NCBI RefSeq assembly: GCF_000448565.1 | Contig: NZ_CM002128.1 | Location: 950,960 to 988,561, forward strand | Reading direction: 5' to 3' | From: Streptococcus sp. HSISM1 | GTDB lineage: Bacteria > Bacillota > Bacilli > Lactobacillales > Streptococcaceae | DNA: 37,602 nt | Shown here: one piece after another, positions 1 through 37,602 of the stretch | How the letters are laid out: each line of letters begins with the position of its first letter | Position numbering within the stretch: position 1 is the stretch's first letter | Notes under the pieces: generated by a model | What the model was told of the DNA's origin: nothing | Seen by the model: the letters and a program-made list of their open reading frames with translations, nothing else | Database searches by the model: none | Position numbers and translations under genes: made by a program

Positions 1-187
1 CTTCAAAACGAGGAAGGTCTTGAGGCGTCGAGATGATCAGGATATCTTTGATCCCAGCCAACATAAGCGTTGACAGCGGATAGTAGATCATTGGTTTGTC
101 ATAAATGGGCATCAATTGTTTAGAAGCCGCACGTGTCAATGGATACAAGCGAGTTCCTGAGCCCCCTGCTAAAATAATACCTTTCAT
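1..187 (-). CDS. rmlA: Glucose-1-phosphate thymidylyltransferase, N-terminal part (cut by window edge)
   Basis: The first 62 residues are visible; the gene runs off the left edge. The protein begins [18 protein letters not shown], the sugar-nucleotide pyrophosphorylase signature: the GGSGTRL loop binds dTTP, and the following [16 protein letters not shown] stretch is typical of RmlA/RfbA. The family makes dTDP-glucose from glucose-1-phosphate and dTTP, the first step to dTDP-L-rhamnose for cell-wall rhamnose polysaccharide or capsule. The ATG at 185-187 is preceded by an AAAGG-type ribosome binding site and an extended -10 promoter. The rest of the rml operon would lie left of the window. Identification is firm for a fragment because the motif is so conserved. 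Confidence 0.93.
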
Positions 188-220
188 AATGGTAGGCCTT
201 TCTACGTAGTCATTACCCTT

Positions 221-229
221 ATTTTATCA
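221..229 (-). promoter_or_regulatory. Extended -10 promoter of rmlA
   Basis: On the minus strand this reads TGATAAAAT, a TGn extended -10 element, about 34 bases before the rmlA start codon. No good -35 hexamer lies 17 bases upstream, which is common for extended -10 promoters. It starts right after the terminator of the upstream minus-strand operon. Confidence 0.55.
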
Positions 230-238
230 TGTTTATAT

Positions 239-273
239 AAAAAAGTCACCTTGCATTTGTGTTACAAGGTGAT
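239..273 (-). terminator. Rho-independent terminator of the trmK-nif3-dadA operon
   Basis: Read on the minus strand, CACCTTG and CAAGGTG (271-265 and 253-247) form a 7-bp stem with an 11-base loop, followed by ACTTTTTT. It is the first terminator after the stop codon at 429 and separates that operon from rmlA. Confidence 0.75.
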
Positions 274-370
274 GACAGGAAATGAGTGTTGTAGAATTGT
301 TAGCATTGGTCTTACTCATGATTCAAATAGATTACTGCTCCTTGACTGAGCCGTCTGAAAACCTTACCTT

Positions 371-450
371 GTAGTAGAGCCCACTCAACCACTGCGTCTT
401 GCTCGACAATCCAAAGACAATTGAGAGGCTAGGACTTTTGTCCCACTCTC
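371..450 (-). repeat. Half copy of the 177-bp intergenic repeat
   Basis: About 75 bases match, on the minus strand, the left half of the repeats at 18324-18500 and 36568-36744. I see one mismatch in the aligned core (TCTTTGG for TTTTTGG). Similarity stops abruptly after CTCTACTAC at 371. The left end differs slightly (GAGTGGGAC instead of GGCTGGGAC). It overlaps the 3' end of the dadA-like gene and supplies that gene's last codons and stop. Confidence 0.85.
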
Positions 451-1538
451 TTCGTCACATATTGTTCAACTGGATAATCTGCTGGATCTAGACGCACCTT
501 TCTTCCTGCCACTAGTTGGGCCAGGTGCCACCCAATGAGGGGACCAGTTGTGAGGCCAGACGAACCAAGTCCACTGGCGACATAGAGGCCTGCTTGATCA
601 GGAACAGCTCCCCAAAAAGGTGAAAAGTCACTGGTGTAGGCTCGGATTCCCACGCGCTCCCCGATAACTTCCGCTTGAGCGAGTTCTGGATAGTAAGACA
701 GGGCTTCTGTTTCCATCTGATTGAGCAGAACTTGATCCACTGTCAGGTCAAAGCCCATCTCATTTTCATGGGTGGCTCCCATACTGATCTTTCCATTTTG
801 GAAGGGAATGATATCCAGCTCTCCTTCTGGCATGACCACGGGATAGTCATCGGTAACTAAGTCTAGCTGATAATCCCGCAATTGCCCCTTTTGCGGACGG
901 ACATCAACTTGGTAGCCAAGCGGTTCGAGGATTTGCCCCAACCAGGCTCCTGTTGCCAGGATGACTTGGTCATAGCATTCTCCTGCAATCTGATAGCCAT
1001 CATCTGTGACTGAGAGAGTAACCTCTTCCTTGATCAGTCTTGCCCCACTTGCCTGAAGAAGAGTTTCCGTCAGAAGGGCCCCTTCTACATGAGCACCACC
1101 TGATGCATAAAGGAGCTTCTCAAAGCCTTGTAGATCAGGAAATTGCCGGGCTACTTCTTCCTTGGTTAAGATTGCCAAGTCTCCAATCAAGGGAGATTCT
1201 TCCCGACGACTCAGCGCCAACTGATAGAATTCGTCTAATTTTTCCTCATTTTTCTTGAGGAGATAGACGCCGGTCTGCTGGTAAAAATCTGTTTTAATTC
1301 CGTCCTTGGCCAGGTCTTCTACCAATTCTTGGTAAAAATCTGCTCCCAGACGAGCTAGGCGATACCAAGCCTTATTCCGCCGTTTAGAAAACCAGGGACT
1401 GATAATGCCCGCTGCCGCCTTGGTCGCTTGGCCAACTCCATGGTCGTAGACGGTCACATCCACCTGTGCTTCTTTAGATAAATAATAGGCTGCAGTAGAC
1501 CCCACGATCCCTGCACCAATAATGGCAACTTTCATCAT
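429..1538 (-). CDS. FAD-dependent amino-acid oxidoreductase, DadA/glycine oxidase-like
   Basis: A 369-residue flavoprotein of the DAO superfamily, which oxidises amines or D-amino acids; the substrate is not evident. The N-terminal Rossmann fold has the dinucleotide motif GAGIVGSTAAYYL at residues 8-20, the VTVYD strand ending in an acidic residue follows, and ASGLGSSGLTTGPLIG near the C-terminus is the second FAD-binding region. It is the last gene of an operon with trmK and nif3, starting 6 bases after nif3. Two adjacent ATGs are possible (1538 and 1535); the second fits the AAGGGG ribosome binding site better (5-base spacing). Oddity: the final residues RVGQKS and the TAG stop are encoded inside a repetitive element (371-450), so the C-terminal tail appears acquired. 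Confidence 0.87.
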   Translation of the reverse strand: MMKVAIIGAGIVGSTAAYYLSKEAQVDVTVYDHGVGQATKAAAGIISPWFSKRRNKAWYRLARLGADFYQELVEDLAKDGIKTDFYQQTGVYLLKKNEEKLDEFYQLALSRREESPLIGDLAILTKEEVARQFPDLQGFEKLLYASGGAHVEGALLTETLLQASGARLIKEEVTLSVTDDGYQIAGECYDQVILATGAWLGQILEPLGYQVDVRPQKGQLRDYQLDLVTDDYPVVMPEGELDIIPFQNGKISMGATHENEMGFDLTVDQVLLNQMETEALSYYPELAQAEVIGERVGIRAYTSDFSPFWGAVPDQAGLYVASGLGSSGLTTGPLIGWHLAQLVAGRKVRLDPADYPVEQYVTKRVGQKS

Positions 1539-1544
1539 GACCCC

Positions 1545-2342
1545 TTAGATATGGTAAAAAGGATTGGTACTGGCTTGACTGCCAATCACTTCAATCTCCC
1601 AGGCTTCCTCAGACTTCCACTGATTGAGCTTTTCTACTAATTTTGACACAAAGAGAACTTCGATATGGTGCCCTGGATCCAAGGCCAAGAGCCCATCGCT
1701 CAGCATGTCCTGAGCCGTGTGGTAGTAGATATCTCCTGTGATATAGACCTCTGCTCCCTTGGCGAGAGCATCCTTGTAAAAGGACTGGCCACTTCCTCCA
1801 CAGATAGCGACACGCTCAATAACCCGATCCAGGTCAGCCTGGTCATAGCTAACCAAGCGCAAAGCATCTATGTCAAAGGTTTCTTTAACCTTGCTAGCCA
1901 ACTGTCCAAAGGTTTGAGTAGCTACCCGACCGATGCGACCGATTCCGAGCCCTTCTCCTGTCATACTAAGGGGCTCTGTATCTTCAATTTCCAAGAGCTG
2001 GCAGAACCAATCGTTGAGACCATCTGGGACAATGTCAATATTGGTATGGCTGACATAGACTGCGATATCATGCTTGATCAGGTCAATATAGATCTGATTT
2101 TGAGCCCGATCGGCTACCAAATCCTTGATGGGACGGAAAATCGGCGCGTGCTTGACGATGATCAAGTCCACCCCATGGGCGATAGCTTCCGCAACCGTCT
2201 GCTCGCGAATATCCAAAGCCACCATGACCTTTTGGATGTCTTTTTGCAGGGTCCCGACCTGTAGGCCACGGACATCTCCCTCCATGGAAAGCTCCTGAGG
2301 ACAATAGGCTTCATAGCGTTTGATAACTTCACTTGCTAACAT
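1545..2342 (-). CDS. Nif3-like dinuclear metal centre protein (DUF34)
   Basis: A 265-residue member of the NIF3/YqfO/YbgI family, thought to bind two metal ions and often called a GTP cyclohydrolase I type 2-like protein; the cellular role is unsettled. Visible motifs are VKHAPIFRP (residues 63-71), VSHTNID (97-103) and GHHIEVLF near the C-terminus, which carry the metal-ligand His, Asp and Glu residues. The first position of the usual HH pair is Lys here. The length suits the short form without the inserted PII-like domain. It overlaps the end of trmK by 14 bases, so the two are probably translationally coupled. The pairing with TrmK is conserved in Firmicutes. Confidence 0.9.
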
Positions 2343-3018
2343 CTAGAACCTCCTTGATTTGTGCGACGCGCTCTTCTAACGATGCTCTGGCAGATTGATT
2401 CTCAACAGGGACCTGCTCTAGGGCAAAGGCTAATTTCTCCACTTCCTTGGACCACTTTTGGACAAAGGCTGGAGCTTGTTCCTGCATCAAATGGGGACCA
2501 AAACGCAGTTCCTTGGCTGTCAACTCTTGAGAACCGTGTTCCACCACAAGGATCTCATAGAACTTCTCATTTTCTTCCAAGATCGCTTCATCAACAATGC
2601 GGAAATCATGGTTTACCAACCAAGCTCGTAATTCATCCTCGCGATTATTGGGCTGTAGAACCAAGCGAGAGACATTGGCTAATTTCTCAAGACCTGCCGC
2701 TAGGATATCTGCAATCAAGCGTCCTCCCATGCCAGCAATAGTGATACAGGAAATGCCGTCTGCTGGTTCAAAGGCAGCCAAGCCATTGGCCAGGCGGACT
2801 TCGATCTTGTCTTCTAAGCCATTATCCGCAACATTTTGGAGGGCAGATTGATAAGGTCCCTCAACCACTTCACCAGCAATAGCAGCCTCAATCTTGCCTT
2901 CTTGTAAGAGGGCAATTGGGAGATAAGCATGGTCACTCCCCACATCCAACAGACGCGCCCCAGCTGGGACGAAACTAGCCACCAAGTCCAAGCGATTTGA
3001 TAATTTTGTAAATTCCAT
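2329..3018 (-). CDS. trmK: tRNA (adenine(22)-N(1))-methyltransferase TrmK
   Basis: A 229-residue class I SAM-dependent methyltransferase that makes m1A22 in bacterial tRNAs. The SAM-binding motif [13 protein letters not shown] lies at residues 23-35, and the TrmK-typical segment [16 protein letters not shown] follows at about 85-101, with the VLQPNN motif further on. The start at 3018 has a weak GAAAG ribosome binding site 6 bases upstream. It is the first gene of a three-gene operon with nif3 and the dadA-like gene. An extended -10 promoter lies about 33 bases upstream. Confidence 0.92.
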
Positions 3019-3050
3019 GTGCTACTTTCTAAACTTTTATTCCACCCTTT

Positions 3051-3059
3051 AGTATACCA
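3051..3059 (-). promoter_or_regulatory. Extended -10 promoter of the trmK operon
   Basis: On the minus strand this reads TGGTATACT, a TGn extended -10 close to consensus. The region 17 bases upstream is the U-tract of the preceding terminator and has no clear -35. Terminator and promoter therefore abut. Confidence 0.6.
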
Positions 3060-3072
3060 TGTTTGCACCATT

Positions 3073-3095
3073 AAAAAAAGGCGCAACGGCGCCTT
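3073..3095 (-). terminator. Rho-independent terminator of the glutathione S-transferase gene
   Basis: On the minus strand, AAGGCGC and GCGCCTT form a 7-bp stem around a 4-base loop (CGTT), followed by a run of seven T. It lies about 190 bases downstream of the GST stop codon, beyond the inserted hairpin repeat at 3122-3253, so that repeat should be transcribed as 3' UTR. Confidence 0.85.
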
Positions 3096-3121
3096 GTCTA
3101 TTATGGAAAGGTATTATTTTA

Positions 3122-3253
3122 GACTTTCCTTAGGTGAGTCCGGACGTCAGCGAACTTCTTCAAAGTTCCATGACTAAGTTTTGAGTCTAATGTCTCAAAA
3201 CTTCCGGGCACATGAAACTTCTACGTTTCATGTGCTATACTCACGGCGGAAAC
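3122..3253. repeat. BOX-like modular hairpin element, short copy
   Basis: About 132 bases. The left part (ACTTTCCTTAGGTGAGT, then GGACGTCAGCGAACTTC) is nearly identical, inverted, to the right part of the element at 24467-24768, and both elements carry GGCGGAAA at the opposite end. Inside are a GAACTTC-type hairpin at about 3151-3167, a 9-bp stem AGTTTTGAG/CTCAAAACT (3177-3202) and an 11-bp perfect stem GCACATGAAAC/GTTTCATGTGC (3208-3235). The last two do not occur in the other copy. The layout recalls pneumococcal BOX elements, but the sequence is not one I recognise. Confidence 0.8.
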
Positions 3254-3288
3254 TCTCGCTATCATCCTCAACAAGCCGATACTAGACT

Positions 3289-4077
3289 TTAGTTAATTTC
3301 CTTATAGCTTACTTCCAAGCCACGTTTCACAGCTGGGCGATTGGCAATTTTCTCTGTCCAAGCCTGCAAATGCTTATATTCCTTCACATTTAGGAAAATC
3401 CCTGCACGGTCCCAGACCTTGTCTTGGGCTAGACGACCATACCAAGACCAGATAGCGATATCTGCAATGGTATAGTCATCCCCTGCGATATAAGGTTTAG
3501 TGGCAAGCTCCTTGTCCAGTAAGTCCAATTGACGTTTGGCTTCCATGGCAAAGCGGTTGATGGCATACTCGATTTTCTCTGGTGCATAGTGGAAGAAATG
3601 ACCAAAGCCTCCTCCTAGGAAAGGTGCAGCTCCTGTCTGCCAGAAGAGCCAGTTGAGCACTTCTGTCCGTTTAGCCAGATCAGTCGGGATTAATTTGCCA
3701 AATTTCTCCGCTAGATACAGGAGGATATTGGCCGATTCAAAGACACGAATGGCTTGATCGCCTGATTGATCCAACATGGCTGGAATTTTCGAGTTTGGAT
3801 TGATGGCTACAAAGTCACTGCCGAATTGATCCCCATTACCAATCTTGATGCGATAAGCGTCATAGCCCGCATCCACACCCAACTCTTTTAGTTCTTCCAG
3901 CATAATAGTCACCTTGATCCCATTTGGTGTTGGAAGAGTATAGAGTTGAAAAGGCTGGTCGCCTTTTGGAAGAGTTTGTTCAAAGCGGGCACCTGCTGTT
4001 GGTTGGTTCAAACCACCCCAGGCTCCTCCCATTTGACTCGGTGCTTCCCATACTTCTGGTAATTGATAGTCTGACAT
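3289..4077 (-). CDS. Glutathione S-transferase, YghU-type
   Basis: A 262-residue cytosolic GST-superfamily protein resembling E. coli YghU, a disulfide-bond reductase that uses glutathione. The thioredoxin-like N-terminal domain starts at about residue 44 (LYTLPTPNGIKVTIMLEEL), with the glutathione-site segments NPNSKIPAM and VFESANILLYLAEKFG. The helical C-terminal domain follows (about residues 135-255, with DYTIADIAIWSW). The ATG at 4077 has a strong AAAGGAG site. It is monocistronic, with its own promoter divergent from add and a terminator beyond a hairpin repeat. With the glutathione peroxidase at 32238 it suggests thiol-based oxidant defence, but the thiol used is not shown by sequence. 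Confidence 0.9.
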   Translation of the reverse strand: MSDYQLPEVWEAPSQMGGAWGGLNQPTAGARFEQTLPKGDQPFQLYTLPTPNGIKVTIMLEELKELGVDAGYDAYRIKIGNGDQFGSDFVAINPNSKIPAMLDQSGDQAIRVFESANILLYLAEKFGKLIPTDLAKRTEVLNWLFWQTGAAPFLGGGFGHFFHYAPEKIEYAINRFAMEAKRQLDLLDKELATKPYIAGDDYTIADIAIWSWYGRLAQDKVWDRAGIFLNVKEYKHLQAWTEKIANRPAVKRGLEVSYKEIN

Positions 4078-4107
4078 CTTTCTTCTCCTTTATTTCGCTT
4101 CACCTAG

Positions 4108-4136
4108 CATATCAAATCTCGGGCTCCCTTTCAAAA
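4108..4136 (-). promoter_or_regulatory. Sigma-A promoter of the GST gene
   Basis: On the minus strand: TTGAAA (4136-4131), a 17-base spacer, then TATGCT (4113-4108) with a TGn extension. Position and spacing are near ideal, about 30 bases before the start codon. Confidence 0.7.
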
Positions 4137-4156
4137 ATCTGCTACGCTAGCTTTAC

Positions 4157-4187
4157 TTGACTTTTCTGGTTAAAATGATAGTATAGA
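4157..4187 (+). promoter_or_regulatory. Probable promoter of add
   Basis: TTGACT at 4157-4162 is a good -35. The -10 is less certain: TAGTAT (4179-4184, 16-base spacer) or TATAGA (4182-4187, 19-base spacer). The add start codon follows at 4213 with an AAGGAG site at 4201-4206. Confidence 0.55.
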
Positions 4188-4212
4188 AAAAATACATTTT
4201 AAGGAGAAAACC

Positions 4213-5232
4213 ATGTCCACGATCGATTTTCATAGTTTGGCAAAGACGGAACTCCACTGTCACTTAGACGGTTCCTTGTCTCTTCCGACTATTCGTCAAT
4301 TGGCAGCCCTGGCCAATATTGACCTCCCTGCTAGCGATGAAGAGCTCAAACACCATGTCACTGCCCCTGCCCACTGTGAGAATCTCTTGGACTATTTGGA
4401 GGCCTTTGATTACATTCGCCCTCTCCTTCAAACCAGGGAAGCCCTGACCCTTGCTGCTTACGATGTCGCTAAGCAAGCGGCTCTGGAGAATGTCCTCTAC
4501 ATCGAGGTTCGTTTTGCCCCAGAATTGTCCATGGACCAAGGACTTACCGTCCCAGAAACCATCGATGCTGTCTGCGATGGTCTGCGTCAAGCCCAGGATG
4601 AATTTGGCATTACAGCCAAAGCCCTTGTTTGTGGCATGCGCCAGTCGGATCCAAAACTCACCAATCGCATTCTTGCAGAAGCCAACCAAGTTAGGGATCA
4701 AGATTTTGTTGGCTTTGACTTTGCTGGGGATGAGCACAACTACTCTCCAGAAGATATTCGACCTTTAATCGAGCAAGTCAAGAGTTACCATCGTCCTATG
4801 ACACTTCACGCAGGTGAGTGTCATTGCCCACACTTTGTAGCCCAATCGATTGCATTTGGCATCAAACGCAATGGCCACGTAACGGCTCTATCTCATGAAC
4901 CAGCCTTACTCCAATCCTTTATTGAAAATGGGGTCACTGGTGAACTCTGCTTGACCAGCAACCTCCAAACAAAAGCAGCGCCGACTATAGAAGATTTCCC
5001 TTATCTGAAGATGAAATCAGCCGGTGCTCGGATCAGTATCAATACCGATAACCGGACTGTATCTGATACGGATTTAACCAAGGAATATGCCCTCTACCAT
5101 CAGCATTTCCAAACCAAGGAAGCTGACTTTTACCAGCACAATGTCGATGCCATCCAGGCTTCCTTTGCTAGTGAAGAGGAAAAACAAGAACTCCTTAGAA
5201 GACTAAAAAAAGCCTACGCAGACCATCTATAA
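4213..5232 (+). CDS. add: Adenosine deaminase
   Basis: A 339-residue zinc amidohydrolase that deaminates adenosine or deoxyadenosine to inosine or deoxyinosine in purine salvage. All active-site residues are visible: zinc ligands H15 and H17 ([10 protein letters not shown]), H199 (LHAGE) and D279 (SINTDN), catalytic E202, and H222 (NGHVTALSH). Length and motif order match bacterial Add. It has its own promoter, a strong AAGGAG site and a terminator immediately after the stop. It is one of only four genes on the plus strand here. With apt (8217-8729) it supports adenine-nucleotide salvage. Confidence 0.95.
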
Positions 5233-5236
5233 ATGC

Positions 5237-5271
5237 AAAAACTAGCACTTTTATAAAGTGCTAGTCTTTTT
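5237..5271 (+). terminator. Bidirectional terminator between add and the GDPD gene
   Basis: An 11-bp perfect stem ACTAGCACTTT/AAAGTGCTAGT (5241-5251 and 5255-5265) with a 3-base loop, A-rich on the left and T-rich on the right, so it can end transcription from both convergent genes. Confidence 0.9.
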
Positions 5272-5277
5272 CTATTT

Positions 5278-6459
5278 TTATACGGATTCATACACGGCCA
5301 TATCCTGTGGAGTCAATAAGCCAGTGTAAAAGCCATCAACATTGATCGCAGCATACTTAGTTAGGCTCTCATAGGTTTGAATGGTATGAACATAGACCCG
5401 TTTTCCAAGTTTATGTACCTGTTCGATAAACTTAGGAGTTAAGCGAGAATCGTCGATAGGGACGGTCACCGCCTCGATTTCCTTGTGCTTGGCGATAAAA
5501 TCCAGCACTTCTTCTCCACTATCTGGTGAGGCGTAGAGCGTATAGATCACGTGCTTGAAAGGATAAATAGATTCGATTTCTCCGAACATCTCTTGATGAT
5601 AAATTTGTGGAATCACACGATCCAATAGTTCTTTGTCTCGCTTGTTTGCTTCTGAAACAAGTTCTTTAAATTGTGTAATCCTATCTTCCTTAGAGATTTC
5701 CATCGATTTGATATCTGTCACCAACACCATATCTCGATTAATTATCATTTGATCAAACACATCCCCTATTAACATGGTCGTAAAGCGACTTGGTGTTTCT
5801 GGGGAACCATAACCCTGAAATTTCTTCCATTCCTTAGAAGAAGGTGCGACATCATCTTTGTTTCCAAAATGGTGCCAATCATGAACTGCAGCTAATTTCT
5901 TGTCACTAGTCAAATTAAAATCCATTTCAAACAAGCGATGGCCGAGATTGTAATTTTGCCGTAAAGCCTCTAAGGAATTGGTATACTTCGTATTGTACTC
6001 CTTCTCCCGGACCGTCCCTCCAGCGTGGGCTATTAGTCTTGGAGAAACCCTTAGCCAATCTTTCTTATTAACCTTGGTGTACTGCACGAAACCATATTGG
6101 TTAGACAGCTGGCCATTGGTCAAACGTTCAAGTGTTTCCTTATCCACATAGGTTTTCTTCCAGAAAGTTGTCTCTTGATGGGCTTTAAAGCGATAATGAT
6201 TTTTATCAAATACCTTTGTTTTTGCGTTCCACTGGATGTCAATGATTACATTGGCATCTTTTTTACGAAATCCTGTCTTCGTTTTGGTATAGCCAGCCTC
6301 TAGTAGAGTCTCTTCTACTGGGTACAGGCCCGATGTTAATAGGTAGGTCCGTACGTAGTAAAAGCTGATCATGCCAAACAATAAAAACAATCCGACCACT
6401 AACATAGTCGGATAGAGCCATCTAAATCGTCTGCGTCTGTTTTTATCTCCCCATTTCAA
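5278..6459 (-). CDS. Membrane-anchored glycerophosphodiester phosphodiesterase-like protein
   Basis: A 393-residue protein: basic N-terminus (NRRRRFRW), one membrane segment at about residues 17-37, an extracellular stretch to about 135, then a GDPD-type TIM barrel. Catalytic positions are recognisable as H145 (LIAHAGG), E178 and D180 (FEMDFNLTSD) and H193 (VHDW). The usual HRG and PENT motifs are changed to HAGG and YTNS, so it is a divergent member. A role in hydrolysing glycerophosphodiesters or processing glycerophosphate-containing wall polymers is inferred. The start is TTG at 6459, 12 bases after an AGGAG; the start is uncertain because no ATG exists in frame nearby. Third gene of the metA-dnaD operon, 18 bases after dnaD. 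Confidence 0.75.
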   Translation of the reverse strand: MKWGDKNRRRRFRWLYPTMLVVGLFLLFGMISFYYVRTYLLTSGLYPVEETLLEAGYTKTKTGFRKKDANVIIDIQWNAKTKVFDKNHYRFKAHQETTFWKKTYVDKETLERLTNGQLSNQYGFVQYTKVNKKDWLRVSPRLIAHAGGTVREKEYNTKYTNSLEALRQNYNLGHRLFEMDFNLTSDKKLAAVHDWHHFGNKDDVAPSSKEWKKFQGYGSPETPSRFTTMLIGDVFDQMIINRDMVLVTDIKSMEISKEDRITQFKELVSEANKRDKELLDRVIPQIYHQEMFGEIESIYPFKHVIYTLYASPDSGEEVLDFIAKHKEIEAVTVPIDDSRLTPKFIEQVHKLGKRVYVHTIQTYESLTKYAAINVDGFYTGLLTPQDMAVYESV

Positions 6460-6477
6460 TTGATCAATCGTCTCCTC

Positions 6478-7161
6478 TTAATCCTTCCACAAATCCATGG
6501 CCTTCAAGAAATCGTCTGAAACCGTCACATTGCGTGGGTTGGCTTGCTCGCGTTCTTGTAGTTTCGCCTCTACTTGGACCAGGCTATTGATACCTTCACT
6601 GCGCCAGTTTCGCAAAATGGCCTGGATATATTTCCAGTGAGGCTTGCCATTAAAGACAGCTTCTCGTAGCGCTGCCTTGATCACATCTGGATCTGTCTGA
6701 TCCTCGCGCACGGTCTTGGTCAGGTCTTCAATCTCAAAAGGTGTCAAGAGTCGTCCCAGTTCTTGTTGGAAGGTTTCCACCAAGTCCTTGATGACATTTC
6801 CCTTGGCAGGAGCACTCTGGGCCTTCCCTTGTGTCTGAGCCTCTAAAATTTCATCCAAGCGTTCCAGGGCAATGGTCGCATCAAAGATGGCTTCAATCTC
6901 GCCATTGAGCTCAATAGTCCGGTATTGAAGAAGTCCCTTGGTGGTCAAATTGGACATAATCCGATTGACCTCTGTCACTGTTTTTCCTAGATGACTAGCA
7001 ATCTGATTAGGTGTCAAAGCCTCTTGGCCAGTCGTATTTTGAAGGAAGAAAAACTGCCAAACCAAGTAGTCATCTGCTTGGTCAAACAATTCATGATAAT
7101 GAAAAAGCAAGGCACTTGGAAGAACCAAGTTGCCATACTTAAATGCTTGTGAATATGTCAT
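6478..7161 (-). CDS. dnaD: DnaD-domain replication initiation protein
   Basis: A 227-residue DnaD protein, a primosome component that helps load the replicative helicase together with DnaB and DnaI in Firmicutes. The N-terminal winged helix (about residues 1-95) holds the DnaD_N pattern ALLFHYHELF ... YLVWQFFFLQ and a helix-turn-helix LTPNQIASHLGKTVTEV. The C-terminal DnaD domain (about 125-195) ends with the YIQAILRNWRSEGI motif typical of the family. The ATG has an AAGGGG site 4 bases upstream. The gene follows metA by 9 bases and is evidently co-transcribed with it. Confidence 0.92.
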   Translation of the reverse strand: MTYSQAFKYGNLVLPSALLFHYHELFDQADDYLVWQFFFLQNTTGQEALTPNQIASHLGKTVTEVNRIMSNLTTKGLLQYRTIELNGEIEAIFDATIALERLDEILEAQTQGKAQSAPAKGNVIKDLVETFQQELGRLLTPFEIEDLTKTVREDQTDPDVIKAALREAVFNGKPHWKYIQAILRNWRSEGINSLVQVEAKLQEREQANPRNVTVSDDFLKAMDLWKD

Positions 7162-7170
7162 AATTCCCCT

Positions 7171-8115
7171 TTATAGGTAACCATAAAATGAAATATCTTT
7201 TTCTAATTCTTCCAAGCGGTAAGGTGTTTCTTGATAAACCGCATAGTTGATCCAATTACTAAAGAAGGTCGTCGCAGCTAGATTCCAACGAATGCGAGGC
7301 TCTGTATTAGCGTCATCCCCATCAAAATAATTCTTAGGGACGTCTGGATCCAAGCCTGCCTTGACATCTCGGTGGTATTCTTTTGCCAGCGTATCGCGAT
7401 CATACTCCAGATGGCCAAAGCTATAGACCTCACGCATGTCTGGACTGGCAATGATGGAAAGGCCAACTTCATTCCCTTGAGCGATCACTTGAAGATTGCT
7501 CTTTTCAAGGACTTCCTTCAAAGGAATATCTGTATAGCGAGAATGAGGGGCAAGGAAGCGATCGTCAAAGCCTCTCATGAGCAGACTTTCGGGACGCACC
7601 ACTGCTTGATCATAGATACCAGATAGCTTGTCACAGAGCTCTACTTTTTGAATCCCGTAACGGTGGTACAGTCCAGCCTGCGCTCCCCAACAAAGGTGCA
7701 AGGTAGAAAAGACATGCCGTTTAGACCATTCAAAGACCTGGGTCAATTCTTCCCAGTAGTCTACTTCCTCAAAGTCCATCTTTTCGACAGGCGCCCCTGT
7801 CACAATCAAGCCGTCATAGTAATTATCCTTGATATCCTCAAAGGTCTTGTAAAAGCTCTCCAAATGCTCTGCCGCTGTATTCTTGGATTCATGGCTCGCC
7901 ATATAGAGGAAATCTACATTGATCTGCAAGGGCGTGTTGGCAAGGAGCCGTAAGAGTTGGGTTTCTGTTGCAACCTTGGTCGGCATCAGATTAAGAATGA
8001 GAACATTCATCGGCCGAATATCCTGGTGAGTCGCCCGAACATCATCCATGACAAAAATATTTTCTGAACGAAGGATATCAACTGCTGGTAATTTTTTATC
8101 TAGAGTAATTGGCAT
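7171..8115 (-). CDS. metA: Homoserine O-acyltransferase MetA, predicted acetyl-CoA specific
   Basis: A 314-residue MetA-type (not MetX-type) homoserine transacylase, first committed step of methionine synthesis. The catalytic Cys is C142 (LCWGAQA), with H235 and E237 in FGHLEYD, at the same numbering as E. coli MetA. Residue 111 is Glu (TGAPVE); published work on the family links Glu at this position to acetyl-CoA and Gly to succinyl-CoA, so O-acetylhomoserine is the predicted product although the usual annotation is O-succinyltransferase. A consensus promoter and two MET-box-like palindromes precede it, pointing to control by the LysR-type regulator MtaR/MetR. First gene of an operon with dnaD and the GDPD gene. 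Confidence 0.93.
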
Positions 8116-8148
8116 AAAAAGCTCCCATCTTACAAGTTCTTAACTAAC

Positions 8149-8177
8149 ATTATATGATAGGAGCTTATAGTTTTCAA
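8149..8177 (-). promoter_or_regulatory. Sigma-A promoter of metA
   Basis: On the minus strand: TTGAAA (8177-8172), a 17-base spacer, TATAAT (8154-8149), about 34 bases before the metA ATG. The -35 lies inside MET-box-like palindrome 1. Confidence 0.8.
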
Positions 8178-8182
8178 TTATG
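8166..8182. promoter_or_regulatory. MET-box-like site 1 (candidate MtaR/MetR operator)
   Basis: The sequence TATAGTTTTCAATTATG matches 12 of the 16 fixed positions of the reported streptococcal MET box TATAGTTTSAAACTATA (its left arm perfectly). It overlaps the -35 hexamer of the metA promoter. Confidence 0.6.
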
Positions 8183-8199
8183 GTTTTTCTGTAGCCAGT

Positions 8200-8216
8200 T
8201 ATAGTATTAGACTATA
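8200..8216. promoter_or_regulatory. MET-box-like site 2 (candidate MtaR/MetR operator)
   Basis: TATAGTATTAGACTATA is a 17-base palindrome-like site (arms TATAGT and ACTATA perfect) that fits the MET box except at the centre. It starts 34 bases upstream of site 1, where a LysR-type activator would bind relative to the metA promoter, and it abuts the apt stop codon. Confidence 0.7.
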
Positions 8217-8729
8217 TTAGTAATGCATCAAGACTTTGTAGTCGTAATCGCCGATCGCTTCGCGACCTTTCAAATCATCCAACTCGATCAAGAAGGCACA
8301 CCCTGCAACGACCCCACCGAGTTTTTCGATCATTTCGATGGTTGCTTTCACCGTACCACCAGTCGCTAAGAGGTCATCAACGATGAGGACGCGTTGACCT
8401 GGTTTGATGGCATCTGCGTGCATGCAGAGGGTATCCACACCGTATTCTTTTTCGTAGTCAGCAGAGATGACTTCACGTGGCAATTTACCAGGCTTACGAA
8501 CAGGCGCAAATCCAATTCCCAACTCAAAAGCGACCGGACATCCAACGATGAACCCACGCGCTTCAGGACCAACTATCATGTCGATTTTCTTATCTGTCGC
8601 GTATTGAACGATTTCACGAATCGCATAACTATAAGCATTGCCATCTGCCATCAAAGGGCTGATATCACGGAAGGTAATTCCTTCTTGTGGATAGTTTTCA
8701 ATGCTTGCAATGTAATCTTTTAAATTCAT
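8217..8729 (-). CDS. apt: Adenine phosphoribosyltransferase
   Basis: A 170-residue type I phosphoribosyltransferase that makes AMP from adenine and PRPP. The PRPP-binding motif [13 protein letters not shown] sits at residues 114-126. The family signature GPEARGF (about 54-60) and the adenine-site region FRDISPL near the N-terminus are both present. Length is normal. The ATG at 8729 follows a GAAAG-type site, and an extended -10 promoter lies about 40 bases upstream. It is the gene after recJ and a small membrane protein on the same strand, but a terminator at 8835-8869 separates it from them. Confidence 0.95.
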
Positions 8730-8765
8730 GGTTAACTTTCTTTCATAAAAAATTTTTTACATTCC

Positions 8766-8774
8766 ATTATATCA
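8766..8774 (-). promoter_or_regulatory. Extended -10 promoter of apt
   Basis: Minus strand TGATATAAT: a perfect -10 with TGn extension and no strong -35. The same nine bases head the recJ and rexB promoters in this window. Confidence 0.7.
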
Positions 8775-8834
8775 TGAATTCCACTAACTTGCATCATTTT
8801 TTGCCAAATCATTTTCCCAAGCTCCCGCGTCAAA

Positions 8835-8869
8835 AGCAAAAATCCCACATTCAAAAAAGATGTGGGATT
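8835..8869 (-). terminator. Terminator after the recJ-linked small gene
   Basis: Minus strand: AATCCCACAT and ATGTGGGATT form a 10-bp stem with a 9-base loop, followed by a T-rich tract (TTTTGCTTTT). It ends the transcript of the minus-strand gene that stops at 8888. Confidence 0.8.
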
Positions 8870-8887
8870 GGGTTCGAAAAAAATCTC

Positions 8888-9483
8888 TTACTTCTCTTCT
8901 AACAATTCATTGTACTGGATTTTCATATCACCTAAGTTTTTCAGGGAATATCGGGAGCTTCCATTTTTGAACCAGGTGCCAAGAATGTATTGTTCGGCGA
9001 CCTTCTTACTTTGTATTTTCAACCAAGCACGGTCTTTGCCGTAGGTGGCAAGCTGCTCAAGGAGTTGCTGGTCTTTGTAGCTTGTCTCATTGATTGTCAG
9101 ATAGAGGTCACTTTGGTAAAAAATCTTTTTAGAAGCCTTATATTCAAATATCAGATTAACTGAGGTACTTTCATCTAATTTGTATTTGTACAGATAGAAC
9201 CAATCTGCAGTCCCTCTAAACATAGTAACAGCTAGATGCTCCTTTCCACCAACGATTTTATCAGAATAGGGAAAAGTCTGAAATCCTTCATCTTCCTTAC
9301 AAGGAGCTTCACTTCCGATTGTTTGAGTGTAGGACTTGACAATCATATTTCTCATCATTCCACCATTTTCAGAGTAAACGATCTCTTCCATGGGGTTTTT
9401 GAGACTCAGGTAGATTCCCAACCAATAAAGAGCAACAAGCAGGAAGGGGCTGAGCCAGAGGAATTTTTTTAGGTGTTTTTCAT
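8888..9483 (-). pseudogene. Small membrane-anchored protein of unknown function, single-base frameshift near its start
   Basis: The open frame holds 177 residues from a TTG at 9421, but the natural start is the ATG at 9481-9483, which overlaps the recJ stop (ATGA). From that ATG the frame closes after four codons (MKNT). Adding one A to the A5 run (9476-9480) gives a 198-residue protein starting MKKHLKKFLWLSPFLL, a typical basic-plus-hydrophobic signal anchor, followed by an extracellular region. The body is polar, with many Tyr/Lys/Ser and no motif I recognise. It is probably translationally coupled to recJ and ends at a good terminator. Whether the missing base is real or an assembly error is open; four other genes in the window show the same defect. 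Confidence 0.7.
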
Positions 9484-11705
9484 GAGGCCTGTCCTGTCAG
9501 ATAGTCGTAGATTTCACGAACCGTTCCAAGGGCCATCAACTCCTGCTCTTTCACCGTTTGTTTGAGGTTTTGGTAGACGCTGCTTTCTGCGATTTCCCGT
9601 TTTTCTGCTTCTTTATTAACCTTCATGATGCCATTTTCAATGGTCACGAAGCCCAACTCTTGGAAGATCTGGATCATTTTGACCAAGAGGATCTGCTGGA
9701 TCTTGAGATAGGCCGCTAGGTCTTTGAGTTTGTAGCGGACATCAAACTCTGGGTACTGATAGATGGTTTTATAGAGTTTGGCATACTGGTCCCTGCTACC
9801 GTAGCCTGTCAGATAGTAGGCTTTGGCGATTTCATTTTTGAAATACACAGCTTGGAAATCATACTCTTGAAAGATGTGACGCAGTTGCTCTATATCCTCA
9901 GGGATATTTCCAACCACTACAGCATTTGCTCCTGCTAGATCAGGCAGTTCTTTGGTAAAATCAAGTACAGGAACACCTGCGGGGAGGCTGGCATTTTTGG
10001 AGCGGATATTAAAGAGCTGGACGCCGTCCACACGCGCATCGACCAGCAAGAGCTGAAGTGTCGTTTGGCCATTCCATTGGTTTACCGACAATTGAACGGC
10101 TAGCTCTAAGTCTTGCGCCTGGGCAAACTCTGCCTCTAAGCTTCCCAAGCCAAAGGCAACCACCTCAAAGGTCGCATCTTCCTGAGAAATTTTGAGTTTC
10201 AAGTGAGTATTGCCAGCTCCCATTGAGCGCGCCCCTTCTACCTTGAAATTACGAACCAGAAAGACGGGCTTTTTATTGTCCATGCCAAAAGGACTCAAGC
10301 GCTCAAAGCTTTTCAGAGTCTCAAGCGTTAGTTCAGTTAAATGCAGTTCCTCATCGATGGCTAAGCTGGACTTGCTACTGAGATCAATCTCTTGCTCTGC
10401 AATGTAATCCGTAAGAGCCTGAGATAGGGCAGGAAGTTGGTCCACTTCGAGCGTCATCCCTGCTGCACCGGCATGTCCTCCAAAGGCGACAAAGAGCGTC
10501 CGGTGAGGATCGAGGGCCTCAAAAATATTGACCGACTCAGGACTTCGAGCGCTTCCTTTAGCCCGCCCATCTTCGATGCTTAAAACAACAACTGGCTGAT
10601 GAAGCTCTTCCAATAGACGGCCGGCGACAATACCAAGGACCCCTGGATTCCAGCCTTCTTTTGCCAAGACCTGGGCGGACAAGCTTGGGTCGACCATGGT
10701 TTTGGCTTCATCGTAGATGCTTTGGACAATCTCTTTTCGTTCTTCATTCTTCTGATGAATCATGAGGGCAATCTCGTGCGCCTCTTCATCGTCAAATCCT
10801 GTCAGGAGTTCAATGGCCGGATTGGGATCATCGAGGCGGCCAAGGGCATTGAGACGAGGAGCAATCTGAAAACCAACCGTTTCTTCATTGACATCCTCCG
10901 GACGAATCCCTGCGATCTCCAAGAGCTCCTGCAAACCCATGCGCTGGGTATGTTGGAGAACACCCAGACCGTATTTGACCAGGATCCGATTCTCATCTGT
11001 CAGGCTGACCATGTCAGCAATGGTCCCAATGGCTACCAGGTCTAAGAGATCGACTGGTACTTCCTCTAGGAGGGCACAGGCCAACTTAAAAGCCACACCA
11101 CATCCTGCTAGATAATGGAAGGGATAATCCGCATCTGGATGCTCCGGATGGATGATCGCATAAGCATCGGGCAAAACCTCTGGCATCGAGTGATGGTCCG
11201 TCACGATAACATCGACTCCCATCGCTTGAGCCATGGCAATGGCTTGATTACCGGCGACCCCATTGTCCACTGTAACAATCAGGGAAATGCCTTGCTGCTC
11301 GATAAAGTACTTGTAGACACTCTCATTGGGACCATAGCCGTCTGTGAAGCGGTTGGGGAGGTAGACTTGCACCTCTGCCCCCATCTGCTCCAAGGTTTCC
11401 TTCATAATAGAGGCCGAAGTCATCCCGTCCGCGTCATAGTCTCCGTAGATCAGGATCTGCTCATAATCTTCAATGGCCCGTCGGATGCGCTCCACTGCTT
11501 TCTCCATATCGTGGAGCAAATAAGGGTCGTGTAGCTTCTCCAGTTTGGGTTCTAAAAAGTCTTCTAAATCCTCTTTGGTCTGAATGCCACGCTCATACAG
11601 CAAGGTTGCTACGGACGCTTCCAGGCCTGCTTTTTTAGCAAGGGCTAAAAAGGCCTCATCTGCACTTGGCGAAGCTAACTGCCAATCGTATTTTGAAGTG
11701 ATCAT
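9480..11705 (-). CDS. recJ: Single-stranded-DNA-specific 5'-3' exonuclease RecJ
   Basis: A 741-residue RecJ of the DHH phosphoesterase superfamily, active in recombination and mismatch or base-excision repair. Motifs in order: YGDYDADG (residues 87-94), VTVDNGV with D147, DHH at 170-172, GCGVAFKL after residue 200, the DHHA1 motif FGGHAGAAGMTLE near residue 407, then an OB-fold region and the C-terminal extension typical of Firmicutes RecJ. The ATG at 11705 lies 12 bases after GAGGAG, slightly long. Its stop overlaps the start of the downstream small membrane-protein gene. Confidence 0.95.
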   Translation of the reverse strand: MITSKYDWQLASPSADEAFLALAKKAGLEASVATLLYERGIQTKEDLEDFLEPKLEKLHDPYLLHDMEKAVERIRRAIEDYEQILIYGDYDADGMTSASIMKETLEQMGAEVQVYLPNRFTDGYGPNESVYKYFIEQQGISLIVTVDNGVAGNQAIAMAQAMGVDVIVTDHHSMPEVLPDAYAIIHPEHPDADYPFHYLAGCGVAFKLACALLEEVPVDLLDLVAIGTIADMVSLTDENRILVKYGLGVLQHTQRMGLQELLEIAGIRPEDVNEETVGFQIAPRLNALGRLDDPNPAIELLTGFDDEEAHEIALMIHQKNEERKEIVQSIYDEAKTMVDPSLSAQVLAKEGWNPGVLGIVAGRLLEELHQPVVVLSIEDGRAKGSARSPESVNIFEALDPHRTLFVAFGGHAGAAGMTLEVDQLPALSQALTDYIAEQEIDLSSKSSLAIDEELHLTELTLETLKSFERLSPFGMDNKKPVFLVRNFKVEGARSMGAGNTHLKLKISQEDATFEVVAFGLGSLEAEFAQAQDLELAVQLSVNQWNGQTTLQLLLVDARVDGVQLFNIRSKNASLPAGVPVLDFTKELPDLAGANAVVVGNIPEDIEQLRHIFQEYDFQAVYFKNEIAKAYYLTGYGSRDQYAKLYKTIYQYPEFDVRYKLKDLAAYLKIQQILLVKMIQIFQELGFVTIENGIMKVNKEAEKREIAESSVYQNLKQTVKEQELMALGTVREIYDYLTGQAS

Positions 11706-11739
11706 CTAGCTTTTGGTCTCCTCTTTTTCTTATCTGAAT

Positions 11740-11748
11740 ATTATATCA
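11740..11748 (-). promoter_or_regulatory. Extended -10 promoter of recJ
   Basis: Minus strand TGATATAAT about 35 bases before the recJ start codon; no clear -35. Confidence 0.65.
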
Positions 11749-11833
11749 TGAAAGGCGAAAATGGCGGGAAATAAAGGGTCGAGCTGTACAAAAATCAAAA
11801 TCAACATTTTTCGTTATTTTTGTTGCATTTAAC

Positions 11834-11861
11834 TTGACTTATCATACTAAAAGAATATAAT
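11834..11861 (+). promoter_or_regulatory. Sigma-A promoter of the surface adhesin gene
   Basis: TTGACT (11834-11839), a 16-base spacer, then TATAAT (11856-11861). If used, it gives an unusually long untranslated leader of about 335 bases. Confidence 0.65.
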
Positions 11862-12035
11862 AATGATGATAATAATCTTTTAAATATGCAATGGGATGAT
11901 TATTCTGTTAAAATTTGTAATGTTTATTATCATATTACATTATAAGGCATGGTATCTCTTCTGTTTTTATTTCTACTAACTGTTGTTAGAAACCTAATGA
12001 ACCTCTATTTGGACTGGCTATAACCAAATACAGTA

Positions 12036-12069
12036 GTTTCGTACCTTTTTCACAGCAACGGTACGAAAC
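12036..12069 (+). promoter_or_regulatory. Inverted repeat in the adhesin leader
   Basis: GTTTCGTACC and GGTACGAAAC form a perfect 10-bp inverted repeat around a 14-base T- and A-rich centre. No T-run follows, so it is not an ordinary terminator. It could be a protein operator or an RNA hairpin that affects expression of the adhesin. Confidence 0.5.
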
Positions 12070-12203
12070 CATTTCTCTACCAACATTTTAAAAAAAGCAA
12101 CTGGTTCCAAGGAGCAAAAATCAGAAGCTTTTTAGTTTTAGGATATATCACTATATAGAAAAAATACCGAAAAGATCGTGCAAAAGAAAGGAAATGAGGC
12201 CAA

Positions 12204-15200
12204 TTGAAATCTCTTTATAAAAAGATAGTTGCATTTGTAGCTATCATCGGTGTGGTAGCCTTAGGCTTGTCTGTCATCAAACCCGTCAGCGCCGCCACTG
12301 TAACACCTACTGTCACCAATTTAAAGGCCCAAGCAAGTGGACAAAAGGTTACCTTTTCATTTGACTGGGATTTAACTGGTAAATCAGTTAAAGACGGTGA
12401 TACATTTACTATTGACGCTCCAGAAGGTGTTAATATCACTGAAATTGCAACTCAATCACTCCAAGCAAATGGAGCTGAAGTCGCAACCATTTCGATGACA
12501 AACAAAAAGATTACTTTCACCTTTAAAAAAGCAATCGAATCCATGAACCAAAACGTTAAGGGTGGTTTCTCATACAAAGCAGAATGGGATAGCACACCAG
12601 GAAATCCTGGCAACAAAACTGCCACTTCTAAGGTTGGTTCCGAATCCGTTGTCATCACACGTCCTGATGGTCCTGGCGTATTTGAATCAGTTTTAAATAA
12701 ATACAACCTTACAGGTGACTATGTAGCTAAGACATTCAAATTAGATGTATCTGAAAACTATGCTTGGATGAATGTTGGAGATGACTACTATCTAACAAAA
12801 TGGTTCATCCGTATCAACGGGGATGGTAAGAAACAAGCCATCACAAACCCTGTTGTGTCAGATAAAATCCAAGCTCCAGCAGTCGATTACTCAAAAATCA
12901 CTTTTGCTCCTGCTGCAAACCACGCTGCAAATGAATTCTTTGTGGGAACTTACTTGAAACCTTCCTTTACTTTGAGAAAAGGTGGACAAGTGGTTGCTTC
13001 TGGTTGGGACTTCTGGAAACATGTGAAATTCGATGCGGACGGCAATGGATTTACTGTGAATTTATCAGATGTCAGTGATGTCTTTAAAACAGCATCTAGC
13101 GATGAATTGATCGTTGAATACCAAACATTAATTCCTAAGACAACCATCCGTGTTGATAACAACGCAACATTGACAGCTGATGAAATCACAACACCTCAAA
13201 CTGACCCAGCATTCTGGAACAACACTGAATTGAAATTCTGGGTGAGCGGTGACAAAACTATCACTGTTCAAAAAGAATGGGTTGGTGATGAGGAAGTTGA
13301 CCGTAAAGATATTACGGTTCAATTATTGGCCAATGGTCAAAAATTAGATGGAATGACTAAGACCTTGACAAAGGCTTCTGGTTGGACTGCTGAATTTTCT
13401 AAATTACCAGGGATTAAAGACGGACAACCGATTGTTTATTCAGTAGAAGAAACGAATACACCTGATGGTTATACTTCAAAAGTTGAACCAATCAATGAGT
13501 CGAATGTTATCAAAGTTGTAAACACTTCAAACAAACCAAAAGTTACTGAAACTACTGCAAATCTTGTTGTAAAAAAAGCTTTCGAAGTAGCCGGTGATCA
13601 GGAACATACAAAACTTCCGATTACAGAAGGTCAATTCGAATTTGTCTTGAAAGACGAAAACAAAAAAGTAGTCGAAACTGCCAAGAACCAAGCAGACGGC
13701 ACTGTTAACTTTAAGTCACTGACTTTCAATAAAGAAGGTACTCATACTTATACCATCACTGAAAACAAGGGTACGGATGCTAATGTCAACTATAGTACAC
13801 AAAGCATCACGGCTACTGTCGATGTGAAGAAAACTGACGACAAACTGGTCGCTACTGTCACTTACTCAGGTGGAGATGGTGAACAAAAAAATACGATCAC
13901 CAATACTCAAAACAAACCAAAAGTTTCAAATGCTAAGGTGACCTTAAACCTTAAAAAAGCATTTGAAGGTGGGGAACTCAAGGGCGATGACTTTGAATTT
14001 GTTGCAAAAGATGCAAACGATCAAGTTGTTGGTACAGCTAAGAACCAAAAAAATGGTTCGATTACTTTTGATAACATCACTGTAGACAAAGCAGGTACAT
14101 TCAAATATACCATCACTGAAACAAAAGGTACGGACAAAACCATTACCTACAGTGATAAAACTATCACGGCTACCGTTGTAGTGGTTGAAAAAGACAATGC
14201 CTTGGTTGTAGAACAAACCAGCTACTCTGATGGTCAAACTGACACAGATACGTTTACCAACAAAAAAGAAGTTCCTAAAACAGAAAGTACAAAAGCTACT
14301 CTTCAAGTGAAAAAACTTCTTAAAGAAGGTGAAACAACCTTACCGTTGACAGACGATCAATTTGAATTTGTCTTGAAAGAAGGAAACAATACCCTTGAAA
14401 CTGCCAAGAACAAGGCAAATGGTACTGTAACCTTTAAGGAACTTTCTTATACTGCAGAAGGAACCCACACCTACACCATTACCGAAAATAAAGGTACGGA
14501 TGCTTCTATCAACTATAGCACACAAAGCATCACGGCTACTGTTGAGGTGAAGAAAGTAAACGACAAACTCGTCGCTACTGTCACTTACTCAGGTGGAGAT
14601 ACTGAGAAAGGTGATACGTTTACAAATACGAAAACACCTCCGACACCTCCAACGCCTGTTCCTCCAACAGTGAAACCAACGTCAGCTCAATTCAAAGCTA
14701 AAAAAGTATTGGCGATCAATGGTTCAAGCGATCGTACATTGAAAGCGAATGAGTATACTTTCCTTCTCAAGGATCAAAATGGTACGCTCGTTGATACTAA
14801 GACAAATGGTGAGAATGGTGATATTCTCTTCGATCCAGTAAGCTTTAATGAAGCTGGTACGTTCACCTACACAATTGTTGAACAAAAACCAGCTACACCA
14901 GAATCAGCGATCACTTATGATGAATCTGTTCATACTGTAACAGTGACTGTCACAAAGGATGCAACTGGACAATTGAATGCGGATGTGCAATACGACGGTA
15001 AGAAAGATACTCCTACTTTTACCAACACGTATACACCTCCGACACCTCCAACTCCAAGTGAAAAACAAATTACCACAAGCAAGATTTTAGAAGGTCGTGA
15101 CCTTCAAGGTGGTGAATTTAGCTTTAACCTCTTGGACGAAAATGGAACTGTTCTTCAAACAAAACAAAATGCTGCTGATGGCACGGTGACATTTGATGCG

Positions 15201-16013
15201 ATCGCCTACACGGAAGCGATGATTGGTACTCATAAATATACCATTAAAGAAGTCGTACCAGCTGATCAGGCAAATATCCAATATGACGAAGGTCAAGTGG
15301 ATGTCACAGTTACCGTCACAAAAGATGAAGCGGCAAACTCTATCCAAGCAGTTGTTTCATACGGTGCGAAGAAAACCTTTATCAATAAGGTCATCCCACC
15401 AACTCCACCAACAGTGAATAATCCTGAATTGAAACTTTATACCCTTAAGGTTCGTAAAGTGGATGAAAAGGGTGATTACCTTGCCGGTGCAGTATTTGGA
15501 CTCTTTGAAGCAGATGGTGTCACACCTGTTGCAAACCCATATGGACAAGGCCAAGCGCAAGCGATTTCTGGACAAGATGGACTTGCAAGCTTTGTTGGAT
15601 TTGAAGCTAAAGAGTATGTCATCAAAGAGCTCTCTGCTCCTAGTGGTTATCAACTTTCAGATACAGCCATCAAGGTTTCTGCAAGTGACTTTGCTTCAGC
15701 TACAAACCTTGTCGTTGATAAAGGAAACGTGGTGAATAAACTTCTTCCACCTCCACCATCAACAGATATTCCAAATATACCAACACCAAGTAATAGCAAA
15801 CCTAAAACTCCATCACCAAATGGAGATAAGCCTAAGCCTAGTGACAAACCTAAATCTAGTGAAACTCCTAAATCTAGTGACAAGCCTAAAGAAAGTAAAC
15901 GATCCCTTCCTTCAACAGGAACGGAAGATCATTTAGGACTTCTTGTAACTGGTTTGACATTCATCGCTACAGCTATTGCTTCTATGACACTTAAGAAGAA
16001 GGAAGACTTCTAA
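12204..16013 (+). CDS. LPSTG-anchored surface adhesin with tandem pilin-type isopeptide domains
   Basis: A 1269-residue cell-wall protein. In order: signal peptide (about residues 1-30, cleavage after VSA); an Ig-like N-terminal adhesin region of the Cna/SdrG type (about 31-345); a Cna-B domain (about 352-445, VQKEWVGD ... YSVEETNTPDGY); five streptococcal pilin isopeptide-linkage (Spy0128/FctA-like) repeats at about 448, 573, 690, 823 and 950; a second Cna-B domain (about 1074-1177, LKVRKVDEKG ... YVIKELSAPSGY); a Pro/Lys/Ser wall-spanning region; and LPSTG at 1235-1239 with membrane segment and basic tail for sortase A. Strand-A Lys, TITE Glu and C-terminal Asn (FTNT) predict intramolecular isopeptide bonds. 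No pilus sortase or second pilin is nearby, so it probably acts as a single anchored fibre; the ligand is unknown. The start is TTG, since the nearby ATG at 12194 is out of frame. Confidence 0.93.
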   Translation: MKSLYKKIVAFVAIIGVVALGLSVIKPVSAATVTPTVTNLKAQASGQKVTFSFDWDLTGKSVKDGDTFTIDAPEGVNITEIATQSLQANGAEVATISMTNKKITFTFKKAIESMNQNVKGGFSYKAEWDSTPGNPGNKTATSKVGSESVVITRPDGPGVFESVLNKYNLTGDYVAKTFKLDVSENYAWMNVGDDYYLTKWFIRINGDGKKQAITNPVVSDKIQAPAVDYSKITFAPAANHAANEFFVGTYLKPSFTLRKGGQVVASGWDFWKHVKFDADGNGFTVNLSDVSDVFKTASSDELIVEYQTLIPKTTIRVDNNATLTADEITTPQTDPAFWNNTELKFWVSGDKTITVQKEWVGDEEVDRKDITVQLLANGQKLDGMTKTLTKASGWTAEFSKLPGIKDGQPIVYSVEETNTPDGYTSKVEPINESNVIKVVNTSNKPKVTETTANLVVKKAFEVAGDQEHTKLPITEGQFEFVLKDENKKVVETAKNQADGTVNFKSLTFNKEGTHTYTITENKGTDANVNYSTQSITATVDVKKTDDKLVATVTYSGGDGEQKNTITNTQNKPKVSNAKVTLNLKKAFEGGELKGDDFEFVAKDANDQVVGTAKNQKNGSITFDNITVDKAGTFKYTITETKGTDKTITYSDKTITATVVVVEKDNALVVEQTSYSDGQTDTDTFTNKKEVPKTESTKATLQVKKLLKEGETTLPLTDDQFEFVLKEGNNTLETAKNKANGTVTFKELSYTAEGTHTYTITENKGTDASINYSTQSITATVEVKKVNDKLVATVTYSGGDTEKGDTFTNTKTPPTPPTPVPPTVKPTSAQFKAKKVLAINGSSDRTLKANEYTFLLKDQNGTLVDTKTNGENGDILFDPVSFNEAGTFTYTIVEQKPATPESAITYDESVHTVTVTVTKDATGQLNADVQYDGKKDTPTFTNTYTPPTPPTPSEKQITTSKILEGRDLQGGEFSFNLLDENGTVLQTKQNAADGTVTFDAIAYTEAMIGTHKYTIKEVVPADQANIQYDEGQVDVTVTVTKDEAANSIQAVVSYGAKKTFINKVIPPTPPTVNNPELKLYTLKVRKVDEKGDYLAGAVFGLFEADGVTPVANPYGQGQAQAISGQDGLASFVGFEAKEYVIKELSAPSGYQLSDTAIKVSASDFASATNLVVDKGNVVNKLLPPPPSTDIPNIPTPSNSKPKTPSPNGDKPKPSDKPKSSETPKSSDKPKESKRSLPSTGTEDHLGLLVTGLTFIATAIASMTLKKKEDF
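13545..15390 (+). repeat. Five tandem pilin-domain repeats within the adhesin gene
   Basis: Units of about 350-390 bases start near 13545, 13920, 14275, 14670 and 15054. Units 1 and 3 are strikingly alike at DNA level in their second halves, for example around 13801-13880 and 14521-14600, including identical GGTACGGATGCT and ACACAAAGCATCACGGCTACTG blocks split by few changes. This points to recent duplication or gene conversion and makes the gene prone to length change and to short-read assembly collapse. Confidence 0.8.
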
Positions 16014-16021
16014 GCAACATG

Positions 16022-16053
16022 AAAGATCTAGTCAAACACGACTAGATCTTTTT
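16022..16053 (+). terminator. Terminator of the adhesin gene
   Basis: A 12-bp perfect stem AAAGATCTAGTC/GACTAGATCTTT (16022-16033 and 16040-16051) with a 6-base loop and a T-run. The A-rich left arm may also work for the convergent minus-strand gene ending at 16069. Confidence 0.9.
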
Positions 16054-16068
16054 CTTGTATTCGGTTAC

Positions 16069-16832
16069 TCAATTCTGAATATTTTGATCTTCATAAAAAA
16101 CAACTTTCCCATCTTTAACCTTGAATGAGTAACTGATGGAATCAGCATAACTGCCTTTGGAATAGTAGAAATCATAGGCACCATCCGGTAGTTTGCTAGC
16201 GTCTAATCTTTTTGCAGCTGCTTTTAAGTCTTTTTCCTTAACGGATACACCATCCTTTATATAAATGGTCATAGTGATTAATTCTTGATCGATTAAGGTT
16301 TGAAAAGGGATTTGATAGTAACCAGCAAAGTCCTTTTTCCCTTCTTTGAGATTTTGACTTGCGATACTATCTAGAATTTGCTCCTTCTCATCACGGTTGG
16401 AGTTAGATAAAAACCAAAGAAATTAATAGGAAGACCTAGAGATTGCTTCTTTAATTGACTCTCAATTTCCTTCTCCTTCTTTTGGACAGATTGCTGCTTC
16501 AAGTACGCTTCCTTATACTCTGGAAAATGGTCGCTAGTTGTATCTGTCCAATCATTATGAAACACCGTATCCGTTTCTAATGTCACTGTTTGTCCATCAT
16601 AGGTTTTCTCAGAGTAGGTATAAGACACATGATAAGTTGGGATTTCCAAAGCAGTCCAATCCAGTTTGTTTATGGCCACATCCCCATGCAGACCAACCTT
16701 AGCAAGCTCACTGCTGACTACTTCCTTCGCCTTTTTATAATCACTCGGTTTCATGATCTTACAACTGGAAAGAAACAGGCAACATAGAATAAGTGGAATT
16801 CCTGCGAATAGTTTGAAATAGTTGAGCTTCAT
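16069..16832 (-). pseudogene. Lipoprotein of unknown function, split by a single-base frameshift
   Basis: The first part (16371-16832, 153 residues) starts MKLNYFKLFAGIP and has a signal peptide with lipobox LSSC, lipidated Cys at residue 24. The second part is the 67-residue frame ending at 16069. Adding one T (coding strand) to the T5 run at 16409-16413 joins them into a 254-residue lipoprotein: the junction becomes FGFLSNSNRDEKEQILDSI, and the frame stays open to the stop at 16069, ending with a YSFKVKDGKVVFYED-type segment. The body contains a charged coiled segment (about residues 115-135). I do not recognise the family. It sits downstream of another surface protein on the same strand, 34 bases away, probably in one operon. 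Confidence 0.7.
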
Positions 16833-16866
16833 AGCCTGACCTCCTTGTTAAATCCGACCTAATCGA

Positions 16867-18258
16867 TTAATTATTTACATCATATGGGAACATTTTTTTA
16901 ATATCTTCTTTCATCTTTTTATTAGGAATTTTCTCTAAATCCATATATTTGAAGAATTCTTCATCATTTTGAACGACATGAACCTTCCCATCTTTAGTAT
17001 ACTCAGCTGGTATGGTCAGATTAGCGAAGGACTGACCAAAATCTCTAGAGACCACGTAGTTCTGTACTTCATACAAGCGTCTCAGCAATGAGAACTCTGT
17101 AGTATCCTTACTTTGATTTAATTCCTTTTTAAAATATTGGAAAAATTCTTTTTTATTATTCGCAAGATGTTCTTGACCATCTTTTGAAAGCTCTGCTGGT
17201 ATCTTATGATACTGTAGGACATCATACCATCCACCTGAACGCTGCTCTGGAACTTTATAAAGCAGTTCCAAAAATGAAATATCAAAGTTGAGATCTTCTG
17301 GTCCGAGAAAGTATAGATAGGCATTCTCCCCTTTTGTCGATTCTTCACCCCATTTTACAGTAGTTGGATTATTCCCTTTGCTTAAAATAGAATATACTTT
17401 CGGATAGAGTGTTTTCAATGGGATGTCCTTAGTATAATCACTACGATCTGTAAATAACAAACGTGAATGTTGGAGCTGCAATTGTCCTCCTTCAAAATTG
17501 TATTCAAATGGATGTAAGTCTTTGTCGCTTTCTCGATTTTCTTTTTGAACTTGTTCATAACCTTTGCCTGATGAGGTTTTCCAAGCGAACTTTCCATCCT
17601 TAACATTCATTAACCCTATACGAGATTGATACTCTGTTTGTACATAGATATTTCCAGGTTCTACAATATATTTGTCTTTCTTATCGACAAGAATATCAAT
17701 CGGAATGTATGTTTCTCCATCATCTGTATCCAACAACATAGAAGAAACTTTAACAGATAAGGGGATATAATTCTTATCCATATCTCGTACTATCTTAAAA
17801 ACATCATATGTTTTCTTCACTAAGCGCTTGTCCTTGGTATCATAGACATCAATGAGCCAGTACTCTCCCTTTTGTGCTTTATTTGTAGTTAGGTAAGGAA
17901 CTTGATTACCACGAATATAATATTGAAAATAGAGACGTGGGTCAGATTTTAATTTGTAACTTTCTTGTGCAATGTACCGTTCACTATTTCCACCATTTAT
18001 AAACCATTCTACTTTAACTTTTGAATTATACGAATATGCTTCCAGCGCCTCATCCACTTCCTCTTTATTATCCCATTGAATGGCTACTGCTTTCCCACCT
18101 GCAATAAATTGGGAGTCAACTATGTTTGGACGAGGTTTCCAAGTTACAAATTGTGATATATCACGCTTATGAATTTCATACCGGATGAACCAGCCTCCTG
18201 CCAAGGTAACGAGTAATACAAATATCCAAAACTTGATTGATTTAAAAACCTTCTTCAT
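16867..18258 (-). CDS. Membrane-anchored extracellular protein of unknown function
   Basis: 463 residues, not recognised. The start chosen is the ATG at 18258, which follows an AGGAGG site by 7 bases; an upstream in-frame ATG at 18285 lacks one. A basic N-terminus (MKKVFKSIKFW) leads into one membrane segment (about residues 9-26), and the rest is hydrophilic and presumably extracellular, rich in Lys, Asp and Tyr. Two segments resemble each other (IPAELSKDGQEHLANNKKEFFQYF and, near the C-terminus, a PAEYTKDGKVHVVQNDEEFFKY stretch), suggesting an internal repeat of about 40-100 residues. The gene is clearly more AT-rich than its housekeeping neighbours, which fits horizontal acquisition. It probably shares a transcript with the following lipoprotein. 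Confidence 0.75.
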   Translation of the reverse strand: MKKVFKSIKFWIFVLLVTLAGGWFIRYEIHKRDISQFVTWKPRPNIVDSQFIAGGKAVAIQWDNKEEVDEALEAYSYNSKVKVEWFINGGNSERYIAQESYKLKSDPRLYFQYYIRGNQVPYLTTNKAQKGEYWLIDVYDTKDKRLVKKTYDVFKIVRDMDKNYIPLSVKVSSMLLDTDDGETYIPIDILVDKKDKYIVEPGNIYVQTEYQSRIGLMNVKDGKFAWKTSSGKGYEQVQKENRESDKDLHPFEYNFEGGQLQLQHSRLLFTDRSDYTKDIPLKTLYPKVYSILSKGNNPTTVKWGEESTKGENAYLYFLGPEDLNFDISFLELLYKVPEQRSGGWYDVLQYHKIPAELSKDGQEHLANNKKEFFQYFKKELNQSKDTTEFSLLRRLYEVQNYVVSRDFGQSFANLTIPAEYTKDGKVHVVQNDEEFFKYMDLEKIPNKKMKEDIKKMFPYDVNN

Positions 18259-18323
18259 TCCATCTCCTCCTAATCTCTTCCTCATTTTACCATCAATCCC
18301 CCCTTTTGTCAGTCAAATAGATA

Positions 18324-18500
18324 AGGCTGGGACAAAAGTCCTAGCCTCTCAATTGTTTTTGGATTGTCGAGCAAGACGCAGTGGTTGAGTGGGCTCTACT
18401 ACGCTGATTTCATCAGCTTTTACAGCCCTACTCAACTGTGCGGAGGTGGGACGACGAAATCGAATTCTAACGAATTACCGATTTCTGTCCCACTCTCTTT
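18324..18500. repeat. 177-bp structured intergenic repeat, full copy 1
   Basis: Nearly identical along its whole 177 bases to 36568-36744 (I see only a couple of substitutions, such as GGTTGAG/GGCTGAG and TTTCATC/TTTTATC). It begins AGGCTGGGACAAAAGTCCT, itself a hairpin, and ends CTGTCCCACTCTCTTT. GTTGAGTGGGCT and AGCCCTACTCAAC pair as a long stem around the small hairpin GCTGA/TCAGC, and GGGACA near one end pairs with TGTCCC near the other. Its last bases give the stop codon of the minus-strand GNAT gene. It lies between that gene and the surface protein promoter region. Confidence 0.9.
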
Positions 18501-18902
18501 ATTTCATATAGATCATCCCTGTACAGGCTTGCTCTGAAAGTTCAACAAAGCCCAGGGATTGGTAAAAGGCTAGATTTTTCTCGCTACGTTCAGTGGCAAG
18601 GAGCCGTTGATAGACATTTGGGAAGGTCGCTAAAGCCTCTTTTAAGAGTTTCTTTCCAATGCCTTGGCGCTGGTGATCTGGTCTTACCAAAAGGTCCTGC
18701 ACAAAAATAACCGAGTGGCCATCACCTACCAAGCGAATGTAGGCGACGAGCTCTTTCTCATCATAGACGGCCAACTGCCAGAGACTAGCTTTGACAGCTT
18801 GTTCCAGCATAGATGGGTTGTTGGTATAATTGGTCCAACCCACCGAGGTGTAGAGTGCGAGTAGGTCTGTCATCGCTGGAATTTCTTTTTATAATCTAAC
18901 AT
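18499..18902 (-). pseudogene. GNAT-family N-acetyltransferase, frameshifted at codon 6
   Basis: The open frame from 18873 (124 residues) has no ribosome binding site. A strong site (GGAG, 5-base spacing) stands before an ATG at 18900-18902, whose frame closes after ten codons (MLDYKKKFQR). Adding one A to the A5 run (18886-18890) gives MLDYKKEIPAMTDLL, the normal GNAT N-terminus, and a 134-residue protein. The acetyl-CoA loop is VRPDHQRQGIGKKLL, followed by the usual FYQSLGF motif. The substrate is unknown. The gene starts right at the end of the methyltransferase gene, so they form one operon. Downstream ATG use could still yield a shortened enzyme lacking the first beta strand. Confidence 0.8.
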
Positions 18903-18903
18903 C

Positions 18904-19614
18904 TTAACTCCTTTTTAACCGATAGTGCTGGAAGAAGGCGATATCTCGGTAAGGGGACTCTTGGCAAACAGATAGCTCCATCTTGAGCATAGACTCTCGC
19001 CAGCCTTCTTGGCCCTTGAAGCGATTGTCCTGCAAGGCATAAAAGACACGGATCCCTTGGTAGTCCTGAACTTCGAGGGCTAGATCGTCTACTGCTCTAT
19101 CTAGATCATAGGCCTGTGCCAAGCCCATGGAGTGGGTTTCCAGGTCTTGACCGGCTAAGAGATCAAGCGCCTTCTGAGTATCATTTTCAAAGACGACGGT
19201 CTGCAGGACGCGGCCAACCTCATTGTGCTTGACGATAGAGAGCAGGCCTCCTGGTTTCAAGAGACGAGTGAATGCCTTGAGAACCACCTTGCGATCCTCT
19301 ACATACTCCAAGACATTGTGACAGAGGATGACATCAAAACTGGCATCTTCAAGACTTGCTAACTGGTCCAGACTCCCGACGAGTTGCTGGTAGGGATGGT
19401 CCTGGACCCGCAAGGCCACCATTTCCTCATTAGGCTCCACAGCTAGGACTTGATTTTCTTGCGCTAGATGGTTGGCTACAAGGCCAAAACCACTCCCGAA
19501 ATCAAGCACCCGTTTTCCCTTGATGTCCTGTAATTGTTCAAAAAGGATATCATAATAGATCTGTCCCCAGGGTTGCTGGAGGTTTTCTAAATAGGCTTGA
19601 ATATTCACGGCCAT
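18904..19614 (-). CDS. Class I SAM-dependent methyltransferase
   Basis: A 236-residue cytosolic methyltransferase. The SAM motif I is VLDFGSGFG (residues 36-44), an acidic residue follows in LAVEPNEEM (motif II, E60), and FDVILCHNVLEYVED (about residues 94-108) with LLKPGGLLSIV are motifs of the UbiE/Methyltransf_11 group. Length is normal. The substrate cannot be told from sequence. It lies 10 bases after the SDR gene and directly before the GNAT gene, in a dense minus-strand operon running from miaA. Confidence 0.85.
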   Translation of the reverse strand: MAVNIQAYLENLQQPWGQIYYDILFEQLQDIKGKRVLDFGSGFGLVANHLAQENQVLAVEPNEEMVALRVQDHPYQQLVGSLDQLASLEDASFDVILCHNVLEYVEDRKVVLKAFTRLLKPGGLLSIVKHNEVGRVLQTVVFENDTQKALDLLAGQDLETHSMGLAQAYDLDRAVDDLALEVQDYQGIRVFYALQDNRFKGQEGWRESMLKMELSVCQESPYRDIAFFQHYRLKRS

Positions 19615-19624
19615 CGATCTCCTC

Positions 19625-20380
19625 CTATTTGAAATTGAACATCTTGCTGGCTAGCTTGTCTGAGATGCGTGGGAAAAGGGTATAGAGCTTGTGAGTTAGG
19701 TTCAAGAGCCAAGGCAAATTGAGCTCGCGTTTTGCTTTTCCAAAGTTCTTCACAATCTTCTTAGCCACAAAGTCTGGTTCCAAAATGTAGCGGTCCACAG
19801 CCTTGACATAGCTTCCGTCTGGGTCTGCCTGGTCAAAGAAAGTGGTCCGGATGGGGCCTGGATTGACCGTCGTCACATGGACACCAAAGGGCATCAGTTC
19901 CAAGCGCAGGGCATTGGAGAAACCAATGGCCGCAAACTTGGTGGCCGAATAAAGGCTGGATTTGGCAGTTGCGACGAGACCCGCCATGCTGACGATGTTG
20001 ACGATGTGCCCCTTGCCTGCTTCCTTCATGTGCGCACCCATCAAGCGTGAGAGCTGCATGAGGGCAAAGGTATTGACCTCAAACATCTCCCGCACCTGCT
20101 GGTCAGAAATGCGATCAAACTCTTCAAAGATCCCATAGCCTGCATTGTTGACCAAGACATCGATCTGTCCATAGCACTGATAGAGCTCTTCTACCAAATC
20201 TTGGACGGCTGAGGTATCAGTGATATCGATCCCGATGCATTCGGCTTGAGGATGACTGGCATAGAGCTTTTCCAGTTTTTCTTGATTTCTACCTAGGAGA
20301 ATCAGCCGATCTTCAGGGAGGAGCTTGACCATTTCTTGGGCCAAGCCTCCACTTGCTCCTGTTATGAGAATGGTTCGCAT
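19625..20380 (-). CDS. Short-chain dehydrogenase/reductase (DltE-like)
   Basis: A 251-residue classical SDR. The NAD(P)-binding motif TGASGGLA is at residues 7-14, NNAG at 78-81, and the catalytic residues are S131, Y144 and K148 (YSATK). The ATG at 20380 is chosen because it follows a GGAG site by 7 bases and yields the standard N-terminus MRTILITGASGG; the open frame upstream to 20524 lies inside the RNase Z gene. It begins one base after the RNase Z stop. The substrate is unknown; similar streptococcal proteins are often labelled DltE without evidence. Confidence 0.9.
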   Translation of the reverse strand: MRTILITGASGGLAQEMVKLLPEDRLILLGRNQEKLEKLYASHPQAECIGIDITDTSAVQDLVEELYQCYGQIDVLVNNAGYGIFEEFDRISDQQVREMFEVNTFALMQLSRLMGAHMKEAGKGHIVNIVSMAGLVATAKSSLYSATKFAAIGFSNALRLELMPFGVHVTTVNPGPIRTTFFDQADPDGSYVKAVDRYILEPDFVAKKIVKNFGKAKRELNLPWLLNLTHKLYTLFPRISDKLASKMFNFK

Positions 20381-20381
20381 C

Positions 20382-21311
20382 TTAGATCTCCACTTCTTCC
20401 AAATCTTTGACGACATAGACATTTTCAAAAATGCTGGACGCATCCTTGCGCAATTGGCTGATGTCTTTTGACAAGAAGCGAGCACTGATGTGGTTGAGAA
20501 GAAGGCGCTTCGCTCCAGCTTCACGCGCTACTTCTGCTGCCTGCATATTGGTCGAGTGACCGTGTTTCTTAGCAATCTTCTCATCGCCCTTACCATAGGT
20601 GGACTCATGCACGAGGACATCTGCATTGACTCCAAGGCGGACACTGGCATCCGTCTTTCTGGTATCTCCAAGGATCGTGATAATCTTACCAGGTCGAGGA
20701 GCTGAAATATAATCAGCAGCAATGATCTTGGTGCCATCTTCCAGGGTGACATCTTGTCCATTTTTAACCTGACCAAAGAGCGGTCCAAATGGAACGCCCG
20801 CTGCCTTCAACTTGTCTGCATCGAGTGTTCCTTCAAGGTCCTTCTGCATGATCCGGTAACCGACACAGAAAATGGTGTGGTCCAAAGCTTCCGCATAAAC
20901 CGTGAATTTATCAGTTTCTAAAATCTTACCCAGAGAATGTTCATCGAATTCATGAAAATGGATGCGGTAAGGCAGACGAGAGCCTGATACGCGAAGACTA
21001 GTCATCACAAAGGATTTGATCCCTACTGGTCCATAGATATCCAGATCCGTCTGCTCTTCATTGGCCTGAAAGGCCCGACTAGAGAGGAAACCTGGCAAAC
21101 CAAAAATATGATCTCCGTGTAGGTGAGTAATAAAGATCTTGCTAACCTTTCGCGGACGAATGGTCGTTTCTAAAATTTGATTCTGTGTCGCTTCGCCACA
21201 ATCAAAGAGCCAGACTTCATTGATCTCGTCCAGCAATTTGAGCGCTAGGCTCGATACATTACGGGCTTTTGAGGGTTGCCCAGCTCCCGTTCCTAAAAAT
21301 TGAATGTCCAT
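20382..21311 (-). CDS. rnz: Ribonuclease Z
   Basis: A 309-residue metallo-beta-lactamase-fold endonuclease (ElaC type) that trims the 3' trailers of tRNA precursors. The zinc motif HLHGDH is at residues 63-68; the later ligands appear in [19 protein letters not shown] and HSTNMQAA ... [10 protein letters not shown]. It begins [14 protein letters not shown], the usual family N-terminus. It sits between an unknown conserved gene (3 bases away) and the SDR gene (1 base), in a common streptococcal order with miaA and hflX. Confidence 0.95.
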
Positions 21312-21314
21312 TGT

Positions 21315-21944
21315 CTACTTTCTATCTATATAAATCATGGCCGTCCGGTTCTCTGAACGGAAAGAAAGGTTGCCTGGGTAGGCTTGCGCTAACTCGAGGA
21401 GCTCTTCTTGGTTATATCCTGACAGTTTCAAGCGTCCATCTTCCAAGGTCATCAAGTCAGTCAGAGCTGAGAGGGCTTCTGTTTTTGTGACCACTTCTGG
21501 GCCGGCCTCTTGCAGACAGATCTTGCCATCTTTTTCAAAGACCAAACAATGTGGAAAGATCTCTGCGACTTCAAATAAAATGGCAGGGGTGATATCTTCT
21601 GCTGGATGTTCAGCAAAGACACAGGCTAGCTCTTCATTTACGTAAGCCAAGCCATAAGACTTACCTGACAAGTTGAGGCGAATAAAGGGCTTTCGTTCAT
21701 CAAAGCTTTGTTGAACTGTGAATAAGTCAAATGCCCGGCTCAGGTCCAAGAAATAATCCATGGCCTCCTTGGGGCTCTTCTTTTGGTAGAGCTCTGCGAA
21801 ATAGGCGTTGATCACACTTGGGGGAGGCGTAATCACACGAAGACGCAATTCCTCAGGGATCGTGCTTAAAAGATTGGTCAGATAGACCCGATCGAGGCTG
21901 GTATAGCCTCCATATTTTATTGCTAAATCAACGTAATCCGTCAT
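21315..21944 (-). CDS. Conserved protein of unknown function between hflX and rnz
   Basis: 209 residues, from the ATG at 21944 (GGAAG site 6 bases upstream); the longer open frame to 22037 runs inside hflX. It begins MTDYVDLAIKYGGYTSLDRV. The protein is soluble and acidic, with no membrane segment and no enzyme motif that I recognise. Its start overlaps the end of hflX by 17 bases, suggesting translational coupling, and rnz is upstream of the next gene by only 3 bases. Conserved position among RNA-processing genes hints at a housekeeping role, which is inference. Confidence 0.75.
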   Translation of the reverse strand: MTDYVDLAIKYGGYTSLDRVYLTNLLSTIPEELRLRVITPPPSVINAYFAELYQKKSPKEAMDYFLDLSRAFDLFTVQQSFDERKPFIRLNLSGKSYGLAYVNEELACVFAEHPAEDITPAILFEVAEIFPHCLVFEKDGKICLQEAGPEVVTKTEALSALTDLMTLEDGRLKLSGYNQEELLELAQAYPGNLSFRSENRTAMIYIDRK

Positions 21945-23174
21945 AAAATTCTTCCAACTTCCACTTATTTTTCTCTGCGATATAGCCTTGAATGACCTCG
22001 ACATCCTCTTCAAATTCGCGCTGGTCAATGATCGCAACCATTTCTAAATCATGTGTCCGATAAGATTTTGAAAAGGGAACGCGAATGGTAAAGGGAACAA
22101 AGAGTTCTCTCAGTTTTTCTAGAAGCAAAGCCTGGAGATCTTCACGGGCTGTCTCAGAGCGTGCTGAAATCAAGCTAAAAGGTGTCTGGGTTGGTGTAAA
22201 GTCTGCTACTTTATCTGCTTTGTTGTAAAGCGTCAAACGAGGGATCTCCAACATATCCAGGTCCTTCATGATCGAAAGCACGGTCTTTTCATGCTCTTCA
22301 TGATTGGGATCAGACGCATCGATGACATGGACCAGAAGGTCTACATTCTTACTTTCTTCCAAGGTCGACTTAAAGCTCGATACCAGCTCTGTTGGTAGAT
22401 CTTGGATAAAGCCAACCGTATCGGTCAGCGTCACTTGCAGATTGCCTGTTAGATGGATGCTCTTGGTTGTGGCATCCAAGGTCGCAAAGAGTTCATCGGC
22501 TTCATACTGACTCTTACTGGTCAGCTGATTCATAATGGTCGACTTTCCTGCATTGGTATAGCCGATCAAACCAATCTTGAAGACAGGTGATTCCAAGCGT
22601 TTTTCACGAAGGGTTTCCCGGTTTTTTCAACTGCCTTGAGCTGGCGCTCGATATCGGTGATTTGATTGCGAACGCTCCGGCGGTTCAACTCCAACTGACT
22701 TTCCCCTGGACCACGAGAACCAATTCCCCCAGCTTGACGGCTGAGCATGATTCCTTGACCGACAAGGCGTGGCAAGAGGTATTTGAGCTGGGCCAAGTGT
22801 ACCTGCAACTTGCCTTCATGACTCCTAGCCCGCATAGCAAAGATATCTAAAATCAGCTGCATCCGGTCAATAACCTTGACCCCAAGGATTTCTTCTAAGT
22901 TGACATTTTGACGGGGGGTCAGGCGATTATTGACCACCACGGTCGTAATCTCATCTGCTTCGACCATTTGAGCGATTTCTTCTAGTTTTCCTGAGCCGAC
23001 AAAGGTCTTGGTGTCGTATTTCTCCCGCTTTTGTGTATAGGAACCCCGGACATCTCCACCGGCTGTTTTAGCCAGGCTCGCCAACTCCTCCATAGACATA
23101 TCAAAATTGTCCATGCCTTGAAGTTCCACACCGACCAAAAGGATGCGTTCTTGTTTCTTTTCTGTTTCAATCAT
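21928..23174 (-). pseudogene. hflX: Ribosome-associated GTPase HflX, interrupted by a single-base deletion
   Basis: HflX is a GTPase that splits stalled or hibernating 70S ribosomes. The N-terminal half (from the ATG at 23174) contains GSGKLEEI and the HflX signature GGIGSRGPGESQLELNRR, then runs out of frame after QLKAVEK. The C-terminal half (from about 22596) has the G domain: GYTNAGKST (G1), DTVGF (G3), and LYNKADKV (G4). Adding one A to the A6 run (22622-22627) restores VEKNRETLREKRLESPVFK, the expected linker, and a 415-residue protein of normal length. It overlaps miaA by 8 bases. Either an assembly error or a true loss; with four matching cases nearby, error is more likely. Confidence 0.9.
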
Positions 23175-24054
23175 GCTGTAAAAACTCCTTAACATCTGCA
23201 AGAACCTGCTCCTTGAAGTGGGGGGCAGAAATGGCGTAAAATTTAACTTCCATTCGATTTCGAAACCAGGTCAGCTGCCGTTTGGCAAAACGCCGCGTAT
23301 TGCGCTTGAGAATCTCACTAGCTTCCGCAAGGCTCTGTTCTCCCTTAAAGTAAGGAAAGAGTTCCTTGTAGCCAATGCCTTTAGCTGCCTGAACCTCCGG
23401 ATGGTCATCATAGAGCCACCGGGCTTCATCCAGCAAGCCTTCCTCTAGCATGCGATCTACTCGGCGATTGATGCGCTCATAGATCAAGGAACGGTCATCA
23501 TCTAGACAGATGAGATAGGGTTCATAATCGGTCTCTTCGTTTGCGAGGTCCTGCCCAAAATGCGCAATTTCAAGAGCCCGCATGGCCCGACGGCGATTGA
23601 GCTGAGGAATCACAAGTCCTTGCTCCGCTACCCTTTGGTACAAGTCTTCGTCCGACAGCAAGTCCAATTGAGCGCGATAGGCCAGAATCTCTTCATGAGG
23701 AACTTCACCACCTAGATGATAACCTTCGAGCAGACTTTGGATGTAAAGGCCCGTTCCACCAGCAATGATAGGAAGCTTGCCTCGAGCTGTGATATCCTCA
23801 ATCGCAGTCTTAGCTTCTCTTACAAAATCAAAAGCCGAGTAAGACTCGGTCACCTCCCGCACATCGATCAAATGATGAGGAGCTGCAGCTTGCTCTTCTG
23901 GTGTCGCCTTGGCTGTTCCAATATCCAGCTTGCGATAGACTTGCTGGCTATCGCCACTGATAATTTCACCATTGAGGGCTTGCGCCAAATCGATCGCAAG
24001 AGCTGTTTTCCCAACAGCAGTTGGTCCCACAATCACAATTATCTTGGTTTTCAT
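23167..24054 (-). CDS. miaA: tRNA dimethylallyltransferase MiaA
   Basis: A 295-residue enzyme that adds a dimethylallyl group to A37 of tRNAs reading UNN codons. The P-loop GPTAVGKT is at residues 10-17, followed by the family motifs [23 protein letters not shown] and [20 protein letters not shown]-type [12 protein letters not shown] is near the C-terminus. The ATG at 24054 has an AAGGA site 6 bases upstream; a TTG five codons earlier is less likely. It heads the operon with hflX, the unknown gene, rnz, SDR, methyltransferase and GNAT. Confidence 0.95.
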
Positions 24055-24094
24055 CGTTTTTCCTTGCAAAATTCACGTTTTTTCGTTACCATAT

Positions 24095-24103
24095 ATTATA
24101 ACA
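24095..24103 (-). promoter_or_regulatory. Extended -10 promoter of the miaA operon
   Basis: Minus strand TGTTATAAT, a TGn extended -10 about 40 bases before the miaA ATG. The divergent small gene at 24138 must have its promoter in the same AT-rich stretch, but I cannot fix its -10 with confidence. Confidence 0.55.
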
Positions 24104-24137
24104 TAAATATTTAAAGTTCAGAAAAGGAGAAATTCTC

Positions 24138-24308
24138 ATGGCTAAAGGATTTGGTAAAGGTTTTGTTACTGGTGTTGCTGGTACAGTTGCTGCTGTCGCA
24201 GGTGCAGTTTACACATTCAAGAAGAAAGTAATCGAACCAGAAGAACAAAAAGCAGCTTTCATCGAAGAAAACCGCAAAAAAGCAGCACGTCGCCGTGTCT
24301 CACACTAA
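24138..24308 (+). CDS. DUF3042 small protein
   Basis: A 56-residue protein beginning MAKGFGKGFVTGVAGTVAAV, with one hydrophobic Gly/Ala/Val segment (about residues 8-26) and a highly basic tail ending RRRVSH. This is the pattern of the DUF3042 family of Lactobacillales, whose function is not known; a membrane association is likely. The ATG has an AAGGAG site 11 bases upstream, and a very strong terminator follows within 10 bases, so it is monocistronic and probably well expressed. It is divergent from miaA. Confidence 0.85.
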   Translation: MAKGFGKGFVTGVAGTVAAVAGAVYTFKKKVIEPEEQKAAFIEENRKKAARRRVSH

Positions 24309-24314
24309 TCATTC

Positions 24315-24344
24315 AAAAAGCTCCGGGAAACCGGAGCTTTTTTT
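24315..24344 (+). terminator. Terminator of the DUF3042 gene
   Basis: AGCTCCGG/CCGGAGCT stem (8 bp, extended by A-T pairs) around a GAAA tetraloop, followed by seven T. The same core recurs at 24795-24817. Confidence 0.92.
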
Positions 24345-24466
24345 GCTGAAGAAAAAGTCCATTTTGGAAAATTTTCTCTTATTGGTAGGGTTTGTCACGA
24401 TATGCTAACACAAGTAATGCGAAAAGAATTAGAATGATATATATTATGTTTATTCAAACATATACT

Positions 24467-24768
24467 GAAACTTTCCGCCGCGAGAAAAGTGCTAGAAACA
24501 CTATGGTTTCTAGCACTCGGTAGTTTTGAGAGTAAAACAGTTCGGGGAACTGTTTTAGCCTGAGCCCAGAAATTAAAGAGCGAAGAGGTTCAAAACTAAT
24601 TGAACACGGACTGCGGATTGTGTCAAAAAGATAAGTTCTCCTAGAATCGAAAGATTCTGCGTCAAACTTCCTATTTTGACTTTATCCGCAGACGCCCTTT
24701 GTATCTTGATTTAGTCATGGAACTTCGTAGAAGTTCGCTGACGTCCGTACTCACCTAAGGAAAGTTTC
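24467..24768. repeat. BOX-like modular hairpin element, long copy with terminal inverted repeats
   Basis: 302 bases bounded by a perfect 10-base inverted repeat GAAACTTTCC/GGAAAGTTTC. Internal perfect hairpins: 12 bp at 24488-24517 (AGTGCTAGAAAC arm), 10 bp at 24534-24556 (AAAACAGTTC arm), 6 bp AGAATC/GATTCT around a GAAA loop near 24643-24658, and 7 bp GAACTTC/GAAGTTC at about 24720-24736. A long-range pair CTGCGGAT (24611-24618)/ATCCGCAG (24684-24691) encloses part of these. Its right end, inverted, matches the left end of the element at 3122-3253. No open frame fits a transposase, so a MITE- or BOX-like non-autonomous element is the best description. Confidence 0.85.
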
Positions 24769-24786
24769 TATGATGACGTTTGTCTT

Positions 24787-24824
24787 CAATCTAAAAGCCC
24801 CGGGAAACCGGAGCTTTTAGATTG
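24787..24824 (-). terminator. Terminator after the rexBA/DUF4298 operon
   Basis: A 17-base arm pair (CAATCTAAAAGC and GCTTTTAGATTG outside, CCGG inside, one C/A mismatch) around a 4-base loop. Read on the minus strand the inner part ends in TTTTAGATT. It reuses the core of the terminator at 24315-24344. Confidence 0.65.
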
Positions 24825-24829
24825 AAATT

Positions 24830-25146
24830 TCACCGTTCTTTGATCATCTTCGTTGCGATTTCCAAGAGTTCGACTCCCATCTGAAAATGCTCGTCTAATA
24901 AATCATAGACGGCATCTTCGGACAAGACACCACAAGGAAGATCTGCTGGAAAGTCAGCTTGATTGGAAAAGTCCAAATCATCAAAATAGGCTTGACTACT
25001 ATAATAATCCCTCAGTTGGATATAGCTTTCTTGATGCTCTCTTAGCTGATCCACTGCTTTTTGGTTTCTTCCAAAGTTTTGGCATAGTCATTCAAATAAC
25101 CTTCCATTCTTTGGATCCGTTCGATGTTTTCCTGTGCAATTGCCAT
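24830..25146 (-). pseudogene. DUF4298 family protein, single-base frameshift
   Basis: From the ATG at 25146 (GGAG site 6 bases upstream, in the end of rexA) the frame reads MAIAQENIERIQRMEGYLN and stops after 34 codons. Adding one A to the A5 run (25058-25062) continues it as LEETKKAVDQLREHQESY and gives 105 residues ending EIATKMIKER. The two-part helical pattern (N-terminal coiled segment, then a DYY ... D region and a LLDEHFQMG segment) fits DUF4298, of unknown function. The gene begins 3 bases after the rexA stop and is the last of the rexB-rexA operon. See the other four homopolymer frameshifts for the likely cause. Confidence 0.8.
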
Positions 25147-25149
25147 GAT

Positions 25150-28100
25150 TTACTCCACTTTCACCACTTCTAGATGGGGGCCACCTAGAAGCACGAGGTA
25201 TTTTTCTACTTGCTCTTTGCCATAAGAACGACGAAGAGCTTCTGCATAGAGATCGAGCTGATCCCGGTAGCGTTCGACCAATTGGCTAGGAATCTTGTAG
25301 TGATCCGTCTTGTAATCAAAGAGCAGGATCCGGTCTTCTAGCACCAAGTAACCATCCAAGATCCCCCGCACGACAAAGTCCTCACCACTAGCTGGATCTT
25401 TCTTCAGCATGGCAAAGGGTGCTTCGCGCCGGACTCGAGAGGCCTCTTTTTGAAGCAAGGTCCCCAAAGGTGTCTCATAGAAAGCGAGAATGGCCTCTAG
25501 CTTGATGCGCGCTTTGACCGCTGGCTCTGCTTGAACCTGCTCTAAGGCCTGACGCAGTGTATCAAGAGTGATTTCTTCTTCAAGAGGCACGCGCTGCATG
25601 AGTTCATGGACAGCACTACCGACTTGTGCTCCTGTCACAGCTTTTTCTTGACCAAAAGTTGGGAGCTCAAAGTCAGGCGTCACACTCTTTGCATCCATGA
25701 TCTGGACGCCATTGGCATCCATGACCGGCTCGTAGAATTTCTTGATCTGACTAGGAGTACGGACACTTGGCAAATGAATGGCCGGAGCATAGAGCTGATT
25801 GAGGCGATCAACATTTTCCAAGATATCCAAAGCCCGACGAATATCCTCTGACTGGCGGACATCCTTGAGCTGATCCAGGCGGGAATCCTGCTCCTTCTCT
25901 AGTGGCTCCAGCTGATTCGTTGTCATGTCTTCGTCTGTCACAAAACGCGTGTCATAAGCCAGGGTATTCTTGGCGAACACATCTTGAATAGCAAAGAGCC
26001 AGTCCTGATAAGAGGTCCATTCTTTTCGTTTTTCCGGATCCAGCTTGCCATTGCGACTAGTCCCCCAATCGGTATCACGCAGTTTGTCCTCACGGCCTTT
26101 TCCGACCAGATAGAGCTTGAGCTCGGCCCGTGTCATAGCAACATATAGAAGACGCATTTGCTCTGAAATCGTGGCTAATTTTGTTTCTTCCACATTGCCT
26201 TGGTAGCAAGGGGTTTCGATCTGCAGGCGGATGGTTTCAGGGGCGGCTGGATTTTCGGTCTCAACTGGCAGGTTGGCAATGTATTTAAAACCAATCCCTT
26301 TTTGACGGCTGAGAATGATCGGTCCCGATTGATCCTTGCGGTTAAAAGCCTTGTCCATATTGAGAATAAAGACATACTTGAATTCCAGCCCCTTACTCTT
26401 ATGGACGGTCATGAGCTGAACGGCATCTTTTGGTGCCGCCAGAGGGACGCTGGCCAAATCGTGTTCATTTTCGATCACCTTATCGATCATGGCAATGAAG
26501 CGCGACAAGCCCTTAAAGCTGGCCTTTTCGTAATCATTGGCCCGAAGCGTCAAGGCATAGAGGTTGGCCTGGCGCTGGGCACCATTTGGAAGGGCGCCAA
26601 CATAGTCATAGTAATAGCGATCCTCATAGATTTTCCACAGCAAATCATAGAGCGAAGAAGTCTTGGCAGCAGCTCGCCAAGCAGATAAAACCTTGAGGAA
26701 GTTCTCGATTTTAGCTAGGAGCTTGGCATCAATCAGACTTGCATGCTCTGCATTTTTTTCAAGGGCTAACTGGACCTTGTGGTAGAAGGCCACTTGCTTT
26801 TGCTCTGGAAGCGACTGCAAGGAAATCCGTGCCAACTCATCTTCATCAAAGTCAAACATAGGGGATTTCATGAGGGCTACTAAGGGATAATCATGCAAAG
26901 GATTGTTGATGGTCCGCAAGGTATCCAGCATGACCATCACTTCCAGCGACTCTAGATAATGCGCCTGTCCGCTATCTGCCACAATCGGAATCTGGTACTG
27001 GTCAAAGGCTTCCAGAATGACGTCATTTCGCGTTCGAGTCGCGGTCAAGAGAGTGATCTCTTTAAAGGGTACTTTTTCCACCCGATGGAGGCGTAAAATT
27101 TCTTTGATGACCAGGAGAATTTCTCCCTTGGAAACCGTCTCGAGTCCAGAAGCAGCTTCCTCGTCTTCGGCCTTTTCTTCCTGGTCTTGGCTACCATCAT
27201 AGAGCAAAAATTCTGCCCGATGTTGTGGCAAGGCCATCCGCTGCTTTTCGCTTCCTGCAACTAGATAGTGGGTTTGATTGTAGTCAATCTCTCCTACCTC
27301 TTCGTCCATCAAATGGCGAAAGACATCATTGGTCGCATCCAACACTTCCACATGACTCCGGAAATTTTCCTTGAGGAGGATCAACCGCCCTTTTGCCCCT
27401 TCTTCTTGATAGGCCTTAAACTTATCATTGAAAATCTGTGGATCTGCCTGACGGAAACGGTAAATGGATTGCTTGATATCCCCCACCATAAAGCGATTGT
27501 GGCCATTTGACAGCAAGTCCAACATCCGCTCTTGAGTGTGGTTGGTATCCTGGTACTCATCGACCATGACCTCATGATATCTCTCTTGAAAGGCTTGTCT
27601 CACCTCTGGGAATTGCTCTAAAATTTGAATGGCAAAATGACTGATATCCCCAAATTCATAAGCTTTTTCTTGGATTTTTCGCTCTAGATAAGCACGAGCA
27701 AAGTCTCTGATAAAGTCCCTCAGCAAAGAGAGCATAGGCCCTTCTTCTTGGTGGAAGGTTTGTTGAAATTCCAGCTGATAGAGCTGATTTTCCAAGTCTC
27801 TGAGGCGGTTGATATGAAGGTTTTTGTCCTGGTTATAAGCCGTGACTAACTCTTTTAGCTCTTCCTTACGGGCTCTATTGGTCAAGGCTCCCCCATTTGA
27901 AGCCCGGCTAATCGCGACGACCGCCTTTAGGATAGAGGTCAGTTGCTCTTTATTGGTGCGCCCTGTCAGGCTTCCAATCTGATCGAGCACCTCTTGCACA
28001 GCTTCCAAATATTTGGCCTTGCCAAATGCTTGTCCCTCATTGGACAAATGAAAGGCAAAAAAGCTTTCTGCCTCATAAAGGGCCTGCTGGATGCTCTCCA

Positions 28101-28815
28101 TCAGATCGCCTTCCACCTGGTCAAAATCGGTCTCCTCATAGCCTTTTAGGAAATGCTCTTCCAGCCATTTCTCCGGATCGCTGGTAGACTGAAGAAAGTC
28201 ATAGATCTGGTAGACCTGTTCTTTAAACAAGGTCAAATTTTTACGCTGTCCCGTGAAATTCTTGACCATCTGCACAAAGGCTTCTTGGTTTTTCCCCTGG
28301 TAATAGCGGTCAAAAACAGCTTGAAAGACTTCATTTTGTAAGAGGCGTTGCTCACTAGCGTTTTGTAAAATGCGAAACTGAGGCGCCAACCCAAGCAAAT
28401 AGCCATAGCGCGTTAGGACCTTTTGGGTAAAGGAGTCCATGGTTCCGATATCGCTGGTGGCGACATCTGCGATTTGACGGGCCAGGTGTTGCTTGAGCTC
28501 TGGATCATCACTCGCTTGCAGGGCTTTTCCAAGTTCACTTTCCAAACGCTCCTTGAGCTCTCCTGCTGCCTTGACCGTAAAGGTCGAGATAAAGAGCTCC
28601 TTAATCGAAATGCCACGCTGGATCTGATCCAAAATCCTTTGCACCATGACAAAGGTCTTTCCTGATCCAGCAGAGGCTGACACCAAGATATTGGTCCCCG
28701 AACTATAGATGGCATCGATCTGTTCTGGTGTTCGCTTTTGCTCTTTGGTAGAAGCTGCCTCTTGGGCCTGAAGGACCTTGATTTCTTCTCTTGTCAAAAA
28801 TGCTTGTTTGCTCAT
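25150..28815 (-). CDS. rexA: ATP-dependent helicase/nuclease subunit A (RexA/AddA)
   Basis: A 1221-residue UvrD-type helicase with a C-terminal RecB-family nuclease domain, the helicase subunit of the RexAB (AddAB) enzyme that resects double-strand breaks for recombination. The ATP motif ASAGSGKT is at residues 47-54, VDEYQDTN at about 418, the helicase motif [10 protein letters not shown] near residue 810, and the nuclease motif [10 protein letters not shown] near 1165. The ATG at 28815 overlaps the rexB stop (ATGA), showing translational coupling and equal dosage. The longer open frame to 28848 lies in rexB and has no ribosome binding site. Confidence 0.96.
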
Positions 28816-31800
28816 TTGTTCAAGACCTCCTTCATCTTCTCGATCCAAGCGGCTTTCACCTTTTCACCGCGTATTCCTTTTTGGTCTAGTTTGGTCAAGA
28901 ACCGTGCCTGACCTAGGTGACGATCGGCTTCAAATCCTGTGATAGATTTAAACTGCTCCACGAATGGTGCGATATTGCGCCCATTTTCACTATAGGGATT
29001 GATGGCAAATTGCCCCTTGAGAATCCCTTCTGCTGCTGTTTTATAGAGATAAGCGTTGTACAAGAGGAGCAAGTCCAGTTCTTCCTTACTCAGCATCATG
29101 GCCTTGCTCTTATCATAGGCTTCGCCCAGATAAGGCGCCTGATCTGCCATAAAGAGCCCCTTGTACTGTTGACTTTTCATGGTTTGGTTGATGGCATCCT
29201 CTACTGTCTTGGTCTTTTTCAGATCCACTAGGGGGTCTCCCATTTCCAAATACATGGCTCCGAAAATCCCCTGCTCCTCTTGGTATTCCTTCAAATCCTG
29301 AATCGCAGAAAGATAGGTAGGCAATTGAGAATTCAGTCCATTAAAGAACTTGTCATAGTGGAACTGCGTCAGACTGGACTTATAGTCCACGACTCCGAGG
29401 GCTCCCCGATCCCTCAATTGATCAATACGGTCCACCTTGCCTCGTAGCTGCAGGAGACGGCCATCGGACAAAGGATAAGAGGTGTGGGCGCTCCCGCCAA
29501 AGAGAGTCTCCTCACCAATGGTCTCGATGCCATTTTGCTGGGCGAGGACACGCCCCGTTGTTTTAGCGGTATCAAGAAGCAAGTTGCGAATAAACTCGGT
29601 CTCTCCATTTTCTCCATACAATTGCTGAAACTCTGCTTCTTGGCTGGTCTCTCGAATCGCCTCGTTTAAACGCCGATCAAACGCTTGATCGGAGCCATCT
29701 TTTAAGACTCGTTCAAAGATCCGGTGCAAGAAATTCCCATGACTGCGAGCGTCTGGCCGGATCGTTTCATCCTCTTGTAAGCCCAAGACATAGCGCAGAT
29801 AAAAGGCATACTGGTGCTTGTAGTATTCATTCAAGGCAGAAGCGGATAAGGTCAAGGCTTTTCCCTCTGGATAGAGCGCTTGAAGCGTATCCGACTGAAG
29901 CTGACGGCTCTTTAATTCCGTTGAAATCTGAGGAATCTGGATGCCTTCAGCGGCTAATTTCTTGCGCAAGACCCGTACCGCCACACCCCAAAAGCTGGCT
30001 TCTTCAGGAGACAACTCACTCGTAATTTCTTCTTGATGGAGTTCGATCACGCGCGCTAGGAGGGCCCGGTAGGTCCCGATATCATCACTCGAGGCTTGGG
30101 TTTGTTTGGTCGTCCACTCGATGGCAATAGGTTCCTTGGCCAATTCGACAAGGTAAGGAGAGACACTATCTTCCATTTCATTGACCAAGCTAGGGGCCGA
30201 TAGAACCAGTTGGCTGGTCGCCGCATTGAGGAGCGAAACTGCCACAAAGCGATTTTTCTTGAGATTTTCGCTGCTCACCACCTGGAGCTCTGCTCCTTCT
30301 TGGGTGGCCTCATTGAGCTGCTGGCGCTCTTCTTCACTGAGTAGAGAGGTGTTCTGGGCAATCTTTGGAAAACGCTCCTGGGTCAGCCCGATCGCGTAGA
30401 CATAAGGAGCTGTCAAGGGTTCAATCAAGTCATAGGACTGAACGGTCACCACATCGACCGTAGCAGGAACTGTCCGGTATTGAGACAATTGCATCCCCGA
30501 TAAGAGAAGGGCCAAAAAGTCATCCACTGTCAGCTCTTGGTCCTCAAAGACCACATTCAACTCTTCTAAGACATGAAGGAAGGCCTTCCAGACCTGGTCA
30601 TAGCGCTCCTGCTCCTCCAAAGCTAGATCCTTGATCAAAGCTTGTAGATTCTGAGAAAGTTGGGCCTCTTGCAGAAACTCTGTAAAGGTGGTTAAGAGTT
30701 GGGTCACCTTTTGTTTGCGCTGTGAAAAGAAAGGGACTAGAGGTTCTACGACGCGTTCCCGGAGGGCATTGAGCTCCTCTAGATTGAACTTACCCTGACG
30801 ATTGCTAGTAAAAGGCTTGTGAAATTTTGTAGCACCCTTTACTTCCGCAAAGCGAAGGTATTGCTCAAAAGCATCAACTTCTTCTTGCGTCAGATCACTA
30901 TACAGACCCGTTTTTAACAGATTGATGACGTCTTCCGTCTGGTAATTGAACTGCTTGATCCGACCTAGCGATTCAATGACCTGAATCAAGGGATGGTGGA
31001 CCATGGCCTCACTTCGTCCCAAGTAAAAGGGAATCTGATACTGGTCAAAAATGGTCTTGAGCTGCAGTTGATAAGCTTCCACATCGCCTAGCAAGACCCG
31101 AATATCCCGATAGCGTGCCCCATCATGAAGACGCTGACGGATGGATTTAGCGACAAATTCTAACTCTTCTTTTTGTGTACTGGTTTGCCAGAGTTGGATC
31201 GCTGTACGATCGTGCTCCTTGAGCTCATTTTCCACTTGTGAAAAATCGTATCGCGCTTCTAACATGCGGGTAATGCGACTAAAGGAGTCTTCGATCGCTT
31301 GCCCACAATACTGGGGCTGTACCTCAAATGTCTTTGCCAGCTGGAGGAGAAAGTCAACACTGGCTTGGTAAAGATTTCCCTCTCTAAAGCTTGCCCGATA
31401 GGCTTTTTCACTGGCATAGACTCCGATGACAATCTCCACTCCTTTTCGGTGAAGGAGACCAATCAAAGCCTCTTCTTCTGCAGAAAAACGCGTGAAGCCA
31501 TCTACGACGATCGCCACATCCTTTAATTGCTCCTCTAAGTGCCCTGCTTCGACCTGATTGAGGAAAAAGGCCATTTTGGACTGGGATTCATACCGGTGCT
31601 GGACCAGCATCTCAGAGACCGCTTCAAAAATCGCCAAGAGGTCCTCTCTTTTTTCAGCTTCCTCGAGCAACTCTAAATCGGTAAAATCCATCTGGGCTGT
31701 CTGCAATTCATGATAGAGCTGGACCAGTTGCTGGATAAACTGAGGATCCTTGCGCAGGGCCCCGTAAACTTTAAGATCCTGCTCCTTCATCTGGGAAAGA

Positions 31801-32078
31801 GCTTTAAAAAATAACATGCCTAAACCGATGTCATCCAAGGGTTGCTCCTCAAAAACCTGATTCAGGATGAAATAACGGGCCATTTGGGCAAAGCGCGTGA
31901 CGGTAATGGCAAAAGAAGCCTGACCTTCTAAATAGGACAAGACCTTGGCCTCTTTTTCAAAGGAAAGAGAGTTGGGCGCAATGTAAAACACACGCTTGCC
32001 CTTTTCTACTAACCCTACGGCTTCTTGTGTCAGGACCTGGGTCAAGGGGGTCCGAACATCCGTATAGAGTAATTTCAT
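28812..32078 (-). CDS. rexB: ATP-dependent helicase/nuclease subunit B (RexB/AddB)
   Basis: A 1088-residue partner of RexA. It carries the second nuclease site (GVVDYKSS near residue 894) in a PD-(D/E)XK domain, after an inactivated helicase-like region. As is usual in streptococcal RexB, the N-terminal Walker A motif of Bacillus AddB is absent (the site reads [14 protein letters not shown]), and I see no C-terminal cluster of cysteines for the iron-sulfur centre; the only clear Cys is in YCGQAIEDS. The ATG at 32078 follows AAGGAG by 10 bases and an extended -10 promoter by about 50. First gene of the rexB-rexA-DUF4298 operon. Confidence 0.95.
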
Positions 32079-32126
32079 CCGATCCGTTCTCCTTTTGGCA
32101 TTTTCTTGAGAGCTTGTTATCTTCTT

Positions 32127-32135
32127 ATTATATCA
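32127..32135 (-). promoter_or_regulatory. Extended -10 promoter of rexBA
   Basis: Minus strand TGATATAAT; TTTAGT 17 bases upstream is at best a weak -35. No SOS-type or competence (cin-box) motif was seen nearby. Confidence 0.65.
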
Positions 32136-32197
32136 TTTTCACAGGAGGGACTAAAGCAAGAAGTCATGCTCCTCTTGGCCCAATATTAGGAGATTTG

Positions 32198-32206
32198 TGC
32201 TACAAT
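32198..32206 (+). promoter_or_regulatory. Extended -10 promoter of the glutathione peroxidase gene
   Basis: TGCTACAAT, 32 bases before the chosen start codon. The apparent upstream ATG at 32205 falls within this -10 and so cannot be translated from this promoter. Confidence 0.6.
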
Positions 32207-32237
32207 GAAAGTTGAAAAGACAGAAAGGATACCACCT

Positions 32238-32720
32238 ATGACTAGCATTTATGATTTTTCGTTAGAAAACCAGAATGGGGAGGAGATTCCCCTTTCTCAC
32301 TACCAAGGTAAGGTCCTCATCGTGGTCAATACAGCAACAGGCTGTGGCTTGACCCCGCAATACCAAGGACTGCAAGATCTCTACCTGCGCTACCAGGAAA
32401 AGGGGCTTGAAATCCTAGACATTCCCTGTAACCAATTCATGGGGCAGGCGCCAGGTACTGCAGAAGAAATCAATAGCTTCTGCAGCCTCAACTACCAGAC
32501 CACCTTCCCACGATTCGCTAAAGCCAAGGTCAATGGTAAAGAAGCCCTTCCTCTTTATGACTGGCTCAAAAGCCAAGCAGCTGGGCCACTGGGCGGACGC
32601 ATCGAATGGAACTTCGCAAAATTTGTCATCGACCGACAAGGCCAAGTCGCCCAACGCTTCTCCTCAAAAACAGAGCCAGCTGCCATGGAAGACTTGATCC
32701 AAGAATTACTAGAGAAATAA
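32238..32720 (+). CDS. Glutathione peroxidase-family thiol peroxidase
   Basis: A 160-residue peroxidase that reduces hydroperoxides. The peroxidatic residue is C36 (NTATGCGLTPQY), Q70 (QFMGQAPG) and W124 (IEWNF) complete the catalytic triad, and C82 (SFCSLNY) is in the position of a resolving cysteine, so it may use thioredoxin rather than glutathione. The ATG at 32238 follows AAAGGA by 8 bases; the in-frame ATG at 32205 overlaps the promoter. Single gene, divergent from rexBA and convergent with the ABC exporter, with a shared terminator. Confidence 0.93.
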   Translation: MTSIYDFSLENQNGEEIPLSHYQGKVLIVVNTATGCGLTPQYQGLQDLYLRYQEKGLEILDIPCNQFMGQAPGTAEEINSFCSLNYQTTFPRFAKAKVNGKEALPLYDWLKSQAAGPLGGRIEWNFAKFVIDRQGQVAQRFSSKTEPAAMEDLIQELLEK

Positions 32721-32723
32721 GCC

Positions 32724-32756
32724 AAAAAAGCCTGAGCCAACGCTCAAGCTTTTTTT
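32724..32756 (+). terminator. Bidirectional terminator between the peroxidase and ABC exporter genes
   Basis: AGCCTGAGC/GCTCAAGCT stem (9 positions, one mismatch) with a 4-base loop, a run of A on the left and seven T on the right. Confidence 0.88.
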
Positions 32757-32760
32757 ATTA

Positions 32761-34629
32761 TTAATCAATTTCAAGTCCACCGGTGTACAAGCGGTAATAG
32801 GTGCCACGTTCTGCCATCAAGGAAGCATGATTGCCTCGCTCGATGATGCGTCCGTGGTCCATTACCATAATCACATCGGAATTGACAATCGTCGATAGAC
32901 GGTGGGCGATAACAAAGACAGTCCGACCTTCCATCAAGCGGTCCATCCCTTCTTGCACCATCTTCTCTGTCCGTGAGTCAATCGAAGACGTCGCTTCATC
33001 CAGAATCAAGACTGGCGCATTGGCAAGGGCTGCACGGGCAATGGCGATCAATTGTCGTTGACCATTTGATAGACCAGCCCCATCATCCGTCAAGACTGTC
33101 TCATAGCCCTGATCCAAGTGCTTGACAAAGGAATCCACATTGGCAATCCGAGCTGCTTCAAGGATTTCTTCCCGTGTTGCATCAGCACGACCGTAAGCGA
33201 TGTTTTCCGCAATCGTACCAGTGAATAAGTGGGTATCTTGAAGAACGATTCCGAGGGAACGACGAAGAGAATCTTTCTCAATTAATTTAATATCGATCCC
33301 ATCATAGGTGATCATTCCTGACTGGATATCATAGAACCGGTTGATCAAGTTGGTGATGGTTGTCTTTCCTGCACCAGTCGCTCCGACAAAGGCCACTTTT
33401 TGCCCCTTATCCGCGTACAAGTTGATGCCATGAAGGATTTGTTTCTTCCCATCATAAGAGAAATCAACATCATCAAAGACCACATTTCCGACCATCTTGA
33501 CAAGCTCGTAATCCCCATTTGGACGTGGGTGTTTCCAAGCCCATTTGTTGGTTTTCTGATCAGTTTCGACCATTTCTCCATCGACCAGTTCATAATTGAC
33601 CAACGTCACTTTTCCTTGGTCGACTTCTTCTTCTTCGTCCAAAAGATCAAAGACACGATCTCCACCAGCCAAGGCCATGAGGACAAAGTTCAATTGTTGA
33701 GAGACCTGGGCGATGGGACCTGTGAAGGAACGGTTCAATTGTAAGAAGGCCATGAGACCACCAATGGTTAAACCACCGACGCCGTTTAGCGCAAAGAGCC
33801 CACCGATCAAGGCTGTCAGAACAAAGGAAACATTTCCCAAGTTCCCAAGAATTGGCATGAGGACATTGGCATAGCGGTTGGCCTGGTAAGAAGACTCAAA
33901 GAGTTGGTCATTGATCCGATCAAAATCTTCAATGCTTTCTCTTTCATGCACAAAGGCCTTGACCACTTTTTGACCAGACATCATTTCTTCAATAAAGCCG
34001 TTCTCAATCCCCAAGTTCTTTTGTTGGGCGCCGAAGTAACGACCTGACTTGCCAGAGACATCCTTGATGATAAAGACCATGACAAGAACAATGACAAGAA
34101 CAATCAAGAACAAGAGAGGACTAACCGTCAGCATGGTAATCGTTACCCCAAGGATGGTAATCGCTGAGGATAAGAGTTGAGGAATGGATTGTTCAATCGC
34201 TTGGCGAAGGGCATCAATATCATTGGTATAGATAGACATGATGTCCCCATGTTGGTGGGTATCAAAGTAACGTACCGGCAGTTTTTGCATGCGGGCAAAC
34301 AACTGATTTCGAAGACTTCTAAGTGAGTCTTGTGAAACAGTCGCCATAATCAAGGTAAAGCCATAATTGGCAAGTACCCCGATCAAACAGATCAAACCAA
34401 CCCGTGTCAAGAAGGACAAGAGCGGTCCGAAATCATGGCTGTTTGACATTAACATGGGCTCCACATAGACATCGACCAAGGACTGAATCGAAGCTGTTAC
34501 ATTGACCGTCGCAAGAGACGATAGAATGATTAAGATAAAGGAAACAATCAAGGATACCTTGTAGTTTTTCCAAAGGAAGTCGAGCAGGCGAAGGATAGAG
34601 CCTAGATTTGCTTTTTTCTTAGTTTTCAT
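32761..34629 (-). CDS. ABC exporter half-transporter, subunit with degenerate signature motif
   Basis: 622 residues: a six-helix transmembrane domain (about residues 20-330), a linker of about 50 residues unusual for its charged EEEEVDQGKVTLVNYELVDGE stretch, and an ATPase domain. Walker A is GATGAGKTT (about residue 415), the signature is LSNGQ instead of LSGGQ (about 521), and Walker B ends LILDEATSS with the catalytic Glu. It pairs with the upstream gene as a heterodimeric exporter of the LmrCD/PatAB/TM287-288 type, likely exporting drugs or peptides. The ATG at 34629 follows AAAGGAG by 6 bases and overlaps the upstream gene by 11 bases. Confidence 0.93.
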   Translation of the reverse strand: MKTKKKANLGSILRLLDFLWKNYKVSLIVSFILIILSSLATVNVTASIQSLVDVYVEPMLMSNSHDFGPLLSFLTRVGLICLIGVLANYGFTLIMATVSQDSLRSLRNQLFARMQKLPVRYFDTHQHGDIMSIYTNDIDALRQAIEQSIPQLLSSAITILGVTITMLTVSPLLFLIVLVIVLVMVFIIKDVSGKSGRYFGAQQKNLGIENGFIEEMMSGQKVVKAFVHERESIEDFDRINDQLFESSYQANRYANVLMPILGNLGNVSFVLTALIGGLFALNGVGGLTIGGLMAFLQLNRSFTGPIAQVSQQLNFVLMALAGGDRVFDLLDEEEEVDQGKVTLVNYELVDGEMVETDQKTNKWAWKHPRPNGDYELVKMVGNVVFDDVDFSYDGKKQILHGINLYADKGQKVAFVGATGAGKTTITNLINRFYDIQSGMITYDGIDIKLIEKDSLRRSLGIVLQDTHLFTGTIAENIAYGRADATREEILEAARIANVDSFVKHLDQGYETVLTDDGAGLSNGQRQLIAIARAALANAPVLILDEATSSIDSRTEKMVQEGMDRLMEGRTVFVIAHRLSTIVNSDVIMVMDHGRIIERGNHASLMAERGTYYRLYTGGLEID

Positions 34630-36364
34630 CTGCTTCTCCTTTCCCTTGTGTTTGCATTTCATATACTTCTTGGTAGATGGCATTGGTCGCAAGCAATTCC
34701 TCGTGACGACCGATGGCATCGATTTGGCCATCATTCATCACGATGATGCGATCTGCATCTTGAATAGAGGAAATCCGTTGACCAATGATGATTTTGGTAG
34801 TCTCTTTCAAGCTGGTTGCCAATCCTTGACGGATCAAACTATCTGTCTTGGTATCAACCGCAGAGGTCGAATCATCCAAGATCAAAATCTTCGGATTCAT
34901 GAGAAGGGCACGCGCGATACAGAGACGCTGGCGTTGGCCACCAGAGACGTTGGATCCCCCGCGCTCAATCATGGTGTCATAACCCTCTTTGAAATCTTGA
35001 ATAAATTCATCGGCTTGGGCAATCTTACAAGCTGCGATGATCTCTTCATCCGTCGCATCTTTATTTCCCCAGCGCATATTTTCTTTAATCGTACCAGAGA
35101 AAAGGACATTGGTCTGAAGAACCATGGCCACTTGCTTACGAAGGGAATCAAGATCGTATTCTTTGACATCGTGGCCTGCTACTGTCACCCGACCAGACTC
35201 GACATCATAAAGACGAGGAATCAACTGAACCAAGCTTGATTTCCCTGATCCTGTTCCTCCCAAGATCCCAATAACTTCCCCTGAACGAATGGAAAGATTA
35301 ATCCCTTGTAAAACATGGGTCTTATCGCCATTTTCATCGGTATAAGCAAAGGTCACATCCTCAAATTTGATGGATCCATCAGCGACTTCTTTGATCCCAT
35401 TTTCTGGAGAGTCAATCGTCGTTTTGGTCGTTAAGACTTCATTGATCCGCTCGACAGAGGCCATAGAAATCGACAACATGACAAAGATCATCATAAACAT
35501 CATGAGCGACATGAGAATGGTCATGGTGTAGCTAAACATAGAAGTCAAATTCCCAGTGGAGAGTTGACCACCAACGATCAGATGAGCCCCGATCCAAGAG
35601 ATCAAAAGGAAAGAAGCATACATGGAAAGCATCATAGCTGGGCTACTCAAGACAACGACACGGATAGCCTTCATAAACATGTTATAAATCAAACGCGAAG
35701 CCTTCTTGAATTTAACCGTTTCATCTGCTTCCTTAACGTAGGACTTCACCACTCGCATATTGGTGATGTTTTCTTGGATACTGTTGTTGAGATTGTCATA
35801 AGCTTCAAATACTTCTGTGAAGAGCGGATACACAATCTTCATGATGATGCTTAAGACAGCTGCCAAAAAGATGGTCACATAGACAAAGATCATGGCCATT
35901 TCCGCATTGATCATGAAACAAGCTACAATGGCAAAGATCAAATTGAGCGGTGCCCGAACACAGATCCGAATGACCATTTGATAGGCATTTTGCACATTGG
36001 TCACATCCGTCATCATCCGAGTGACTAACCCACCTGATGAGAACTGATCAATATTCTCAAATGAGAAGGTTTGAACCTTTTTGATAATAGCCCGACGAAG
36101 GTTTTTGGCAAAACCAGCCGATGCATAGGCGCCATAACGGGCAGACTGCATCCCACAAAAGAGGGAGAGAAAGGCACAGACCAGCATGAGCCCACCGTAA
36201 AACAAAATATTGTTCATGTTTCTTTGTTGAACACCTTGGTCCAAAAGACTCGCCATGACAAAGGGAATCGAAATCTCAAACATGACTTCAAAGACCATGA
36301 ACAAGGAAGCTAAAATCGAGGGCTTCTTGAATTCTTTGATCTCGGAAATTAAGGATCGAATCAT
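34619..36364 (-). CDS. ABC exporter half-transporter, subunit with non-catalytic Walker B
   Basis: 581 residues: six transmembrane helices (about residues 15-300) and an ATPase domain. Walker A is GGTGSGKSS (about residue 370), the signature VSGGQ is intact (about 471), but Walker B reads LILDDSTSAVD, with Asp where the catalytic Glu belongs. Combined with the partner's LSNGQ, this gives one dead and one live ATP site, the pattern of asymmetric exporters. The ATG at 36364 is chosen because GGAGG precedes it by 5 bases; an in-frame ATG at 36376 would overlap that site. A consensus promoter and a leader hairpin precede it. The substrate is not shown by sequence. Confidence 0.93.
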   Translation of the reverse strand: MIRSLISEIKEFKKPSILASLFMVFEVMFEISIPFVMASLLDQGVQQRNMNNILFYGGLMLVCAFLSLFCGMQSARYGAYASAGFAKNLRRAIIKKVQTFSFENIDQFSSGGLVTRMMTDVTNVQNAYQMVIRICVRAPLNLIFAIVACFMINAEMAMIFVYVTIFLAAVLSIIMKIVYPLFTEVFEAYDNLNNSIQENITNMRVVKSYVKEADETVKFKKASRLIYNMFMKAIRVVVLSSPAMMLSMYASFLLISWIGAHLIVGGQLSTGNLTSMFSYTMTILMSLMMFMMIFVMLSISMASVERINEVLTTKTTIDSPENGIKEVADGSIKFEDVTFAYTDENGDKTHVLQGINLSIRSGEVIGILGGTGSGKSSLVQLIPRLYDVESGRVTVAGHDVKEYDLDSLRKQVAMVLQTNVLFSGTIKENMRWGNKDATDEEIIAACKIAQADEFIQDFKEGYDTMIERGGSNVSGGQRQRLCIARALLMNPKILILDDSTSAVDTKTDSLIRQGLATSLKETTKIIIGQRISSIQDADRIIVMNDGQIDAIGRHEELLATNAIYQEVYEMQTQGKGEADEN

Positions 36365-36448
36365 TATTACCTCCAATGTTATTCATACTTTTTCCTGCGG
36401 TAGAAGCAAAGCTTCTTTCCATCGAAAATAGGTCAAAACACACAAAAT

Positions 36449-36472
36449 TCCCTGAGGGAAAGACCCTAGGGA
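36449..36472 (-). promoter_or_regulatory. Leader hairpin upstream of the ABC exporter operon
   Basis: Minus strand: TCCCT-AGGG, loop TCTTT, CCCT-C-AGGGA, a 9-bp stem with one bulged C, followed by AATTTTGTGTGTTTT. It lies within the roughly 125-base leader, between promoter and start codon, and could act as a conditional terminator. Confidence 0.5.
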
Positions 36473-36494
36473 TTACGCGTTTTTTATAGTCTTC

Positions 36495-36523
36495 ATTGTA
36501 ACCTAAATTGCAAAAAAATGCAA
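36495..36523 (-). promoter_or_regulatory. Sigma-A promoter of the ABC exporter operon
   Basis: Minus strand: TTGCAT (36523-36518), a 17-base spacer starting with a T-run, TACAAT (36500-36495). Confidence 0.75.
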
Positions 36524-36567
36524 GATTTTTAGACAGCATCCGTTTTTCTGTTGATCTAGTACAAAAG

Positions 36568-36744
36568 AGGCTGGGACAAAAGTCCTAGCCTCTCAATTGT
36601 TTTTGGATTGTCGAGCAAGACGCAGTGGCTGAGTGGGCTCTACTACGCTGATTTTATCAGCTTTTACAGCCCTACTCAACTGTGCGGAGGTGGGACGACG
36701 AAATCGAATTCTAACGAATTACCGATTTCTGTCCCACTCTCTTT
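36568..36744. repeat. 177-bp structured intergenic repeat, full copy 2
   Basis: Same orientation, same 177-base length and nearly the same sequence as 18324-18500. It lies just downstream of the minus-strand permease gene (6 bases after its stop) and upstream of the exporter promoter. The stems described for copy 1 are kept. Confidence 0.9.
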
Positions 36745-36749
36745 TCTAT

Positions 36750-37602
36750 TTATTCAGCTAAGAGCACTTCTTTAATGGTTTGCTTTTGGAGTTTTCTGTT
36801 GGATAGATAAAAGAGGCTTTCATAAACCACCGCAAAACCAAGCAAGGTCCAAAAGCACACATTCCCATCAAAGTGGTGCTCAATCTTTTCAGGAACTGTA
36901 TCTTTGATCACACCGATCAAAATTTCCATGATACCGTATTGGTAAACCGTCCCAAGAACAAATCCTAGATAAGCCCAAAAACGATAGGGAGCGAGAATAT
37001 GACCTTGGCATTCACGATCGGTGTAGCCAAAAGCCTTCATAAGAGCCAAGGTTTCACGACTTTCTGAGACAACAATCCCCAATGACAAAAAGAGTATCGA
37101 GAAAGAAAGGATCAAGCCAATCATGATCATCATGGTTTGGATGATATCATCTGTGTAATCCCTGAGGCCAAAGGACAATTGAACCATGGCCGCAAAACAC
37201 ATGGAGCCAAAGACCACAAAAAACAAGATCGATTTTCTCCCCCATATCAGTGACGAGGATAGCTCTTTTAGGAAGTCTTTCTCTTTCTTAGGAACCCTCT
37301 TTCTCCTTTTGACCTTGATCGGACTTGGGGACTTTTTCAATAATCGAAGAGCCGGGGTTTGAAGTTGACTTCTAGCATAACCAATCGCGAGAACCATAAA
37401 GAAGGTCGTTGGTAGCATCACCAAAGCAAGCAAAAGCTGCCAGTGAAAGTGAATGGTAATTTCTGGTAAAATCCCCTTCTCATTACGGAAGTCATAAAAA
37501 TGTCCCATCATGAGAAATGAAGCAAAATAGCCAAGAAGCGCTCCAACTCCAAAACTGAGTCCAAAGGCCCAAAATCGTTTCGCTAACTGGACATTGCTGT
37601 AT
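36750..37602 (-). CDS. FtsX-type ABC transporter permease, C-terminal part (cut by window edge)
   Basis: The frame is open to the right edge, so the N-terminus is missing; 283 codons are visible. The visible part has a pair of membrane segments (LAKRFWAFGLSFGVGALLGY region and a second at about 37400-37450), a basic loop (KVKRRKRVPKKEK), then four segments in the MacB/FtsX permease arrangement, including the family-typical stretch ETLALMKAFGYTDRE before the last helices. Such permeases work with a separate ATPase, usually in peptide or lipid export or in bacitracin-type resistance; the ATPase would lie outside the window. The ATG at 37511 is internal. Confidence 0.85.
   Translation of the reverse strand, partial: YSNVQLAKRFWAFGLSFGVGALLGYFASFLMMGHFYDFRNEKGILPEITIHFHWQLLLALVMLPTTFFMVLAIGYARSQLQTPALRLLKKSPSPIKVKRRKRVPKKEKDFLKELSSSLIWGRKSILFFVVFGSMCFAAMVQLSFGLRDYTDDIIQTMMIMIGLILSFSILFLSLGIVVSESRETLALMKAFGYTDRECQGHILAPYRFWAYLGFVLGTVYQYGIMEILIGVIKDTVPEKIEHHFDGNVCFWTLLGFAVVYESLFYLSNRKLQKQTIKEVLLAE

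Follow-up and report, generated by a model that had tools for sequence, protein, structure and literature searches.

The locus raises the question of whether five genes of Streptococcus sp. HSISM1, each of which appears broken at a short homopolymeric run of A or T, are broken in the living cell or only in the assembled sequence. The genes lie within a stretch of 37,602 nucleotides that we analysed as a whole and refer to as the window, and a sequence-only reading had already proposed that each has lost a single base from an A/T run of five or six. When the window was checked letter by letter, the five runs (listed with their genes in Table 1) proved to be exactly as that reading had given them, and the ORF layout and the proteins of relatives agree that all five frames are split or shortened there. 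The N- and C-terminal HflX matches of hflX fall in separate ORFs, i.e. in two frames, and the two pieces of the gene at 16069-16832, neither of which matches NCBIfam or Pfam, are likewise in separate ORFs. The breaks in the tipC, GNAT and DUF4298 genes, located near the gene start, are milder: the next in-frame start of tipC, at 9421, would give 177 aa, compared with 197 aa in the close relative G038, while the frame left is 124 aa in the GNAT gene and 74 aa in the DUF4298 gene, compared with 134 and 105 aa, respectively, in relatives.

Table 1. Positions in the window of the five interrupted genes and of the other one-base shortfalls private to this assembly (run letters as read in the window)
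Feature	Position	Strand	Remarks
TipC-family immunity protein gene (tipC)	8888..9483	-	NCBIfam NF033863, 4.6e-37; frame lost in first codons, run 9476-9480 (T5)
Gene of unknown family	16069..16832	-	Interrupted at run 16409-16413 (A5)
GNAT-family acetyltransferase gene	18499..18902	-	Pfam Acetyltransf_7, 1e-14; break near start, run 18886-18890 (T5)
hflX	21928..23174	-	NCBIfam TIGR03156 in both pieces; two frames at run 22622-22627 (T6)
DUF4298 gene	24830..25146	-	Pfam PF14131, 2e-16; break near start, run 25058-25062 (T5)
Private one-base shortfall	4196..4197	.	Between main ORFs
Private one-base shortfall	5235..5236	.	Directly after an ORF
Private one-base shortfall	8850..8851	.	Between main ORFs; alignment less certain
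Private one-base shortfall	11932..11933	.	Between main ORFs; no long A/T run there

The same genes in close relatives

This assembly (G000) was aligned with three close relatives, G038, G030 and G024, whose identity to it over about 18400-24400 is 96, 95 and 81%, respectively. Comparison with the same genes in relatives had been suggested from the sequence alone as a check, and it shows one extra base, relative to G000, at all five sites in both G038 and G030. G024 has the extra base at three of the five; divergence prevents clean placement of the other two, those in tipC and the DUF4298 gene, and both of these G024 frames are open. The alignment block of 6.3 kb with G038 (18250-24529) contains just two gaps, both of them among the five sites. 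The hflX gene is one open frame in all 29 relative loci compared (the best-scoring 29 of the 58 relatives searched), the gene at 16069-16832 is one frame in all five loci that match both of its pieces (from four genomes, one of which supplied two loci), the GNAT gene encodes 134 residues at each of four matching loci (three genomes), and the DUF4298 gene 101-105 at each of three. Relatives carrying the same interrupted frames, an outcome that the sequence-only reading had set against its own explanation, were looked for, and no break at a corresponding position was found in any relative examined.

The tipC gene is open in three of its five matching relative loci. The G030 copy shifts frame near residues 75-86, and that of Streptococcus sp. 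bf_0095 is cut by an in-frame stop near residue 97 (the two broken copies are loci L041 and L100); both copies are open where the tipC gene of the window is broken. The breaks elsewhere in two of five relatives indicate some natural decay of tipC, but not at 9476-9480. Only two matches to the tipC protein are named, those from Streptococcus parasanguinis strain 886_SPAR and Streptococcus sp. bf_0095.

The proposal that a base is missing from an A/T run stands in so far as G000 is one base short of G038 and G030 at all five sites, but at 18887 and 22623 a different base breaks up the run in each of the three close relatives, so that the loss of a base from the same run misdescribes the ancestor there. 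At 9476 the run is interrupted in G038 and uninterrupted in G030. The situation at 18887 and 22623 is consistent with under-calling of a run that a substitution had first lengthened; alternatively, the interrupting base itself may have been lost. Where G038 has an interrupted run with a merged length of 6-8, the G000 run is pure and of full length in 22 cases and one short in seven, compared with 28 and one in the reverse comparison. Among runs with a merged length of 6, 4 of 20 are short, a larger fraction than among plain coding runs of that length (9 of 212; p about 0.017, our Fisher and binomial p-values treating sites as independent), and some of the loss may be of a different kind.

Other features of the window are recorded here in their own right. 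A large ORF at 12204-16013 encodes an LPXTG-anchored, adhesin-like product with five FctA (isopeptide) domain stretches and a SpaA domain. A 180-bp intergenic repeat (36563-36742, with copies at about 18324-18505 and, in part, at 371-452) folds into three strong hairpins (z -5.0 to -10.6 for overlapping pieces) and matches 45 of 59 genomes of the genus, many of which hold at least 14 copies; the best copies are 97-99% identical, even across species, and others are weaker. A search of this repeat against Rfam gave no match at the gathering score, and we know of no function for it. Another dispersed repeat spans some 330 bases (about 24460-24795); sequences 84-92% identical to it occur at several positions in G000, G038, G030 and G024, and at this spot in the window G038 carries only part of it.

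One-base deletions across the assembly

It had been argued that five matching defects are unlikely as independent mutations, and they do exceed chance: within the window G000 has nine private clean one-base deletions, compared with none in G038 and one in G030. The nine comprise the five sites and four further positions between the main ORFs (Table 1). For a wider view, 12 more stretches were added to the window, and gaps were polarised wherever both G038 and G030 aligned with G000 (200,488 bases aligned three ways). One-base gaps with clean flanks were counted, longer or unclean gaps being excluded and two unclear rows dropped; seven of the 20 G000 stretches, being without counterparts, were excluded (L069, L070, L072, L073, L075, L076 and L078), and L060 contributed 0 bases. 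Private clean one-base deletions and insertions number 56 and 9 in G000, 5 and 8 in G038, and 12 and 10 in G030. Of the 13 stretches that yielded data, 12 contain G000 deletions; the same-base run in G038 is exactly one longer at 36 of the 56, and 40 of the 56 leave an A/T run of at least four in G000. One-base gaps of G000 fall at 43 places inside 39 mechanically called G038 ORFs. Private substitutions number 6084, 4470 and 4583 in G000, G038 and G030, which gives 0.0092, 0.0011 and 0.0026 deletions per private substitution. An exact-flank run count over the three genomes, too strict to be useful, points in the same direction (18 of 11,020 common runs differ in length: ten one shorter in G000, two one longer, two private to G038, three private to G030 and one mixed). 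The completeness of G000 is 95.65%, compared with 99-100% in 53 of 58 relatives.

Shortening climbs with the length of the run. For lengths 5, 6, 7 and 8, respectively, G000 falls one base short of G038 at 3 of 678, 9 of 212, 9 of 49 and 3 of 9 coding A/T runs (reverse comparison, G038 shorter: 2/679, 1/175, 0/40 and 1/4), and at 3 of 165, 4 of 91, 12 of 44 and 2 of 6 non-coding runs (reverse: 4/199, 1/102, 1/41 and 2/5). Against G030 the corresponding counts are 4/652, 8/195, 10/49 and 2/7 for coding runs (reverse: 1/645, 1/165, 0/37 and 0/3) and 3/117, 4/52, 7/28 and 1/4 for non-coding runs (reverse: 0/143, 3/59, 0/28 and 2/4). Pooled over lengths 6-8 against G038, 21 of 270 coding runs (reverse 2 of 219) and 18 of 141 non-coding runs (reverse 4 of 148) are shorter. 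Coding and non-coding runs are thus similar at 6-8, while at length 5 the coding fraction is the lower (3/678 versus 3/165). Such slight protection of coding runs of 6-8 fits error and is what selection would forbid.

Not every observation conforms to this pattern. The G000 branch is also the richest in private substitutions, which counts against under-calling; at up to 12 of the 56 sites, comprising interrupted runs and odd cases, the A/T run of G000 is not shorter than the longest G038 run, and some of the 56 deletions lie outside homopolymers (e.g. L064 10845). Total numbers of A/T runs are equal in 400-kb samples of G000 and G038 that were not chosen to be homologous (182 and 182 at length 7).

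Split housekeeping genes

When nine G038 reference proteins were placed on G000, seven were found to lie in two frames, the split falling at residue 309 of 649 in gyrB, 781 of 1178 in smc, 182 of 313 in birA, 88 of 232 in rex and 184 of 415 in hflX, and close to the start in galT (near residue 45 of 490) and in a phosphosugar-mutase-like protein (near 31 of 571). The other two, ftsY and glutathione reductase, are unsplit, so not every gap in or beside an ORF breaks the protein. The gyrB gene is essential, and a search of the G000 genome with GyrB returned no second good copy, only a paralogue about 52-54% identical. This paralogue (G000:C1:488040-489949), probably parE, is also in two frames, towards its C-terminal end. 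Both mutS and mutL are open frames (851 and 682 aa) with no internal stops. Separate from the intact mutS is a MutS-like match with three in-frame TGA codons (G000:C1:1397318-1397962), perhaps a decayed or frame-broken paralogue.

Cause of the interruptions and its consequences

We consider it almost certain that the five interruptions are assembly errors caused by under-calling of A/T homopolymers. This cause, favoured from the outset by the sequence-only reading, is borne out by the excess of deletions (56, against 9 insertions), by a rate that rises with the length of the run both inside and outside genes, by the spread over 12 of 13 stretches, by a split gyrB with no second good copy and by relatives whose frames are open at these sites. 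By such a mechanism the consensus would drop one base from a fraction of the A/T homopolymers that are about six bases long or longer, in genes and intergenic regions alike, and the living strain would carry open frames at the five sites. Under-counting of this kind is familiar in long-read assemblies without accurate polishing. The single contig of 2,334,492 bases suggests long reads, which would have been error-prone and were probably nanopore reads. Homopolymer indels, frameshifts and raised numbers of pseudogenes in long-read assemblies are described in portions of two published reports (PMC9262707; PMC12007338), and the one-base deletions, split genes and lower completeness of G000 resemble what those portions describe; G000 differs in that some of its sites lie in interrupted runs or outside runs.

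One other possible explanation is that the mutations are real, arising in a slippage-mutator strain or by gene decay, and that the living cell, too, carries the broken frames. The deletions are indeed widespread and slippage-like, and tipC at least is able to decay, since two of five relatives have it broken at positions other than that of the window. Such an origin is nevertheless highly improbable, given that gyrB is without an intact copy, that deletions far outnumber insertions, and that coding runs of six are struck like non-coding ones (9/212 and 4/91) and runs of seven nearly so (9/49 and 12/44), selection leaving little trace. A mismatch-repair mutator in particular is rejected because the mutS and mutL frames are open and gyrB is split. 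The sequence-only reading had named programmed transcriptional slippage or phase variation as its alternative, by which full-length proteins would be restored in some transcripts or cells, and it is the case that the breaks sit in A/T runs, as in transcriptional slippage, where such runs adjoin the frame break, and that an immunity gene such as tipC might plausibly vary. According to part of a published account of slippage (PMC1088944), selection against it is evident from runs of nine in a large share of genomes, and shorter runs may slip in some bacteria. The G000 runs, at 5-6 bases, are below nine, the interrupted frames are absent from the relatives examined, and unrelated housekeeping genes, among them gyrB, smc and birA, are struck as well; slippage or phase variation is rejected because the runs are short and the breaks are not common to relatives, and we regard it as the least probable of all the explanations considered.

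It is also conceivable that the five sites are a mixture, one or two being real lesions and the rest errors. The tipC site and the two sites at interrupted runs are the least certain of the five, but all five are private to G000 and match the wider pattern, and we judge a mixture to be very unlikely, if less so than any other alternative to under-calling. That one break, most likely that in tipC, is a real on/off lesion has a slim chance, placed below a mixture and above wholesale real mutation; relatives lose tipC repeatedly through breaks at other positions.

Under-calling in the assembly, then, most likely makes the five broken genes an ordinary artefact, explained by published long-read experience and involving no new biology. 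Extrapolation from 56 private deletions per 200,488 bases would put their number at perhaps several hundred over the 2.33-Mb assembly, and claims of gene loss, pseudogenes or phase variation made from this assembly of Streptococcus sp. HSISM1 are unsafe.
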